A stretch of 64,000 bases of DNA from Citricoccus muralis (GTDB taxonomy: Bacteria; Actinomycetota; Actinomycetes; Actinomycetales; Micrococcaceae), in the NCBI RefSeq assembly GCF_029637705.1, contig NZ_CP121252.1:2728001-2792000 (forward strand), written 5' to 3'. The notes below the pieces were generated by a model. The model saw only the letters and a program-made list of their open reading frames with translations, made no database searches and was not told the origin of the DNA. Made by a program: the position numbers and the translations under genes. Below are positions 1 to 64,000 of this stretch, piece after piece (the stretch's first letter is position 1; each line of letters begins with the position of its first letter).

Positions 1-2
1 GA

Positions 3-788
3 TTGGCGTCGAAGAACGGCCACCGCCGCCCAGTGGGCATGATCGACTGGACCTTCAACGGGTTCGGCCGGCGCACCGGCGTGGAGTACAAGCTCGACGA
101 CGTCGCCAACGGCACCCTGGCCGAACTGATGGGTGCGGGGAACGCTCCCCTGCCGCGCTCCATGTCCATGATGGTGAACGAGGGCGGCGCCTGGATCAGC
201 GATGGCGACGGTACCGCGATCGCGTCCGCTGCCATTCTCACCGACCCGCGCCGCAACCCGGGCTGGTCCGCCGCCACCGTCGAGCGCGAGCTGAAGCGCC
301 TCACCGACATCGAGAACATCATCTGGCTGCCCCGCGGGCTCACCCGCGGCAGCGCCAAGGGCATCGGCGGCCACGTGGACCAGCTGGTCACCTTCATCGA
401 GCCCGGCGCGGTGTTACTGCACTGGCAGTCCGACCCGAGCCACCCGGACCACCAGATTTCCGTGGAGGCCGAGCGGCTGCTCAACCAGGCCCGCGACGCC
501 AAGGGGCGCCGCATCGAGGTGGTCCGCGTGCCCGCTCCGCAGACGCATTCCGATGGCATCGGCCCGGTGGCGTGGTCCTACGTGGACCTGCGCCCGCTGA
601 ACTCGATGCTGCTCGCCCCGCGGTTTATTGACCCTCACGACGACGAGGCCTTCGAGATCCTCAGCGCCGTGTTCCCGGATCGCCAGCTGAACCCGGTGAT
701 CAGCCAGGAGCTCTACGACCGCGGCGCCTCCATCCGGGCGATCACTCTGCCCCATCCGCGCGCCGGCGCCTCCCGCCGCGCCCGCTAA
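3..788 (+). CDS. Agmatine-deiminase-like protein, 5'-partial, catalytic Cys missing
   Basis: The fragment matches the C-terminal two thirds of the agmatine deiminase (guanidine-modifying, pentein-fold) family. Visible landmarks are MIDWTFNGFG near the start, NEGGAW, the GGHVD histidine motif, and the region from SYVDLRPLN to FPDR. Agmatine deiminases hydrolyse agmatine to N-carbamoylputrescine with a nucleophilic Cys in a C-terminal GGGxIHCxT motif. Here that motif reads GASIRAIT, so His is Arg (735-737) and Cys is Ala (738-740). The acidic residues that usually precede the GH motif are also absent (KGIGGHVD). The reading frame is open at the left window edge, so the true start lies outside; position 3 is only an alternative TTG. 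The gene ends exactly in the 21-bp repeat at 768-788. It may be a pseudoenzyme or an enzyme with changed chemistry. Confidence 0.8.
   Translation: MASKNGHRRPVGMIDWTFNGFGRRTGVEYKLDDVANGTLAELMGAGNAPLPRSMSMMVNEGGAWISDGDGTAIASAAILTDPRRNPGWSAATVERELKRLTDIENIIWLPRGLTRGSAKGIGGHVDQLVTFIEPGAVLLHWQSDPSHPDHQISVEAERLLNQARDAKGRRIEVVRVPAPQTHSDGIGPVAWSYVDLRPLNSMLLAPRFIDPHDDEAFEILSAVFPDRQLNPVISQELYDRGASIRAITLPHPRAGASRRAR
768..788. repeat. Left copy of a 21-bp direct repeat at a gene 3' end
   Basis: Positions 768-788 are identical to 12811-12831. Both copies encode the same in-frame ending ASRRAR plus a TAA stop, but the codons before them differ. The two copies bound the less G/C-rich block 789-12810. They may be recombination or attachment sites, or the duplicated 3' end of a gene. 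No integrase is visible inside the block. Confidence 0.6.
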
Positions 789-820
789 CCACGAGGTCCT
801 GCGACTCCGGACGAGACCGC

Positions 821-1795
821 CTAGCTGTTACTTGCTTCAAGGTTCACCGCATGCTTCGGTTTTCGTCCTGTCAGAGCCTCTTCGATGCATGCCACCGCAG
901 CATTGCCTACGTCGATCATCGACTGATCAGACTGTCCTGCGATGTGTGGAGTCACAACGAGCCCGCGAAGGTCAACGTCAATGCGCGAGTGCGGAAGCGG
1001 AGCGTTCATATTTACCGCTTCTCCTTCGATGACGTCCAAGCCAGCACTGAGTCGCTCACTTCTAATTTCGTTTTCTAGGGCAGCGTCGTCAATTAGGCCT
1101 CCGCGACTGGTGTTCACAAGGATCGCCCCATCCTTGAGCTTGGCCAAGGCATCTGCGTTGATCATGTGCCACGTTTCGGGCGTAAGAGGCACGTGAAGCG
1201 TGACGACATCGGAAGACTCAAGGAGATCGTCCAAATGAGTAAGCCGCACATCGTCCTCGACGATATCGGAGGCCACAAGAAATGGGTCAACGACAACGAG
1301 TGACATGCCAAAGCCGCGTGCAATGGTTGCGACCCGTTGACCGATCTGGCCATATCCAATAATGCCGATGGTCCTGCCATGTAATTGGCGACCGAGGAGC
1401 CGGGGCTTGGCAGAATGCCATTCGCCGTCCACAACGGCGCAGGATCCTTCGACGATTCGTCGTGCTGCGCTGAGCACGAGAGCGAAGACATGCTCAGCCA
1501 CGGCGGCAGCGTTTGCACCCGGCGTCGTGGTCACCCAAATATTTCGCGCCGCTGCGGTCTCCAGGTCGACGTTGTCGAAGCCAACGCCATGCCGAGCGAT
1601 GATACGCAATCTAGGCGCCGCATCGATCATGTCGGCGGTTATGTTCTCTGATCGAACTAGAGCAGCGTCAATCTCCGGGGCGACCTCGTGCCAAGACTTG
1701 GCCTCCTCGCCATAGGCACGGTACACAGTGTGCCTCGATTCGAGGTCGGCGTAAATCTCCGGAGCGATCGGATCGGTAATGTAGACCTTCGCCAT
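821..1795 (-). CDS. D-isomer-specific 2-hydroxyacid dehydrogenase
   Basis: The 324-residue protein has the two-domain fold of the D-2-hydroxyacid dehydrogenase family, which reduces 2-oxoacids or oxidises D-2-hydroxyacids with NAD(H). The nucleotide-binding loop GYGQIG is at residues 147-152. The catalytic set appears as NTSRGG (Arg231), DVIEGE (Glu257 or Glu259) and TPHIAG (His284). The ATG at 1795 is preferred over upstream in-frame codons because the family's N-terminal strand starts right there (MAKVYITD). It is the last gene of the minus-strand catabolic cluster, 158 bases after the previous stop, so it may have its own promoter. The substrate is not known; the neighbours suggest a carboxylated hydroxyacid. 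Confidence 0.88.
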   Translation of the reverse strand: MAKVYITDPIAPEIYADLESRHTVYRAYGEEAKSWHEVAPEIDAALVRSENITADMIDAAPRLRIIARHGVGFDNVDLETAAARNIWVTTTPGANAAAVAEHVFALVLSAARRIVEGSCAVVDGEWHSAKPRLLGRQLHGRTIGIIGYGQIGQRVATIARGFGMSLVVVDPFLVASDIVEDDVRLTHLDDLLESSDVVTLHVPLTPETWHMINADALAKLKDGAILVNTSRGGLIDDAALENEIRSERLSAGLDVIEGEAVNMNAPLPHSRIDVDLRGLVVTPHIAGQSDQSMIDVGNAAVACIEEALTGRKPKHAVNLEASNS

Positions 1796-1953
1796 AGTAT
1801 TAGATAGTCCTTTCTGCAAGACTGGCTCATTCGAGCAGGGTGAAGTATGTGTCGGGCATTCGTATACGCGACGATGAGCACCAACGGTGGCACCAATCAC
1901 GTACATGAACATCTCTTGCGTGTGGTGGACGACCCGATGCCTGAGTTCCGTGG

Positions 1954-2739
1954 CTACTCCACGGGACGGAATGCTCCGAGTTCGTAGTTTTTCGCAACCG
2001 CATCAAGAAGGGCGCTCTGCCGCCCATCAGCGCCGATCATGGATAGCAATTCACGGACCTCTTTGCCACGACGCTCCCGGTGGTCCGGGTGGGTTTGCAC
2101 CATGCTGTTCATGATGGTGGTAAATCGTCCGGTGTCGAAGTCTTCGAAAACGCGCGTGTAGTCCGGTCCCATGTTGAACTCATCGGCAATGATTTGAGCC
2201 TCACAGGCGAGCACTTCGAGTCCTTTGGTCACGATGGAGCGCACCAGCTTAATACGGGCCGCTGCTCCGGCCTCTGCGCCTTCCATCTTGAGTTGCGACG
2301 CACCGCTCGCGTTGATCAACGCACCGGCTGCTTCAGATGGCGTGCCAGCGATCGCCAGAGGGGTTTTTAGCCCTCCAGCGGCGATGGCGCCGAGAATAGT
2401 GACGTCGACATAGCTACTGCCATGATCGTTGCACCATTCCGCAGTTGCTTTCTTACCGTCCGGACCGTTGGACGTGAAGTCGAGAATTTCTCGCGGTCCG
2501 ACTTCGCCGTATTTTCCGAAAGCCGTGCGGATAACCTTATCGGCGATACCGCCACTGACAAAGACGAGAACAAGATCGCAATCCCTAAGCTCAGACGGGT
2601 CGGCTACGCGGTCGAATGGCTGCAGGTCTACTTCTGCGGGTTCATAGACCAATGGCCGCATTCCTATCTCATTCCACGGGATGCCACGCAACCAGGTACT
2701 GCCGACCATGCCGGCGCCAAGAATTCCAACAGTCGCCAT
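1954..2739 (-). CDS. NAD(P)-binding beta-hydroxyacid dehydrogenase-like protein (DUF1932 type)
   Basis: The 261-residue protein starts with a Rossmann loop GAGMVG (residues 8-13), as in 6-phosphogluconate and 3-hydroxyisobutyrate dehydrogenases. The second half is helical and resembles the DUF1932 C-terminal domain found in short relatives. Lys164 in RIKLVRS is the candidate catalytic lysine of the family. At 261 residues it is shorter than classical 3-hydroxyisobutyrate dehydrogenase (about 290-300). It lies 13 bases downstream of tctA on the same strand and so is probably cotranscribed. A role in oxidising or reducing a beta-hydroxyacid brought in by the Tct transporter is an inference from context. 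Confidence 0.78.
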   Translation of the reverse strand: MATVGILGAGMVGSTWLRGIPWNEIGMRPLVYEPAEVDLQPFDRVADPSELRDCDLVLVFVSGGIADKVIRTAFGKYGEVGPREILDFTSNGPDGKKATAEWCNDHGSSYVDVTILGAIAAGGLKTPLAIAGTPSEAAGALINASGASQLKMEGAEAGAAARIKLVRSIVTKGLEVLACEAQIIADEFNMGPDYTRVFEDFDTGRFTTIMNSMVQTHPDHRERRGKEVRELLSMIGADGRQSALLDAVAKNYELGAFRPVE

Positions 2740-2752
2740 GCTTCCTGCTTTC

Positions 2753-4288
2753 TCAGTTGTGCGTCAGAATTGAGGACTTAGCTTGGACGCGCTTGGCTCT
2801 CGATGACGAACGCCATTTGTTGATTATCGGGAACAGCAAGGTTCCAAGGATCAGGACGATGAGGACGACGCTGATCGGACGCGTAAGGAAGGAAAGCCAA
2901 ATATTCTCGTCCCCGACAATCGTCATTGTCTGCCGGAATCCGCGTTCGGCAATCGGACCGAGGATCAGCCCAAGAATCACCGGCGCAGCGCTGATATTCA
3001 GGACGCGGAGTCCGTAGCCGATGAGACCAAACACCAACATCATGACGACATCAAACATTGAGTTGCGGATTGCATACGCCCCGAGCACCGACAGAGCAAT
3101 GATTACAGCGACCAGAACAGCAACTGGCGCGTCAGCGACCTTGACGACATAGCGGGCGAGAAGCAATCCAACGATACCCATGAGGATTGTGCCGATCATG
3201 AAGCCAGCAATGATCGAATACGTCTCAACGGCATTACGAGTAAAGAGCTCGTGACCCGGCACTAGCCCCTTCATGATCAGTCCTCCGAGGAGGATTGCCG
3301 TCGCGGTACTGCCCGGAATCCCCAGAGTCAAGGTGGGGATGAGCGCGCCGCCAACAACTGCATTGTTGGATGATTCAGGTGCAGCAATTGCCGGATAGTG
3401 TCCCGTTCCGAACTTCTCCGGGGTTTTGCTCGCTCGCTTCGCTTCGTTATAAGCGATCCATGAAGCGATATCACCGCCGGCCCCGGGGAGGACGCCAACG
3501 CCTGTGCCGATGACTCCTGACTTGATAATGGTCGGACTGATGCGTATCCATTCTATGAAGCTGAGATTGGATTTTCGCAGACTCGTCTCCTGCTTGGGGA
3601 TCTTCTTGGAGCTGTCATGCGGCTGACGCAATAGGACCACCAGTTGAGCAACCGCGAAGAGCCCAATCATGGCCGGGATCATCTGCACCCCGGATTGGAG
3701 CCCTTGAACGCCAAATGTCAGGCGCTGAGTGCCGACCATGTTGTCAATGCCAACAAAGCTTAAGGAAAGACCCAGTAGGGCAGCGATGATCCCCTTGAGT
3801 AGCGAGTTTCCAGCCAGGCCTCCGATAATAGTAAGCCCGAAGATCGCAACCCAAAAGTACTCTTGCGGGCCAAAGACCAACGAGATCCGTGACAGAAGAG
3901 GAGCAAATAGAACCAGCGCGATAGCGCTCAGTATTCCGCCCGCCATCGAAGAGACCGTGGCAATGATTATCGCCCGATACCCCAGACCTTGTTTAGTGAG
4001 CGGATACCCGTCGAGGCTCGCCGCCGCATTTGCGGGTGTACCTGGTGTATAGAGCAAGATTGCCGAGATCGATCCTCCGTACACGCCAGCGGTATATACC
4101 GTGACGAGCAGGATGATTCCGGGAATCGGTTCCATGAGGAACGTGACTGGAATAAGCAGGGCGATCGCCATTGTGGCCGAGAGACCGGGCAATGCTCCAA
4201 TGACAACACCAATGACGGTGCCCAAGAGGATCGCGATCAAGCTGGCGGGTTGGAAAACTTCGCCGATGACATCAACGAACATGGACAT
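2753..4288 (-). CDS. tctA: Tripartite tricarboxylate transporter large permease, TctA family
   Basis: The 511-residue protein is hydrophobic throughout, with about a dozen predicted membrane segments. Near the N-terminus it carries the TctA signature region GALPGLSATMAIALLIP, and mid-protein a PGAGGDIASWIAYNEAK segment typical of the family. TctA is the large membrane subunit of secondary, binding-protein-dependent carboxylate transporters. It works with TctB (next upstream, 30-base gap) and the periplasmic-type protein TctC. Length agrees with the usual 500 or so residues. The start ATG at 4288 sits directly before the first membrane segment. Confidence 0.95.
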   Translation of the reverse strand: MSMFVDVIGEVFQPASLIAILLGTVIGVVIGALPGLSATMAIALLIPVTFLMEPIPGIILLVTVYTAGVYGGSISAILLYTPGTPANAAASLDGYPLTKQGLGYRAIIIATVSSMAGGILSAIALVLFAPLLSRISLVFGPQEYFWVAIFGLTIIGGLAGNSLLKGIIAALLGLSLSFVGIDNMVGTQRLTFGVQGLQSGVQMIPAMIGLFAVAQLVVLLRQPHDSSKKIPKQETSLRKSNLSFIEWIRISPTIIKSGVIGTGVGVLPGAGGDIASWIAYNEAKRASKTPEKFGTGHYPAIAAPESSNNAVVGGALIPTLTLGIPGSTATAILLGGLIMKGLVPGHELFTRNAVETYSIIAGFMIGTILMGIVGLLLARYVVKVADAPVAVLVAVIIALSVLGAYAIRNSMFDVVMMLVFGLIGYGLRVLNISAAPVILGLILGPIAERGFRQTMTIVGDENIWLSFLTRPISVVLIVLILGTLLFPIINKWRSSSRAKRVQAKSSILTHN

Positions 4289-4318
4289 AACCCCCTGCGG
4301 GTGTGTTTACTGACGTAT

Positions 4319-4819
4319 TCACAACAGAACTCCTTCGGGGAGCGGAACGCTCAGTTGCATTGTGAATGTCAGGTAGATAATGGCGGTGAGAATGACCGGT
4401 ACGCCGAGATAGAGGAGCACATTTCGAATACCCAAGGCCAACATGAGACCGGTTAGGAATGCCAAGGTCATTACGTAGAATCCGACAACCGGAATAAGTG
4501 CGACGTAGGCGATAGTGACGACAGCAAAGATAATTACCGGCTTGATAGGGCCTCTGGAGTCGGCGTCTGCCTCGTCGAAATCGCCAGCGATGGGCTCCTG
4601 ATAGTCAGACTGGTCGCGTTCGATGACTTTGGCGTCCCTTGCGTCTCTTGTACCGACAACGAAGTTTCGGATCATCTCGATGACCCCGATGACGATGAGC
4701 ACCCAAGCGATTGTGCGTGGAAAAAGGGCCGACAAGTTCGGAAGACCGGACACGCTGAAAAGTATGATCGTTCCGACAATCACCCCGGCGATTCCGATAT
4801 AGCTAATTCTGTCCCTCAT
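4319..4819 (-). CDS. tctB: Tripartite tricarboxylate transporter small subunit, TctB family
   Basis: The 166-residue protein has four predicted membrane segments in two pairs, separated by an acidic loop (about residues 60-80), the normal TctB topology. The ATG at 4819 (MRDRISYIG) is chosen because it immediately precedes the first membrane helix. A longer in-frame start would run back into tctC. tctC ends at 4824, four bases before this start, so translation is probably coupled. It is the small membrane partner of TctA; the exact function of TctB in the family is poorly defined. Confidence 0.9.
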   Translation of the reverse strand: MRDRISYIGIAGVIVGTIILFSVSGLPNLSALFPRTIAWVLIVIGVIEMIRNFVVGTRDARDAKVIERDQSDYQEPIAGDFDEADADSRGPIKPVIIFAVVTIAYVALIPVVGFYVMTLAFLTGLMLALGIRNVLLYLGVPVILTAIIYLTFTMQLSVPLPEGVLL

Positions 4820-4823
4820 GGAG

Positions 4824-5816
4824 TCAGCTCCAGCCGAGGAGGTCCATGAGGCCTCTGATCTTCTCATCTTCTTCGATCATCAGCTGTTTGTAGTCATCAG
4901 GTCCGAGGTAATTGATCGCCAGTCCCTGCTCGCCCATCAACTCCTTGTGTTCTTCGGACTCGATTGCAGACTGGAAGGCGTCTACCAGCTTCTGGTGAAT
5001 CTCTGCTGGCATGTCGCTAGGTGCGCCAATCCCACGTGAGGAACTGCTGTAGATGGGTCCGAAGCCAGCTTCTTCCAGGGTTGTCACGTCCGGCATGAAC
5101 TCGGAACGTTCATCTGCCGCGACCGCGACAGTCTTCAGTTCGCCTTGATCATGGGCTTGAAAGGCTTCGCCAACGTTATTAATGAGAACGTCGATGTGCC
5201 CACCAAGGAATGATGCCATTCCTTCGGAGGCGCCTTCAGTGTGGACGATTTTGAACTTGGTACCAAGTTCCTGGTTCAATTGCAGCGCGGCGATATGATC
5301 ATCACTTCCCACCCCAGTCGACGTCGTCGTCAGCTCGTTTTCCTGGGCGTATTCAATGAGGGACTCGAGGTCCGTGAACCTGTCCTCATTGGTACGGATT
5401 GAAATAGCACCTGGATCAGTGACTTGATTCGCGATCAAAGTGAAATCATCTGGAGTGTTGTCACGGCCGAGCTCAGGGTTGAGATATCCCGACTGCAGAT
5501 TTGGAGTATTCAAGTATGTAAGGGTGTAACCATCCGGGTTCTCGGACAAGGCAGCTTCCCAGCCCACCCAACCGCCTGCTCCTGGCTGGTTAACGACCTG
5601 AAGCCGTGCGCCATCGCCGAGCTCGTCTTCAACCAACGGCATGAGCTGACGGGCACCGAGGTCGGTGCCACCTCCAGCAGCAAAGCCGACAATAACTTCA
5701 ATAGGTTCCGACGGGAACGAGTCAGCGCTTTCGGGGTCGCTGTTTCCGCATGCTGTGAGAGTAAGTCCCAGTGTCGATATTCCTGCGATGACTGTGGCAA
5801 GTCGTGAGTTCTTCAA
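4824..5816 (-). CDS. tctC: Tripartite tricarboxylate transporter substrate-binding lipoprotein, TctC family
   Basis: The protein (330 residues from the proposed start) has a lipoprotein signal ending in LTAC-GN. It then shows the TctC/Bug-type fold starting FPSEPIEVIVGFAAGGGTD and PGAGGWVGWEA, the loops that hold a carboxylate through water. A TTG at 5814-5816 preceded by GGAGG at a 6-base spacing is the best start. No ATG or GTG lies at the signal peptide, and a start further upstream would add charged residues in front of it. Bug/TctC proteins bind dicarboxylates, tricarboxylates or aromatic acids. The ligand here cannot be read from sequence. Confidence 0.92.
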   Translation of the reverse strand: MKNSRLATVIAGISTLGLTLTACGNSDPESADSFPSEPIEVIVGFAAGGGTDLGARQLMPLVEDELGDGARLQVVNQPGAGGWVGWEAALSENPDGYTLTYLNTPNLQSGYLNPELGRDNTPDDFTLIANQVTDPGAISIRTNEDRFTDLESLIEYAQENELTTTSTGVGSDDHIAALQLNQELGTKFKIVHTEGASEGMASFLGGHIDVLINNVGEAFQAHDQGELKTVAVAADERSEFMPDVTTLEEAGFGPIYSSSSRGIGAPSDMPAEIHQKLVDAFQSAIESEEHKELMGEQGLAINYLGPDDYKQLMIEEDEKIRGLMDLLGWS

Positions 5817-5851
5817 GATGTTCCTCCGGTTGTGTGTTGTTGATTTACCGA

Positions 5852-6565
5852 TCAGATGTGGACCGCGCCGATGCGGCTCATCTGCTCTGCGACCCATGGA
5901 CGGTTGAATTCACTCTTGGTAGTGATGTTCTCGATGATCGAGGCTTCTTTAGCCATGACCGCTTCAACTTCATTCGCGACCGCTTCGGCCTCAGCGACCG
6001 GGACAACTGCCAATCCGTCAACGTCGCCGACAATGATGTCGCCGGGATTGACGACGACACCACCGATGGCAACTGGGTAGTTGATCTCGCCTGGGCCGTT
6101 CTTGTACGGACCATTGGGATTGGTCCCCCGTGCATATACTGGGTAGGGGCAGGTGGTTTTGATGTAGTCGAGGTCTCGCACATAGCCGTCGACCACGACA
6201 CCACCAATGTTCTTCGTGGCCATGTACTGAAGCATGAGTTCACCTGTGATCGCCCTTCGGCTACTCCCCTCCGCCGCAACGACGAGCACTTCCCCCGTAG
6301 AGAGCATGTCCATCGCGTGGTGTAGATACAGGTTGTCTCCTGTCGGAACTCGAATCGTAAATGCGGGGCCGCACAGACGATGCGAGTTGAGTGGGACGAG
6401 TCCAGCGTCGAATGAGTAGAGACGTTGCATCACATCGCCGATGTTGGCAACTGGCGCTTTGGCCAGTCGTTGCACGGTCTCTTCCTTCGCTGAAATCGTA
6501 GTGTTGACTCTTGTGCGGTTTCCGACTGTTCCCATAGTGTTCTCGCTTTCGCTTTTCGAGGTCAT
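5852..6565 (-). CDS. RraA-like aldolase/decarboxylase family protein
   Basis: The protein carries the RraA-type fold landmarks: ANIGDVMQRL near the N-terminus, the G-rich phosphate/carboxylate loop around GEVLVVAAEGSSRRAITGELM, and GGVVVDGYVRDLD with the Arg-Asp pair that places a divalent metal. Relatives include 4-hydroxy-4-methyl-2-oxoglutarate/oxaloacetate aldolases and proteins named after the RNase E inhibitor. In a catabolic cluster next to Tct genes, an aldolase or decarboxylase role on a carboxylated 2-oxoacid is more likely. Start is uncertain: ATG 6565 (237 residues) and ATG 6535 (227 residues, closer to the family length) are both possible, and neither has a strong ribosome site. 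Confidence 0.83.
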   Translation of the reverse strand: MTSKSESENTMGTVGNRTRVNTTISAKEETVQRLAKAPVANIGDVMQRLYSFDAGLVPLNSHRLCGPAFTIRVPTGDNLYLHHAMDMLSTGEVLVVAAEGSSRRAITGELMLQYMATKNIGGVVVDGYVRDLDYIKTTCPYPVYARGTNPNGPYKNGPGEINYPVAIGGVVVNPGDIIVGDVDGLAVVPVAEAEAVANEVEAVMAKEASIIENITTKSEFNRPWVAEQMSRIGAVHI

Positions 6566-6603
6566 AGTTGAGTTGCCCGTGCTTACCTTGAGGTTCGGCG
6601 AGC

Positions 6604-7668
6604 TCAAAGATCTGTCCGAGACTTTGATGAGATTGTGGGAAGTCCCTGCCTACTAAACAGCGCATCCAACTCGGAGACGACGTTGTCTTCGAGGGGTATG
6701 CCCGTATTTAGTGCTCTCTCTAGAGCAAGCGACTCTCTCTCGCCAGGCAGGAAGACCTCGGTCCCAGAAGTTGCACGGCTGAGTTTGATCTGTGAAATGA
6801 GATCCGCAAGATTGTTGTCGAATTCATCGCGCCCAATGATCGTTTCAATGTCCAACGCGGAGACGCTGTGGCTGGTTCCGCTCGGCTGACCATTCAATTT
6901 GTACATGTCGCCAACGCCCTGTCCCCAGACGGATCCGCCCAGGACACCGGCCAGAACCTCTACAAGCATCGCCAGAGCCGATCCTTTGGGACCAGCGAAG
7001 GGAAGCACGGAGCCCGCGAGAGCTGCCGTCGGATCCGTGGTGGAGTTCCCATTGGAATCGACTGCCCAGCCTTCTGGAATCTCCTCACCGGCACGCTCGG
7101 CCATGATGATTTTGCCGCGTGCCACTACGCAAGTGGCCATATCGATGAGAATCGGGGGCCCCGCACTCGTGGGAATTGCGTACGCAAATGGACTGGTTCC
7201 AAAGACTGGTGTCGCTCCTCCGTATGGGGCCATGCGAGATGGACCATTGGTAGCTGCGTATCCAATAAGTCCTCGTTGAGATGCACGTTCGGCAATGTGG
7301 CCAGCCATCCCGAAATGATTGGACCTACGTACCACTGCAAACCCGATCCCGACAGCACGCGCTTTCTCTATTGCGGCGTCCATCGCGGCAAACGCAGTAG
7401 GTACTCCCAGACCGTTGTGACCATCGATCAGACACGTGCCCGGACTATCACGCAATATTTCGGGATGAGCATCGGGAACCATGACACCCGCCAAAATTGC
7501 CTTGGTGTAGATCGACATACGGCTGACACCGTGAGAGCTCAATCCACGTGCATCTGCGAGGACCAAGCTATGCGCTACGTCCTGTGCATCCTCCGGGGAA
7601 ACGCCCGAGTGTTGCAGCGACAGTGCGCAAGATTTCGTCAAAGATTCTGCGTCTACGGTGGTGGTCAT
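6604..7668 (-). CDS. Ldh family (malate/L-lactate/ureidoglycolate type) NAD(P)-dependent dehydrogenase
   Basis: The 354-residue protein belongs to the Ldh_2 family, which is unrelated in fold to classical lactate dehydrogenase and includes malate, sulfolactate and ureidoglycolate dehydrogenases. The signatures DARGLSSHGVSRM (about residues 40-52, with the conserved His), RRSNHFGMAGH and NGPSRMAPYGG are present. Length is typical (330-360). It is the first gene of the minus-strand cluster, divergent from the LysR gene with a 128-base control region between. It probably oxidises an L-2-hydroxyacid, complementing the D-specific enzyme at 821-1795. Together they could interconvert hydroxyacid enantiomers through a 2-oxoacid; this is inference. 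Confidence 0.9.
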   Translation of the reverse strand: MTTTVDAESLTKSCALSLQHSGVSPEDAQDVAHSLVLADARGLSSHGVSRMSIYTKAILAGVMVPDAHPEILRDSPGTCLIDGHNGLGVPTAFAAMDAAIEKARAVGIGFAVVRRSNHFGMAGHIAERASQRGLIGYAATNGPSRMAPYGGATPVFGTSPFAYAIPTSAGPPILIDMATCVVARGKIIMAERAGEEIPEGWAVDSNGNSTTDPTAALAGSVLPFAGPKGSALAMLVEVLAGVLGGSVWGQGVGDMYKLNGQPSGTSHSVSALDIETIIGRDEFDNNLADLISQIKLSRATSGTEVFLPGERESLALERALNTGIPLEDNVVSELDALFSRQGLPTISSKSRTDL

Positions 7669-7768
7669 CGTATGGTCCCCTCTTCTTTCCGCGTGAGATG
7701 ATTAGGTTTGAACATGACGATATGTGAGCTGAATCACTCTGGTCCAATGCAAAAATGACTGCCTTGCT

Positions 7769-7784
7769 ATAACATCTTGGTTAT
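7769..7784. promoter_or_regulatory. Candidate LysR operator (palindrome) between lysR and the catabolic cluster
   Basis: ATAAC-N6-GTTAT forms a perfect 16-base dyad in the divergent intergenic space. It lies 12 bases before the lysR start and just before its GGAGGA ribosome site. LysR-type proteins usually bind such an A/T-rich interrupted dyad at their own divergent promoter. Binding is not shown. Confidence 0.45.
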
Positions 7785-7796
7785 GGAGGAAGTGAA

Positions 7797-8717
7797 TTGA
7801 GCGACGCGTTGAGGTACCTTCAGACGATCGTCGAGCAAGGAAGTTTGACTCAAGCCGCAGCGACGCTCTTCATTAGCCAGCCGGCCCTTAGCCGATACAT
7901 CTCTCGCCTTGAGGAGTCAGTCGGAGTGAAGCTAATCGATCGAAGTTCACAGCCCATAGTGCTGACGTCGGAAGGACATCGCTACAGCGACTACCTCCAG
8001 GCCTCAGAGAAGCTCCGTGCGTCGATGGAGGCTGATCTCAAAGGTATGGAACAGCTAAGTGGCGAGACAGTGAACCTCGGAGCCACCGCGTGGCGCACAC
8101 TTACTTTGATCCCCCAAGTTCTGTCGGAAATTCTCGAAGTTTGGCCCGGACTGCGAATCGACATCCATGGCATGTCAAATTCGGACCTGTTGGCAGGAGT
8201 ACGTTCCAAGAAGCTCGATCTCGCCGTCATGTATACCGGCCGCATCGGCATCGGCGTACACTTCAGCAAAATTGCCGACGAGCGGGTGCTAATCGTCGGG
8301 AAGGCCGTCAGTAAAATTTTGGCCGGTCGAGAGCGCGGATCAACTATCTCAGCCATCCAGCTCAAGAATTTTCTGCAAAGTGAACGACTGATCCTCATGC
8401 ATCAAGATCACAATATCGGTGCGGTCAGCCGTGATTTTCTAACCAGGTTGGGAGTCAGGCCCCGTCGAGTGATGAACATCAATAACGTCGTGCCCATGAT
8501 CGATCTCGCCACCTCTGGCATCGGAGTGACTTTTGCCCCAGAATCATTAGCCAGTCGACCTGAATACGCCGACGTACCTTTTATTCGTATTCAGCATGTC
8601 GACCTAGTGCAGGAAATCGGCCTGGCTTGGCCTGCAGATCAAGAGCCGAAGGGGGCAGTCAAAGATCTGGCAGACATGCTCACCAAGGAGATCATTCGCG
8701 GAATTCAGGACAACTGA
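7797..8717 (+). CDS. LysR-type transcriptional regulator of the Tct/RraA cluster
   Basis: The 306-residue protein has the LysR N-terminal winged helix-turn-helix (YLQTIVEQGSLTQAAATLFISQPALSRYISRLEE in two consecutive parts, residues 7-40) and an effector-binding domain of normal length. The TTG at 7797 follows GGAGGA with a 5-7 base spacing, and the HTH begins at once. No ATG is available nearby. It is transcribed divergently from the dehydrogenase/Tct cluster, the standard arrangement for an activator that senses the pathway substrate. Codon use is less G/C-biased than in the backbone, as in the rest of the island. Confidence 0.9.
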   Translation: MSDALRYLQTIVEQGSLTQAAATLFISQPALSRYISRLEESVGVKLIDRSSQPIVLTSEGHRYSDYLQASEKLRASMEADLKGMEQLSGETVNLGATAWRTLTLIPQVLSEILEVWPGLRIDIHGMSNSDLLAGVRSKKLDLAVMYTGRIGIGVHFSKIADERVLIVGKAVSKILAGRERGSTISAIQLKNFLQSERLILMHQDHNIGAVSRDFLTRLGVRPRRVMNINNVVPMIDLATSGIGVTFAPESLASRPEYADVPFIRIQHVDLVQEIGLAWPADQEPKGAVKDLADMLTKEIIRGIQDN

Positions 8718-8821
8718 CCCTCAGTGCTGAACAAAGTTCGTTGTGGTCAGCTGGGCTTACCCTGAATTAGTGGACATCTGAGCAAGGTGGCGGCTGTGGC
8801 TGTTACCAGGAAGGTGTCACG

Positions 8822-9139
8822 ATGAGAACCATGACGAGTAAACGCCGGAGCTTTACCCCGGAATTCAAAAGAGAAGCCGCTCGATTGGTGATCGATACCG
8901 ATCGCAGCATCCGAGCTGTCGCCGAAGAGATCGGCGTTGGAGAACAGTCACTTGGCCGGTGGGTGAAGATCGAGCGCGAGTCTCGCCAGCCAACGAAACG
9001 ACGCACCGTCGAGGAGCTTGAAGCTGAGAACGCGAGGCTAACGAAGGAACTCTACGAGGCCAGAAAGGACAATGAGTTCCTGGGAAAAGCCGCGAGCTTC
9101 TTCGCGCAGAAGCGTCAGGACCGGAACGGTTTGAACTGA
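8822..9139 (+). CDS. IS3-family transposase OrfA (HTH subunit)
   Basis: The 105-residue protein has the IS3 OrfA layout: a helix-turn-helix (FTPEFKREAARLVIDTDRSIRAVAEEIGVGEQSLGRW, about residues 11-47, given here in sequence order across two helices) followed by a leucine-zipper-like coiled coil (VEELEAENARLTKELYEARKDNEFL region). It ends in TGATG, where its stop overlaps the orfB start by one base. IS3 elements normally make an OrfAB fusion by frameshifting, and orfB is interrupted downstream, so no full transposase can be made. Confidence 0.9.
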   Translation: MRTMTSKRRSFTPEFKREAARLVIDTDRSIRAVAEEIGVGEQSLGRWVKIERESRQPTKRRTVEELEAENARLTKELYEARKDNEFLGKAASFFAQKRQDRNGLN

Positions 9140-9421
9140 TGCACGTGGAGAAGCACAATCACCAAATCAAGCGCATGGCGCGATTATTAGGAGTCTCCGC
9201 CTCGGGCTATTACGCCTGGGTCGGTCGCGAAGGTCGTCCTCCCGGGCCGCGTGCGGCACGTCAACGACAGATCGACGCGAAGGTTCGCGACGTTCATGCC
9301 GAGTCTGGTCACGTGTATGGAGCGCCTCGGATCAGTGCTCAACTCGGCCGAGAAGGGATCAACGTCAATCGGAAAACGGTGGCTGCGTCGATGCGTCGTC
9401 AGGGGTTGGAAGGGATCAGCC
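9139..9421 (+). pseudogene. IS3-family transposase OrfB, 5' fragment
   Basis: The first 94 codons of the integrase-like OrfB are intact. They include the N-terminal region found before the rve domain (LLGVSASGYYAWVGREG, then VYGAPRISAQLGREGINVNRKTV). The gene is cut at 9421 by insertion of the IS21-family element. In the present sequence the frame runs a few codons into the IS21 end and stops at 9439-9441. The other half is at 12074-12700. Confidence 0.9.
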
Positions 9422-9565
9422 TGGCGCATAGCGTTAGATGAAAGCGCTGGTCTGGGTACCTGGAAGCGTTGTTCTGGGTATGTGGTAGCACTGTGGTCTG
9501 CTGAGGAGTAGCGGCGTCGTCCGGCGCTGCTTTCTCTTCTAGATTCATGGAAGCAGGCCTTCATC

Positions 9566-11149
9566 GTGGTTGATTACAAGAAGATCATGTCTCTGTTGCT
9601 GGAGTCGCGGTCTTATCGAGATATCGCTGAGTCCTTAGGATGTTCTCAACGAGACGTCGCTAAAGCCCGTGCGGTGATCAAGGAGCACGGCCTCACAGGT
9701 GATCAAGTAGCTGTCATGACCGTAGAACGGGTAGAGGAACTCTTCCCCGATCGGCGCCGACGAGTTGCAGGTGAGTATCTAGCGCCGGAATTCGGCCCGG
9801 TCGTGGCATCGATGCGATCAAACCGTCACTTCACTTTGCTCCAGGGGTGGAGAACTTATCTCGGTGTGGCCTCCGAACTGCGGAAATACTCGTATTCTCA
9901 GTACTGCCACCTCTTCAGCGATTACGCGGCAAGAAACGATCTTGTAGCCACTTTGCACCATGAACCGGGGCGGGCGGTATTCATCGATTGGGCCGGTGAC
10001 ACCCTCCAGGTCTGCGACGCGGTCACCGGTGAAATCACCAAGGTCTACTTGTTCGTCGCGGTGTTGCCGTACTCAGGGTTGGTGTACTGCACGGGGTGCA
10101 CTGATATGCGTATGAACGCGTGGTTGAGCGCTCACAAGGCAGCTTTCGAGTATTTCGGTGGGGTGCCCCAGATTGTGGTCCCTGATAACGCGCCCACTGC
10201 TACTCACCGCCCTACCAAAGGTGAGTCTGCTCGGGTCGTGAATCCGAAGTACCAGCAGTTAGCTGATCACTACGCAACGGCGATCGTGCCTGCCAGGGTG
10301 CGCAAGCCTCGAGACAAAGCCGCCGTAGAATCTGCCGTTCAGGTGATCAACAAGCGAGTCATCGGATATCTCTGCGAAGACGTCTTCACGACCGTTACCG
10401 AGCTCAACACCGCGATCGCTGTTCGGATGAGGGAAATCAATGAAGAGATCCGCCGGGCTGATGGGACCACCAGGGCCGAACGATTCATGGCAGAAGAGGC
10501 ATCTGCTTTGGGAGGCTTGCCTGTTGAGGGGTTTGAAGATGTTGAATACCGGCAGGTCAAAGTGGGACGGAATTATCATGTGACCTGCGATTATCAGCAC
10601 TACTCAGTGCCTCACCGACTCGCAGGTCAATTGCTGCGAGCACGACTGACGGATCAACAGGTCAGTATCTTCGATGGCGATGCCATCGTTGCAGAGCACC
10701 GACGAAAACACGGCCGCCGGGGCCAGTACTCCACTGATTCCGCGCATGTACCCCTCCAGCACCAAGACGTCGCTGGCTTGTGGTCTCGTGATTGGTTTAT
10801 CCGTCGGGCGGCCGCGTTTGGGCCGGCTACCGTGGAGATCATCACCGCGGTTTTAGACCGCCATAAGATCGAGGCTCAGGGGTATCTGGAGTGCCAGAAC
10901 ATTCTCGAGTCCCTGGGCAAGCGCGATAAGCAACGCCTCGAGGCTGCGTGCACGCAGTTAGCCAACCTGGGTGGGTATGCCAGCTATTCCGGACTCAAGC
11001 GACTCATGGCTGCCATTGATTCTGATACGAAAACATCTCGGCCACACAGGCCAGCAGCTGCCACCGTGAAGCCCGAGGCGGCTGTCACTGATCTCGATCC
11101 AGCGCAGATCTACGTGCGTGGAGCTGACTATTACCAGCAGGGACGGTGA
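9566..11149 (+). CDS. istA: IS21-family transposase IstA
   Basis: The 527-residue DDE transposase has an N-terminal helix-turn-helix (SYRDIAESLGCSQRDVAKAR, residues about 15-34). The catalytic core contains AVFIDWAGDT (first Asp), VVPDNAPTA (second Asp) and AAVESAVQV (Glu). Length is in the normal range (about 400-530). The GTG start at 9566 is preceded by a purine-rich AGCAGG. Its stop overlaps the istB start in GTGA. It cuts and joins the element ends with the help of the IstB ATPase. Confidence 0.94.
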   Translation: MVDYKKIMSLLLESRSYRDIAESLGCSQRDVAKARAVIKEHGLTGDQVAVMTVERVEELFPDRRRRVAGEYLAPEFGPVVASMRSNRHFTLLQGWRTYLGVASELRKYSYSQYCHLFSDYAARNDLVATLHHEPGRAVFIDWAGDTLQVCDAVTGEITKVYLFVAVLPYSGLVYCTGCTDMRMNAWLSAHKAAFEYFGGVPQIVVPDNAPTATHRPTKGESARVVNPKYQQLADHYATAIVPARVRKPRDKAAVESAVQVINKRVIGYLCEDVFTTVTELNTAIAVRMREINEEIRRADGTTRAERFMAEEASALGGLPVEGFEDVEYRQVKVGRNYHVTCDYQHYSVPHRLAGQLLRARLTDQQVSIFDGDAIVAEHRRKHGRRGQYSTDSAHVPLQHQDVAGLWSRDWFIRRAAAFGPATVEIITAVLDRHKIEAQGYLECQNILESLGKRDKQRLEAACTQLANLGGYASYSGLKRLMAAIDSDTKTSRPHRPAAATVKPEAAVTDLDPAQIYVRGADYYQQGR

Positions 11150-11964
11150 ACAGTGCCATGACCACGACACCGGCGAGCCCTGCCTTGATGAATTCAGTGT
11201 TCAGCACGGCGGACAAAGAGAAGTTTCGCACTTTGCGGATCACGCATCTGGCTGCGAAATTCGAAGAACTCATCATCGATGAGAGCAACGACCACCTGAC
11301 CCCGGAGCAAGTATTCCTGGCTGCCGTTGATGACGCTTTAGACCAGCGAAGAGTGAAGAACATTCAGAAACTGCTCCTGGCTGCTCAGCTACCGATCATG
11401 CGGGCCTCGATCGCGGAGATCCATTATCAAGAAGGACGGAACATTACCCCAGCCAGGATGGCCCGCTACGCCGGACATGACTGGGCCAATGAGACCGCTA
11501 ACTTGTTGATTACCTCGCCCACAGGAGGAGGAAAGACCTATATTGCCTGTGCGATTGCCGTAGCGGCATGTCACAACGAGCATAAGGTCTTCTACACCCG
11601 TATGGACGAGCTCGCTCGTCGTCTCGTGATCGCTCGAGGCGATGGCATCGCTCATCAGGCCTTGTTGAACCGGTTATCTGATGCGGATCTACTCATCATC
11701 GACGATTTCCTGACCGTCGGTATTGACCCTGAAGCCGCGAACGATCTTTTCGCGATACTGGCAAACCGAGAACACCGGGCAGCGACCATGATCGCTTCTC
11801 AAACCGGGCCCGCGTACTGGGCTTCAGCTCTCCCTGACAGAATCGCTGCGGATAGTATCGTCAATCGACTGGCGAATAATGCCCGCACGATAAACCTTGG
11901 CGACATTGATATGCGGCGCCACCAAGGTGAACAGACACGAGCGGCCCCTGGCTACTGGGAGTAG
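11146..11964 (+). CDS. istB: IS21-family helper ATPase IstB
   Basis: The 272-residue AAA+ ATPase, related to DnaC, shows a Walker A variant TSPTGGGKT (about residues 121-129) and Walker B LLIIDDF. It is followed by the usual IstB segment around ANREHRAATMIASQTGPAYW. IstB selects target DNA and activates IstA. The GTG start overlaps the istA stop, so the two are translationally coupled. The Walker A has GGG where TGT/TGSG is more common, but the Lys-Thr pair is kept. Confidence 0.93.
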   Translation: MNSAMTTTPASPALMNSVFSTADKEKFRTLRITHLAAKFEELIIDESNDHLTPEQVFLAAVDDALDQRRVKNIQKLLLAAQLPIMRASIAEIHYQEGRNITPARMARYAGHDWANETANLLITSPTGGGKTYIACAIAVAACHNEHKVFYTRMDELARRLVIARGDGIAHQALLNRLSDADLLIIDDFLTVGIDPEAANDLFAILANREHRAATMIASQTGPAYWASALPDRIAADSIVNRLANNARTINLGDIDMRRHQGEQTRAAPGYWE

Positions 11965-12073
11965 AAAAACTCGAGAAACCGACGACCGGGAAGCACCATA
12001 GAGGTGCTTCCCGGTCGTCAGAACTCCGCTACCACTTACCCAGACCAGCGCTTTCATCTAAGGCTATGCGCCA

Positions 12074-12700
12074 CAGCCCACGAAGTTCTCCCCGGTGACC
12101 ACGATCGCTGGAGTACGCCCGCATCGCATTCCAGATCGGGTGAAGCGCACCTGGGATCAAGGCGAACTGGACAAGGTCTGGATCAGTGATGTGACGTATC
12201 TACGTACCGGGGAAGGATGGCTGTATCTGTGCCTGGTCACCGATGCCCATAGCCGGCGCGTGCTGGGCTGGTCGATGTCGAGGGTGCAGAACTCCGAGCT
12301 GATTGAATCCGCGCTGCGAAGAGCGTGCTTGGTCCGGCAGAATCACAAGCCTGATGGCCTGGTATTTCACGCGGATCGAGGGGCCCAGTACACCAGTGAA
12401 GACACGTACAAAGTCTGTTGGGATTTGGGCTTGGCTCAGTCAGTCGGCCGGACCGGGGTTTGCTTCGATAATGCGATGGCAGAGAGCGTGTTCTCCAAAT
12501 TGAAAACCGAGTTCTATGACCGTCGTGTCTGGGCTACCCGGGCTGAAGCTCGTGCTGGGGTCGTTCATTGGATTGAGCAGGTTTACAACCGTCGGCGACT
12601 GCATTCGGCCCTCGGGATGCTCCCGCCGGTGGAATACGAACATTCCCTTAGGGAACAGCAGTCAGCCGGTGAGATAGAAAGACTTCAGGCAACGGCCTGA
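12074..12700 (+). pseudogene. IS3-family transposase OrfB, 3' fragment (rve catalytic core)
   Basis: This is the second part of the disrupted orfB and carries the whole DDE core: VWISDVTYL (Asp), FHADRGAQYTS (Asp), AMAESVFSKLKTE (Glu), and the RRRLHSALG...PPVEYE ending. Joining it to 9139-9421 after removing IS21 and one target duplication does not restore the frame; one C is missing at the junction (expected CCCC, found CCC). So the gene was already frame-shifted, or a base was lost on insertion. An in-frame GTG at 12095 opens the fragment, but it lacks the N-terminal domain. Confidence 0.85.
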
Positions 12701-12742
12701 TGAACTAAGAACATGTCCACAACTTGCGGGCAAGCCCACAGC

Positions 12743-12831
12743 GGCGTATTGGCATAATCACATTTGATATGTGGAGCAAGACCGAAGATCACGCCCACGA
12801 GCTATACCGGGCCTCCCGCCGCGCCCGCTAA
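12743..12831 (+). pseudogene. 3' remnant of an unknown gene carrying the right copy of the 21-bp repeat
   Basis: Reading toward the TAA at 12829-12831, the frame is open and ends ITFDMWSKTEDHAHELYR followed by ASRRAR. The last 21 bases (12811-12831) are identical to the end of the agmatine-deiminase-like gene at 768-788, while the codons before differ. It starts right after the IS3 target duplication. It looks like the leftover tail of a gene displaced when the 12-kb block arrived. Too little is left to name the gene. Confidence 0.45.
12811..12831. repeat. Right copy of the 21-bp direct repeat
   Basis: Identical to 768-788, in the same orientation and in the same reading frame (ASRRAR, TAA). 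It marks the right limit of the less G/C-rich block; from 12832 on, the sequence returns to backbone composition. Confidence 0.6.
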
Positions 12832-12866
12832 TTGCGCCCCACCACCGCGGAGCGGATGGCGGTGAC

Positions 12867-13388
12867 CTATTCGGTGGGGCCGACGGCTTTTTCGAGTAAG
12901 GCGGCACCGATCATCGCGGCGAAGGTGACCCGCGGATCCTCGCCGCTCGGTTCGGCGTCGTCGTGATTCACCCCTGCAGCCTCGCAAAACTGGGCGTACA
13001 ACGACTCCACGCCCTGCGCGTAGGTCGCACGCGGCTCCGCTTCGGGCACGGAATGACTGGCCGGAGCGGCAATCGCCAAGATTGGGCAGGTGTACCGGGC
13101 CGGGCGCGAGCTTAGATAGTGCTCCGCCAGCGCATACACTGACGGGGTCCTCGCCACCACGGTGGACCACGACCGGGCGGCGTCGTCGAAAGTGTAGGCA
13201 AATGCCTCGCTGCGGTGGGCTTCCTTTGACTCGAATTGCTTGTAGAAGGCACCCACGGTGAGTACCGCCTCCGCCATAACATCGGCGATCGAGACGTTCT
13301 CCACCCCGCGCTCACGGAACAGGCGCGACGCCGTGGCCACCACGCGCTCCCGGTTCTCCGCGGCTCGGGCCTGACTCACCCGCCCCAT
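12867..13388 (-). CDS. TetR-family transcriptional regulator
   Basis: The 173-residue protein has a TetR N-terminal DNA-binding domain: [26 protein letters not shown], then the recognition helix region around [13 protein letters not shown] (residues about 15-57). The helical ligand domain is shortish (TetR proteins usually 180-220). The ATG at 13388 ([14 protein letters not shown]) matches the normal family start. The frame stays open upstream into the remnant of the MaoC-like gene, so a longer fused product cannot be excluded. The ligand is unknown. It is the first intact gene right of the 12-kb block. Confidence 0.85.
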
Positions 13389-13399
13389 CAGGACTCCTG

Positions 13400-13700
13400 C
13401 TGCGCTGTCTGACGGGGGATGCTCGGGACGGTCGGGCCGACGAAACACCACCAGCTTCGCGGCAAGGTTCTGGCACACCTCGTCGTGCTGGTTCAGGGTC
13501 AGCGCGGCGGTATGCCAGCCGCTGGCAGCGAGGCCGCCGAAGAAGGTGTCCTTCGCCGCGATCGGATCCAGATGGAAGGGCTACGGGTCGGAGTCGTCCG
13601 CGACGTCGACGATCTGATCGGCGTCGAGCGCATGGGCTCCGCTTTCGAAGCGATCCCCTAGGGAGAGATCGTCGAGGTAGAGCAAGGTGGTCGTGGTCAT
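13400..13700 (-). pseudogene. Degenerate MaoC-like (R)-hydratase / acyl dehydratase
   Basis: From an ATG at 13700 the minus strand reads a MaoC-like start (LYLDDLSLGDRFESG, then DADQIVDVADDSDP). It then hits an in-frame TAG at 13581-13583 exactly where the family has Gln in the DPQPFHLD motif, a one-base CAG to TAG change. After the stop the frame continues [27 protein letters not shown]. It then jumps to the family's C-terminal NQHDEV...LVVFRRPD. About 50 internal residues between these parts are missing compared with normal MaoC-like proteins of about 150 residues. The remnant lies in the same frame as the TetR gene, with no stop between. Confidence 0.8.
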
Positions 13701-13881
13701 CGCAGAATCCTTCGCCAGCGGGCGGCATCACGCCGTCGTTGGCACCCACCGCAGCTTCATTAGATGATGTTCACCATCTATTGGCTCGATTCGAGATCCC
13801 CTGCTACTGAGGAGCACAACATGGCCGCCGAGTTGTTGGCCGCATTCGGCTAGAGTGATCGGTTTTCTCGTCGCGACGGTG

Positions 13882-14439
13882 TCACGTGAAGTCGAGTTCA
13901 CTGTCCTCTGTGCCGGAAACTCGGAAGATGCGGTCCTCCAAGGACGTCCAGTTCCCTATCGCATCGAGTTCGGTGGCAAGCACATGCAGTTCCGCTTGAT
14001 CCTGCCCGTCGTAGGTCCTGATGCCTTGCACCAAGGTGCCGGGCATCAGGTTGAAGATGCCCATGCAGAAAGCCCTCGCTGTTCCGGTGGCACGAACAGG
14101 AACCAGCACCGATGCGGGACTGATGCGGCCCCCGTGTTGGCGTGCCACCGCACGAAGCGCGACGTCAACCCCGCCGGAGACGATCTGACCGATCACCCAC
14201 CCGGCCAGCCGCAGAGCAGCGAGCAACCTTCCGGGCACGCCCCTCCACCGACCCGTCTGCGGCGGGGACAGCATCAGGCTCGCCCCCACGACCAGCGGCA
14301 CCGCGATCAGCGCGTACCCCAGGTAGGACGAGCCGCCCTCGATGAGCACCCACCATAAGACGAGCAGCACGAGCCCGCGAACCAGGGCGGCACGCACCCA
14401 CGAAAACATTCGATTCCTCTTCGATGTTGACGAGGTCAT
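13882..14439 (-). CDS. mrpE: Mrp/Mnh cation:proton antiporter subunit E
   Basis: The 185-residue protein has two N-terminal membrane segments (VLLVLWWVLIEGG, YALIAVPLVVGASLML). The soluble C-terminal half is typical of MrpE: PVRATGTARAFCMGIFNLMPGTLVQGI... and ...LHVLATELDAIGNW. MrpE is an accessory membrane subunit of the multi-subunit Na+(K+)/H+ antiporter. The ATG at 14439 overlaps the previous stop by one base (TGATG), and the alternative upstream start would lie inside the neighbouring gene. It is the last gene of the eight-gene operon. The bases 13701-13881 downstream hold no recognised feature. Confidence 0.9.
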   Translation of the reverse strand: MTSSTSKRNRMFSWVRAALVRGLVLLVLWWVLIEGGSSYLGYALIAVPLVVGASLMLSPPQTGRWRGVPGRLLAALRLAGWVIGQIVSGGVDVALRAVARQHGGRISPASVLVPVRATGTARAFCMGIFNLMPGTLVQGIRTYDGQDQAELHVLATELDAIGNWTSLEDRIFRVSGTEDSELDFT

Positions 14440-16223
14440 CAGGATGTTCCTTCCGTGAACAGCATGAGCACCGTGAGCACGATCAGCACCGCAATCAGTG
14501 CCGCACCGCTGTTGCTCCACTTCGCTGCCGCAGTCTCGGCCCGGGCGACCTGCGCCACAGTCCGAGTCCCGCCAATGCCCAGGTTAATAGCCACGTCCGA
14601 AACGCTGTCGCGGAGGGTTCCGATGCGTTCGGTGATGAACCGAGCGCCCATGGCGAGTCGGTGTGTGCCGGCTTCAATCGGGATCACCAGGTCGCCGGGT
14701 TTCATGATGGTTTCCAGGTGCGCACTGAGTCGCGGCAACCATCGCGGCACCACGTACCAGGCGAGTGCGCCGATACCGAGGCCGATCAGCATCGGCCAGG
14801 TGGCATCCCACAGAGTGACCGGTTCCAGGCCCGGCACCGAGTCCAGAGGCACCCAGCGATCGGTGAGAATCCAGGGCACACTGGCACTGAGCGCCACGAG
14901 CAGTAACCACGCGGGCAGGGCCGGATCATCCTTCGGATGGCGCGGCTCGCGCTCCGTGGCGAGCAAGATCCACGCCAGTCGCACCAGCAGCACGGTAGAC
15001 CCAGTGGCGACGAAGGGCAGCAGGTCTGCCACCTGAACACCCCAGATCTCAGTGCTCTCGATGGCTTCCTTCGCCGCGTACTTACCCACGGCACCCGAAC
15101 TCAGCGGCGCGCCGACCACTACGAGGCCTGCCACCGCCATACCCGCAATCACCAGGTGGCGACGCAGCCCGGTCGCGTGATGCTTCCATACGGGCACCCC
15201 GATGAACAGGGCGCCCTTGGCCAGTCCGTGGTGCACGGCGTAGATGACGGCGGCTGTGATGCAGGCCCCGGCCAGCTCGGGTGCGACCAATGCGGTGCCC
15301 ACCAGCACGCTCAGGAAACCCATCTGGGAGATGGTTGAGTAGGCCAGGACCACCTTGGGGTCGCGCTGCACCACGCCCAGAACGACGGCGGCGAAGGCGC
15401 CAAACAGCGCGAGGACGATGACGGCTGCGCCCACAGCGGGCATCGCAGCCTCCCCTAGGGGCAGCAGCCGCAGCATGCCGACCAGCCCGGCTTTGACCAT
15501 AGCGCCGGAGAGCACGGCACTGGCCGGCGGGGGTGCCGCCGGATGAGCCAGCGGCAGCCACATGTGCAGCCCGACGAGTCCGGCCTTGATGCCGAAGCCC
15601 AGGATGAGCAGCACCACGATCACGGCCCGGTGCGGAGACTCTGCCACGGCCGCCGGGGCGTCAACAACGAGATAGCCACCGGCCTGGGCGGTGAAGACGA
15701 CCCCGGCGAGGACCGCCATCTCGCTGATCACCGCGAGCACCAGATAGATCCGGGTCGCGCGAAACGCCTCCGCGGTCCGCTCGTGTACCACCAGGCCCAC
15801 TGCCGCCAGGCTCATCAGCGAGAAACTGGCGTAGAGCATCACCACATCCTGGGCCAGATACACCCCGGCGTTGCCCACGAAGCAGACGAGCAAGTAAGCC
15901 ACCAGCTCCGGGGCGCGATGGTCGTAGCGCCAGGTGACCGCCCAGATCGCGGCGGCGTAGAGCAGCACCGCCACCATAGTGAGCGCCCGCGAGACCACAT
16001 CGAACCCCACGGTGATGCCCATCATCAGCCAGTTGGCGTGCAGCGGTTCCGCGGGCGCGAGGAGGGTCAGCAGCGCGGCCGGCAATAGGCTGAGTGGCGC
16101 CAGGCTCAGGTGCCGCTGGGCAATCACCCGGATGCGCGGAGTGCGCGCCCGGTGCGTGCCGGCGAGCACCGCGGCGACGAGCAGCGGGGCGAGCACGGAG
16201 ACGATCCACAAAGTCAGCATCAT
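14439..16223 (-). CDS. Mrp antiporter, third proton-antiporter-type (NuoL/M/N-like) subunit
   Basis: The 594-residue membrane protein has about 14-16 predicted helices and the Proton_antipo_M family core. The TM7 lysine region GFGIKAGLVGLHMWLPLAH is kept. In contrast, the TM5 glutamate conserved in the two sister subunits (LEVLSLAAVGL, YEMLTL) is replaced by Ser135 (FSLMSLAAVGL). The start ATG at 16223 overlaps the previous stop (ATGA). The C-terminus is longer than in the sisters, with an extra soluble stretch and a last helix. It may pump with a changed proton path or serve a structural role. Which MrpA/MrpD label fits best cannot be decided here. Confidence 0.85.
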   Translation of the reverse strand: MMLTLWIVSVLAPLLVAAVLAGTHRARTPRIRVIAQRHLSLAPLSLLPAALLTLLAPAEPLHANWLMMGITVGFDVVSRALTMVAVLLYAAAIWAVTWRYDHRAPELVAYLLVCFVGNAGVYLAQDVVMLYASFSLMSLAAVGLVVHERTAEAFRATRIYLVLAVISEMAVLAGVVFTAQAGGYLVVDAPAAVAESPHRAVIVVLLILGFGIKAGLVGLHMWLPLAHPAAPPPASAVLSGAMVKAGLVGMLRLLPLGEAAMPAVGAAVIVLALFGAFAAVVLGVVQRDPKVVLAYSTISQMGFLSVLVGTALVAPELAGACITAAVIYAVHHGLAKGALFIGVPVWKHHATGLRRHLVIAGMAVAGLVVVGAPLSSGAVGKYAAKEAIESTEIWGVQVADLLPFVATGSTVLLVRLAWILLATEREPRHPKDDPALPAWLLLVALSASVPWILTDRWVPLDSVPGLEPVTLWDATWPMLIGLGIGALAWYVVPRWLPRLSAHLETIMKPGDLVIPIEAGTHRLAMGARFITERIGTLRDSVSDVAINLGIGGTRTVAQVARAETAAAKWSNSGAALIAVLIVLTVLMLFTEGTS

Positions 16224-17734
16224 TGATACACCCTGTCTGCCAGATACTCGGCGACCTCCAGGGGCGAGTACGGGACGCCGGCGAACAGACCCACCAAGAG
16301 CACAAATCCAGCCGTGGCCAGTGCGGGGGTGAGCAGCCAAGGCGGGGCTTCCAGTACCGGATGTCGGCGTTCCTGAACGGGACCATCCGGGACCGGGGTC
16401 GGCTCACGGAACCACATTCGCACTACCGGCGGCAAGAAGTAGGCGGCGTTGAGCAGCGCGCTGGTGATCAGCACCGCGACCACCCAGGAGGATTCCGCCT
16501 CGACCGCGCCCACCCCGAGATGCCATTTGGTGATGAATCCGGCCGTCGGGGGCACCCCGATCATGCTCAGCGCGCCCACGGTGAACGCCGCCGCGGTGAG
16601 CGGCATCCGCCGCCCCAGGCCGTCGAGCTGGCTGACCTTCTTGATCCCCCAGACCTCCGCGATCAGGCCGGCGCAGAAGAACAAGGTGATCTTCGACAGG
16701 CCCTGGTGGATCAAGTGCACTAGTCCGCCTGTGGTGGCGGTCACGCTCAGCAAGGTCAGCCCCAGGGCGATGTAACTCACCTGGCTTACGGTCGAATAGG
16801 CCAGTCGCTTCTTCAGATCATCCTGAAGCAGCGCGCGTACGGAACCGTACAGGACAGTCACTGCCGCGACGATCAGCAACGGGGTCAGCACGCCCAGCTC
16901 CGAGGCGACTTCCACCCCGTAGAGATCATCGATCACCCGGATGAGTCCGAATGCGCCGGCCTTGACCACGGCCACGGCGTGTAACAGGGCGCTGACCGGG
17001 GCTGGGGCCACCATGGCGCGCGGGAGCCAGCCGTGCAGGGGAAACAGGGCGGCCTTCACACCGAGCCCGGCGACCAGCAGACCGAAGATGGCGGCTGCGG
17101 TGCCAGGTCGCTCGGCAGCCAGTTCGGCGACGGCCTGGGCCCCGCCCACGCTGAACTCGACCGGACCGATGAGCATGGTCAGCCACACCACCCCGACGAG
17201 CATCACCAGTCCCCCGCTGAGTGCGTAGAACAGGTACCCTCGGGCTGCTTTCAGCGCCGCGCGAGTGCCGTAGTGGGCCACGAGCGGATAGGTCACGAGG
17301 GTGAGCATCTCGTAGAAGAGCAGAAACGTGAGCAGATTCCCGGCAAAGCCGATCCCCACCGTGGCGGTCACGCAGAGGGCGAAGAACCCGAAGAACCGGC
17401 GCCGGTTGGGCTGGCCGTGCAGGTAGGAGACCGCGTAGATGGTGGTGACCAGCCAGAGCAGGGCCGAGAGCAGCGTGAACAATAGCGAGAGCGAGTCGAC
17501 GCGCAACACCAGATCGATCCCGGGCACGAACTCGAAACGGACCTCCGGGGCGATGTCGGCGTCCATGATGAACGGCACCAGGGCCGCCATCAGCACCAGC
17601 TTCACGGCGGCGGCGCTCACGTTGAGGGTAATCCGGGCCCGGGAGGCGTGCTCCGGCATCATGAAGATGATCAGGGCGGGCACCGCGGAGAGGATCAATA
17701 GCACCAGCGGGACGAGCGTCAACAGCGTGGTCAT
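16220..17734 (-). CDS. Mrp antiporter, second proton-antiporter-type (NuoL/M/N-like) subunit
   Basis: The 504-residue membrane protein has the complete Proton_antipo_M core. The TM5 glutamate is present in FLLFYEMLTLVTYP (Glu142), and the TM7 lysine and histidine occur in GLGVKAALFPLHGWLPRAM. The region APAPVSALLHAVAVVKAG follows. These residues form the half-channels for proton transfer in complex I and Mrp. It overlaps both neighbours by four bases (ATGA). It resembles MrpD and the N-terminal part of MrpA. Because a normal long MrpA (about 800-1000 residues) is absent, one of the three antiporter-like proteins probably takes the MrpA place. Confidence 0.88.
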   Translation of the reverse strand: MTTLLTLVPLVLLILSAVPALIIFMMPEHASRARITLNVSAAAVKLVLMAALVPFIMDADIAPEVRFEFVPGIDLVLRVDSLSLLFTLLSALLWLVTTIYAVSYLHGQPNRRRFFGFFALCVTATVGIGFAGNLLTFLLFYEMLTLVTYPLVAHYGTRAALKAARGYLFYALSGGLVMLVGVVWLTMLIGPVEFSVGGAQAVAELAAERPGTAAAIFGLLVAGLGVKAALFPLHGWLPRAMVAPAPVSALLHAVAVVKAGAFGLIRVIDDLYGVEVASELGVLTPLLIVAAVTVLYGSVRALLQDDLKKRLAYSTVSQVSYIALGLTLLSVTATTGGLVHLIHQGLSKITLFFCAGLIAEVWGIKKVSQLDGLGRRMPLTAAAFTVGALSMIGVPPTAGFITKWHLGVGAVEAESSWVVAVLITSALLNAAYFLPPVVRMWFREPTPVPDGPVQERRHPVLEAPPWLLTPALATAGFVLLVGLFAGVPYSPLEVAEYLADRVYQ

Positions 17735-19200
17735 CCGGCGCCCACCCCCGCCACGGCGAGCTGAGCCATCGGCGCGCCGAGGAAGCCGGTGGCGATCGCG
17801 GCTGCCCCGAGCGAGAACGGCACCCAGCGCTGCAGGGCTGGCCGGGAACTGGGTTCCACGCGCAACGATTCGTCATAGATGTCGGCGGAGCGCAGCAGTG
17901 CGGCGATCGGGCGCAGCAGGTACCCAGCCGCCAGCAGGGTGCCAAGCAGCAGCACCGCCACGATCCACCAGACGCCCTGGTCCATGGCGGTGGTCAGGTA
18001 TCCCCACTTCGCGGTGAAGCCCAAGGAAACAGGCAGCCCGATGAGGCTCACCGCAGCCATGATCATCCCCGCGACCAGCACACCCTGGGTACGTGCAGCT
18101 CCGACGAACCCGTCCACGTGGTCGGTGCCGGTGCCGAGCATCAGGGCGCCGGCCACCAAAAACAGCGCGGCTTTGGCTAAGCCGTGGGCCAGGGCCATGG
18201 TGATCACGGCGGCGAGCATGGCCCTGACCTGCTCGTCGGGCTCGGCGGACTGCAGCAGCGGGAAGGCGAGGAAGAGGTAGCCCATCTGCGAGATGGTCGA
18301 GTAGGCGGCAATGCGCTTGAGATGCTTCTCGGTCAGCGCCATCAGGCTGCCCCACACCACCGAGATTGCCCCCAGAATCCCGAGCGCCAGCCCGATAACG
18401 GGATCGGCGGGGACAACCTCCAGCCACAGTCGCAACAACAGGTAGAAAGCACCCTTGACCACCAGCGCCGACATTAACGGGCTGACCGCGGCCGGAGCAC
18501 CGGCGTGGGCCGGAGGGAGCCAGGCGTGCATCGGCACCACTGCGGCTTTGAGCCCCATTCCGACCACCGCCAACACCAGGGCCAGCCGGGCGGTCGGCGC
18601 ATCGAGACGCTGCCCGGCTAGGGTCATGTCCAGAGTGCCGGTCTGGGCGTAGATCACCGCGATCGCCACCAGCAGCAGCATGGAACCGATCACCGCGACC
18701 ACCAGATAGCGCAGCGCAGCACGCAGCGCGCCCCCGCTGCCGAGGGCCACCAGCCCGACGGCGGCGAGGCTGAGCACCTCCAGGGCGACGTAGGCGTTGA
18801 ACAGATCCTGGGCGAGGAACACCGCGTTCAGCCCGGACCAGCACAGCAGCGACAGCGGCCAGAATCCATTGCGGTCCCCGGTGGTCCGCTCGTCGGTGCT
18901 GGCCACCAGCAGCGTAGCCAGACCGACGACGCCGGCGAGCGCGATGAACGCCACTGCCATGCCGTCGGCGCGCAGGACGATGCCCAACGGCGGCGCCCAG
19001 CCAGCCATCTGATGCTCCAGCGGACCCGACGAGGCCACGGTGACCGCGAGCGCGAGCGAGATCAGCACGCTCAGCGCGGCAGTGATGACGCCGGGCAGCA
19101 CCTGGCGGTGACGTGACAGGCACACGCACACCACAGCGCCGAGCACCGGCAGCAGCACCACCGCCGGCAACAGTGCGGAAGCACCCGGGATATCAGTCAT
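17731..19200 (-). CDS. mrpD: Mrp antiporter subunit D (NuoN-like)
   Basis: The 489-residue membrane protein directly follows mrpC, the normal place of mrpD. It shows the family core with Glu141 in LEVLSLAAVGLVAL (TM5) and the Lys/His region GMGLKAAVVPMHAWLPPAHAG. The next helix reads VSPLMSALVVKGAFYLLLRL. It exchanges cations for protons as part of the membrane complex. The start ATG at 19200 overlaps the mrpC stop in ATGA, and its own end overlaps the next gene in the same way. Length is normal for MrpD (about 490-500). Confidence 0.9.
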   Translation of the reverse strand: MTDIPGASALLPAVVLLPVLGAVVCVCLSRHRQVLPGVITAALSVLISLALAVTVASSGPLEHQMAGWAPPLGIVLRADGMAVAFIALAGVVGLATLLVASTDERTTGDRNGFWPLSLLCWSGLNAVFLAQDLFNAYVALEVLSLAAVGLVALGSGGALRAALRYLVVAVIGSMLLLVAIAVIYAQTGTLDMTLAGQRLDAPTARLALVLAVVGMGLKAAVVPMHAWLPPAHAGAPAAVSPLMSALVVKGAFYLLLRLWLEVVPADPVIGLALGILGAISVVWGSLMALTEKHLKRIAAYSTISQMGYLFLAFPLLQSAEPDEQVRAMLAAVITMALAHGLAKAALFLVAGALMLGTGTDHVDGFVGAARTQGVLVAGMIMAAVSLIGLPVSLGFTAKWGYLTTAMDQGVWWIVAVLLLGTLLAAGYLLRPIAALLRSADIYDESLRVEPSSRPALQRWVPFSLGAAAIATGFLGAPMAQLAVAGVGAG

Positions 19201-19535
19201 CGGCTCTCCTGCTCTCCGGTATCCGCAGCGCCCTCAGTGTCCTCAGTCTCCTCGGCATCGTCGAGGTCGGTCAGTTCCTCCTCGTGCACTGCGCGCAGCA
19301 GCACGAGACCCACTCCAGTGAACGCCACGGTGATCACGATCCCGGTCAGGGCCAGCGCCTGGGGTACCGGGTCCGGGGCCTCGCTGCGCACGGCGAGCCC
19401 GACCAGGATCATCAGAGTGCCTCCGCCGGTGATGTTCAGTGCGATCAGCCGAGACAGCGGCTCCTCCACGGTGAGCAGACGGATCACGGCGATCCCCGTC
19501 AGCAGAGCTCCCAGCCACAAGGTCAGCTCACTCAT
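19197..19535 (-). CDS. mrpC: Mrp antiporter subunit C (NuoK-like)
   Basis: The 112-residue protein has three predicted membrane segments. The NuoK/MrpC pattern is visible in LIALNITGGGTLMILVGLA, then DPVPQALALTGIVITVAFTGVGL, which is the most conserved stretch of the family. The C-terminal 25 residues are strongly acidic (LTDLDDAEETEDTEG), an addition not essential to the family. It overlaps mrpB upstream and mrpD downstream by four bases each, so the subunits are translated together. Confidence 0.92.
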   Translation of the reverse strand: MSELTLWLGALLTGIAVIRLLTVEEPLSRLIALNITGGGTLMILVGLAVRSEAPDPVPQALALTGIVITVAFTGVGLVLLRAVHEEELTDLDDAEETEDTEGAADTGEQESR

Positions 19536-20524
19536 GATCGGCGTCCTCGGGCCGAGGCCAGGAATACCACGGCGAGGCTGGCGCCGATGCTCACCGCGAG
19601 CAGCGTCTCGAGCACCACGGTGACCACACCGGCACCCTCACCGCGCAGCATCAGCCACGACTCGCCGACCACCAGCCCGCCCACGGCCACGGCCACGAAG
19701 CCGAGCACTCCGACCACCAGCAGCGCCGTCAGCCCGGTTCCGGGGGCGATGGCGCGGGTACGCGAAGCGTGCATCAGGATCAGCACGGCTGCTCCAGCGG
19801 CGCCGGCTTGGAACGCGCCGCCGGGCTGGGAGGAGCCGGCGAACAGCACCCAGGCCGCCAGCAACAGCGCCACCGGGGCGACCAGGCGCACGAAGAGCCA
19901 GAGCAGTGGTGCGGCGTCGTCGTCAGGTTGAGAGGCTCCAGCATCACCACTGTCCGAGGTGACGGGCTGAGGGTTCGAGGCGGTCCCGGACGAGCGGACG
20001 AAGGCCAGTGCCACCACCACGGCGACCAACAGCACCACCATCTCCATCAGGGTGTCGAAGGAGCGGAGGTTCAGCAGCACCCCGGTGATGCCGTGCTCCA
20101 CCCCGGTGGCCGGCAGCGCCCGCTCCACCTCGGCACCGAGCCCCGGTTCCGCGGCAGGCGATGCTGTCTCAGACGCCGGCACGATGCGCGCCAGCGCAAC
20201 CCCGAGCCCGGCTCCCAGGCCTGTCCCGAGCGTCAGGCCGAGCAGACCCCGACCGTTCACCCAGCGTCGCCCAGGGGTCTCGGGCAGCAGGGTGGCCACC
20301 CAGCCGAAGAGTGCCCCCGTCACTCCGGTGCCGATCACCGCCTCCGCCAGGGCCACATCGGGAACCCCGATCATCGCCCAGTAGCCGCTCAGCAGTACGC
20401 CGAAAACCAGAAACAGCACCACGGCGGTCATCCGTCGCGGAGCGTAGAGGGCGAGCACGGCCGCAACGAGCACGACGGCGGCCAACACCACGTGCACGGC
20501 GTTCACGTCACTGGGCGGAATCAC
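19532..20524 (-). CDS. mrpB: Mrp antiporter subunit B fused to an MbhD-like (DUF4040) domain
   Basis: The 330-residue membrane protein has two parts. The N-terminal part (about residues 1-110) resembles the MbhD/DUF4040 segment normally found at the C-terminal end of MrpA: LYAPRRMTAVVLFLVFGVLLSGYW...GVPDVALAEAVIGTG. The second part (about 190-330) is a typical MnhB domain: RLVAPVALLLAAWVLFAGSSQPGGAFQAGAAGAAVLIL. A proline/acid-rich linker lies between. The GTG at 20524 overlaps the mrpG stop (GTGA) and is the likely start; a second GTG at 20506 is possible. The fusion explains where part of the missing long MrpA went. Confidence 0.85.
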   Translation of the reverse strand: MIPPSDVNAVHVVLAAVVLVAAVLALYAPRRMTAVVLFLVFGVLLSGYWAMIGVPDVALAEAVIGTGVTGALFGWVATLLPETPGRRWVNGRGLLGLTLGTGLGAGLGVALARIVPASETASPAAEPGLGAEVERALPATGVEHGITGVLLNLRSFDTLMEMVVLLVAVVVALAFVRSSGTASNPQPVTSDSGDAGASQPDDDAAPLLWLFVRLVAPVALLLAAWVLFAGSSQPGGAFQAGAAGAAVLILMHASRTRAIAPGTGLTALLVVGVLGFVAVAVGGLVVGESWLMLRGEGAGVVTVVLETLLAVSIGASLAVVFLASARGRRS

Positions 20525-20799
20525 GCGTCGTCGTCCCGTGAGAGCAGGGTGGCCGCAGTGGCGGCGGTGGCCAACGCGAGCAACCAGACCAGCAAGACCT
20601 TCAGCGCCGACGCCACCGTATCCATTTGAACCATCACGGCCAGGGCTGCGAACCCCAACCCCAAGGAGTCGGCCTTGGTGAGCGCGTGCAGGCGGGATCG
20701 CAGGTCCGGGAATCGCAGCAGACCCACGGTTCCTGCAGTGAAAAATACGGCCGCGCCCAGAGCAGACAGCACGGTTACCGCATCGGCGAGCACACTCAT
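20521..20799 (-). CDS. mrpG: Mrp antiporter subunit G
   Basis: The 92-residue protein has three membrane segments and the MrpG signature TVGLLRFPDLRSRLHALTKADSLG in its first loop, followed by a hydrophobic stretch ending in charged residues. It overlaps mrpF by four bases (ATG 20799). Length is at the short end of the family (about 90-120). Confidence 0.92.
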   Translation of the reverse strand: MSVLADAVTVLSALGAAVFFTAGTVGLLRFPDLRSRLHALTKADSLGLGFAALAVMVQMDTVASALKVLLVWLLALATAATAATLLSRDDDA

Positions 20800-21068
20800 G
20801 AAACGGACCGTCGCTGTTTTTCGGCGGCCAAGCGCACCACAACGACCACGGCGGCCAGGGCTACCAGGCCCAGAGCGATGTCGCGCAGCGCCGGCTGGTC
20901 TGTCAGCACCGAGCCGACCAGCATGACCCCTGCTCCGGTCGTGCCGGCGAAGAGCACACCGGTGAGGCGATCGCGCCCGGTGGGTCCGCGGACCACACGC
21001 ACCAAACTGATCAGCACGTTGACCGTGAGCAGAATGAGGAGCCCGGTGAGGGTCATCTCGACAATCAT
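20796..21068 (-). CDS. mrpF: Mrp antiporter subunit F, first gene of the operon
   Basis: The 90-residue protein has three membrane segments with the MrpF region RVVRGPTGRDRLTGVLFAGTTGAGVMLVGSVL between helices one and two. The ATG at 21068 (MIVEMTLTG) follows AGGAGA with a 3-base gap; longer in-frame starts lack any ribosome site. Gene order in the operon is F-G-B-C-D-(antiporter-like)-(antiporter-like)-E, unlike the usual A-B-C-D-E-F-G. Its promoter must lie in the short divergent region before the riboswitch-controlled thi operon. Confidence 0.9.
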   Translation of the reverse strand: MIVEMTLTGLLILLTVNVLISLVRVVRGPTGRDRLTGVLFAGTTGAGVMLVGSVLTDQPALRDIALGLVALAAVVVVVRLAAEKQRRSVS

Positions 21069-21155
21069 GGCTCTCCTGTGAGGACGCAGGTGAACACGGC
21101 ACCTGGCGGTTTGCGCAGTTTCAGCAATTCTCCAGCCTACGTGAGACCGCCGGTA

Positions 21156-21183
21156 CCTGACCACGCGTCGAGGGCGCTATGCT
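21156..21183 (+). promoter_or_regulatory. Candidate promoter of the thi operon
   Basis: CCTGAC (21156-21161) and TATGCT (21178-21183), 16 bases apart, lie just before the TPP riboswitch. This would start the transcript close to the first riboswitch stem. Match to the -35 consensus is only fair. Confidence 0.45.
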
Positions 21184-21196
21184 GGAGGGACATTCG

Positions 21197-21290
21197 ACAG
21201 GGGAGCACCCACGCTGGTGCTGAGAGTGCGCGACGCAAGCGCAGACCCTCGAACCTGCTTCCGGTTAGCACCGGCGAAGGAAGTCGAGAA
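21197..21290 (+). ncRNA. TPP riboswitch (THI element)
   Basis: The RNA has the family's conserved blocks in order: GGGGAGC start stem, CTGAGAG (around 21220), then GACCCTCGAACCTG and CCGGTTAGCACCGGCGAAGGAAG. It binds thiamine pyrophosphate and lowers expression of the downstream thi transporter. The control stage can be read: CCTCCA (21339-21344) pairs with TGGAGG (21354-21359), which contains the ribosome site of thiB, so a translational switch is likely. Two further exclusive pairings (GCACGGA 21301-21307 with TCCGTGC 21328-21334, or CCGCAC 21313-21318 with GTGCGG 21331-21336) could act as the switching stems. Confidence 0.93.
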
Positions 21291-21363
21291 TTCTCTCCCC
21301 GCACGGATTCTGCCGCACGCGGTGGGCTCCGTGCGGCCCCTCCACTACACCGATGGAGGATCC

Positions 21364-22464
21364 ATGCTCAACCCGACCTCTACGCGCCGAGCGCGTACCG
21401 CCCTCACCGTGTCCGGCCTCGCCGTCGTCAGTACTCTGGCGCTGGCCGGCTGCTCGCTGACCGGAGGATCCGGTGACTCCAACGGCTCCGATGAGGCTGG
21501 GGAATCCGGCGGCACCGTGACCATCATGACCCACGACTCGTTCGCGATCTCCGAAGAGCAGATCGCCGAGTTCGAAGAGCAGTCCGGCTACGAGCTGGTC
21601 ACTACCGCGCCCGGGGACTCCGGCGCCCTGGTGAACCAGTTGATCCTGCAGAAGGACTCCCCCACCGTGGACGGGGTGTACGGCATCGAGGACTACTCCA
21701 CCGCCCCGTTGGTGGACGAGGGGGTCATGGCTGAATATTCGTCGGAGGCACTGCCCGATTCCGCACAGGAGCTGCTGGCCGACGGCGACGCGGTTGGCTA
21801 CTTCACCCCGATCGATCAGGGCCAGGTGTGCATCAACGTGGACGACGCCTGGTTCGCAGACGATGCCAGCAACACCGACGAGCTGGCCGCTCCCACCTCG
21901 CTGGAGCAGCTGCGTGATCCGGAGTATGCCGAGCTGCTCACCGTGATCGACCCGAACACTTCCTCCCCCGGGCTCGCATTCCTTGCGGCCACCGCCACTG
22001 CCTACCCCGACGGCGAATGGGAGAACTACTGGAGTGACCTGCTCGACGGCGGCGCGACCGTGGCCTCCGGCTGGTCGGACGCCTACTACGTGGAGTTCTC
22101 CGGATCCGACGGCGAGGGCCCCTCCCCGCTGGTGCTGAGCTACTCGTCGTCGCCCGCTTATGAGCCCACCACCAGCATCATCGAGGATTCCTGCTCCCCG
22201 CAGGTCGAATACGCCGGGGTCGTCGAGGGCGCGCAGAATCCGGAAGGCGCCCAGGCGTTCATTGACTTCCTGCTCTCCGAGGACTTCCAGGCCTCGCTGC
22301 CGGAGGCGATGTACATGTACCCGGTGGACGACAGTGTTGAACTTCCCACCGAGTGGACCGAGAACGCCCAGCTCGCCGAGGACCCGATCCGGCCGGACAC
22401 CGCCGAGGTGGCCGAGCAGCGCGCTGACTGGCTCACCACCTGGACCGAGCTCTACGAGTCCTGA
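21364..22464 (+). CDS. thiB: Thiamine ABC transporter substrate-binding lipoprotein
   Basis: The 366-residue protein has a lipoprotein signal (LAVVSTLALAGC) and then the TbpA/ThiB fold. Landmarks are VTIMTHDSFAISEEQIAEFEEQSGY, DGVYGIEDY in the hinge region, and FTPIDQGQVCINVD. It binds thiamine or its phosphates at the cell surface. The ATG at 21364 follows GGAGGA with a 3-base gap, and this site is inside the riboswitch control hairpin. A longer GTG reading frame upstream overlaps the riboswitch and is rejected. The gene overlaps thiP through a CTGA. Confidence 0.92.
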   Translation: MLNPTSTRRARTALTVSGLAVVSTLALAGCSLTGGSGDSNGSDEAGESGGTVTIMTHDSFAISEEQIAEFEEQSGYELVTTAPGDSGALVNQLILQKDSPTVDGVYGIEDYSTAPLVDEGVMAEYSSEALPDSAQELLADGDAVGYFTPIDQGQVCINVDDAWFADDASNTDELAAPTSLEQLRDPEYAELLTVIDPNTSSPGLAFLAATATAYPDGEWENYWSDLLDGGATVASGWSDAYYVEFSGSDGEGPSPLVLSYSSSPAYEPTTSIIEDSCSPQVEYAGVVEGAQNPEGAQAFIDFLLSEDFQASLPEAMYMYPVDDSVELPTEWTENAQLAEDPIRPDTAEVAEQRADWLTTWTELYES

Positions 22465-24179
22465 CCCTGCACCGCATCGGCCGGCCCCTCGCATGGACGC
22501 TGGCGGGAACACTCCCGCTGGCGTTCCTTGCCGTGTTCTTCGCCTGGCCCGTCGGAGCCATGCTGACCCGCGGGTTTCTCGGCGAGCACGGGGTCGACCT
22601 CACCGGGTTCGCCGAAGTGCTGGGCAGTGCGCGCAGTTGGCGGATCATCGGGCACACCCTGTTCATGGCGGTTGCTGGGACGGCGGGGGCGGTGCTGCTG
22701 GGCATCCCCGGCGCCTACATCCTCTACCGGTGCCGGTTCCCCGGTCAGTCGCTGCTGCGCGGAATCTCCACCATCCCGTTCGTACTGCCCACCGTGGTGG
22801 TGGGGGTGGCCTTCCGCGCCCTGTTCGGCCCCGGCGGGCCGCTGCAGTTCCTGGGTCTGGACCAGACGACGGCGGCGGTCGTTCTCGCGATGGTGTTCTT
22901 CAACTTCTCGGTGGTGGTGCGCCAGGTGGGCGCGCTGTGGCAGGTGCTGGACCCGCGCACCGTGGATGCCGCGCGCACCCTGGGCGCCTCCCCGCTGCGC
23001 GCGTTCACCACCGTCACCCTGCCCGCGCTCGGACCCGCCATCGCCTCCTCCGCGGGGTTGGTGTTCCTGTTCTGTTCCACCGCCTACGGGATCGTCCGCT
23101 CGCTGGGCGCGCCGGGTGTAGGCACCGTGGAAACCGAGATCCACCGGCAGACCCACGTGTTCCTGGATCTGCGCACCGCCGCGGTGTTCTCGGTGCTGCA
23201 GTTCGTGTTCGTGCTCGCCTCGGTGGGGCTCACCCAGGGAGTACTGAAGCGCACCACCACCGGGCTGCGGCTGCAACAGTCCCACACCCACCGTCTCACC
23301 CGCGCCGACGTCGTGCCCCTGGCCCTCACCCTGGCCACCGTGGTGCTGCTGGTCTCCGGGCCCCTGGTGTCCCTGGTGGTGCGCTCGTTCCGTACTGCTG
23401 GCGAGTGGAGCGTAACTAATTACCAGCTGCTGGCCACCAGCTCCGGGACCGGGTACGCCGGCGGTGCCACGGTGCTCGAGGCACTGGAGCATTCCGTGCG
23501 GATCGCCGTCGACGCCACGTTGATCACCCTGGTGATGGCGGTGCCGCTGGCGTTTCTGCTCACCCGCCCGGTGCGCACCGTGTGGGGGCGGCGGCTGCAG
23601 CGCGGCATGGATGCGCTGATCATGCTGCCGATCGGGGTGTCCGCGGTGACCATCGGCTTCGGCTTCGTGGTCTCCGTGCAGCTGGCCGCCCCGCAGCTGG
23701 CCTACTCCGGCGCCCTGGTGCCGCTGGCCCAGTCGGTGGTGGCGCTGCCGATGGTGGTGCGCACCCTGGTGCCCGTGTTGGGTGCGATCAGTCCCCGGCT
23801 GCGCGAGGCCGCGGCCACCCTGGGCGCTTCCCCGCTGCGGGTGCTCGCTACCGTGGACGGGCCGTTCCTGCTGCGCGGTCTCGGCCTGGCCACCGGTTTC
23901 GCCTTCGCCATCTCGCTGGGCGAGTTCGGCGCCACCAGTTTCCTGGCCTCCCCCGAGCGCCAAACCCTGCCGATGCTGATCGTCCAATTGCTCGGCCGCC
24001 CCGGCGCGGACAACTACGGAATGGCGATGGCCGGCTCCGTGCTACTGGCGGTGATCACCGCCGCCGTGCTGCTGATCTGCGAGCGCCTGCGCCCGCGCGC
24101 CCTGCGCGACCGTGCCCCCGAACAGACGCTGGGCTCCAGCCTCGCCACGCCCTCAACCCAGAAAGTCGGTGCCCTGTGA
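22461..24179 (+). CDS. thiP: Thiamine ABC transporter double-domain permease (probable CTG start)
   Basis: The permease holds two fused ABC membrane domains, as in ThiP. Each has an EAA-type loop: VDAARTLGASPLRAFTTVTLPAL near residue 180 and LREAAATLGASPLRVLATVDGPFL near residue 455. The first ATG/GTG in frame is GTG 22533, but it would cut the first membrane helix in half. A CTG at 22461, overlapping the thiB stop as CTGA just as GTGA couples thiP to thiQ, gives a complete helix (LAWTLAGTLPLAFLAVFFAW) and 572 residues. A non-standard CTG start is therefore proposed; the 548-residue form from 22533 is the fallback. Confidence 0.85.
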   Translation: MTLHRIGRPLAWTLAGTLPLAFLAVFFAWPVGAMLTRGFLGEHGVDLTGFAEVLGSARSWRIIGHTLFMAVAGTAGAVLLGIPGAYILYRCRFPGQSLLRGISTIPFVLPTVVVGVAFRALFGPGGPLQFLGLDQTTAAVVLAMVFFNFSVVVRQVGALWQVLDPRTVDAARTLGASPLRAFTTVTLPALGPAIASSAGLVFLFCSTAYGIVRSLGAPGVGTVETEIHRQTHVFLDLRTAAVFSVLQFVFVLASVGLTQGVLKRTTTGLRLQQSHTHRLTRADVVPLALTLATVVLLVSGPLVSLVVRSFRTAGEWSVTNYQLLATSSGTGYAGGATVLEALEHSVRIAVDATLITLVMAVPLAFLLTRPVRTVWGRRLQRGMDALIMLPIGVSAVTIGFGFVVSVQLAAPQLAYSGALVPLAQSVVALPMVVRTLVPVLGAISPRLREAAATLGASPLRVLATVDGPFLLRGLGLATGFAFAISLGEFGATSFLASPERQTLPMLIVQLLGRPGADNYGMAMAGSVLLAVITAAVLLICERLRPRALRDRAPEQTLGSSLATPSTQKVGAL

Positions 24180-24847
24180 GTGTCCCCGCCGTGGAATGTC
24201 AGCAGGTGTCCATCACCTACCCCGATGGCTTCACCGCGGTACAGGACATTGACCTGGCCGTGGCCCCCGGGGAGATCGTCGCCCTGCTCGGGCCCTCCGG
24301 CTCCGGCAAGTCCACCCTATTGCGCGGGCTGGCCGGCCTGGAGCGCATCACCTCCGGGCGGGTGTTGATGGACGACGTCGTCGTGGACGGCCCGGGCGTG
24401 ATCCCGCGTCCAGTGCATCAGCGAGGCTGCGGCATGGTGTTCCAGGACGGCCAGCTGTTCCCGCACCGCACCGTGGGGCGGAACATCGCCTACGGGCTGG
24501 AAGCCGCCGGGGTCCCGAAGCCCGAGCGCAGGGAGCGGGTGGCGCAGATGCTACAGCTGGTTAGCCTGGAGGGGTTCGAGAATCGCCCGGTCACCACCCT
24601 GTCGGGCGGGCAAGGCCAGCGAGTTGCCCTGGCACGGTCCTTGGCGCCGCGGCCGAAGCTGCTGCTGCTCGACGAGCCGCTCTCCGCCCTGGATCGCGAC
24701 CTGCGCGAGCGCCTGGCCGTGGACATCCGCCAGATCCTGACGTCGACCTCCATCGCCGCAGTCTTCGTCACCCACGACCACGACGAGGCTGCCACCGTCG
24801 CCGACCGCATCGTCACCATCGACGCCGGTCGGATCATCACGGCCTAG
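24176..24847 (+). CDS. thiQ: Thiamine ABC transporter ATP-binding protein
   Basis: The 223-residue ABC ATPase has Walker A GPSGSGKST (about residues 39-47), Q-loop VFQDGQLFPHRTV, signature LSGGQGQR, Walker B LLLLDEPLSALD and the H-loop VFVTHDHDEA. The GTG start at 24176 overlaps the thiP stop in GTGA. It is short, as ThiQ proteins are, and powers the ThiBPQ importer. No clear terminator was found before the next gene at 24909. Confidence 0.92.
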   Translation: MSVPAVECQQVSITYPDGFTAVQDIDLAVAPGEIVALLGPSGSGKSTLLRGLAGLERITSGRVLMDDVVVDGPGVIPRPVHQRGCGMVFQDGQLFPHRTVGRNIAYGLEAAGVPKPERRERVAQMLQLVSLEGFENRPVTTLSGGQGQRVALARSLAPRPKLLLLDEPLSALDRDLRERLAVDIRQILTSTSIAAVFVTHDHDEAATVADRIVTIDAGRIITA

Positions 24848-24908
24848 AGATGACACTTTTTGACGCTCCGGTGGTCACTCCCGTAGGGCACTCCACCACC
24901 GTGGAGGG

Positions 24909-25610
24909 ATGATTCTCACCGGCCTCATCCTGGGCACCGTGCTCGATGCGTTCGGGGTCATCTCCCTGGAGGCCAGCACCTTCCCGTGGCTGGGCACCAT
25001 CATCGGCGGATTCATCTTCGGATTCGCCATCGTGCTCGCAGGCGGATGCGCCACCGGTACCTATTACCGTGCCGATGAGGGCCTGGTGGGATCCTGGCTA
25101 GCGCTGATCTTCTACATGATCGGCGCCACCGTGTTCCGCGTCGGACCGCTGTCCGACACCACCGACGGCATCCGATCGATCGAGACGCAGAACGGCTCGT
25201 TCCAGGAGGCGCTGGGCGTGAGCCCCTGGATCTTCGTCGCCATCCTTGTCGCGGTGGTCGCGGTGGCCGCCGCACGCCAGCTGCAGCGGGAGCGTCTGCG
25301 TCCTCGGGTCACCCTGCCCGCGTCGAAGACGGGGCTGGCCCACCTGCTCATCGGTTCCTTCATCGCTGCAAAGGCATCCGATGAGTTCAAGATCCGTGTC
25401 CCTGACGCCCAGACCACGGTGCGCTCGATCATCGGCGGCATCCTCATGGGCTGGGGCGCAGCCTGGGCCGGTGGCTGCACCATCGGCAACGCCATGGTCA
25501 ACACCGCGACCTTCAGCTTCCAGGGCTGGACCGCTCTGCTCTTCATGGTGTTGGGCACCGGCGCCGCAGCGAAGATCTTCATCATGCGCCACCAGGGAAC
25601 CGGCAGCCGT
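24909..25610 (+). pseudogene. Degenerate YeeE/TsuA thiosulfate permease
   Basis: A good ribosome site (GGAGGG) and ATG open a frame starting MILTGLILGTVL like YeeE/YedE (TsuA) thiosulfate channels. It jumps at once to the family's DAFGVI...TFPWLGTIIGGF segment, so about 50 residues, including the first conserved Cys motif (usually RGRFC), are missing in frame. The two later Cys motifs, AGGCATGTYYRADEG and AGGCTIGNAM, are kept. At the 3' side the homology ends around KIFIMRH (about 25593). The frame then runs out of register into the next gene, ending at 25763. Two deletions make function unlikely. Confidence 0.75.
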
Positions 25611-25819
25611 CCACCGACGGCCAGGTCTGCCCCTTCCCCCTGGTGGAGGCCAAGCAGGCCATGGAGCAGCTGCCGGCGGGTGACGAGCTCGTCATCAACT
25701 TCGACTGCACCCAGGCCACCGACTCGCTGCCCGAGTGGGCCGCAGAGAACGGCTACCCGGTGACGGAGTTCGTCAAGCGCGGCGCCGCCGAGTGGTCGAT
25801 CACCGTGCAGAAGCCCTGA
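25610..25819 (+). pseudogene. TusA/TsuB-like sulfur-carrier remnant without start
   Basis: In a frame different from that of the permease, the sequence encodes a TusA-family protein: DGQVCPFPLVEAKQAM with the active-site Cys in CPxP, then ELVINFDCTQATDSLPEWA and ENGYPVTEF, to a TGA at 25817-25819. TusA-like TsuB proteins assist TsuA in thiosulfate uptake and are usually encoded just downstream. No start codon or ribosome site is left; the 5' end was fused to the permease gene by a deletion around 25593-25612. Confidence 0.75.
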
Positions 25820-25878
25820 CCAGAATTGACGAGGCGCCCTGCGGGATACGTGGCGACAGACTCTTCATGACCTTTAGC

Positions 25879-27336
25879 GGCTCTTCGGACATCCGGTGGG
25901 GTCAGGGGATGAGTCCGCCAGCGGCGAGGAGCATTCGGAGCCGGTAGTTGTCGCGGTTGCGGAATCCTCTCGCGAGGCGGCGGTGGAGCTCGATGATCCC
26001 GTTCACGGCCTCGGTGCCGCCGTTGTTCGCGCGGCCGGTGGTGAAGTAGGCCACGAACGCGTCCCGCCAGCGGCGGAGGGTGCGGCCGAGGCGGGCGATC
26101 TCGGGGATCGGGCAGGTGTGGAACGTCTCGACGACCTGCTCGGCGATCCGCCGCCCGGCGGCGAGGTCCTTCTGGTGGTAGGCGGAGCGAAGTTGCTGCG
26201 CGCACTGCCACGCGACGAACACCTCGTCGTGCGCGGGGTCGGCCTCGATCGCGGCGGTGAGCCGTGCTCGCTGTTTCTCGGTGAGGTTCTCCGCGCCGGC
26301 GCGGAGGATGGTCTGGATCCCGTAGAGCGGGTCGCCCTTACGGCCGCGATGCCCGAGAGTGTCTTGCTGGACGCGCCGGCGGACCTCGTCAACGGCGGCG
26401 GTGCCGAGCTTGACGACGTGGAACGCGTCGAGCACCGCGGTGGCGTCCTGCAGCTTGTCGTCGATCGCAGTCTTGTATCCCGCGAACGGATCGAGAGCTG
26501 CCACTCGCACGTTCTTCCGGAACGCGTCGCCACGATCACCGAGCCAGGAGGCATACGCCTTCCCCGATCGGCCCGGGACGAGATCCAGCAGCCGGGCCCG
26601 CGTCTTTCCGTGCTCGTCGCGGGTGAGGTCGACCATCCCGGTCAACTCCTTCGGGCCGCGCTTGCGGGGGTCGACGTGGTGCCAGATGTGCTCGTCGACG
26701 CCGAGCGTGGTGACGTTCTCGAACCGGGTCTCATCGACGGCCAGCTTGACGAGTTCGGGTTCGACGGCCCGCCACACCGTCTTCCACGACGTCCCGAGCT
26801 GCCGGGCCAGGCCCGCGATCGTGGCATGCTCGCGACGCAGCTGCCCGATCGCCCAGCCGATAGCGCGCGTCGTGATCGACCCGCGCCGGGCAACCAGCGA
26901 CGGCAGCTGCTCCGTGAACGTCTTCCGCAGACAGCCCTCGTCGTCGCATCGCCAGACCCGCTGCCGCCACACGATCCGCACCCGGGTCGCTCCGGGCACG
27001 TCATGCAGCACCCGCCGGCGGCGCCCTCGACCTGTCGCGACGACACCGCACGACGGGCACCCGGCAGGCGCGGCGGGGCTCGAGACCGTCACGACCAGCA
27101 GCCCGTCGCGACGGTCGACGTGCTCGACATGAACACCGGGAAGGCCGACCAGCAGGTCACAGCGGGCACACGGACAGCAAGCAGAGCGCGCCGAAGCGCA
27201 CCCCGAAGTAGGGTGAAGCATGTCGAGGTCCTCGGGGTAGATCAGAGAGTTAGCGCTTCTGATCCTCGGGGACCTCGACCCCTACACGCCAACCATCACC
27301 CGGCGAGCCCTACCCCCACCGGATGTCCGAAGAGCC
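25879..27336 (-). mobile_element. ISL3-family insertion sequence, complete
   Basis: The element is 1458 bp, with terminal inverted repeats of about 23 bases starting GGCTCTTCGGACATCCGG at each end. An 8-base target duplication CCTTTAGC lies at 25871-25878 and 27337-27344, the length typical of ISL3. It holds one intact transposase gene. The right end cuts the 3' end of the LysR gene that continues at 27345. Confidence 0.95.
25902..27221 (-). CDS. ISL3-family transposase
   Basis: The 439-residue protein starts with a Cys-pair zinc-binding region (CARCD and CPSCGVVATGRGRRRR), followed by the ISL3 DDE core. Landmarks are VDETRFENVTTLGVDEHIW, a second acidic region around AALDPFAGYKTAI and LDAFHVVKL, and the C-terminal NNGGTEAVNGIIE. 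Length matches the family (about 400-440). The transposase is complete and in a complete element, so mobility is likely. Confidence 0.94.
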   Translation of the reverse strand: MLHPTSGCASARSACCPCARCDLLVGLPGVHVEHVDRRDGLLVVTVSSPAAPAGCPSCGVVATGRGRRRRVLHDVPGATRVRIVWRQRVWRCDDEGCLRKTFTEQLPSLVARRGSITTRAIGWAIGQLRREHATIAGLARQLGTSWKTVWRAVEPELVKLAVDETRFENVTTLGVDEHIWHHVDPRKRGPKELTGMVDLTRDEHGKTRARLLDLVPGRSGKAYASWLGDRGDAFRKNVRVAALDPFAGYKTAIDDKLQDATAVLDAFHVVKLGTAAVDEVRRRVQQDTLGHRGRKGDPLYGIQTILRAGAENLTEKQRARLTAAIEADPAHDEVFVAWQCAQQLRSAYHQKDLAAGRRIAEQVVETFHTCPIPEIARLGRTLRRWRDAFVAYFTTGRANNGGTEAVNGIIELHRRLARGFRNRDNYRLRMLLAAGGLIP

Positions 27337-28192
27337 CCTTTAGCGACCAGTCGATGAACCACCGACTGGCCGCTGACACGGGTTTCACCGGTACGTGCCC
27401 GCGCACCGTCATCGCGAAATCATCGCTGGGAAGCGCATGAATCTCGACGTCCCAACGGTCCACCCACTCGGCCGCCACCGCATCCGGAACGAAAGCAATC
27501 AGTTCCGTACGCGACACCACCGCCGGAATCGACGCGAATCCGGACAAGTGCACGGATCCGCGCACCGGTGGCGGCATGAGTGCTTCCACCAATGTGTGGC
27601 CGGTCGAGCCACGCACCACGACACGCGGCAACTCGACGAGTTCCTCGGTGGACAGCCTCTGCTCCCCGAAGCGACCCTGCCGGGTGACGCAACAATAGTG
27701 TTCCGCACGGAGTACCTCCGAGCGCACGGGACCTGCCAGCGGTGTCGACGAGACGGCCACGTCCAGTTTCCCGGCAACCAAATCCTCCACGACGGTCGCC
27801 GTATTAACGTTCACCACATCCAAACTGCACCCAGGGGCACGCTGGGCCAACACAGCCACCAGCTCCGGTAAGAACACCGCCTGACCGAGGTCCGTCAAGG
27901 CCACCCGGAAAGTGATCTGAGCCGTTGCCGGGTCAAATGAGTGCAGGCTGGTCACCGCGCGTTCCACCTGATCCGTCACTCCGCTGACCTGCTCATAGAG
28001 CTCCACCGCGCCACGTGTCGGCTCGATGCCACGGCCCACCCGGCGGAACAGCTGATCCCCGCTGGCCCGGCGCAGTGTGTTCAACGTCTGCGTCACCGCG
28101 GGCTGTGAGAGCTTCAGCCGCTCCGACGCCGCCGTGACCGAGCCTTCTTCCATCACCGCACAGAACACCCTGATCGCATTCAGATTCACCAT
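27296..28192 (-). CDS. LysR-type regulator, C-terminus replaced by ISL3 end
   Basis: The 298-residue protein has an intact LysR helix-turn-helix (VMEEGSVTAASERLKLSQPAVTQTLNTL in order, residues 14-41) and most of the effector domain. The native frame ends at ...RWFIDWSLK. The last 13 residues (GLFGHPVGVGLAG) and the stop are encoded by the ISL3 terminal repeat. If the IS is removed, the frame continues 23 residues to a TGA at 25800-25802. The gene is divergent from the aldehyde dehydrogenase/benzoylformate decarboxylase operon and is its probable regulator. The tail lies outside the usual co-inducer pocket, so function may survive. Confidence 0.88.
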   Translation of the reverse strand: MVNLNAIRVFCAVMEEGSVTAASERLKLSQPAVTQTLNTLRRASGDQLFRRVGRGIEPTRGAVELYEQVSGVTDQVERAVTSLHSFDPATAQITFRVALTDLGQAVFLPELVAVLAQRAPGCSLDVVNVNTATVVEDLVAGKLDVAVSSTPLAGPVRSEVLRAEHYCCVTRQGRFGEQRLSTEELVELPRVVVRGSTGHTLVEALMPPPVRGSVHLSGFASIPAVVSRTELIAFVPDAVAAEWVDRWDVEIHALPSDDFAMTVRGHVPVKPVSAASRWFIDWSLKGLFGHPVGVGLAG

Positions 28193-28359
28193 CGTTCTCC
28201 CCTCCGCGTGATTCGCGACCGGACTACCATCATTAACGCTATCTTATGGGTCAGGCGCTGAATCTTTATTGGACTTGCGTGATTTGGGTTACCTAGGCTG
28301 TGAGCAACGTCATCGCCCTCGCTTCGAGGGCTCGCGGAATCACAGGAACGAGGCTCCCC

Positions 28360-29865
28360 ATGACCACCACCGCATCCACCACCTCCGCCGTCGAGCTGGC
28401 CGCCAGCGCCATCGAGCAACTGCGCGCGGGCGCGTTCATCGCCGGCGCCTGGAAGGACGGTTCCTCCGAGCGCGAGATCACCATCTCCGCAGCCATCGAC
28501 GGAGCGGTTCTGCGCACGTTCACCGGATGCTCGACGGCTGACGTCGACGCCGCGTATGAAGCAGCCGAGGCCGCTCAGCAGGAATGGGCCGAGCTGCCGC
28601 CGACCGAGCGCACCGCCGTACTGCTGCGCGCCGCCGAGATCTTGGAATCCCGCCGCGACGAGGTCACCGCGTTGTTGCGGGTGGAATCCGGATCCTCCGC
28701 GTTGAAAGCCAACATCGAGGTGAGCTCGGCGATCGGCATCACCCGCGAGGCCGCCACCTTCCCCACCCGCGTACACGGCACCATCCACCCCTCGGTGTTC
28801 CCCGGCAAGGAGAACCGCGTCTACCGCGAGGCCCGTGGTGTTATCGGTGTCATCTCCCCCTGGAACTTCCCGTTGCACCTGTCGATGCGCTCGGTGTCCC
28901 CGGCCCTGGCGCTCGGCAACGCCGTCGTCGTCAAGCCTGCCTCTGACACCGCCTACACCGGCGGGCTGATCATCGCCGAGATCTTCGAAGAAGCCGGCTT
29001 GCCGCAGGGGCTGCTCTCCGTGGTACCCGGGTCCGGTTCTGAGATCGGCGATCACGTGGTCACCCACCGGGTTCCCTCAATGATCTCCTTCACTGGTTCC
29101 ACCCCGGTGGGCCAGCGCGTCGGCTCGCTTGCCGCCCAGGGCCACCTCAAGCATGTTGCTCTGGAGCTCGGCGGCAACGCCCCGTTGGTGGTACTTGACG
29201 ATGCTGACATCGACGGCGCCGTGAACGGCGCTCTGATGGCCAAGTTCCTACACCAGGGCCAGATCTGCATGGCCGCCAACCGCATCATCGTCGACGCGTC
29301 TATCCACGACGAGTTCGTGGAGCGCTTCGTGCAGCGCGCACAGCAGCTTCCCGTGGGCGACACCGCCGACGAGTCGGTGATCATCGGGCCGGTGGCCAAT
29401 GACGATCAGGTCGAGACCGTCTCATCCCTCATCCGCTCCGCCCAGGAGCAGGGCGCACAGCTCGTCACCGAGGGCGGCATCGACGGACGCGTGATCCACC
29501 CGCACATCTTCGCCGGAGTCACCGAGGACATGGAGATCGCCCAGAAGGAGATCTTCGGCCCCGCCATCGGCATCATCAAGGCCCAGGACGAAGCCGACGC
29601 GCTGCGCCTGGCCAATCAGACCGAGTTCGGCCTCTCTTCCGCGGTGTTCACCCGAAATGTCGAGCGCGGGCTGCGCTTCGCCCGCGGCATCCGGGCCGGT
29701 ATGACCCACATCAACGATTCCACGGTCAACGACGAGCCGCACGTGATGTTCGGCGGCGAGAAGAACTCCGGGATCGGCCGTTTCAACGGCGAGCAGGCCA
29801 TCGAGGACTTCACTACGCTGCACTGGATCGGCGTGCGCCAGGAGATGGGCCCGGTCCCGTTCTAA
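28360..29865 (+). CDS. Aldehyde dehydrogenase, benzaldehyde dehydrogenase-like
   Basis: The 501-residue NAD(P)-dependent aldehyde dehydrogenase keeps all catalytic residues: Asn169 (SPWNFP), Lys192, Glu269 (LELGGN) and nucleophile Cys303 (GQICMAANR). The C-terminal HWIGVRQE ending resembles aromatic aldehyde dehydrogenases. The ATG at 28360 after AGGAACGAGG is preferred over a GTG at 28300. It stands directly before a benzoylformate decarboxylase gene, so benzaldehyde to benzoate oxidation is the most likely step. Substituted benzaldehydes or vanillin-like substrates are possible. Confidence 0.88.
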   Translation: MTTTASTTSAVELAASAIEQLRAGAFIAGAWKDGSSEREITISAAIDGAVLRTFTGCSTADVDAAYEAAEAAQQEWAELPPTERTAVLLRAAEILESRRDEVTALLRVESGSSALKANIEVSSAIGITREAATFPTRVHGTIHPSVFPGKENRVYREARGVIGVISPWNFPLHLSMRSVSPALALGNAVVVKPASDTAYTGGLIIAEIFEEAGLPQGLLSVVPGSGSEIGDHVVTHRVPSMISFTGSTPVGQRVGSLAAQGHLKHVALELGGNAPLVVLDDADIDGAVNGALMAKFLHQGQICMAANRIIVDASIHDEFVERFVQRAQQLPVGDTADESVIIGPVANDDQVETVSSLIRSAQEQGAQLVTEGGIDGRVIHPHIFAGVTEDMEIAQKEIFGPAIGIIKAQDEADALRLANQTEFGLSSAVFTRNVERGLRFARGIRAGMTHINDSTVNDEPHVMFGGEKNSGIGRFNGEQAIEDFTTLHWIGVRQEMGPVPF

Positions 29866-29930
29866 ACGGCGTCACCAGCATCCACCACCTTTACCTGACT
29901 GACCGGCACCGATCCGTAGAGGACTCCACC

Positions 29931-31535
29931 ATGACCGACACCGACCGTACCGTGCTCGACAGCACCCTCGACGTTTTCCAAGCCCACGGCCTGACCACCA
30001 TCTTCGGCAACCCGGGCTCCAACGAGCTGCCGTTCTTGGCGGGACTGGACGAGAACTTCGACTTCGTGTTGGGTCTGCACGAGCAGGTGGTGCTCGGCAT
30101 GGCGGAAGGCTACTCACGCGCCACCGGCGGACCGGCCCTGGTCAACCTGCACGCGGCCTCGGGCAGCGGCAATGCCATGGGTGCGCTCACCAACGCCGCC
30201 TATGGGCAGACGCCGCTGGTGATCCTCGCCGGTCAGCAGGTACGGTCCACGGTCGGACAGGAGACGATGCTGGCGAACGTGAACGCCACAGCGCTGCCGG
30301 CTCCGCTGGTCAAGCACGCCCATGAGCCTCTGTCACCGCAGGACGTGCCGCGCGCCCTGTCGCAGGCGATCTTCGAGGCCACTACCGCTCCCTCGGGTCC
30401 GGTCTACGTCTCGGTGCCCCTGGACGACTGGGATCGACCTGCCTCCGACGACGACGCGCTGCTCACCGAACGCACCGTGGTCAGCTCCGGTCAGCTCACG
30501 GCGGACATCGCCGATCACCTGATCCAGGCGATCGGTGATGCCGGACGCCTGGCCTTGGTGGTCGGCCCCCAGCTGGACGCTGCCGCGGTGCGCGATCACG
30601 GGGTCATGGACGCCGCCGTGCAATTGGCTGAGAAGACCGATGCGTCAGTGTTCGTGGCGCCGTCACCGAACCGCGCCCCGTTCCCCACCACGCATCCCAA
30701 TTTCGAGGGCGTGCTGGTGCCGGGGGTGAAGTCGGTGCGCGACCGGCTCGCTGACTACGACACAGTGCTGGTCCTGGGCGCCGCCGTGTTCCGGTACCAC
30801 CGGTGGGAGCCCAGCAACTACCTCACCGCCGGCACCCGGGTGCTGCACGTGACCGAAGATCCCAGCGAAGCCGCCCGCGCCCCCTTCGGCGAGGCCGTGG
30901 TGGCCGACGTCGCAGCAGCGGTCCGCACCCTCGCCGCCGGCGTCAGCGACGGGGGAACCCGCCGTGGCGAGCCCGGCTCCCGCACCCTGCCCGCCGCCCA
31001 CACCTCGGAGGAGGGCATGACCGGCACCGAGATCCTAGAGGTGCTCAACCAGCACGTCGATGAGACGGTCACCTACATCAACGAGACCACCACCCTGGAT
31101 CTCGAATACATCGAGCGGATCGCCATTGACCGCCCCGGGATGTACCACTTCCCGGCCTCCGGTGGCCTGGGCTTCGGCCTGCCAGTGGCGGTGGGGTACG
31201 CCCTCGGCGCCCCGGAGAAGACCGTGGTGGCCACCATCGGGGACGGCTCCGCAAACTTCGGCATCACTGCCCTCTACACCGCCGCCCAGCGCGGCACCCG
31301 CACGATTTTCATCATCGTGAACAACAGCGGCTACGGGGCCCTCTCCGGTTTCGCCCAGCGCATGGGGGTTCCCGACACCCCCGGCCTGGAGGTCCCCGGC
31401 ATCGACTTCGTCTCCATCGCCGAAGGCTACGGTGTGCCCGCCCAGCGGGTGGACAACCGCCAGGACTTCGACGCCGCCTACACCCGCGCCCTCGCTGCCG
31501 AGGGCCCCGTCCTCATCGACGTCCGCATCGTCTGA
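29931..31535 (+). CDS. mdlC: Benzoylformate decarboxylase (ThDP enzyme)
   Basis: The 534-residue thiamine-diphosphate enzyme has every active-site residue known from Pseudomonas benzoylformate decarboxylase, in the right order. Ser30 lies in FGNPGSNELPF, Glu51 in LHEQVV, His74 in NLHAASG, and the second His (290) in FRYHRW. The ThDP/Mg motif GDGSANFG...NNSGYG is present. It splits phenylglyoxylate to benzaldehyde and CO2, which the preceding dehydrogenase can oxidise. No mandelate dehydrogenase is in the window. It lies in one operon with the dehydrogenase (65-base gap) and a TRAP transporter (56-base gap). Confidence 0.9.
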   Translation: MTDTDRTVLDSTLDVFQAHGLTTIFGNPGSNELPFLAGLDENFDFVLGLHEQVVLGMAEGYSRATGGPALVNLHAASGSGNAMGALTNAAYGQTPLVILAGQQVRSTVGQETMLANVNATALPAPLVKHAHEPLSPQDVPRALSQAIFEATTAPSGPVYVSVPLDDWDRPASDDDALLTERTVVSSGQLTADIADHLIQAIGDAGRLALVVGPQLDAAAVRDHGVMDAAVQLAEKTDASVFVAPSPNRAPFPTTHPNFEGVLVPGVKSVRDRLADYDTVLVLGAAVFRYHRWEPSNYLTAGTRVLHVTEDPSEAARAPFGEAVVADVAAAVRTLAAGVSDGGTRRGEPGSRTLPAAHTSEEGMTGTEILEVLNQHVDETVTYINETTTLDLEYIERIAIDRPGMYHFPASGGLGFGLPVAVGYALGAPEKTVVATIGDGSANFGITALYTAAQRGTRTIFIIVNNSGYGALSGFAQRMGVPDTPGLEVPGIDFVSIAEGYGVPAQRVDNRQDFDAAYTRALAAEGPVLIDVRIV

Positions 31536-31591
31536 CGACACCACCACCCAATTCATCTCATTGCTCACGCAACTCACCTCAAGGACACATC

Positions 31592-32710
31592 ATGGCCACT
31601 TCATCACTACGCAGCACCCGCCGCTTCGCTTCCTCCGTGGCAGCGCTCAGCGTCACCGTACTCGCTCTCGGTCTCACCGCTTGCGGGGAGTCCGAAGGCG
31701 GCGGCACCGAGTCCATCGAACTCAATGTCGCGTCCTGGGCCACCCCAGGCAGTGTTTCAGAGGAGATGGGCAACTGGTGGTATGAGCAGGTTGAAGAACG
31801 CTCGGATGGGCGTATCACCTTCAACATCGACGCAGCAGACTCTCTCTGCAGCGCTTCCGAGATCCCGGAGTGCGTGCGCGACGGTCGCGCTGATCTGGGG
31901 CAGTCCCTCACGGACTACGCTTCACAGCTGTTTCCTCAGGCCACCATCTCCAGCATCCCGTTCCTGAACAACAACAGCGAGGCCGTCACCCAGGCCGTCT
32001 ACGATCTGAGCCAGGAGCACGAGGGCGCGGCCGCGCTCTGGGAGCAAAACGGCCTGCACCCCATCGCCCATGTGCCCCCGGGTCGTCTGCTGCTTGGTGG
32101 TCACACCGATCTTGCCTCGATCGACGACCTGCAGAACCTACGACTGCGCATGGCCGGCCAGTACGCCCAGCATGCCGTTGACGCCATCGGCGTCAACTCC
32201 GTAACACTGACCGCACCGGAGACCTACGAGGGTCTCGAGCGTGGCATTGCCGACGCCGCCGCGTTCCCTCTGGACGGAACGATCACCTATCAGCTCAAGG
32301 ATGTTCTTCCTGAGTGGACCGACCCGGGGGTAGGCACCTACACGACCATTGGCATGTGGATGAACAAGGAAGTTTACGACTCCCTGGACGACGAACTCCG
32401 CAGCATCGTCGACGAGGTCACGGAGGAGTTCAACCGAGAGCACGCTCAGCGGATCTTCACCGAGGTCACCGCCGAGCAGTGCGACGCCCTGCTCGAAGAC
32501 ATCGGCGATTTGCGCCAATGGGATGAATCCGAAACCGCACGCTGGGCTGACGCACTCGGCAACAGCCTCGAGGATCGCTGGGTCGAGGACGCCGAACGTG
32601 ACGGGCTTGAAGGTGCTGCCGACTATCTGGCCGCGTACAAGGAGAAGCTCGACACCTTCGAGGGTCAGGTCCGCGAAGACCCGGCCATCGAATGCGCTGG
32701 ACGAAGCTGA
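31592..32710 (+). CDS. dctP: TRAP transporter solute-binding lipoprotein (DctP family)
   Basis: The 372-residue protein has a signal with lipobox LGLTAC-GE and then the DctP pattern: LNVASWATPGSVSEEMGNWWYEQVEERSDGRI, and in the middle NLRLRMAGQYA, where the conserved Arg that binds the ligand carboxylate is expected. TRAP systems import carboxylates using a sodium gradient. Here, next to benzoylformate decarboxylase, the likely ligand is an aryl 2-oxo- or 2-hydroxyacid (phenylglyoxylate or mandelate-like). This assignment is from context only. Confidence 0.92.
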   Translation: MATSSLRSTRRFASSVAALSVTVLALGLTACGESEGGGTESIELNVASWATPGSVSEEMGNWWYEQVEERSDGRITFNIDAADSLCSASEIPECVRDGRADLGQSLTDYASQLFPQATISSIPFLNNNSEAVTQAVYDLSQEHEGAAALWEQNGLHPIAHVPPGRLLLGGHTDLASIDDLQNLRLRMAGQYAQHAVDAIGVNSVTLTAPETYEGLERGIADAAAFPLDGTITYQLKDVLPEWTDPGVGTYTTIGMWMNKEVYDSLDDELRSIVDEVTEEFNREHAQRIFTEVTAEQCDALLEDIGDLRQWDESETARWADALGNSLEDRWVEDAERDGLEGAADYLAAYKEKLDTFEGQVREDPAIECAGRS

Positions 32711-32750
32711 CCCACATCGTTCCCATTGAGCCCACTGAATTCAGGTCATC

Positions 32751-33314
32751 ATGTCTACGACTCGCACACATGAACGTGGCAGCGTGCTCAGGTGTGCCGG
32801 GATGTTCATCTCGGCACCTCTGGCAGCGCTGGCCTCCATCTCCACTCTGATCATCATGGTCGCCGTGACCATTGATGTGGTTTCGCGCAATTTCCTCGGC
32901 AGGTCAGTACCTGGACTCTTGGAAATGAGCGAAACGGCACTTGTGGCCACGGTTTTCCTCGGCCTCGCCTATGCGGGCGCCACCAACGCCCACGTTGCTG
33001 TTGATCTGCTCACGGATCGGTTTCCGCAGGCTTTCGCTCGCCGGTTCGCCGGGGTCGTCTGGTTGCTGGCATCGGGGATGGTGCTCTGGTATGTACTAGC
33101 CACCCTGGATCGAGCGCTGCAGAGTACCTCCTCGCGGGAGATCAGCCAGGGTCTGATGCAGTGGCCCCTGTGGCCTTCCCGCTGGCTGGTGGTGATCGGC
33201 TTCGCCACCTTCCTCCTCATCGCCCTGATCAACGCTGCCCTGTCCTTCATGAACGAGCCGCTGCTCGGCGAGGACGAGGACACCACTCTCGAGACCAAGG
33301 ACATCCCCTCATGA
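32751..33314 (+). CDS. dctQ: TRAP transporter small permease (DctQ family)
   Basis: The 187-residue protein has four predicted membrane segments and the DctQ pattern around IDVVSRNFLGRSVPGLLEMSETALVATVFLGLAYAG. It bridges DctP and DctM. The gene starts 40 bases after dctP, and its stop overlaps the dctM start in ATGA. Confidence 0.92.
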   Translation: MSTTRTHERGSVLRCAGMFISAPLAALASISTLIIMVAVTIDVVSRNFLGRSVPGLLEMSETALVATVFLGLAYAGATNAHVAVDLLTDRFPQAFARRFAGVVWLLASGMVLWYVLATLDRALQSTSSREISQGLMQWPLWPSRWLVVIGFATFLLIALINAALSFMNEPLLGEDEDTTLETKDIPS

Positions 33315-34699
33315 GCGCCGGAATCGCCGTTGTCATCGTCGTCGTTCTGCTGATCGGCCTGCTGCTGACCCGTATGCCGGTGTGGGTGGCCCTCGGGCTC
33401 TCCGGAGCCATCGGGCTGGTGCTGCTCCGTGATGAACGCTTCACGAGCGGAATGCTGGCGTCGACCGCTTTCGAGCACACCTCAACGTTCTCGCTGACCA
33501 TCATCCCGATGTTCATTCTGCTCGGAGTGTTCGCCGTGCGCGCTCGGATCGCCGAGCAGGTCTTCGCTATCGCACGTCGAGCATTCCAGCGTCTTCCCGG
33601 CGGTCTGGGCATCGCCACGGTGGCAGCTTGTGCCGGGTTCGCGGCGGTGTCTGGATCGACTATTGCCACCACCGCCACCATGTCGAGACTGTCGATCGGC
33701 GAGATGCGCAAGGCCGGCTACTCCGCCAGTCTCGCCGGCGCGCTGGTCGCGGTCTCCGGCACCCTGGGCGCGATGATCCCTCCGAGTCTGTTCCTGGTGC
33801 TCTACGCCATCCTGACCGGCGAATCGATCGCTGCCATGCTCGCTGCCGGCATCATCCCGGGACTACTCTCGGCCATCGCCTACTCGATCTACATCATGGT
33901 GCAGTCTCGCAAGCAGGTGACCCCGGCGAATACGGCGTCGTCGAAGGTTCCCGCAACCGTCGGCGGCGGCTCCGGGGAGCTCGCCGGCGAACTGGACACC
34001 ACCATCACCAACCTACAGATCCGCCAGGACAACCAGCGTCTGCCGCTGCGCGGGCTGTTCCGCCTGGCCGTCATCTTCCTGATCATCATGGGCGGCATCT
34101 ACTCCGGACTGTTCACCCCCACCGAGTCCGCCGCCATCGCGGCCCTGTTCAGTCTGCTGATCCTGATCCTCGAATTCCGCCGCGACGGAGCGCGCCGGAT
34201 CGGCCATGAGATCGTGGAGGCGCTGAAGGAGACGGCCAAGACGACGAGCATGGTGTTCGCCATCATCGTCGGATCCGCCCTGCTGTCCGTCTTCTTCGTG
34301 GTGGCCAGAGTCCCGAAAACCGTCACAGACGCGGTCACCTCCCTCGACGTGCCGAATTGGATCATCCTGGCGCTGCTGTTGGCGTTCCTCATCCCGCTGG
34401 GCACCGCACTGGAGTCCATCTCCATCATGGTGATCACGGTGCCGCTGATCTACCCGGCCGCCATGGCCATGGGATTCGACGGCGTCTGGCTCGGCATCCT
34501 GATCGTGAAGCTGATCGAGATCGGCATGGTCACCCCGCCGGTCGGCATCAACTGCTTCGTGGTGGCCGGCACCGCCAAAATCCGTTCCTCGGATGTGTTC
34601 CGCGGCATCTGGCCGTTCGTCGTCATCGAGATCCTGCTGGTTGCCGTGTTCTTCGCATTCCCCAGCATCACCCTCTGGCTGCCCTCCATCGTCCAGTAA
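33311..34699 (+). CDS. dctM: TRAP transporter large permease (DctM family)
   Basis: The 462-residue protein has about 12 membrane segments. It shows the DctM family regions FSLTIIPMFILLGVFA, CAGFAAVSGSTIATTATM and LGAMIPPSLFLVLYAILT. A hydrophilic insertion near residues 200-235 (SRKQVTPANTASSKVP...) separates two halves. It is the ion-coupled transport subunit. The ATG at 33311 overlaps the dctQ stop; a longer frame upstream belongs to a wrong frame of dctQ. Confidence 0.93.
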   Translation: MSAGIAVVIVVVLLIGLLLTRMPVWVALGLSGAIGLVLLRDERFTSGMLASTAFEHTSTFSLTIIPMFILLGVFAVRARIAEQVFAIARRAFQRLPGGLGIATVAACAGFAAVSGSTIATTATMSRLSIGEMRKAGYSASLAGALVAVSGTLGAMIPPSLFLVLYAILTGESIAAMLAAGIIPGLLSAIAYSIYIMVQSRKQVTPANTASSKVPATVGGGSGELAGELDTTITNLQIRQDNQRLPLRGLFRLAVIFLIIMGGIYSGLFTPTESAAIAALFSLLILILEFRRDGARRIGHEIVEALKETAKTTSMVFAIIVGSALLSVFFVVARVPKTVTDAVTSLDVPNWIILALLLAFLIPLGTALESISIMVITVPLIYPAAMAMGFDGVWLGILIVKLIEIGMVTPPVGINCFVVAGTAKIRSSDVFRGIWPFVVIEILLVAVFFAFPSITLWLPSIVQ

Positions 34700-34769
34700 C
34701 GCGCGGTGGAGCCCGGCGACGAACCACGCCCCAGGGCCCCACGCCCCTCCACGAAAGGACCGAACTTCC

Positions 34770-35711
34770 ATGACCATCGCGATACTCGGAGCCGGGGCCA
34801 TGGGCCAGCTCTTCGGCGCCCGGCTGGCCGCCGCAGGAAACACGGTCACCATGATCGACGTCGACGCCGACACCGTGGCGGCGTTGAACACTAGCGGTAT
34901 CACCGTAACAACACCGATGAGCAGCTTCACGGTCCCAGTGTTGGCAGCGCAGGCGCAGGATCTGACCGATTCGGTCGACCTCGTCTTAGTATTCACCAAG
35001 GGGTCTCACACGTCCGACGCTCTGGATTCAATCCGTCACGTGGTTGACGAGCGTACGGTAGGCCTCACGCTCCAGAACGGGGTGGGAAACGAACGGGCGA
35101 TTATCAACCTCTTGGGCGAAGACCGAACGCTAATGGGCATGACAAGCTTCCCTGCAGACCGGAAATCTCTCACTGAAATTGGCACCGTGGACAGCGGAGC
35201 GGTGATTCTTGGAGACGCCGCGCTTACAGAGTCACCTTCGGAACTAGCCGAGCAGACTGCGACGTTGCTGCATTCGGCGGGGCTCCAAGCCAGATCGCAT
35301 CCGGACGTTCGGGTGCCGATCTGGGAGAAGCTCATCTTCAACGCGGTGATGAATACTATAGGCGGAGCCACAGGCCTCACTGTCGGCGACGTAGGCCGCC
35401 TCCCCGAAACGCAGCAATGGGCCGAAGAGATCATCCGAGAATCGTTGACCGTAGCAGGCGCCCTCGACATCGCCATCTCCGAACAACGTATTCGAGCGAC
35501 ATTGACGATGGCCTATCGGGAACATGCCGATCACCTGACCTCGATGACCGAAGACGTGTTGCAGGGCCGAGACACGGAGGTGGAGACGATCGGCGGTGCG
35601 ATTCTCTCCGTAGCAGAGGCACACGGGCTCCCCTCTCCGGTATTGAGGATGCTCTGCGATGTGATCCGGCTCCGCACCCTCGCCTCCAAGAATCGTAGGA
35701 GCATCGGATAG
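34770..35711 (+). CDS. 2-dehydropantoate 2-reductase family protein (PanE/ApbA)
   Basis: The 313-residue NADPH-dependent 2-oxoacid reductase-like protein has Rossmann loop GAGAMG (residues 7-12), LVFTKGSHT with the first catalytic Lys, WEKLIFNAVMN with the second, and the late SMTEDVLQGRDTEVE region. True PanE makes pantoate, but relatives reduce other 2-oxoacids. Lying at the end of the decarboxylase/TRAP operon (70-base gap, ribosome site AAAGGA), it may act on aryl 2-oxoacids. The first 40 or so codons have backbone-like G/C-rich third positions; from about 34890 the codons become much more mixed, so the gene may be a recombinant mosaic. Confidence 0.82.
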   Translation: MTIAILGAGAMGQLFGARLAAAGNTVTMIDVDADTVAALNTSGITVTTPMSSFTVPVLAAQAQDLTDSVDLVLVFTKGSHTSDALDSIRHVVDERTVGLTLQNGVGNERAIINLLGEDRTLMGMTSFPADRKSLTEIGTVDSGAVILGDAALTESPSELAEQTATLLHSAGLQARSHPDVRVPIWEKLIFNAVMNTIGGATGLTVGDVGRLPETQQWAEEIIRESLTVAGALDIAISEQRIRATLTMAYREHADHLTSMTEDVLQGRDTEVETIGGAILSVAEAHGLPSPVLRMLCDVIRLRTLASKNRRSIG

Positions 35712-36051
35712 GCGGCTTCCCAAAGTCAGCTCTCAATCCGAAGATACGGCACAGTCCAGCTTGACCACGTAATTCACAGGCCACTCGTCGTCGCCTTATG
35801 AGAAGTGGTTCTCGTATCCACGTCCTCGAGCCAGGAGCGCCGCTAACCACACCTACCACTTCAAACGCCTCACAAAGGTGGAACTGCGTGCCCCGAGATA
35901 CGCACCGACGCAGAATTTCAGGTCAAAGGTTCACGTCGCTAACGCACTAATAAGGAATGTAACGGTTGTCCATGGACTTCTTCGCCACTCAGAATGTTTT
36001 AGGGGCCGAGAATCTGCCGGAAGCCAGATTGCTCCGCTGACTACACTCAGC
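35712..36051. other. Intergenic stretch between convergent genes, no gene seen
   Basis: These 340 bases separate the 3' ends of the PanE-like gene (plus) and the ABC ATPase gene (minus). Composition is mixed, unlike the backbone. No family-like reading frame, RNA gene or convincing terminator was recognised. Confidence 0.5.
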
Positions 36052-36906
36052 TCACGACACCATCAGCAGCTCTGCACGCAAGGCATTCTTCTCGTCTTTC
36101 GACAGCGACGTACGCGAGGTCAACGTCGGTGCGGAGCCGATCAGCAGACGAGTATAAGGGTGTTGTGGCGCCTCGATGATCTGGCGGGTGGGACCCTCTT
36201 CGACGATCCGCCCCTGATACAAAACCACGGTTCGATCAGTGATGCCCGCGACGGAACCCAGATCGTGGGAGATGAAGATCAACGAGATTCCTCGGTGACG
36301 CAACTTTTCCAGCAACTGCAGAACTTGAACTCGGTTTGCGGCGTCGAGAGCACTCACCGGCTCATCGAGGATGAGTAACTCTGGCTCAACGATCAGTCCC
36401 CTCGCGACGGAGACACGTTGTCGCTGACCACCCGACAGCTCCGCAGGGTATCGGTCCAACAGTGCTGACTCGAGATTCACATCAATCGCTAGCTCTTCTA
36501 CCTTGGAACGGATCTCCTCCTGGGAGAGTCGACCCTGGATGCGCAGAGGTTCGCCCAGGGACCAGCCCACGGTCTGGTCTGGGTCGAGGCTTCTCAACGG
36601 ATCTTGGAAGACGTACTGAAGTGTGCCGGTTCGGCGAAATTCGGCCCATTGACGAGGTGACTGCGTTGACAGCTCTTCGCCACGGAACCTGATACTTCCG
36701 TCGGATGGCTTCTCTAACCCGAGAAGGGTGCGCGCCAACGTGGTCTTGCCTGACCCGCTTTCGCCGATAACACCGACGGCTTCCCCCTCGCGAACGGAGA
36801 AGTCGATGTTCTGGAGAATGTGGCGCCGCGAACGCAGTGTCCCGAGGTGAACGTCCATGCCTGCCGTGTGAATCAACGTGGCTGAAGAATCATGGTGATG
36901 GTTCAT
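36052..36906 (-). CDS. Peptide/nickel-type ABC transporter ATP-binding protein (OppF/DppF-like)
   Basis: The 284-residue ABC ATPase has Walker A GESGSGKTT, Q-loop QYVFQDPLRSLDP (typical for OppF), signature LSGGQRQR, Walker B LLILDEPVSALD and an H-loop ISHDLG. The C-terminal HPYTRLLIGSAP is the oligopeptide-type extension. It is the last of five transporter genes; its ATG overlaps the stop of the OppD-like gene. The substrate is discussed under the binding protein. Confidence 0.92.
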   Translation of the reverse strand: MNHHHDSSATLIHTAGMDVHLGTLRSRRHILQNIDFSVREGEAVGVIGESGSGKTTLARTLLGLEKPSDGSIRFRGEELSTQSPRQWAEFRRTGTLQYVFQDPLRSLDPDQTVGWSLGEPLRIQGRLSQEEIRSKVEELAIDVNLESALLDRYPAELSGGQRQRVSVARGLIVEPELLILDEPVSALDAANRVQVLQLLEKLRHRGISLIFISHDLGSVAGITDRTVVLYQGRIVEEGPTRQIIEAPQHPYTRLLIGSAPTLTSRTSLSKDEKNALRAELLMVS

Positions 36907-37727
36907 GGACGACTCCTTTCAGGGGACAAGACCTTCTCAAGCCCGTACTTTTCATGTTCGTCGACCAACAGCCGGGTGTATTCATGTCTTGGATGATGAA
37001 TGATGTCCTCGACGCTCCCCTGGTCGACGATCTCACCGTTCCGCAGGACGATGATCCTGTCGCATAGTTGCGAGACCACAGCCAAGTCGTGAGAAACGAC
37101 GATGAGTGCGAGTTGACGTGTCTGCTGCAACTCTTGAAACAGGTCCAAGATTTCCGCCTGAACGGTCACGTCCAGTGCGGTGGTCGCTTCATCGGCGATC
37201 AGGACCTCAGGGTTCAGTGCTAGCGCGCCAGCAAGAAGGACACGTTGGAGCATTCCGCCCGACAGCTCGAAGGTATAGCGCTGAAACAGGTCTTCTGGAG
37301 AAGGCAAGTGCACTTCTTTGAACAAGCGCAGCACTTCTGTTTTGGCGTCACGTCGATTCAACCCTCGACGGATCCGAAGCGGTTCAGCGATCTGCGATCC
37401 GATCTTGATCGAGGGGTTGAGGTACGAACCGGGATCTTGGAAAACAGCACCGATGCGCACCCCACGGACCTGCTGCCATTGTTGGTCGGACAGGCCCACG
37501 GCGCTGTTCCCGAAGACTCGAGCCGTTCCTCCGGTGATCTCGAATCCGCGGGGCAGAATCCCCAGAAGGGACCTGCAGGTGATGGATTTACCGCTTCCGG
37601 ATTCGCCGACAAGGCCCAGTACTTCTCCTGGATGAAGCGTCGCGGAGAAACCGCTTACCACGGCTTCGCCGGTATAGGAATTCGTAATCGTGACCTGGTC
37701 GTATTCAACCAGAGCGTTCTCAGTCAT
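36903..37727 (-). CDS. Peptide/nickel-type ABC transporter ATP-binding protein (OppD/DppD-like)
   Basis: The 274-residue ABC ATPase has Walker A GESGSGKS, the OppD-type FQDPGSYLNPSIKIGSQIAEPLR, signature LSGGMLQR, Walker B VLIADEATTALDV and the H-loop VVSHDLAVV. The HEYTRLLVDEHEKY tail lacks the Fe-S cluster Cys motif of some OppD proteins. The ATG at 37727 overlaps the permease stop by one base (TGATG); longer frames upstream run antisense to nothing known and are rejected. Confidence 0.92.
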   Translation of the reverse strand: MTENALVEYDQVTITNSYTGEAVVSGFSATLHPGEVLGLVGESGSGKSITCRSLLGILPRGFEITGGTARVFGNSAVGLSDQQWQQVRGVRIGAVFQDPGSYLNPSIKIGSQIAEPLRIRRGLNRRDAKTEVLRLFKEVHLPSPEDLFQRYTFELSGGMLQRVLLAGALALNPEVLIADEATTALDVTVQAEILDLFQELQQTRQLALIVVSHDLAVVSQLCDRIIVLRNGEIVDQGSVEDIIHHPRHEYTRLLVDEHEKYGLEKVLSPERSRP

Positions 37728-38614
37728 CAGGAGCTCACCGCTTCCGGTTTCACAATTTTCTGTGCGGTGCTTGGCACCGCGTGTGCCTGCTTTCCGAGCG
37801 CGCGGCCGGCGTCGCCAGCCACATCGCGGATGCCATCGGCGATAGCGTTCAGTGCCCAGACAGTGCCCATAATCAATGCGATGGGGAAGAAGGGCGCGTA
37901 CGGACGATACGTCAGGTAACCCAAATCGGAGGCGAGCACGCCGCCCCATGTCGGTGCTGGTGGTTGGACTCCTACCCCAATGAAGGTCAGGCTCGCGATC
38001 ACAACGAGCCCGGCGCCCATAGTGTTGGCAACGGCCACGCCCAAAGCGGGAATGACCTTCGCTGAAATGTGGTGACGTACGACCCACCAGGTTGAGGCTC
38101 CGTTCAGCACAGCCGCTTCAACATACTGCGAGCTCACGGCAGCCAATGCCGCGGCGCGAGCCACGCGGTAAAAGACGGGTGAGACGAGGAGTCCGACGGC
38201 GATCATCGCCTGATGCACGCCGTTGCCCAGAAGAGCGGTCATGGCAACGGCCACGACGAGAAACGGCAACGCGATCAGCGTGTCGATCACGCGCAGTGTC
38301 ACCCACTCGAAAACTCTGCCAAGGTACACGGACAGAATCCCCGGAATCGCACCCACGACGAGGGCGATCACCGCGACTTCGACCGCACCGAGCACGCTGA
38401 TTGTGGCGCCCGACAGAATGCGGCTGAAGACATCCCGCCCCATGTAATCCGTGCCCATCCAGTGAGTCCAACTGGGATGTTGCAACGTCTCGGGGCTACG
38501 AGCCAGAGGATCAAATGGAGCCAAGACAGGGCCGAGCAGAGCCAAGCCCAGAATCAACACTAAGAACACAGCTGCGATGCGAACGCTGAGCAAACGACTG
38601 AGATTGCGGAGCAT
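37727..38614 (-). CDS. Peptide/nickel-type ABC transporter permease (DppC-like)
   Basis: The 295-residue membrane protein has the DppC layout: one N-terminal helix, then the LGPVLAPFDPLARSPETLQHPSWTHWMGTDYMGRDVFSRIL region that marks this family, then five more helices. The EAA loop is VEAAVLNGASTWWVVRHHI. It pairs with the DppB-like permease encoded 6 bases upstream. Confidence 0.92.
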   Translation of the reverse strand: MLRNLSRLLSVRIAAVFLVLILGLALLGPVLAPFDPLARSPETLQHPSWTHWMGTDYMGRDVFSRILSGATISVLGAVEVAVIALVVGAIPGILSVYLGRVFEWVTLRVIDTLIALPFLVVAVAMTALLGNGVHQAMIAVGLLVSPVFYRVARAAALAAVSSQYVEAAVLNGASTWWVVRHHISAKVIPALGVAVANTMGAGLVVIASLTFIGVGVQPPAPTWGGVLASDLGYLTYRPYAPFFPIALIMGTVWALNAIADGIRDVAGDAGRALGKQAHAVPSTAQKIVKPEAVSS

Positions 38615-38620
38615 GTCTGC

Positions 38621-39724
38621 TTACACCCCTCTCTGTGATGCCGGCGTTAGACGGTTCAGGATGATGTTCACGATGACGTTGAAGACCACGACCAACACGA
38701 CGGCAATCACCAAGACACCCTGGACAGCTGGCACATCTCCGCGGATCGCGGACTCGCTGGCGAAGAGCCCGTACCCGGAGAGTCCGAAAATCGCTTCGGT
38801 GACCACAGCTCCGCCGAGCAAGTTCGGGAATTTCATCCCGAGGATCGCAATGGAGGGGCTGGCACCGTTACGAAGAACGTGCACGAAGAAGGTCCGACGC
38901 GGACTCAGCCCGCGAACCAAGGCACCCACCGCGTAGTTCTGCCGCTGTGAATCGACGAGTCCGGTGCGCAACTGCCGTGCCACATCTGCGATCGTGTCAA
39001 AGCTCAGTGCCAGGGCCGGCAAGATCAGATAGCTCAGCCATGCACCGAACCCGGAACTCAACGGAACATAACCGGCAGCGGGCAACCATCCCAGACCGAC
39101 CGCGAAAATGGCCACCAATCCGATTCCTACGACGAACGGGGGCATCGTCGAGATCAGCGTGGTGAACCCGGTGATGCTTCGGTCCACCCATGTTCCCTGT
39201 AGCACTGCCGCAAGTGATCCAAGGATAAATCCGGCAACCACCCCGATCAGGAGCGCGATTCCGGCTGCGGAGAGACTGACGATGGCTCGGCCCCACAACA
39301 GGTCTGCAATGCCCTGGTTGTTGTACCAGCTGGTTCCTAAATCGCCCTGGAGCAAAGCCGTGAACCAGGTCCAGTACTGCACCAGGAACGGCTGATCGAG
39401 CCCCCACTCCTGCTCCAGCTGGGCGGCCAGCTCGGGAGTCGCTGATTCGCCCAACTGCACGTAAGCCGGGCTGAGGCCACTGAGATGTCCTAGCAAGAAG
39501 GTGAGGAATGTGCCCAAGATAAAGACGGGGACAAACACACCAGCGATCCGGCCGACGGTCCACACGACATTCCGCGCGCGCCGACGCCATGCACTCGATA
39601 CTCGCTTCGATTGAGGACCGTCCCCTGAGGTTGATGAGGATTGATCGGTCACTTGCGCTTCCGCATCGGAGCGCTCGATACTGCTCGTGTGGGCTCGTGA
39701 GTTCGTTGCGGTGGTTAAGCTCAT
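38621..39724 (-). CDS. Peptide/nickel-type ABC transporter permease (DppB-like)
   Basis: The 367-residue membrane protein has a long, Ser/Thr-rich cytoplasmic N-terminus of about 60 residues before the first helix. The DppB pattern follows: LGESATPELAAQLEQEWGLDQPFLVQYWTWFTALLQGDLGTS, with the EAA-type loop QRQNYAVGALVRGLSPRRTFFVHV. The ATG at 39724 follows AGGAGA with a 4-base gap and is preferred to an upstream in-frame start at 39769. DppB proteins are usually about 310 residues; the extra length is the N-terminal tail. Confidence 0.9.
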   Translation of the reverse strand: MSLTTATNSRAHTSSIERSDAEAQVTDQSSSTSGDGPQSKRVSSAWRRRARNVVWTVGRIAGVFVPVFILGTFLTFLLGHLSGLSPAYVQLGESATPELAAQLEQEWGLDQPFLVQYWTWFTALLQGDLGTSWYNNQGIADLLWGRAIVSLSAAGIALLIGVVAGFILGSLAAVLQGTWVDRSITGFTTLISTMPPFVVGIGLVAIFAVGLGWLPAAGYVPLSSGFGAWLSYLILPALALSFDTIADVARQLRTGLVDSQRQNYAVGALVRGLSPRRTFFVHVLRNGASPSIAILGMKFPNLLGGAVVTEAIFGLSGYGLFASESAIRGDVPAVQGVLVIAVVLVVVFNVIVNIILNRLTPASQRGV

Positions 39725-39775
39725 CGCGTCTCCTTCCTGTCCAATCCGTTCAACCTGTGCCGCGCCCATCGAAGA

Positions 39776-41299
39776 TCACTCCTCGATGGTCACGCCCTCC
39801 CAATGGATCTGTCCGGGGACCTGCGGCAGTTCAGAGATTCCGGACTGACCGAAGATGTTCGGCTGGCTGTAGGTGAAAATGGTCGGGCTGTTCAGCACGC
39901 CCAGCTCCGTTGCCTTCTGCAGATTCTCCTCGTAGTCCGGGGAGTCCAAGGGGGTTTCTCGAGCGAGTGCTACAGCCTCGAGGAACTCGTCATTCTCATA
40001 CTCACCTGCGCCGTTGAGCGGCCCATCGGCACCGAAGTGTGCGGTGAGCGTCTGGACGGGTGATTCGCGCCCCGTCGTGCTGTAGGTCGAGATGGGAAGC
40101 TCTTTGGCAAAGAACGGCTGCTCCCAATTCGGGATGATCTGCAGGTTGAGGTTGATCCCCACGTCGGCGAGCTGAGACTGAATGATCTCGTTCGCCGGCG
40201 CGTCATCACGCACAGCGAAGTTCACCGAGACCTCGCCTTCCTCGTATCCGGCGTCTTCGAGGATCTCCTTCGCTTTCTCAGGGTCATAGGGCCACGGATC
40301 CTCGACCTCAGGGCTCCACGCGAGGTACCCCTCGGGGAACGGCTGAGAGACAGGTTCCCCATAGCCAAAGGTGACCGCGTCGACTAATTCGTCGCGATCG
40401 ATCGCGTAGCGGGCCGCTTCGAGGACAGCCGGGTCATCGAACGGTTCCAGGTGGTGGTTGATGGTGATGTTGGCTGCGTTGAACCCTGGATGGGTCACCA
40501 CATCGAAGTCGGAATTTTCGGCCGCTTGTGCTTGTGCCGGTGGCAGGTCCGCAAAATTATAGGTTCCCGTTTGCAGCGCGGGGACCAGCGAGGCTTCGTC
40601 AATACCCCAGTGGATCTCGACGCGGTCGATGTTGATCTCATCCGCGTTCCAGTAGTCCGGGTTCTTCTCGAAGTACGCGTGCGAATCCGGGACGATTTCC
40701 ACCGGGGTGAACGGCCCGGCTCCCACTGGCGTCTGCGTCAGGTCGTCTGGATCGGCTTCAGGAGAGGTGATCAAGGCAACTCGGCGCCCGAGCAACAGCG
40801 GAATCTGGTGATCGACCTGGGTGAGGTGGAAAGTGACCTCGCGCTCGCTGTCTGCAGTGATGTGGTCAATCGAGTCCAAGTCATTGGCAAGGGCCGAATC
40901 TTCTTGTTCAATGGCACGCTCGACATAAGATTTGACGGCCTCGGCATCCAACGGAGTGTCGTCTTGGAACACCAAGCCCTCACGCAGGGTGAAGGTCACG
41001 GCATCGCCGGCTTCGTTGTATTCCCACGATTCTGCGAGCCCCGGCACTGCCTCGCCGTCCTCGTTGATCTCCGTCAGCGATGCGTATGCGAGCGCCAGCT
41101 GGTTGAACTGGAACCCACTGCCCTGCACCACCGGGTCCCAACTCCACGGACTCGTTCGCGGCGCCCACTTCAACACCTGATCGGCTTCGACGCTGTCACC
41201 TCCGCTAGCGTTTCCACCGCATGCGCTCAAGGCAAGCATGGAGGCAGCGAGGGTCAGGGCGATGAGCTTCTTCGGTGACTGATGTGGTCGTGGAGACAT
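39776..41299 (-). CDS. Peptide/nickel-type ABC transporter solute-binding lipoprotein (DppA/SBP_bac_5)
   Basis: The 507-residue protein has signal and lipobox LALSAC-GG and the cluster C binding-protein pattern: LKWAPRTSPWSWDPVVQ, LTEINEDGEAVPGLAESWE, VTFTLREGLVFQDDTPLDAEAVKSYVERA. The ATG at 41299 is chosen for its place just before the signal peptide. It is the first gene of the transporter set, 40 bases downstream of a flavin monooxygenase gene. In actinobacteria such pairs often handle sulfur-containing or other small organics rather than peptides; this is inference. Confidence 0.92.
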   Translation of the reverse strand: MSPRPHQSPKKLIALTLAASMLALSACGGNASGGDSVEADQVLKWAPRTSPWSWDPVVQGSGFQFNQLALAYASLTEINEDGEAVPGLAESWEYNEAGDAVTFTLREGLVFQDDTPLDAEAVKSYVERAIEQEDSALANDLDSIDHITADSEREVTFHLTQVDHQIPLLLGRRVALITSPEADPDDLTQTPVGAGPFTPVEIVPDSHAYFEKNPDYWNADEINIDRVEIHWGIDEASLVPALQTGTYNFADLPPAQAQAAENSDFDVVTHPGFNAANITINHHLEPFDDPAVLEAARYAIDRDELVDAVTFGYGEPVSQPFPEGYLAWSPEVEDPWPYDPEKAKEILEDAGYEEGEVSVNFAVRDDAPANEIIQSQLADVGINLNLQIIPNWEQPFFAKELPISTYSTTGRESPVQTLTAHFGADGPLNGAGEYENDEFLEAVALARETPLDSPDYEENLQKATELGVLNSPTIFTYSQPNIFGQSGISELPQVPGQIHWEGVTIEE

Positions 41300-41339
41300 G
41301 TCGTTCTCTTTCGTTCTGAAGTCGTCACAGGGCGACGGG

Positions 41340-42689
41340 CTATGCGGTCTGCTCGACGAGCGAAGACGCGGGGCGCTGGTGGGGAATGAAGGGCAGACCG
41401 AGGTTCTCGCGCAGCGTGCTGCCGGAGTATTCGCTACGAACGACGCCACGTTCACGCAGGATGGGGAGCACCTCATCGGTGAACCGCGAGAACTGCTCGT
41501 GAGTGCGATAGTGCACGTTGAGTCCGTCGAAGGCGCCTCCTTCGAACCATTCCTGCACGGTGTCAGCCACGGTTTCCGGGCTGCCCACGAAGGGAGAGCG
41601 CTTCGGAGCGGTGAACCGCGTGACTACCTCACGCAGCGTCAGGTTCTCCTCCTTCGCGACGGCACGAATCTTGTCAGCACGGGTCTTGAAGCTGCGATCC
41701 CCCAAATCCTGTAGATCAGGGAACGGTGCGTCGAGGTCGTACTGGGTGAAGTCGTGCCAGCCGAAGGAGCGCCCGAACTGACCGAGATCCTTATCGAAGT
41801 CTGCGTCCTGCTGATGATTCGCCGTTTCACGGTCACGCGCATCGGCGTCGGAATCGCCGACGACGATCTCCATGCCCGGCATGACCAGCACCTCGTCGGG
41901 GTTCCGGCCGAAGCGCTCGGCCCTGGCCCGCAGATCAGTGCGGAACGCTCGTCCTGATTCGAGGTTGGCAGCATGGGTGAAGATCCCCTCACCGACCGCT
42001 CCGCCCAGGTCTCGACCAAACTCGGAATCACCAGCCTGGAAGATCACGGGCTGCCCTTGAGCCGATCGTTGCACGTTGAGCGCCCCATCGAGGGTGAAGT
42101 GCGTTCCCCGGTGATGCACCTCGTGCAGCTTAGAGCGGTCCAGGAACTGTCCCGTGGCCCGGTCGCGTGGGAAGGCGTCGTCTTCATAAGAGTTCCAGAG
42201 TTGCTGTACCAGTCGCACGTGCTCCAGCGCCCGACCGTAGCGATCGTCGTAGTCGTAGTGCTGTTCCAGGCCGAAGAGTCGGGCTGTGCCTTCATCACCG
42301 GTGGTGACAACATTCCAGCCGGCCCGACCGCCACTGATCAGATCGAGCGAGGCGAAGCGGCGAGCCACCAGGAAGGGATCCTCGAAGGAGGTGGTGATCG
42401 TGCCGACGAGCCCGATGTTCTTCGTGAGTGCGGCGAGCGCCGAGAGGATCGTGAACGGCTCGAAGCGGTTGAGGTAGTGGGGCGGCGAATCAGGGGTGAT
42501 GAAGTGGCTGTCCACGATGAAGATCAGATCGAACTTCGCTGCCTCGGCCAGCCGCGCCTGGTGAGCGTAATACTCCAGGTTGACGCTGGCGTCCCCCGGA
42601 ACCGAAGCGTCTTTCCACACACCATGGTCTCCAGGACCGCCTGCGCCCTTGAGCACAGCTCCCAGTCGCAAGTATCGACGTGATGACAT
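41340..42689 (-). CDS. LLM-class flavin-dependent monooxygenase (NtaA/SnaA/DszA type)
   Basis: The 449-residue protein belongs to the large luciferase-like monooxygenases (NtaA/DszA/SnaA), which use reduced FMN from a separate reductase. Visible motifs are FDLIFIVDSHFITPDSPPHYLNRFEP, LISGGRAGWNVVTT, QHYDYDDRYGRALEHV and RSAQGQPVIFQAGDSEFGRD. Members act on nitrilotriacetate, dibenzothiophene sulfone and similar compounds. It heads the minus-strand operon with the peptide-type ABC transporter and has a strong ribosome site (GGAGAGGA). Oxidising an imported organosulfur compound is likely given the divergent metY operon, but not proven. Confidence 0.9.
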   Translation of the reverse strand: MSSRRYLRLGAVLKGAGGPGDHGVWKDASVPGDASVNLEYYAHQARLAEAAKFDLIFIVDSHFITPDSPPHYLNRFEPFTILSALAALTKNIGLVGTITTSFEDPFLVARRFASLDLISGGRAGWNVVTTGDEGTARLFGLEQHYDYDDRYGRALEHVRLVQQLWNSYEDDAFPRDRATGQFLDRSKLHEVHHRGTHFTLDGALNVQRSAQGQPVIFQAGDSEFGRDLGGAVGEGIFTHAANLESGRAFRTDLRARAERFGRNPDEVLVMPGMEIVVGDSDADARDRETANHQQDADFDKDLGQFGRSFGWHDFTQYDLDAPFPDLQDLGDRSFKTRADKIRAVAKEENLTLREVVTRFTAPKRSPFVGSPETVADTVQEWFEGGAFDGLNVHYRTHEQFSRFTDEVLPILRERGVVRSEYSGSTLRENLGLPFIPHQRPASSLVEQTA

Positions 42690-43088
42690 CTGAGTTCCTC
42701 TCCTCCGGATCGTGGCCCGTCGCGGTGCTGATCACGCATCCGTCCACTTCACTGAAACAACACAACGGAATGAACAGTCAGTCTTTATGTTCATTTTTGT
42801 TCAGCTGCTCGGTGCCGCGGATCTCTACCGACCACCACGTGGCGATCGACGCGTCCAGCAACAACTCCGCCACCGAACGGGCATGACCACCATGGAAGCA
42901 CAGGATTTCGCTGAAACAACCCTGGAATTGCAAGGAACTTATCTAGAAGTCACGCTTCTTCACATCCGCGCACTCATGCTTCCACCCGCCGATCCGATTG
43001 CGTAGATGACGGGGTACGGATACCGTTTCAGGCAGAGACCTGCCAGAATTTAAGTTCACTTTATTCGGTTTTATGTTCAGGAGATCGC
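42690..43088. promoter_or_regulatory. Divergent control region of the two sulfur-type operons, with TGTTCA repeats
   Basis: This 399-base region separates the monooxygenase/ABC operon (minus) from the hydrolase-metY-monooxygenase operon (plus). It is A/T-rich at both ends. TGAACA (42771-42776) and TGTTCA (42788-42793) form a spaced dyad, with a further TGTTCA at 42798-42803. On the other side are AGTTCA (43053-43058) and TGTTCA (43074-43079), the last directly before the ribosome site of the plus operon. These may be operators for a common regulator. A 40-codon frame starting ATGACCACCATGG near 42883 and ending at 43005 is possible but unsupported. Confidence 0.45.
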
Positions 43089-43844
43089 ATGACTGTCACC
43101 CAGCAGGAGTCCGTCGCTTCCATCGATGAGTACCTACCGGCCACGCCCCCGCGCGGACTTGTTGTCCTCGTTCAGGGACGCGCCGATGCAGCCAGCTATT
43201 ACGCCCGCTTCGGCCGTCGCTTGGCCGCGGACGGGTACATCGTGCGGGTGCCGAACGCCGCCCCAGATTCAGCCGAGGCGGCGGCCGAGCTGTGGAACGC
43301 GGCCCTGAGGGACCCGTCCCTGGTCGAGCGGCCAGACGGCCCCGTGCTCGCTGTGACCGTGGACGCCGGCGGAGGATTCTTCGCTCAGGCGCTGAGCGAA
43401 AAACTGGTCGAGGTGCGCCCGGACGGAGTGGCGCTCACCGGACTGGCTACCGCCGGTGCGACCGAGGGCGAGGGAGCCGACACGTCCGTGGCTGACGTCA
43501 GCTTCCGCAGCGCCTGCCCGGTGCATCGTGGCGTGGTCGAGAGTGCACAGTCGGCTTCCCAGCCCGCGGTGTCGTCCGATCAGGTTTCGCCCGTGCTGCC
43601 CGGCCATACCCTCGGGGTCCCCACCGTGGTGATCCATGGAAGCGCCGATGAGATCAGCCCGCTGGCTCAGCTGCGCGCGGACTGGATCGCCGGTCCGGTC
43701 GAACTGAATGTGGTGGCCGGCGGTCTGCACGACGTGCTCAACGACGTCCACCACCGCAGCGTGGCCGCCGTGATCGTCAGCTTCGCTGAACGGCTGCGCG
43801 GCGATGCCCGCGCCACCCCGATCATCCTGCAGGACACGCTGTGA
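43089..43844 (+). CDS. Alpha/beta-hydrolase-like protein
   Basis: The 251-residue protein has alpha/beta-hydrolase features: an early RGLVVLVQGRADAASYYARFGRRLAADGYIVRVPN strand-helix, and a late VPTVVIHGSADEISPLAQL segment with the usual Asp. It ends with a His in AGGLHDVLND. The nucleophile elbow (GxSxG) is not clear; the middle region reads VTVDAGGGFFAQAL, so Ser may be missing or replaced. AGGAGA lies just before the ATG. It overlaps metY by four bases, so it works with methionine synthesis or organosulfur use. The exact substrate is unknown. Confidence 0.7.
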   Translation: MTVTQQESVASIDEYLPATPPRGLVVLVQGRADAASYYARFGRRLAADGYIVRVPNAAPDSAEAAAELWNAALRDPSLVERPDGPVLAVTVDAGGGFFAQALSEKLVEVRPDGVALTGLATAGATEGEGADTSVADVSFRSACPVHRGVVESAQSASQPAVSSDQVSPVLPGHTLGVPTVVIHGSADEISPLAQLRADWIAGPVELNVVAGGLHDVLNDVHHRSVAAVIVSFAERLRGDARATPIILQDTL

Positions 43845-45175
43845 CCGGTTCCGGCACCCACGCGGTCCGCGCCGGAAGCGAGGCGGCGCACGGCCACCGG
43901 CCGGTCGCGGTGCCGATCCACCAGACGGCGGCCTACGAGTTCGATTCCTGGGAGCAGGCCCGCGAGGTTTTCGCGCTGCGCCAGACCGGGGATGTCTACA
44001 GCCGCACCGGCAATCCCACCCAGCTGGTGCTTGAGCAGCGCCTGGCTGCTCTCGACGACGGCGTGGCCGCCCTGGCCACCGGCTCCGGGCAATCCGCCGT
44101 CGTTGTCGCGCTGCTGGCGCTGGCGCGCAGCGGAGAGCACCTGGTGGCCTCCTCCACCCTCTACGGCGGCACCATGGACCTGCTCACGGACACGTTCACC
44201 GATTTCGGCATCGAGTCCACCCTGGTCGACCCACTCGACCTCGAGGCCTGGGCGGCGGCAATCCGGCCCACCACCCGCGCGCTATTCGTGGAGTCGGTGG
44301 GCAACCCGACGGCGAGCATTCCCGATCTGGAGTCGCTCGCCGAGATCGCCCACCGGGCAGGAGTGCCCCTGGTGGTCGACAACACCGTGGCCACCGCTGC
44401 CCTGCTCAAGCCCAAGGACCACGGCGCCGACATCGTGGTCTACTCGGCCACCAAGCATCTGGGCGGCCACGGGGGTTCGCTCGCCGGTGCCATCGTGGAC
44501 CTGGGGACCTTCGATTTCGGTGCCGAACCCGCACGCTGGCCGCAGTTCACGCAGCCCTATCCTCGCGTCGGCGACGTGGTGCTCTGGGAACGCTTCGGTC
44601 GGGAGTCCAGCGCACTGTTGGTCTACGCTCGCACCAAGCTCGTTCACGACCTGGGCCCCAGCCTCTCCCCGTTCAACGCCCGCGACATCCTGCTCGGCAT
44701 TGAGACCCTGGAGGTCCGGCTGGCGCGCATCTCAACGACGACGCAGACCGTGGTCGACGCCCTACTCGAGCATCCGGCCGTCACCCGCGTGCACCATCCG
44801 CTTGCCGAGCGCGGGGCGGCTCGGACCCGGGCGGAGCACTATCTGCCGCGCGGCTGGCCCGGCGTGCTGTCCTTCGACGTCGTCGACCCCGCGCTGGTCC
44901 CCGCGGTGGTGGACGGTCTGCGACTGTTTACCCTGGCCGCCAACATCGGGGACGTACGCTCGCTCGTCATCCACCCCGCCACCACCACGCACTCCCATTT
45001 CACGGAAGCGCAGCTGACCCAGGGCGGGTTCTCCGCCGCCACGATTCGACTCTCGGTGGGCCTGGAGAACCCGGAGGATCTGGTGGCCGACCTGAGCGCG
45101 ACCCTGGACGCCGCCAGCACCGCAGTATCGGCTGCGAACCAGAACATTTCACGTCAGAAAGTTGGACAACCATGA
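43841..45175 (+). CDS. metY: O-acetylhomoserine (thiol)-lyase, Cys/Met metabolism PLP enzyme
   Basis: The 444-residue PLP enzyme of the Cys/Met family has PLP Lys205 in YSATKHLGGHG, Asp180 in VVDNTVATAAL, the phosphate-binding Tyr/Arg in DVYSRTGNPT and LATGSGQSA. Length (about 430-445) and the LGGHG motif fit O-acetylhomoserine sulfhydrylase, which joins sulfide or a thiol to O-acetylhomoserine to give homocysteine. The GTG start at 43841 overlaps the previous stop (GTGA), and its own end overlaps the next gene (ATGA). It could fix sulfite or sulfide released by the monooxygenases. Confidence 0.9.
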   Translation: MTGSGTHAVRAGSEAAHGHRPVAVPIHQTAAYEFDSWEQAREVFALRQTGDVYSRTGNPTQLVLEQRLAALDDGVAALATGSGQSAVVVALLALARSGEHLVASSTLYGGTMDLLTDTFTDFGIESTLVDPLDLEAWAAAIRPTTRALFVESVGNPTASIPDLESLAEIAHRAGVPLVVDNTVATAALLKPKDHGADIVVYSATKHLGGHGGSLAGAIVDLGTFDFGAEPARWPQFTQPYPRVGDVVLWERFGRESSALLVYARTKLVHDLGPSLSPFNARDILLGIETLEVRLARISTTTQTVVDALLEHPAVTRVHHPLAERGAARTRAEHYLPRGWPGVLSFDVVDPALVPAVVDGLRLFTLAANIGDVRSLVIHPATTTHSHFTEAQLTQGGFSAATIRLSVGLENPEDLVADLSATLDAASTAVSAANQNISRQKVGQP

Positions 45176-46218
45176 CTCTGCACTTCGGCTACTGGACCCC
45201 GGTGTACGGCGGATTCCTGCGCAACGTCGGCGACGAGGGCACCCCCGCCACCTGGGAGACCATCCGCTCGCTGTCCTTGACGGCGGACCGGCTCGGCTAC
45301 CACACCACGCTCATCCCCGAGCTGTACCTTAACGACCGCAAGGGGGTGGACGCCCCCAGCCTGGAGGCCTGGGCGCTGACCTCCGCGGTGCTCGCGGTGA
45401 CGCAGAACCTGCGCGTGATGACGGCTATCCGACCGGGGTTCCATCACCCGGCGGTGGCGGCCAAGCAGCTTTCCACCCTGGACTCGATCGCTCCCGGGCG
45501 CCTCGCACTGAACGTGGTGGCAGCCTGGTGGGCGGAGGAGGCCAAGCAGTTCGGCGGGGATTTTCCTGCCCACGATGAGCGCTACGCGCAGGCTACTGAG
45601 TTTGTTGAGGCGCTCACCGGGGCGCTGGCCACCACCCCCTTCAGCTACGACGGCGACTTCTTCACGCTGACCGACACCATTGTCGAGCCGAAGCTCTCCG
45701 GTGAGCTGGGCATCTTCGCCGGCGGGGAGTCCGCTCAGGGCCGCGACGCGATTGCCGACTTCGCTAACGCCTACGCCATGCACGGCGGCACCGTGGCGGA
45801 GATCCGGGACAAGATCGCCGACATGCAGCGCCGTCGCGCGGCCAAGGGACGCCCGCCGCTCGAAGAATTTGCGATGTCGGCGTACGTGATCGTCCGCGAC
45901 ACCGAGGCCGAAGCTCAGGCAGAGCTGGAGCGGATCACCACCGTGGATCCGCATTCCCCCGGCTACGCCTCCTTCCAGGAGTTCACCGCGAATTCAGCCC
46001 TTGATGTGGAGGTCTCGGCACGCGAGTACGCGGTGGGCACCCGAGGGCTGCGCCCGAACCTGGTGGGCACCGCGGAACAGGTGGCGGAGAAGATCCGCGC
46101 CTACGAGGAGGCGGGGCTGACCCTGTTGCTCATCCAGTCCTCCCCCATCGAGTCGGAGCTGGAGCGTATCGCTGCCGAGGTGTTCCCGCTCGTTCATGGT
46201 GCCCCGGTTACGGTATGA
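45172..46218 (+). CDS. LLM-class flavin monooxygenase (alkanesulfonate/dimethylsulfone monooxygenase-like)
   Basis: The 348-residue protein is a luciferase-like monooxygenase close to SsuD/SfnG: FGYWTPVYGGFLRNV, SLTADRLGYHTTLIPELYLNDRKGVDAPSLEAWAL, MTAIRPGFHHPAVAAKQLSTLDSI, LNVVAAWWAEEA and IFAGGESAQGRD. Enzymes of this group split C-S bonds of sulfonates or sulfones with FMNH2 and O2, giving sulfite. It overlaps metY by four bases. Its 3' end, together with the end of the convergent MocR gene, is duplicated at 52137-52247 on the other side of the phn/P450 island. Confidence 0.9.
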   Translation: MTLHFGYWTPVYGGFLRNVGDEGTPATWETIRSLSLTADRLGYHTTLIPELYLNDRKGVDAPSLEAWALTSAVLAVTQNLRVMTAIRPGFHHPAVAAKQLSTLDSIAPGRLALNVVAAWWAEEAKQFGGDFPAHDERYAQATEFVEALTGALATTPFSYDGDFFTLTDTIVEPKLSGELGIFAGGESAQGRDAIADFANAYAMHGGTVAEIRDKIADMQRRRAAKGRPPLEEFAMSAYVIVRDTEAEAQAELERITTVDPHSPGYASFQEFTANSALDVEVSAREYAVGTRGLRPNLVGTAEQVAEKIRAYEEAGLTLLLIQSSPIESELERIAAEVFPLVHGAPVTV

Positions 46219-46258
46219 CCGGCCCGAGCCGACCACGGGCGGCATCGGCCACCCGCTG
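46148..46258. repeat. Left 111-bp flanking repeat of the phn/P450 island
   Basis: This segment matches 52137-52247 at 106 of 111 positions in the same orientation. It holds the last 23 codons of the monooxygenase gene (intact here) and, on the other strand, the last 16 codons of a MocR-type gene ending GRLGPVIP (a remnant here). The island 46259-52136 therefore sits inside a duplicated copy of the original convergent junction. Confidence 0.92.
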
Positions 46259-46272
46259 ACGCCCTCAGCAGG

Positions 46273-46293
46273 GGGAGACTCACTGAGCCTCCC
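46273..46293 (+). terminator. Candidate terminator after the metY-monooxygenase operon
   Basis: GGGAG-A-CTC-ACT-GAG-C-CTCCC forms a hairpin with one internal mismatch, followed by TTAAAA. It stands 55 bases after the monooxygenase stop and just before the promoter of the island operon, on the island side of the repeat. Confidence 0.5.
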
Positions 46294-46302
46294 TTAAAAC
46301 CG

Positions 46303-46331
46303 TTGACAAACTCACGCAACAGTGATGTGAT
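46303..46331 (+). promoter_or_regulatory. Candidate promoter of the phnD-phnC-phnE-P450-paaX operon
   Basis: A perfect TTGACA (46303-46308) is followed after 17 bases by TGTGAT (46326-46331, four of six consensus bases). It lies 80 bases before phnD. The PaaX-type regulator encoded at the end of the operon could act on nearby sequences, but no clear operator was identified. Confidence 0.55.
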
Positions 46332-46411
46332 ATGTCTCACGTTGATAGGCCACAGATTTTCGACCACAGCGTAAATATCATGCCTTCTATTCCTCTTGCT
46401 GAGTAGGTTCC

Positions 46412-47404
46412 ATGCGTCATCATCTCAAGCCCCTGATTGCCCTTTCCTGCACCGCGTTACTCCTCAGCGCCTGCGGTGAAAGCCCTAATGCGCGTAGCTC
46501 CAACACCGGGTCTGAAGCCCCGTCCGAGCTAGTATTCGCCGTTGTTCCCACAGATAACAGCGAAGAACTTCTAAGTTCTTTCGAACCTGTGGTTGCCGCC
46601 ATCGAAGAGGAGGCTGGCATTCCAGTTTCAATTCAGGCCGTCAGTAACAACGCCGGAGTGATCGAAGCCCAGGTCTCCCAACGAGTCGACGTCGCCGTCT
46701 ACGGCGCGTTCTCTTATTACCTCGCCTCGGATGTGGCTGATGTCACACCGATTGCCATGGATCAATTAACACCTGAGGCGGGCTCAGGAGCGGTGAGCTC
46801 CGTCGGCGTCACGATCCCTGGAAGTGACATTACTTCTCTGGCAGATGTCGATGGCAAGGACGTCTGCTTCACCGACCCGGCTTCGACGACGGGGTACCTC
46901 GCAGCGGCCGCAGGCCTGATCGAGGAAGGCATCGACCCGGAGGACGATATTAATCCGGTCTTCACCGGCTCCCATGATGTCGCCGTCACTCAGATGATCG
47001 CTGGCGACTGCGACATCGCCTTTGTGGCCCAAACCTTCGTCGATGTTCTCCTGCCGGCGCGTGGTGTCATAGAGGACGGGGACACCGAGACGATCTGGGT
47101 CTCCGATGGCATTCCCGGCACTCCGATGGTGGTGGGAACCTGGCTGCCGGAGGACCTTCAGGAAAGTATCCGCCGGGCAATGAGCGAATATAACGCTGTC
47201 ACGGCTGCAGAGGCCGGGTTCTGCGCCGACGAGGACCAGCGTCCTGCCCCAGAGCAATGGGGAGACGAGTACACCGACGCAATGGCCTGCGAATGGGGCG
47301 GCACAGGGGCATTCGCCTTCGAGCCCGCGACGGATGAGAGCTACGACCCTATCCGTGAGATCTGCGAAGCAACTCAGGCTGAGGTGTGCCGTGATGACAG
47401 CTGA
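46412..47404 (+). CDS. phnD: Phosphate/phosphonate-type ABC transporter binding lipoprotein (PhnD family)
   Basis: The 330-residue protein has lipobox LLLSAC-GE and the PhnD pattern: LVFAVVPTDNSEELLSSFEPV, VAVYGAFSYYLASD, KDVCFTDPASTTGYLAAAAGLIEEGIDPEDDI, FTGSHDVAVTQMIAGDCDIAFV. PhnD-type proteins bind phosphonates, phosphite or other small oxyanion-like solutes. Four Cys residues in the mature part are more than usual. The gene is first in a five-gene transcript and overlaps phnC. The presence of a P450 in the operon makes a non-phosphonate ligand possible. Confidence 0.88.
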   Translation: MRHHLKPLIALSCTALLLSACGESPNARSSNTGSEAPSELVFAVVPTDNSEELLSSFEPVVAAIEEEAGIPVSIQAVSNNAGVIEAQVSQRVDVAVYGAFSYYLASDVADVTPIAMDQLTPEAGSGAVSSVGVTIPGSDITSLADVDGKDVCFTDPASTTGYLAAAAGLIEEGIDPEDDINPVFTGSHDVAVTQMIAGDCDIAFVAQTFVDVLLPARGVIEDGDTETIWVSDGIPGTPMVVGTWLPEDLQESIRRAMSEYNAVTAAEAGFCADEDQRPAPEQWGDEYTDAMACEWGGTGAFAFEPATDESYDPIREICEATQAEVCRDDS

Positions 47405-48209
47405 CCCGCAGGCGCCGGGTGCCGTCCGGAACGAAAGCCCCTTAGACTCCCCTGGCTCTGATCACGCAAGTATCAGTCTTCAGAGTGTGCACAAGCGCTT
47501 CGGCGACAACCATGTCTTACAGGGTGTGGAATTGAAGGCCCACCCCGGAGAGTTCGTCGCGTTGGTCGGCCCTTCTGGCGCTGGTAAGTCGACACTTCTG
47601 CAGTTACTCAATGGTGGACACGTCGCCACCGAGGGAACGGTGAGTGTGCTGGGCGTCAACCCTGCTCAGTGCAGCCGAAGACACCTGCGAGAGCTCAGGA
47701 CGCGGATCGGCTTCGTGTTTCAGCAGTTCGGACTCGTCGGTCGCCTCTCCGCCCTGGAGAACGTTCTCATGGGTGGCCTGGGCAGCCTCAAAATGCCCCG
47801 CTACGGCATCATGACCTATCCACGGGCCCTGCGCGAGCGCGCCAACGAGAATCTGGAGAGGGTCGGCTTGCTGGACTTCAGATTCCAGCGCACGGACACA
47901 CTCTCCGGAGGGCAGCAGCAGCGCGTGGCCATCGCCCGGATGCTGATGCAGGACGCGGAACTCGTCCTCGCCGATGAACCGGTGGCCTCACTGGACCCCG
48001 CAGCAAGTGTCTCCGTCTTAGAAACACTCAAAAAGCTCAGCGCCGAGGATGGCTTCACCGTGATGTGTTCCCTCCACCAGGTCGACCTCGCTTTGCAAGT
48101 GTCTGATCGCATCGTCGCTGTGCGTGATGGCCGATTCATTCTTGACACTCCCACCTCCCAGACGGACGAGCAAGAAATCCGTACCGTTTACGCAGCGGCA
48201 AGGAGTTAA
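47394..48209 (+). CDS. phnC: Phosphonate-type ABC transporter ATP-binding protein (PhnC family)
   Basis: The 271-residue ABC ATPase has Walker A GPSGAGKST, Q-loop FQQFGLVGRLSALENVL and the PhnC-type RYGIMTYPRALRERANENLERVGL segment. The signature LSGGQQQR, Walker B LVLADEPVASLDP and H-loop SLHQVDLA follow. The ATG at 47394, or the GTG three bases before it, lies inside the end of phnD, so translation is coupled. Length and motifs are normal for PhnC. Confidence 0.9.
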   Translation: MTADPQAPGAVRNESPLDSPGSDHASISLQSVHKRFGDNHVLQGVELKAHPGEFVALVGPSGAGKSTLLQLLNGGHVATEGTVSVLGVNPAQCSRRHLRELRTRIGFVFQQFGLVGRLSALENVLMGGLGSLKMPRYGIMTYPRALRERANENLERVGLLDFRFQRTDTLSGGQQQRVAIARMLMQDAELVLADEPVASLDPAASVSVLETLKKLSAEDGFTVMCSLHQVDLALQVSDRIVAVRDGRFILDTPTSQTDEQEIRTVYAAARS

Positions 48210-48213
48210 GATC

Positions 48214-49857
48214 ATGCCCGCCGTCACTGCGTCAGCGCGGTCCTCATCGCGAACTCCGACTCCACACCGCCCGCAACGGGCCCAACTATCTACCGCAACC
48301 TGGGCCGTTCCGGCTTCGTATCTCGTGATCACGATTTTCGGGATGTGGTGGATCGATGTGCGTCCTGGGGTGGTCGTCGAAGGATTCGGGGACATCGCCC
48401 GACTCATGGAACGAATGGTCCCGGCCACCACGGGGCCACTTCCGCCGCTCATCGCGCTCGTCTTCGAAACGTTATGGATCGCCCTGGCGGGCACCGGTAT
48501 CGCAACTCTCCTGTCGATTCCCTTGGCCGCCGCGGCATCTCGATCGTTCACCGGGCCACGTTGGGTACAGATCATCAGCCGCCTGGTCATCATGCTGACG
48601 CGGGCTGTTCCCTCACTCATTTTCGCGATCATCTTCGTGCGGATTTTTGGCTTGGGTCCGCTCGCCGGTGCGCTGGCCATCGCTGTGCATTCGATCGGCA
48701 TGATCGGCAAGATGATGACGGATTCCTTTGAGGAGCTCAGCCCACAGCCGCGCGAGGCAATCCAAGCCACCGGTGCCACACGGACCCAGACATTTATCGC
48801 AACCACACTCACCCGCGCGCTGCCGCAGATGACATCCTTCGTGCTGTATCGACTCGACATCAATATTCGGGCATCGGCAATTCTCGGCCTGGTTGGAGCC
48901 GGCGGCATCGGCGTCGCCCTTCAAACTGCCATCGGTAGCCTCAACTATCCTCGCGCGGCTGGGATCATCATCGTCATCATCCTCCTACTACTGGCGCTTG
49001 AATTGGTCTCCTTCCTCTCACAGCGGTCCCTGGCCGAGCACGCCGACCCTTCGGCATCCTCACAGCTGTTCGTCGCCAGCCGGTCCGGGCGCGACCCGGG
49101 ATGGTCGCTGCAACGGTTTGGGCGCACTGCAGCAGCACTCAGCGCCATCGGACTTTTCCTCTTCGCTCTGTCCACGCTGTCTATCCCCTTCGATAGACTC
49201 CAACGAAGCGGGGCAAATGCGTGGGCCATGCTGAGCGGATTCGTCCCGCCGACAATCAGTACAGAAGTCGTCCTGGGCATCTTCGAAAGCGTGATCATGG
49301 CTCTGACGGCAACCTCGTTCGGAGTGTTGATCGGCCTGGTCATTGCGATTCTCTCCACGAATCATCTGGTGAACATCCCAGCTCTGAGCTGGATGCTTCG
49401 AACCTTCGTAGTACTTGTCCGCGGGGTCCCGGACATCATCTACGCGTTGATCTTCGTCGCTGCGCTGGGTCTCGGTCCTTTCCCTGGGTTCCTAGCACTG
49501 TCGATCTCCTGCACCGCACTGGCCGCCAAGTTCTTTACCGACGCACTCCAGAACATCAACCCAGGCCCTCGGCGTGCGCTGGAAGCTACCGGTGCCGGTC
49601 GGGTTCAGGCATTCGTCAGCGGCGTCTGGCCTCAATTCGTGCCATCCTTCATCGCCAACAGCCTGTTCACCTCGGATCTTGCCTTACGGGAATCCGCAGT
49701 TTTGGGCATTGTCGGCGCGGGCGGCGTCGGATTCCTGCTCCACGAATCTGTCACATCCATCCAGTACTCGACCACCGCGGGCATCCTCATCGGGCTCGTG
49801 ATCGTCGTCGTCGCGCTCGAGCAAGTGGCGCGCTGGGCGCGTAGAAAGGTACTTTGA
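48214..49857 (+). CDS. phnE: Phosphonate-type ABC transporter permease with two fused PhnE domains
   Basis: The 547-residue protein contains two PhnE-type membrane domains in tandem. Each has its own EAA loop: LSPQPREAIQATGATRTQTFIATTL near residue 180 and INPGPRRALEATGAGRVQAFVSGVW near residue 455. Single PhnE proteins are about 260-280 residues and form dimers; here one chain supplies both halves. The ATG at 48214 is 4 bases after the phnC stop, and the P450 gene starts one base after the stop. The two halves differ considerably, so the fusion is not a recent duplication. Confidence 0.9.
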   Translation: MPAVTASARSSSRTPTPHRPQRAQLSTATWAVPASYLVITIFGMWWIDVRPGVVVEGFGDIARLMERMVPATTGPLPPLIALVFETLWIALAGTGIATLLSIPLAAAASRSFTGPRWVQIISRLVIMLTRAVPSLIFAIIFVRIFGLGPLAGALAIAVHSIGMIGKMMTDSFEELSPQPREAIQATGATRTQTFIATTLTRALPQMTSFVLYRLDINIRASAILGLVGAGGIGVALQTAIGSLNYPRAAGIIIVIILLLLALELVSFLSQRSLAEHADPSASSQLFVASRSGRDPGWSLQRFGRTAAALSAIGLFLFALSTLSIPFDRLQRSGANAWAMLSGFVPPTISTEVVLGIFESVIMALTATSFGVLIGLVIAILSTNHLVNIPALSWMLRTFVVLVRGVPDIIYALIFVAALGLGPFPGFLALSISCTALAAKFFTDALQNINPGPRRALEATGAGRVQAFVSGVWPQFVPSFIANSLFTSDLALRESAVLGIVGAGGVGFLLHESVTSIQYSTTAGILIGLVIVVVALEQVARWARRKVL

Positions 49858-49858
49858 T

Positions 49859-51121
49859 ATGACTCAGGCTCAGGAGAACGCTGCAACCGGCTGCCCCTTC
49901 ACGGGGCACAATGACAGCGCTAAACGACCGTCGGAGTGGACCCCTGCGCGCGAAGAGACCTTCGGGTCAGCACATCAGGACTATGAGGAACTGCGCCAGA
50001 AGAATCCTTTCCCCTGGAGCTCCGCATATGGTGGATTCTGGGCGGCCACGACGTACGAAGACATCCTGAATGTCACATTGGACGACGATCTCTTCAGCAC
50101 AGCCGTCCAGAACGTGGTCCCCCATGTGCCAAGGTCTTCCCGCCGACCTCCGCTGCACTTCGATCCGCCCGAGCACACCGAATATCGCACTGCTTTGGAT
50201 CCAGTTTTCCGTCGCAGCGTCATCCGAGCCCATCATGACGACTATGTCGCGGGTGCCCGACAGCTCGTTGCCGATCTCCTCGCGCACCCCGAACCGGACG
50301 CGGTCCGCGACTTCGCTGCCCCCTTCGTCATGGACTGCTTTGCTGCACTACTCGGCGTCTCCCGCATGCTGACTCGCGAAATCCGCGATATCGGCGTCCG
50401 CTATTCCTTCGCGATTCAAGATATGGACGATCCGGTTATCGCGGACTGCAGCAAGCGTCTCTACGCAATCGCCGAGGAGGTTTACGCCCAACATCAGGCA
50501 TCGGGGCTCGATCCTCACCGCGATCTGGTCGCCGGCCTCAAGCAGGCGGTCGCCGACGACAACAACGGGATCACGGAGAAAACCGCGATCGCCACCATTC
50601 GTCAGCTCATCGTCGCAGGTATGGGCGCTCCTCAAGCTGTCCTGGGCAGTGCGATCGTGCATCTGGCCCAGGATCCGCAACTGCAGCAGCACCTCCGCGA
50701 CCATCCGGATGATCTGCCAGCGGCCATCGAGGAGTTCTTGCGGCTACACGCTCCCTACCGGGTGTTCGCCCGAACGGCGAAGCGTGACACCATCTTTCAC
50801 GGAAGAACCGTCCGCCAGAATGAACCCATCGCGCTGATCTTCCCCTCCGCGAATAGGGACGTTGAGCACTTCGAGAATCCGCATGAGTTCGTCCTGCACC
50901 GCAAACAGAATTCGCACCTGTCCTTCGGCAGAGGAGCCCATCGCTGCCCTGCTGCAACACTAGGCCGGATGGAACTGCTCGTCGCATTGCAAGTCCTTCT
51001 GCAGGACACTCAGCACTTCGAGCTTGCCGGTGACGTCGAAATGATGAACTGGCTTGAATACGGTCCCCGGGCTGTTCCCATATCCATCACACCGCGGATT
51101 CCACGGAATGAGAGAGAATGA
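49859..51121 (+). CDS. Cytochrome P450 with unusual helix I (no acid-alcohol pair)
   Basis: The 420-residue soluble P450 has the heme-binding loop FGRGAHRCPAATLG (Cys363), ExxR in EEFLR (Glu292, Arg295), and HFDPPEHTEYR in the B'-C region. In helix I the consensus A/G-G-x-D/E-T-T/S is A253-G-M-G256-A257-P258, so both the acid and the alcohol residues that deliver protons to oxygen are absent. The residue after the heme Cys+1 is Ala instead of the usual Gly. It may use another proton path, peroxide, or a substrate group. It is translated right after phnE; no ferredoxin or reductase gene is nearby. The substrate is likely the imported compound. Confidence 0.88.
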   Translation: MTQAQENAATGCPFTGHNDSAKRPSEWTPAREETFGSAHQDYEELRQKNPFPWSSAYGGFWAATTYEDILNVTLDDDLFSTAVQNVVPHVPRSSRRPPLHFDPPEHTEYRTALDPVFRRSVIRAHHDDYVAGARQLVADLLAHPEPDAVRDFAAPFVMDCFAALLGVSRMLTREIRDIGVRYSFAIQDMDDPVIADCSKRLYAIAEEVYAQHQASGLDPHRDLVAGLKQAVADDNNGITEKTAIATIRQLIVAGMGAPQAVLGSAIVHLAQDPQLQQHLRDHPDDLPAAIEEFLRLHAPYRVFARTAKRDTIFHGRTVRQNEPIALIFPSANRDVEHFENPHEFVLHRKQNSHLSFGRGAHRCPAATLGRMELLVALQVLLQDTQHFELAGDVEMMNWLEYGPRAVPISITPRIPRNERE

Positions 51122-52082
51122 GCAGGTGAACGGCAAGACCAGAACTCCGAGGTCGGTGATTCCTCGGAACCAATCCGGAACTGCACCGCAACGACTGTTG
51201 ACGGTGCTCTTCGGCGACTACTGGCTAGGGCGGGCCGACCCCATCCCTTCTAGCGCGCTCGTCGAGCTGCTCTCTGTCTTCGGTGTCTCTGAGACCGGAG
51301 CGCGGGCGGCCGTGCAAAGACTCGCCCAGCGCGGCTTTCTTGTCGCTCATCGGCAGGGACGACGCACGTCCTACGCGGTGCAGAGAGAAACACGCGAAAC
51401 GGTGGCACTGCATGTCAAAAGGCTCTTCCATTCTCACCATCCCCCCGCTTGGGATGGCACTTGGACACTCGTCAGCTATATGCTGCCCGGTCAGGAGACT
51501 TCTGACCGACGACTGCTTCGCGACGAACTGCGCAATCTCAAGTTCGGCAACCTCTCCGACGGCGTCTGGATCAGACCAGGTGATCAAGTTGAGGAAGTGG
51601 TCGCCACGCTTCAGCGCCTCGATGCCGATGCCGACAATGACGTCGGAGTGTTTCGACAGGGCGTGTTAGCCTGGCCCTCTTCAGTCCACCACGTCCGTGC
51701 CGCTTTCGACGCTGACGGTCTCGATGAGGAGTATCGGAAATTCGCGGATTTCTGGAGCCCCCAAGCACATGCTCTGGAACGTGAACCGATAAGCGGCGAA
51801 AACGCACTACGGCTGCGCACCGAGGTGATGTCCGCGTGGCGAACGTTGGTGCGCAAAGACCCACAGCTCCCCGCGGACCTGCTCAGCGACCCAGCCCCGA
51901 TCCAGCTAGCTGCCACCACCTGTGCAGTCCTATATGACGCATTGGGCTCGCCCGCGGAGCACGCCGTGCGCAGGATTTTGGAGCGTCATAGCCCCGAACT
52001 GGCGGAAATGGTAAGCCACCATACGTTCGCGAGTTCTCTGTCCGTCATTGAATCGGCCTCATCCGGTTCGGCCACGTTGTAA
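51108..52082 (+). CDS. PaaX-type transcriptional regulator
   Basis: The protein (324 residues from ATG 51108) has the PaaX family layout: an N-terminal winged helix (RLLTVLFGDYWLGRADPIPSSALVELLSVFGVSETGARAAVQRLAQRGFL), a middle GTWTLVSYMLPGQETSDRRLLRDELRNLKFG segment, and a helical C-terminal domain. PaaX represses phenylacetate catabolism and senses a CoA thioester; relatives control other aromatic pathways. The ATG overlaps the P450 stop by 14 bases; a GTG at 51126 with GAGAGAA before it is an alternative start. As the last gene of the operon, it probably controls its own transcript. Confidence 0.85.
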   Translation: MRENEQVNGKTRTPRSVIPRNQSGTAPQRLLTVLFGDYWLGRADPIPSSALVELLSVFGVSETGARAAVQRLAQRGFLVAHRQGRRTSYAVQRETRETVALHVKRLFHSHHPPAWDGTWTLVSYMLPGQETSDRRLLRDELRNLKFGNLSDGVWIRPGDQVEEVVATLQRLDADADNDVGVFRQGVLAWPSSVHHVRAAFDADGLDEEYRKFADFWSPQAHALEREPISGENALRLRTEVMSAWRTLVRKDPQLPADLLSDPAPIQLAATTCAVLYDALGSPAEHAVRRILERHSPELAEMVSHHTFASSLSVIESASSGSATL

Positions 52083-52136
52083 GGCTTGGCCGTACGGCGT
52101 TGAAGTCGTGCGGCATCAGAGAAAAATTGGGGCAAT

Positions 52137-52247
52137 TCGAGTCGGAGCTGGAGCGTATCGCCGCCGAGGTGTTCCCGCTCGTTCAGGGTGCCCCCGTTAC
52201 GGTATGACCGGCCCGAGCCGGCCGCGGGCGGCATCGGCCACCCGCTG
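52137..52247. repeat. Right 111-bp flanking repeat of the phn/P450 island
   Basis: The second copy of 46148-46258, with five base differences. Here the MocR 3' end is intact (stop at 52197-52199), while the monooxygenase part (23 codons ending APVTV) is a remnant without its gene. The first base of similarity lies 55 bases after the paaX stop. Confidence 0.92.
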
Positions 52248-53543
52248 CGCCAGCTCGTCCAGCGAAGACTCCGGCAGCTGTGCCAGCGAGAGCCGCAGTC
52301 GCTGCCGCTGTTGATCCGGGCTCACGTGGGAGGCTGAAGCGACGTCGACGACGATGCCGTGGGAGCTCAGCGCCAAGGCGGCGGATCGCTCGTCGGCAAC
52401 CTCCACCCAGAGCGCCCAACTGCCCGGTCCACTATGCACCGTGAGTCCGGCTGCGGAGAACGCGGCGAGCGCCCGCTCGCGTCGGCGAGTGTACCGCTGG
52501 CGCGCCTGGTGCACCGCCGCACCGGTGCGCTCATCGCTGAGCAGGGCAGCGAGGGCGTCCTGGAGCAGGCGGCTGTTGGAGGCCACCCCTCCGCTGCGTT
52601 GATGAATGGCGGCGTCCACGAGAGGTCGGGCGCCGCCGATCACCGAGGTGCGCAGATCAATGCCGAAGGCGCGGCAGTACTCCTGCACCCGGATGGTTTG
52701 CTGAGGCAGGCGATGTCCGAGCGTCCGTACCGGCACCGTGGAGAGCGGCCCGAGCACATCGTCCTCAATGACGGCGACGTCGGTTCCTTCGAGCAGGTCG
52801 GCCAGTTCCTCGGCCCGGGCGCTGCTGAGCACGTGACGATCGGAGAACGGTCCACCGGGAGACAGCACCAGAGCGGCAGCTCCGGCATCAACGGCAGCCC
52901 TGACACCCTCCACGGTGGGGCCCTCGTCGTCCACCGGGACGCCGATCACCGTGAGCCCCTCCTCTTGCAGTCCCGCCAGGAACCCGGGTGCGAGCGGTTC
53001 CTCGCAGGCCACCACACGCTGGTTGCCCACGGCGGCGCGGGTGGCCAGCCAGAGTCCCTCCGTACCACCGCCGGCGGTCATCCACCCGGTCGCCTCGAAG
53101 GGCCAGTCGCGGGAGACGATCCGGTGCAGGGCCTGCACAATGTACTCCCGGCCCCATTCGTTGAAATGTGGGGTCCTCAGTGCCGTGGCGACCGCGCGGT
53201 CCAACGGCGGCAACAGCGCCGGGTCCGGGCTGCAGAACAGGAAATCGACGTCGGACCAGGCCACCGGGGCTTCATCCTGCGTCGGGGGACGCACGGCACC
53301 GAGCACCCGGGTCCCGCCCCGCTGCCGAGTCTCGATGAGTCCGGCGTCGCGTAGCAACGACCAGGCTTTGGCCACCGTGCCGATGCTGACGCCTAACTCA
53401 CCCGCGACCGCGCGCACCGTAGGCAGGCGGGCTCCCACGTCCAGGGTGCCAGCTTCCACCAGCTCGCGCGTCTGGGTGGCGATGCCGTGAGAATCGGTCG
53501 CCGAGATCAGCTCGCCAAGCGCGCCCGCGCTGATGTCCGCCAT
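52197..53543 (-). CDS. MocR-like GntR/aminotransferase-fold regulator lacking the PLP lysine
   Basis: The 448-residue protein joins an N-terminal GntR winged helix (GARLPTVRAVAGELGVSIGTVAKAWSLLRDAGLIETRQRGGTRV, residues 37-80) to a fold-type I aminotransferase domain. MocR proteins bind PLP on a Lys in an F-S-K-x-L-x-P-G-L-R segment. Here the corresponding segment is EYCRAFGIDLRT, with Arg291 in place of Lys, so a PLP Schiff base cannot form there. The IEDDVLG acidic motif is kept. It converges on the monooxygenase operon at 45172-46218 in the inferred ancestral order, and may have regulated a neighbour of it. Confidence 0.85.
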   Translation of the reverse strand: MADISAGALGELISATDSHGIATQTRELVEAGTLDVGARLPTVRAVAGELGVSIGTVAKAWSLLRDAGLIETRQRGGTRVLGAVRPPTQDEAPVAWSDVDFLFCSPDPALLPPLDRAVATALRTPHFNEWGREYIVQALHRIVSRDWPFEATGWMTAGGGTEGLWLATRAAVGNQRVVACEEPLAPGFLAGLQEEGLTVIGVPVDDEGPTVEGVRAAVDAGAAALVLSPGGPFSDRHVLSSARAEELADLLEGTDVAVIEDDVLGPLSTVPVRTLGHRLPQQTIRVQEYCRAFGIDLRTSVIGGARPLVDAAIHQRSGGVASNSRLLQDALAALLSDERTGAAVHQARQRYTRRRERALAAFSAAGLTVHSGPGSWALWVEVADERSAALALSSHGIVVDVASASHVSPDQQRQRLRLSLAQLPESSLDELAQRVADAARGRLGPVIP

Positions 53544-53636
53544 CGAGCCAGCCTCCTGTCGTCACGTCCTCCACCAGTGTAGGCAAGCTCCACCGGCGTG
53601 AACGACGTGCCGCAGTCCCCCGTCATCAGCGGAGCA

Positions 53637-53918
53637 TCACGGCTGCGGGTAGTAGTAGAAGGTCCCGCCGTAGCGTTTGGGGCTGCTGTAGAGCACCTCA
53701 CTGCAGGGAATATCCACCCAGGGGCTCCCGCCTTGAGCAGCGCGGTAGGCGCGCTGTGAGTTGAGCTTGGCCTGGCACCCGAGCTTCGTGCTGGCCTCGA
53801 CGTAGACCAGCACCGGCTTGACCGACGCCTGCGCGGCCGGGGCCGCCACAGTCACAGCACCGCCAGCCAGAGCGAGGGCGGACAGCGAGGCCAGGATGTT
53901 CTTTGTTTTCTGTCCCAT
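53637..53918 (-). CDS. Small secreted protein of unknown function
   Basis: The 93-residue protein has a clear signal peptide (KTKNILASLSALALAGGAVTVAAPAAQA) with a likely cleavage after AQA, leaving about 62 residues. The mature part has two Cys residues that could form a disulfide and ends in a Tyr-rich YGGTFYYYPQP. No family was recognised. It is monocistronic and starts 122 bases from the divergent gene at 54041. Confidence 0.65.
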   Translation of the reverse strand: MGQKTKNILASLSALALAGGAVTVAAPAAQASVKPVLVYVEASTKLGCQAKLNSQRAYRAAQGGSPWVDIPCSEVLYSSPKRYGGTFYYYPQP

Positions 53919-54002
53919 GGGCGGAAACTTACCAGCGGGGATTTCTCCGGTCCAGGTTTCGCAGAGAGCGATGCGACAAATTCTACGAACTGTAGAAGAA
54001 TG

Positions 54003-54026
54003 GGGGTGGACCCAGACCCCTTTTTT
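54003..54026 (+). terminator. Terminator-like hairpin in front of the small membrane protein gene
   Basis: GGGGT (54003-54007) pairs with ACCCC (54016-54020), followed directly by six T. It lies 15 bases before the ATG at 54041 and runs in the same direction, so it is either an attenuator or the end of an upstream short transcript. Confidence 0.45.
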
Positions 54027-54040
54027 GCTTTAGGAGCATC

Positions 54041-54421
54041 ATGCCTCGTCTCACCATTGGCCTCGGATCCGTTCTCATCGTCATTGGCGCCATTGCCTAC
54101 ATCGCCACGTCCTTCGCCAGCTGGACCGCCCTGATTCCGGCCATCCTGGGTGCGCTGATCCTCATCTCGGGCCTGATCGCTCTGAAGAACCAGATGGTCG
54201 GCGTGCACATCGGCCTGCTGCTGGCGGTGATCGGTGCGGCCGGCACCCTGATGAACGTGATGCAGCTGCCCGACCTGTTCGCCGGTACCGCGGAGCGCCC
54301 GGCCGCCGTCATCGCCTCCTCCATCACCTTCGTGCTGCTGGTGATCTACGTGGTGATGGGGGTGCGCTCCTTCATCTCCGCGCGCCGCTGGAAGCGCGAG
54401 CAGGCCAGCATCAGCGCCTGA
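54041..54421 (+). CDS. Four-helix membrane protein of unknown function
   Basis: The 126-residue protein has four predicted membrane segments (residues about 4-26, 28-46, 54-72 and 86-110) and a basic C-terminus (SARRWKREQ). This pattern is common in small actinobacterial membrane proteins without known function. TAGGAG precedes the ATG at a normal distance. A hairpin terminator follows at 54473-54500. Confidence 0.75.
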   Translation: MPRLTIGLGSVLIVIGAIAYIATSFASWTALIPAILGALILISGLIALKNQMVGVHIGLLLAVIGAAGTLMNVMQLPDLFAGTAERPAAVIASSITFVLLVIYVVMGVRSFISARRWKREQASISA

Positions 54422-54472
54422 CAGCCAGCCTGAGTTATTCTCCGGCGCGCGGCCAAGGGCGATCCCTCTTCG

Positions 54473-54503
54473 GTGGGGCGGTGCTGACGCGCCGCCCCAC
54501 CTT
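54473..54503 (+). terminator. Terminator after the small membrane protein gene
   Basis: GTGGGGCGG (54473-54481) and CCGCCCCAC (54492-54500) form a perfect 9-bp stem with a 10-base loop, followed by CTTT. The T run is short, so it may be weak. Confidence 0.55.
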
Positions 54504-54523
54504 TGTGGTCCTGAATCCGCTCG

Positions 54524-54649
54524 ATGAGCCCCGCCTTCATCACCGCGGTACTGGGGCTCGTACTGGGCCTGGTGGTGGCCGGGATCTTCTACACGGCCCT
54601 CGTGCGTCGGGTCAGCACCCCTGCGGCTGCGCGTTCCACGCGTCCGTGA
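54524..54649 (+). CDS. Possible 41-residue single-helix membrane peptide
   Basis: An ATG at 54524 opens a frame with one strongly hydrophobic segment (FITAVLGLVLGLVVAGIFYTALV) followed by a basic, Ala-rich tail. This is the usual look of a small membrane peptide. It has no clear ribosome site and overlaps the end of the convergent HhH-DUF1801 gene by 38 bases. It may be real or chance. Confidence 0.35.
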   Translation: MSPAFITAVLGLVLGLVVAGIFYTALVRRVSTPAAARSTRP

Positions 54650-55307
54650 GCATCTCTTCCAGTACCGCCAGATCGATGTCTTCGGGTTTGTTCACATAGA
54701 GGCAGGATGCGCCCACGGTGTGCTTGCCAAGGCGCTGCAGCTGCTGCTCGTATCCGGGGTGGCTGGTGAGCCCGTAGAACGAAAGCTTGGCCTTGCGCGG
54801 GCTGAAGCCCACGTGGAACCAGTCCCCTTCGCGCCCGGCGGCGGAGACGTAGTGGGTCTCCCCGTAGCCGATCATCGAGGGGCCCCACATCACCGGTTCC
54901 GCTCCGGTGACCCGGGTGAACAGCTCCAGCAGCAGCCGCCCGTGTTCCACCCGGCGCGGGGTGTCCAGGGTCTCGATATACTCGGCCGGACTGACGTTCG
55001 TCGGCTTGGTCTTGATATCGGAGGCGACGACGCCGGTGTGCCCGGCGGTCACCGTGACCCCGTTGCCGCGCGGGGCTGGAATGGTGCCGCTGAAGCTCAG
55101 CCCCTTCTCGAGGAGTGCTGCCTGCAGGCGTTCCAGCCCGCGGGCACCTACCCCGTGCAGGGCTTTCAGGGTGGCGTAGTCGGCGCCGTCGAGTGACTCC
55201 AGGTCCGGGTAGCCGGCTTCAGCGAGCGCGCCGCGCAAGGGTGCGGAGGTACCGGGCACGGCATCGAGCGGGGTGCGCTGGCCTGTGCGGTGATCCGGTG
55301 CGGTCAT
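54612..55307 (-). CDS. Helix-hairpin-helix / DUF1801 two-domain protein
   Basis: The 231-residue protein begins with a helix-hairpin-helix-like domain (LRGALAEAGYPDLESLDGADYATLKALHGVGARGLERLQAALLEKG, residues about 24-70), as in RNA polymerase alpha-tail-like DNA-binding modules. It is followed by a DUF1801 domain (EYIETLDTPRRVEHGRLLLELFTRVTGAEPVMWGPSMIGYGETHY...). DUF1801 proteins are small, of unknown function, and often linked to stress. It starts one base after the stop of the DUF2625 gene, so the two are cotranscribed. Confidence 0.78.
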   Translation of the reverse strand: MTAPDHRTGQRTPLDAVPGTSAPLRGALAEAGYPDLESLDGADYATLKALHGVGARGLERLQAALLEKGLSFSGTIPAPRGNGVTVTAGHTGVVASDIKTKPTNVSPAEYIETLDTPRRVEHGRLLLELFTRVTGAEPVMWGPSMIGYGETHYVSAAGREGDWFHVGFSPRKAKLSFYGLTSHPGYEQQLQRLGKHTVGASCLYVNKPEDIDLAVLEEMLTDAWNAQPQGC

Positions 55308-55308
55308 G

Positions 55309-55980
55309 TCAAAATCCTTGCGGTCGGGGGACGTCGAGTCCCACGGTCGGGAAGGCTTGCTCCCAGAGGTCGCTGAGCCGAATGGGCTGGCGATCGGCGT
55401 CGAGCCCGTGGTTCAGGCTGAGCCCGGCGATGTCTTCTTTCCAGTCGTCCCAGCGGTGCGGGGCGTAGAACTTGTCGACGTCGCCGGTGAGCACCCACGC
55501 CATGAACTGGGCGTGGCTGACGTTCAGATCGCGCACGGTGGGCTGGGCTGCGTCCATGGTGGTGGGGTCGATATAGCAGAGCCGCCCAGCACCGGCCCCC
55601 AGCGCGGTGCCGTCGATGGCGAAGATTCCGCCGAGCACGTCCACGCCGAGCACCAGGTAGTGCGGATCTTCGCGGGTGAAAGGCGAGGCGGTGGCAACGT
55701 CGGGCAGGTCGCCCAGACCGGCGCCGAGCAGTCGTACCCATCCGTGGTCGATCACCAGTCCGCCGGTGTGGGCCACCATCGCGCCGAGTTCGGAGTCCTC
55801 GGTGAGTTCAAGTTGGGCCATCACCTGCTGCGAGCGCTGCGGGTCGCAGTGCAGGTTTTCAACCTCCCAGGGCGCCTTGGCGATGCCGGATTCGAAGCCC
55901 GCCCAGACGTCGACGTCAGCAGGGAACGGATTGAAGGAACCCGAGCGGTTGCGAGGCTTAGGACGGCGCTTGAAGAACAC
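55309..55980 (-). CDS. DUF2625 family protein
   Basis: The 223-residue cytoplasmic protein matches DUF2625: AMVAHTGGLVIDHGWVRLLGAGLGDLP, LVLGVDVLGGIFAIDGTALGAGAGRLCYIDPTTM, FMAWVLTGDVDKFYAPHRWDDWKEDI. The family has no assigned activity. The gene is 48 bases after the helicase stop on the same strand, and directly before the HhH-DUF1801 gene. It may be read from the helicase promoter. Confidence 0.8.
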   Translation of the reverse strand: MFFKRRPKPRNRSGSFNPFPADVDVWAGFESGIAKAPWEVENLHCDPQRSQQVMAQLELTEDSELGAMVAHTGGLVIDHGWVRLLGAGLGDLPDVATASPFTREDPHYLVLGVDVLGGIFAIDGTALGAGAGRLCYIDPTTMDAAQPTVRDLNVSHAQFMAWVLTGDVDKFYAPHRWDDWKEDIAGLSLNHGLDADRQPIRLSDLWEQAFPTVGLDVPRPQGF

Positions 55981-56028
55981 GAGCTGAGAGTAACACGGCC
56001 GGGTGTAGCACGATCAGTTTCGGCGCGG

Positions 56029-59619
<3,591 letters not shown>

Positions 59620-59625
59620 GGGTCG

Positions 59626-60780
59626 TCAGCGAACGGCGTAGTGGCGCACCCGGTCCTTGACCCCGGTGAAGCGGAACGGGGCCTGGGTGACGGGTTCGAC
59701 GTCGTAGTCGTCCGAGACGGTGCGGTGGGCCTCGTGCAGGGCGCGGTAGGTCGGATAGTCGATCTCCTCGCGCGCGGACAGCTCCTCCACGGCCGCGGCG
59801 GCGTCGAGATGAGCACGGTAGCCTTCCTGCACCACCCCGGTGAAGAACTCGGCCACCGCCCCGGAGCCGTAGGAGAAGAAGCCGAGGCGCTTGCCGGTCA
59901 GGTCGGTGTCGGCGTGCAACTGGGCGGCCAGGCCGAAGTACATCGACGCCGTGTAGGCGTTGCCCAGCTGACGGTTGTACGTCATCGACTCCTCGATCAG
60001 CTCATCGCCAAGCTCCACCCCGGTGTGGGCGGCGAGTGCGGCGTGGGCCTTACGGGCCATTTTGGTGAAGGGCTGGTGGTGGATGAACCGGTCGACGTCG
60101 GTGACCTTCAGCTCACGGCGGGCGGTGAAGTCATCCCAGGAACCCAGGGTGGCCTCGATGTAGGCGTCCATGGAGAGCTTGCCCTCCACGAACGGGGTGG
60201 AGGAGTCGTTGGGACGCCAGAAGTCGTTCACATCCGCGGTGTAGAGCCCGGACTGCGGCTCGATCGCCACCAGGGCGGGATCAGCCGAGATGAGCATGGC
60301 CACCGCACCGGCACCCTGGGTGGGCTCGCCGGAGGAGTCGAGCGCGTAGCGGGCAATATCGGAGGCCACCACGAGCACCTGCTCATCCGGGTAGCGGGCG
60401 ATGTGACCCAGTGCCGCCTGGATACCGGCGGTCCCGGCATAACACGCCTGCTTGTACTCGACGGTGCGCACGTGCGGGCCCAGCCCGATGAGACCGTGCA
60501 GGAACACCCCGGCGGACTTCGACTGGTCGACGCCGGTTTCGGTGGCGAAGATGACCATGCGCACGTGGTGCTCCGGGTGACGGGCCAGCAGCCGCGATGC
60601 TGCTGTCGCCGCCATGGTCACCACGTCCTCGTCGGGGGCGGGCACGGAGAACCGGTCCTGGCCCAGGCCGCGGTGGAACTTGGCCGGGTCGATCCCGTGT
60701 GCCTCCGCCAGCGCGTCCAGCGGGAGCACGTAGTGGGCGGTGGCCGCCTCCAGGTCGTGGATTCCGATGTTGTTGCTCAC
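59626..60780 (-). CDS. mvaS: Hydroxymethylglutaryl-CoA synthase
   Basis: The 384-residue thiolase-fold enzyme has nucleophile Cys113 in EYKQACYAGT, Glu81 in FATETGVDQSK and His235 in IHHQPFTKMARKAH, the three catalytic residues of HMG-CoA synthase. It joins acetyl-CoA and acetoacetyl-CoA in the mevalonate route to isoprenoids. Length is normal for bacterial MvaS. It is 43 bases downstream of mvaA and ends 6 bases before the SNF2 gene start on the same strand. Confidence 0.95.
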   Translation of the reverse strand: MSNNIGIHDLEAATAHYVLPLDALAEAHGIDPAKFHRGLGQDRFSVPAPDEDVVTMAATAASRLLARHPEHHVRMVIFATETGVDQSKSAGVFLHGLIGLGPHVRTVEYKQACYAGTAGIQAALGHIARYPDEQVLVVASDIARYALDSSGEPTQGAGAVAMLISADPALVAIEPQSGLYTADVNDFWRPNDSSTPFVEGKLSMDAYIEATLGSWDDFTARRELKVTDVDRFIHHQPFTKMARKAHAALAAHTGVELGDELIEESMTYNRQLGNAYTASMYFGLAAQLHADTDLTGKRLGFFSYGSGAVAEFFTGVVQEGYRAHLDAAAAVEELSAREEIDYPTYRALHEAHRTVSDDYDVEPVTQAPFRFTGVKDRVRHYAVR

Positions 60781-60823
60781 TGTTGCGATTCTCCTTCGCC
60801 GTCGGCGACCCTGCTCAGGGCGA

Positions 60824-61903
60824 TCAGGCCCGACGCTGCCTGCGTTCGAATACGGTGTGCGCCTTCATGAGCTCACCCGGGTTGGTTTGGGCCGCCAAGA
60901 GCGACAATTCTCCACACACCACGGTAGCGGCAATCTGGGCTGCGAGGCGACGTGTGTTCGCGCCCGGCTCACGCTCTTCGCGCAGGCCGAGCCGCACCAT
61001 GGCCTCTTCCACATGCTCGAGGTGCTTGCCGTTGCCCACGGTGCCCACGATCAGGTGGGGCAGGGTGCAGGCGAAGTACAGTCCGTCCTCGCGGTCCTCA
61101 GCGTAGGTGAAGCCCTGGGAGCCCTCCACGATATTGGCGGCGTCCTGGCCGGTGGCCAGATAGAAGGCGAGCAGCATGTTCGCGAAGTGCGCATTGGCCG
61201 AGCGCAGGGCCCCGGCGATGGTGGAGCCCACGTAGTTCTTCTGCACCACCAGTTCTGCAATGGCGCCGGCCGTGGTGTGCAGGTGCTGCTCGACGACGTC
61301 GTGCGGGATGAGAATGTCCGCGGTCACCGAGCGGCCGCGGCCGAGTACGCCGTTGACGCCGGTGGCTTTCTTATCGGTGCAGAAATTGCCGGAGATGGAG
61401 CCGTAGCTCAGCCCGATCTCCCAGGAGAGGATACGGGTCATCAGGCTGTCGGCGGCGGCAGTAGCCATGTTGTGCCCGGAAGCGTCCCCGGTGCGGAAGG
61501 CAAAGCGGACAAACAGCAGCGAGCCCACGATCTCGGGGTGAATCTCGATCAGCTGGGCGAACCGGGAGCCCTCAGAAACGACCCCTGCGAGTTCGTCGAA
61601 GCGCTGCTCGATGATCTGGGCGGCGTGGTGGGCTGCGGCACCGTCGACCGCGGTGAACAGCACGGAGCGGGTCATCCGTTCGTCGACCACGGTGGCGGTA
61701 ATGCCGTTTTCCACGAGCCGGGAGATCTTCGCGCCCCGGCCCACCGAGGGCCACAGCGGGGTCTCGTAGGTGGCCAGCGGCACCTCGATCAGTTCGGTGG
61801 ACTCGGTGCCGGAACCGGAGATGGCGTTGCCGCCGATTTTGATCGGTCCCACCCAGCGGGTCGGAATGGCGGTGACGGTGGTGGTCTCCCGGTGGGTGCT
61901 CAC
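60824..61903 (-). CDS. mvaA: Hydroxymethylglutaryl-CoA reductase
   Basis: The 359-residue reductase carries the catalytic set Glu47 (ATYETPLWP), Asp140 (RTGDASGHNM), Lys178 (CTDKKA) and His349 (MKAHTVFER). It also has VEGSQGFTYAED and the TLPHLIVGTVGNGKHLEHV region. This looks closer to the class I (eukaryote/archaea/Streptomyces) type than to the class II type with its long C-terminal domain. It reduces HMG-CoA to mevalonate with NADPH. The ATG at 61903 overlaps the fni stop by four bases. Confidence 0.93.
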   Translation of the reverse strand: MSTHRETTTVTAIPTRWVGPIKIGGNAISGSGTESTELIEVPLATYETPLWPSVGRGAKISRLVENGITATVVDERMTRSVLFTAVDGAAAHHAAQIIEQRFDELAGVVSEGSRFAQLIEIHPEIVGSLLFVRFAFRTGDASGHNMATAAADSLMTRILSWEIGLSYGSISGNFCTDKKATGVNGVLGRGRSVTADILIPHDVVEQHLHTTAGAIAELVVQKNYVGSTIAGALRSANAHFANMLLAFYLATGQDAANIVEGSQGFTYAEDREDGLYFACTLPHLIVGTVGNGKHLEHVEEAMVRLGLREEREPGANTRRLAAQIAATVVCGELSLLAAQTNPGELMKAHTVFERRQRRA

Positions 61904-63000
61904 ATCTGCTCCTTCGAAGGGGTCTGGGCGCGGACGATATCGGCGGTGTCGCCGGTGACGACGACGTCGACGCCGGTGAACTCCGTGGGACTGGGGGCAC
62001 CGAACAGTGCGTGCAGGGCCACCAGCTGCTCGCGCCAGGATTCCATGACGGTGGCCAGGGTGGCGCCGTCGTCGTCAGGATGCTCGAGGGCCACCGAGAG
62101 AAAGCCACCGGCCACGCCCACGGCGCGGGCGCCCAGGGCGAGGCAGCGCATCACATCCAGCGGGTGGCGCACCCCACCGGAGGCGAGCACGGTCAGATCG
62201 TGGCGCACCGCGGAAGGCAGGGAAGCGGCATCGAGCAGGGCCGCCGGGGTGGACAGGCCAAAACCAGCAGCAGCGGACAGGTAGCTGAGATCCTCCACCG
62301 GGTCGCGGCGGTCGTTCTCGATCCGGGCGAAGTCGGTTCCGCCGGTGCCAGCCACATCCACCAGGCGCACTCCGGCGTCACGCAACTGGGTCAGGGTGCG
62401 GGCCGAGAGGCCGAAACCGACCTCCTTGACCACCAGCGGCACGCCGTCGTCGTCGAGTGCTGCGGCGATCTGTTCGATGAGGCCGAGCCAGCCGGAGAAA
62501 TCGCGGGAGCCCTCCGGCATCACAGTCTCCTGCACCGCGTTGACGTGCAGCTGCAGCCCGTCTGCAGCTAAGAGTTCGACGGCGCGGCGGGCGTCATCCA
62601 CGCTGCGCCCAGCACCGATGTTGGCCAGCACGATCCCGTGCGGGTTCTCTTGTCGGATCACGGTGAACGTCTCGACGGTCGACGGATCATCCAGGGCGAT
62701 GCCCACCGACCCGGAGGCCATGGGCACTCCCGCGCGGGCGGCGGCCTGGGCCAGGGTGCGGTTCAGGGCGCGCGCCTTCTCGGTGCCGCCGGTCATGCCG
62801 TTCACGTAGAAGGGTGCGGGGAAGCGCCAGGGTCCGACGTCGACGCCGAGGTCGACCTGCTTCGGTGAGATCCCGGAGAGGGCGTGGTGGCGCACGGTGA
62901 CGTCATCGAAAGCGGTGCGCGCGGCGCGGATGCCGGGTTGTTGCTCAGCGGCCAGGCGCAGGTGGTCATCCTTGCGGGAGGCGGCCGTCGGCTCGGTCAT
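61900..63000 (-). CDS. fni: Type 2 isopentenyl-diphosphate delta-isomerase
   Basis: The 366-residue FMN/NADPH-dependent enzyme shows RKDDHL at residues 9-14, FYVNGMTGGTEKARALN, MASGSVGIALDD, LQLHVNAVQETVMPEG, VVKEVGFGLS and ASGGVRHPLDVM. It converts isopentenyl diphosphate to dimethylallyl diphosphate. Its ATG at 63000 overlaps the stop of the kinase gene, so the operon is tightly coupled. The type 2 enzyme is the usual partner of the mevalonate route in Gram-positive bacteria. Confidence 0.95.
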   Translation of the reverse strand: MTEPTAASRKDDHLRLAAEQQPGIRAARTAFDDVTVRHHALSGISPKQVDLGVDVGPWRFPAPFYVNGMTGGTEKARALNRTLAQAAARAGVPMASGSVGIALDDPSTVETFTVIRQENPHGIVLANIGAGRSVDDARRAVELLAADGLQLHVNAVQETVMPEGSRDFSGWLGLIEQIAAALDDDGVPLVVKEVGFGLSARTLTQLRDAGVRLVDVAGTGGTDFARIENDRRDPVEDLSYLSAAAGFGLSTPAALLDAASLPSAVRHDLTVLASGGVRHPLDVMRCLALGARAVGVAGGFLSVALEHPDDDGATLATVMESWREQLVALHALFGAPSPTEFTGVDVVVTGDTADIVRAQTPSKEQM

Positions 63001-64000
63001 CGGGTGCGCCTCTCTGTGGTCACAGTCAGGTCCAGTGGGCGGATGCCCTCCAGGCTCCAGGCGCCGAAGAGTGCGGCTGGATCGGAGTCAGCGGGTACCA
63101 GCACGATACCGCAGTCCCCACCCCCGGCGCCCGAGGGTTTCGCGGCGGCGCCGTGGTCTTCGGCGATCTCGCACAGCCGGCGCAGCGTCCCCGTCTCGAT
63201 GGTGATCCCGGTGGTCTCGTGCAGCCCGCGCAGCAGGACCCGAGCCGTGCGGATCAGGGCGGAGATCTTCTCGGCGTCGTCGTCGTTCACCGCGTCGATC
63301 AGTCCGGCGACCATCGCGGAGGAGGCGGCCAGAAACCGTCCGTATCCGGGGGCATCCTGTGGTGAGTGGTGTTTCACGGAACCCACCAGCGCCTCGGTCG
63401 AGGCAGGTGAGCCGGTCCAGCCCACCCGCAGCCGTACCGAGGTGGGGGTGTTCAGGCGCTGCACGCGGTGCGGATCCCAGCCTGGGTGGACCAGCGCCTC
63501 GGTGACGGTGCCCGCGGCCAAGGCGGTACGCAGTGCGGCACGATCCGGGGAGGCGTAGCCCAGCCAGCCGCCGAACGTGGATGCCGCAATATCCCCGCCG
63601 GAGGACCTCGGCGAGATGGCGACGGTGGCCAGCAAGGAGAGCCGGAAACGCTCGTCGTCGCTCAGCCCCAGCCCGTAGAACTCGGCGATGGCGGACACGG
63701 TGGCCGCCACCACCGCGCCGGAGGAACCGAGCCCGAATTTCAGCCCGTCGGCGTCGTCGAGTTCGGAGTCGATGTGCAGGTCGAAGTACCGCGGGGCAAT
63801 GCCGCGTTCGGCACGCAGCCGCTCACAGGTGGTGATGGCGGAGGTGACGAAATCGTAGGGGTGATGCTCGACGACGATCTCTCCGGTCGCCTCGTCCCGG
63901 CGCCAGACCACGGGCAGCCGGCCGTACTCGGAGGAGTGCACGCGGCCGGAATCCTCGGAGCTGGCGGACTCGTTCAGGGTGATGGTGATGTACCGGTCCA
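62997..64000 (-). CDS. mvaK2: Phosphomevalonate kinase, 5'-partial
   Basis: The GHMP kinase continues past the right window edge; the frame is open to 64000 (ITITLNESASSEDSGRVHSSEYG before the internal GTG at 63941). The ATP loop DGLKFGLGSSGAVVAATV, SPRSSGGDIAASTFGGWLGY and the late KPSGAGGGDCGI identify phosphomevalonate kinase. It makes mevalonate diphosphate. The other genes (mevalonate kinase, diphosphomevalonate decarboxylase) are expected just upstream, outside the window. Confidence 0.9.
   Translation of the reverse strand, partial: DRYITITLNESASSEDSGRVHSSEYGRLPVVWRRDEATGEIVVEHHPYDFVTSAITTCERLRAERGIAPRYFDLHIDSELDDADGLKFGLGSSGAVVAATVSAIAEFYGLGLSDDERFRLSLLATVAISPRSSGGDIAASTFGGWLGYASPDRAALRTALAAGTVTEALVHPGWDPHRVQRLNTPTSVRLRVGWTGSPASTEALVGSVKHHSPQDAPGYGRFLAASSAMVAGLIDAVNDDDAEKISALIRTARVLLRGLHETTGITIETGTLRRLCEIAEDHGAAAKPSGAGGGDCGIVLVPADSDPAALFGAWSLEGIRPLDLTVTTERRTR

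Follow-up and report, generated by a model that had tools for sequence, protein, structure and literature searches.

The closest described relatives of the transporter studied here are PhnDCE importers, among them those of the C-P lyase operons L082, L083 and L085, which show the same phnD-phnC-phnE gene order; over the aligned part, PhnC identity is 46-53 % and PhnD identity 34-39 % across 13 loci. The binding proteins PtxB (phosphite, methylphosphonate) and GpxB (glycerol-1-phosphate) share with our PhnD the fold and a serine/threonine-histidine oxyanion site. For GpxB, Tyr138 was reported to be crucial, and Thr247 binds a hydroxyl. Among cytochromes P450, the CYP152 fatty-acid peroxygenases carry Arg-Pro in place of the acid-alcohol pair of the I helix. 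In the available text of PMC10988616, computations on OleT fused to a reductase have the acid end of the substrate replace this pair, and the substrate acid group could substitute for it in CYP152 enzymes likewise. As far as their available descriptions go, the GcoA/PbdA-type O-demethylases of lignin monomers are also bacterial P450s of aromatic catabolism. The ligand residues of PtxB given in the available text of PMC5700983 are the capping tyrosine Y208 and the oxyanion tyrosines Y55 and Y100.

The locus we analysed lies in a 64,000-nucleotide stretch of the Citricoccus muralis genome (the window) and differs from each of these systems. Five genes, all on the plus strand and close-packed, fill an insert: a phnD-like substrate-binding lipoprotein (46412..47404), a phnC-like ATPase (47394..48209), a phnE whose single 547-aa chain combines two permease domains (48214..49857), a cytochrome P450 (49859..51121) and a PaaX-family regulator (51108..52082). 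All five were identified by profile search, in agreement with the first-pass annotation, which had the insert bring a transporter, an oxidase and a regulator. PhnE scored above its equivalog cut-off (TIGR01097, 429.6 against 216.7 bits, in two stretches) and PhnC just below (TIGR02315, 263.0 against 266.1 bits). PhnD remained below the equivalog cut-off (160.7 against 261.1 bits) and passed the broader TIGR01098 (176.8 against 112.05 bits). The phnC open frame has its first ATG at 47334. We also considered the fused PhnE as a distinguishing feature and rejected it, as single long PhnE matches occur in L085 and L086. Compared with known PhnDCE importers, the module lacks C-P lyase genes and carries a P450 gene and paaX behind the transporter. 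It likewise lacks a reductase gene, unlike the GcoA/PbdA-type systems, to which it is likened by description rather than by sequence. The regulator has PaaX, PaaX_M and PaaX_C above the Pfam cut-offs, all three domains in common with PaaX of phenylacetate operons; however, it is below the PaaX equivalog cut-off (126.3 against 264.55 bits) and the insert holds no phenylacetate genes.

The gene set travels together, as the first-pass annotation would have it. The order phnD-phnC-phnE-P450 was present in all 18 loci with a P450 identity of at least 54 %, and in 17 of them paaX follows the P450 gene directly; in the exception, L037, two paaX genes are located upstream on the opposite strand, past a hydrolase gene. 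Pairwise distances of the module genes correlate (r 0.64-0.93). One of our alignments comprised 31 sequences, with L030 and L047 omitted. Within the order, the P450 was recovered at E<=1e-60 in only two of 396 genomes, our own and G031, which we took to be the same genome as L033 and therefore not an independent case. More distant P450 relatives (36-44 % identity) are not accompanied by PhnD. Seven plasmid records contain P450 relatives at 38-41 %, and for the four neighbourhoods inspected the gene table, itself incomplete, listed no transporter of the phosphonate type. A literature search at the level of titles and listings returned no paper on this gene set. Our results suggest that the set belongs to an unstudied pathway in which a small acidic compound is used.

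The insert is bounded by direct repeats at 46148..46258 and 52137..52247, identical at 106 of 111 bases (4.5 % divergence), and the whole-genome search showed these two places and no third. Translation confirmed that each copy holds the 3′ ends of the same two convergent genes. The left copy contains the end of the intact LLM monooxygenase gene (45172..46218, plus strand; SfnG-like, with a score below the SfnG cut-off) and a relict MocR 3′ end, the right copy a relict LLM 3′ end and the end of the intact gene for a MocR-type regulator (52197..53543, minus strand; profile matches). The shared LLM part comprises the last 22 codons and the stop, with one H/Q difference, and the MocR part the last 16 codons and the stop, with identical protein. 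The duplicated junction and the placement of the intact genes thus stand as first annotated, and the view of a discrete island is supported by the repeats together with differing GC3. GC3 is 66-71 % in the five insert genes. Among the seven flanking genes measured, it is 81-86 % in four (an esterase-like gene, OAH sulfhydrylase, LLM and MocR), 85 and 90 % in two located further right, and 75 % in NtaA further left. The total GC of the insert (60.1 %) ranks 25 among 117 sliding windows and is not extreme. We found no integrase or transposase gene in the insert and no tRNA in the window. No empty site for this locus was recovered with MocR in 99 relatives or with LLM in 295 family genomes. The MocR search gave five matches, our own and four at 35-50 %; of these, L054 (50 %) has no LLM match adjoining and L055 has LLM-family matches at 27-36 %, while the LLM search matched our own genome alone. 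With its duplicated ends, the island has the appearance of a foreign insert, probably gained horizontally.

A sister insertion was found in Microbacterium (L029). It has its own duplicated junction of 79 bp (77 of 79 bases identical), a repeat in which a convergent PaaX-like gene has its 3′ end, and two related genomes (L090 and L093) present matching empty sites. Four Microbacterium loci have a CoA ligase gene as neighbour, some also MaoC, amidohydrolase, NitT-type ABC and GCV_T genes, the last of which we take to be LigM-like. An acyl-CoA dehydrogenase neighbour was named by eye in L035. We rejected these neighbours as a guide to the substrate; the flank genes adjoin without the module in L090 and L093 and are therefore read as genes of the recipient.

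A tannase-like alpha/beta hydrolase, which the first-pass annotation does not mention, adjoins the operon in all 18 related loci, divergently upstream in 10 and downstream in eight. It is probably secreted. The query used found no such hydrolase in the Citricoccus muralis genome. Among the 396 genomes of the order, matches at E<=1e-40 were limited to G031 (63 % adjoining the module and 37 % elsewhere) and one other genome (36 %), and in 14 of 18 distant P450 loci examined the hydrolase was not seen. Searches for its identity gave one PDB match at E 0.001 and weak NCBIfam and Pfam matches.

The AlphaFold model of PhnD had a pLDDT of 83, the best of five, the other four being at 43-71. The fold search placed PtxB on top, followed by GpxB, and the type II binding-protein fold and the Ser-x-Ser/Thr and His oxyanion site of PhnT-type proteins are present. 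The pocket is nevertheless changed (N80, V128, S158-T159-T160, H188, T237), and PtxB residues Y208, Y55 and Y100 are replaced by T237, N80 and V128, so that both the capping tyrosine of PtxB and the head tyrosine of PtxB and GpxB are missing. Position 128 corresponds to GpxB Tyr138 and T237 to GpxB Thr247, residue 80 is N also in GpxB, and GpxB Arg223 aligns with V212. S158, T160, H188 and N80 occur in all 19 module sequences and V128 in 18, whereas positions 80 and 128 are tyrosine in 13/13 relatives outside P450 loci. The acid pair for 2-AEP (Glu177/Asp205, PhnD numbering) is missing, with T208 and T237 in the window; across the 19 module PhnDs, column 208 is T, P or V and column 237 T, S or P. 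We rejected this loss as a mark of the module, as these positions do not separate it from the relatives, where Glu at 208 is missing in 13/13 and Asp at 237 in 4/13. Position 207 is D or E in 13/13 of these relatives and in 9/19 module PhnDs.

The P450 (model pLDDT 84) matches Pfam p450 and has the heme Cys363, the ExxR motif at 292-295 and an ordinary FGxGxHxC heme loop. The I-helix acid-alcohol pair is missing (RQLIVAGMGAPQA), a feature absent from the first-pass annotation. All 36 aligned family members have neither the acid nor the alcohol and all 36 have Ala-Pro; among 19 other P450s, 13 have the full pair, five one half and one none. Compared with CYP152 at the level of motifs rather than of aligned sequences, the module P450 differs in having A-P instead of R-P and in its ordinary heme loop. 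The fold search returned the general P450 fold with families tied, the best 50 matches listed having Z of at least 41.3.

The insert had been credited with its own terminator and promoter. The stretch 46255-46305 folds as two hairpins (46255-46269 and 46271-46295; z -2.2 for the whole stretch), the second of which (46271..46295, plus strand), just within the inner edge of the left repeat, is a possible terminator, a weak one as the terminator scan lists neither hairpin. The promoter scan was empty, yet the motif search on 19 upstream regions revealed a conserved element, ACCGTTGACAAACTCACGCAAC (46299..46320, plus strand), with a -35-like TTGACA that is conserved at the corresponding place in related loci. 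This is our candidate for both promoter and PaaX operator. The relatives display a GTTGA-N5-TCAAC palindrome, present with at most one mismatch in 14 of 19 regions; the copy in the window has two mismatches and falls among the other five. The candidate operator motif includes the -35 box itself, which counts against the operator reading. A second conserved element, GATAGGCCACAGATT..., lies at 46344..46365 (plus strand). Ten of the 19 sites taken from the motif search for it contain GGCCACA, which was also spotted by eye in L031.

We put the probability at about 0.53 that this island represents a horizontally moving, PaaX-repressed catabolic cassette for a small organic acid, of which it would be one copy. 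In the full cassette, the tannase-like hydrolase would split an ester outside the cell, and the PhnDCE-type importer with its changed pocket would take up the small organic acid released in this way, or else a different oxyanion whose tail carries no charge. The P450 would then oxidise the imported compound. As the P450 has no acid-alcohol pair, the acidic group of the substrate itself, or peroxide, would have to supply its contribution. A PaaX-type repressor may sit at the palindrome overlapping TTGACA, the operon being switched on when substrate or product is present. We infer this flow from ester to acid to oxidised acid, the substrate-assisted catalysis and the operator. The copy in Citricoccus muralis is without the hydrolase, so its host would have to rely on others, or on an unrelated esterase, for release of the acid.

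It is very unlikely that the 111-bp repeat is instead an old local duplication around native genes, with no foreign DNA gained. The divergence of the copies, the absence of an integrase and the failure to recover an empty site in the genomes searched would suit such an origin; against it, GC3 of every insert gene lies below that of all seven measured flanking genes, and in Microbacterium there are both an independent copy, which has a duplicated junction too, and empty sites. We regard it as improbable that the cassette serves to neutralise or clear a toxic natural product, an ester or lactone, rather than to feed the cell. The P450 is rare in the order, and a hydrolase with a P450 could also be a detoxifying pair, but one would hardly expect a cell to import a toxin actively.

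More weight, still well short of favouring it, goes to a phosphonate or phosphate-ester cargo, imported by PhnDCE and oxidised by the P450 at the P-adjacent or ester carbon, freeing phosphate or carbon. PhnE and PhnC score above and just below their phosphonate cut-offs, the top fold matches bind phosphorus compounds, S158, T160 and H188 are kept, and T237 and N80 have their counterparts in GpxB. Moreover, the three PhnD relatives adjoining C-P lyase genes also lack the Asp for 2-AEP (Ser at 237). On the other hand, the two tyrosines general among outside relatives have become N and V, one of them at the crucial GpxB position, and a PaaX-type regulator and an esterase would suit carbon use. 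PhnJ was present in 0/17 module genomes covered (two of the 18 loci left out), a weak point given that it is missing in 15/18 genomes of other PhnD relatives and present in three; we dropped the absence of C-P lyase as an argument for this reason. Phosphonatase above the cut-off was found in 0/17 module genomes and 0/14 controls, with no positive control. The possibly phosphorus-containing compound of the first-pass annotation is thus weakened by the loss of two PtxB ligand tyrosines, while the kept part of the oxyanion site and the kinship with phosphonate transporters leave room for it; an aromatic compound, the alternative named there, is a possible cargo. On the chemistry, and compatible with an acid as cargo, the P450 may be a natural peroxygenase or reductive enzyme needing no electron partner, an option we hold as tentative. 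The missing pair and the absence of a ferredoxin gene among the five would fit, but the I helix reads A-P, not the R-P of CYP152, and redox partners may lie elsewhere in the genome.

Returning to the catabolic cassette, a wider and rather speculative version would see it built around an Ala-Pro P450 family spread over Actinomycetota, Bacillota and Proteobacteria, in which the substrate acid helps O2 activation. In actinobacteria, a phosphonate-type importer would have been converted to the acid and bundled with secreted esterases, and the cassette would enter between convergent genes, leaving a duplicated junction of ~80-110 bp without an integrase of its own. If the catabolic reading is true, at least 18 further actinobacterial genomes would hold an undescribed catabolic route, and the family would offer a natural test of P450 function without the acid-alcohol pair. 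It would also provide a phosphonate-type importer re-tuned to other cargo, in which case a phnDCE annotation need not imply phosphonate use, and the two duplicated junctions would make the entry route of the cassette testable.

The first-pass annotation had described a discrete phnDCE-P450-PaaX island inside a duplicated 111-bp junction. The two copies of the direct repeat (46148-46258 and 52137-52247) agree at 106 of 111 positions, and translation bears out that each holds the 3′ ends of both convergent genes, the LLM monooxygenase (intact on the left, 45172-46218) and MocR (intact on the right, 52197-53543). The LLM tails are one residue apart (H/Q) and the MocR tails encode identical protein. 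Across the whole 3.13-Mb single-contig genome the repeat occurs in these two places, with no third. The insert genes, all on the forward strand, encode PhnD, PhnC, a double-domain PhnE, the P450 and PaaX. Their GC3 is 66-71 %; among seven flanking genes measured, NtaA has 75 % and the remaining six 81-90 %. By total GC the insert ranks only 25th of 117 windows, so total GC alone would not pick it out. No empty site for this island was found in the relatives searched. For the LLM gene at 45172, a search of 294 further genomes of the family at E ≤ 1e-70 found no relative, so the left flank may itself have been acquired. The genes of this flank (41340-46218) are of organosulfur type and include two LLM monooxygenases and an O-acetylhomoserine sulfhydrylase-like gene.

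The annotation had also asked whether the five genes always travel together. Scanning a set of genomes from 84,980 species for the P450 yielded 46 matches to the pattern and 32 loci that were confirmed, an incomplete count as the scan relies on short peptides. In all 18 loci with P450 identity of at least 54 % (Arthrobacter, Citricoccus, Microbacterium, Frigoribacterium, Agromyces, Nocardioides and Thermocatellispora) the order phnD-phnC-phnE-P450 is kept, and paaX directly follows in 17; the exception, L037, has two paaX genes upstream on the opposite strand, past a hydrolase gene. PhnD had no match in the other 14 loci (P450 identity 36-44 %), and PaaX lies inside the fetched DNA in six of them, all actinobacterial. 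Of 396 genomes in the order, two had the P450 at E ≤ 1e-60, the window's own and G031, which we took as the same Arthrobacter koreensis genome as L033 and which adds no independent case. PhnD was found at E ≤ 1e-40 in 20: these two and 18 others at 36-43 % identity. In three of those 18, phnJ of the C-P lyase lies near the transporter, and in the other 15 (L068, L070-L078 and others) it is absent genome-wide.

A tannase-like alpha/beta hydrolase gene adjoins the operon in 18/18 of the closer loci by tblastn, upstream and divergent in ten and downstream in eight. The same query found none in the window or its genome, and it does detect the G031 copy. The protein has a GxSxG motif, an N terminus that appears signal-like, and Pfam matches that are all weak (esterase, S9, tannase-like). 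Relatives lie ~4-11 kb from the P450 in four of the 18 more distant loci, 14 genomic and four plasmid-borne (L042, L044, L049, L058), so the hydrolase-P450 link extends past PhnDCE, though not far. In G031 (L087 8779-10203 and 15943-17406), a second hydrolase relative (~39 %) is encoded 6 kb away from a different P450 whose I helix is canonical. Pairwise distances among six genes correlate over the loci (r 0.64-0.93), part of which is expected from common species history alone.

Motif search in 19 upstream regions recovered TCCGTTGACAATCTCAACGATT and, closer to the gene, GATAGGCCACACAT; for L031 it placed the sites off that locus's clear copies of both elements. RTTGA-N5-TCAAY, with at most one mismatch, is present in the 330 bp preceding phnD in 14/19; when two mismatches are allowed, the motif reaches 4.5 copies per kb in these regions vs 0.7 overall. 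Two copies are present in each of L026, L027, L029, L030 and L035, four of which have the hydrolase gene in divergent orientation (as ten loci do in all), and there the second copy could serve that gene. The window carries the GATAGGCCACAGATT element at 46344-46365; GGCCACA lies ~65-120 nt upstream of phnD in 11/19 regions (ten motif-search sites plus L031 by eye).

All 36 P450s (window, 32 loci and three plasmid loci) have Ala-Pro, neither acid nor alcohol, at the place of the I-helix acid-alcohol pair, a stretch not included in the patterns that retrieved them. By pairwise tblastn alignment, 19 other P450s of the relatives have the pair in 13 cases, one half in five and neither in one. According to computations on an OleT-reductase fusion (PMC10988616), the acid end of the substrate compensates for the missing pair, and by this analogy the substrate of the window P450 may be an acid. 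The L047 P450 frame is interrupted by an in-frame stop. Relatives at 38-41 % on Novosphingobium and Croceicoccus plasmids (L058-L061) each adjoin a LacI-type regulator, with MFS genes near two and hydrolase genes near three (tannase-type in L058, CocE-type in L059 and L060).

Ligand residues of PtxB (phosphite; PMC5700983) and GpxB (glycerol-1-phosphate; PMC12718374) were placed on the window PhnD via phmmer alignments, nine named residues of each giving the correct letter at zero offset. S158, T160 and H188 are kept in 19/19 module PhnDs. The equivalent of PtxB Y55 is N80 in all 19, as Asn in GpxB, and that of PtxB Y100/GpxB Y138 is V128 in 18, with Tyr in L037. Both tyrosines (80, 128) are present in all 13 other-group relatives, of 18, that became loci. 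Positions 237 and 208 do not distinguish the module PhnDs: position 237 (PhnD Asp205) carries T in 17 of them and S and P once each, and among the 13 relatives nine have D and the other four S or T (S in the three linked to C-P lyase); position 208 (PhnD Glu177) is never acidic in either group. The adjacent 207 is D or E in 13/13 relatives and 9/19 module PhnDs. The best of five structure models, from 19 sequences, has pLDDT 83 and matches PtxB best, then GpxB, HtxB, PhnD and ArrX. From alignment and model we read PhnD as an oxyanion-binding protein with a partly altered head site.

Repeats were also sought in the flanks of the 18 closer loci. They border the module in L029 (Microbacterium sp. 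B35-30; 77/79) and L030 (33/34); in the remaining 16 there were no matches, or short ones (score 16-26) not accepted as borders, and L021, with a right flank of just 290 bp, could not have revealed a repeat. The L029 repeat holds the final 23 codons of a convergent gene (12289-13149), a second PaaX-like one, which is intact on the right. This gene also occurs in L030, L090 and L093; in L027, L029, L030 and L035 it adjoins CoA-ligase and NitT-type ABC genes, and together they resemble an additional acid-catabolism cluster. We searched 198 Microbacterium genomes with the 153-residue gene left of the L029 module, which we take to be DUF3237; 36 had matches, and 30 places were taken as loci. At two of these, L090 and L093, it abuts the PaaX-like gene, stop codons 12 and 42 bp apart, with no module at the site; in L091 the two are ~340 bp apart, in L089, L092 and L094 the hydrolase adjoins it, and the remaining 24 have neither beside it.

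The module-free junctions of L090 and L093 may also reflect precise loss. At least two copies of the cassette, those of the window and L029, sit between convergent genes and have a duplicated junction. The first-pass observation is confirmed and extended, its interpretation supported in part. The literature searches turned up no description of the phnD-phnC-phnE-P450-paaX set, which we class as a new form of a known general kind, a catabolic transport-and-oxidation cassette.
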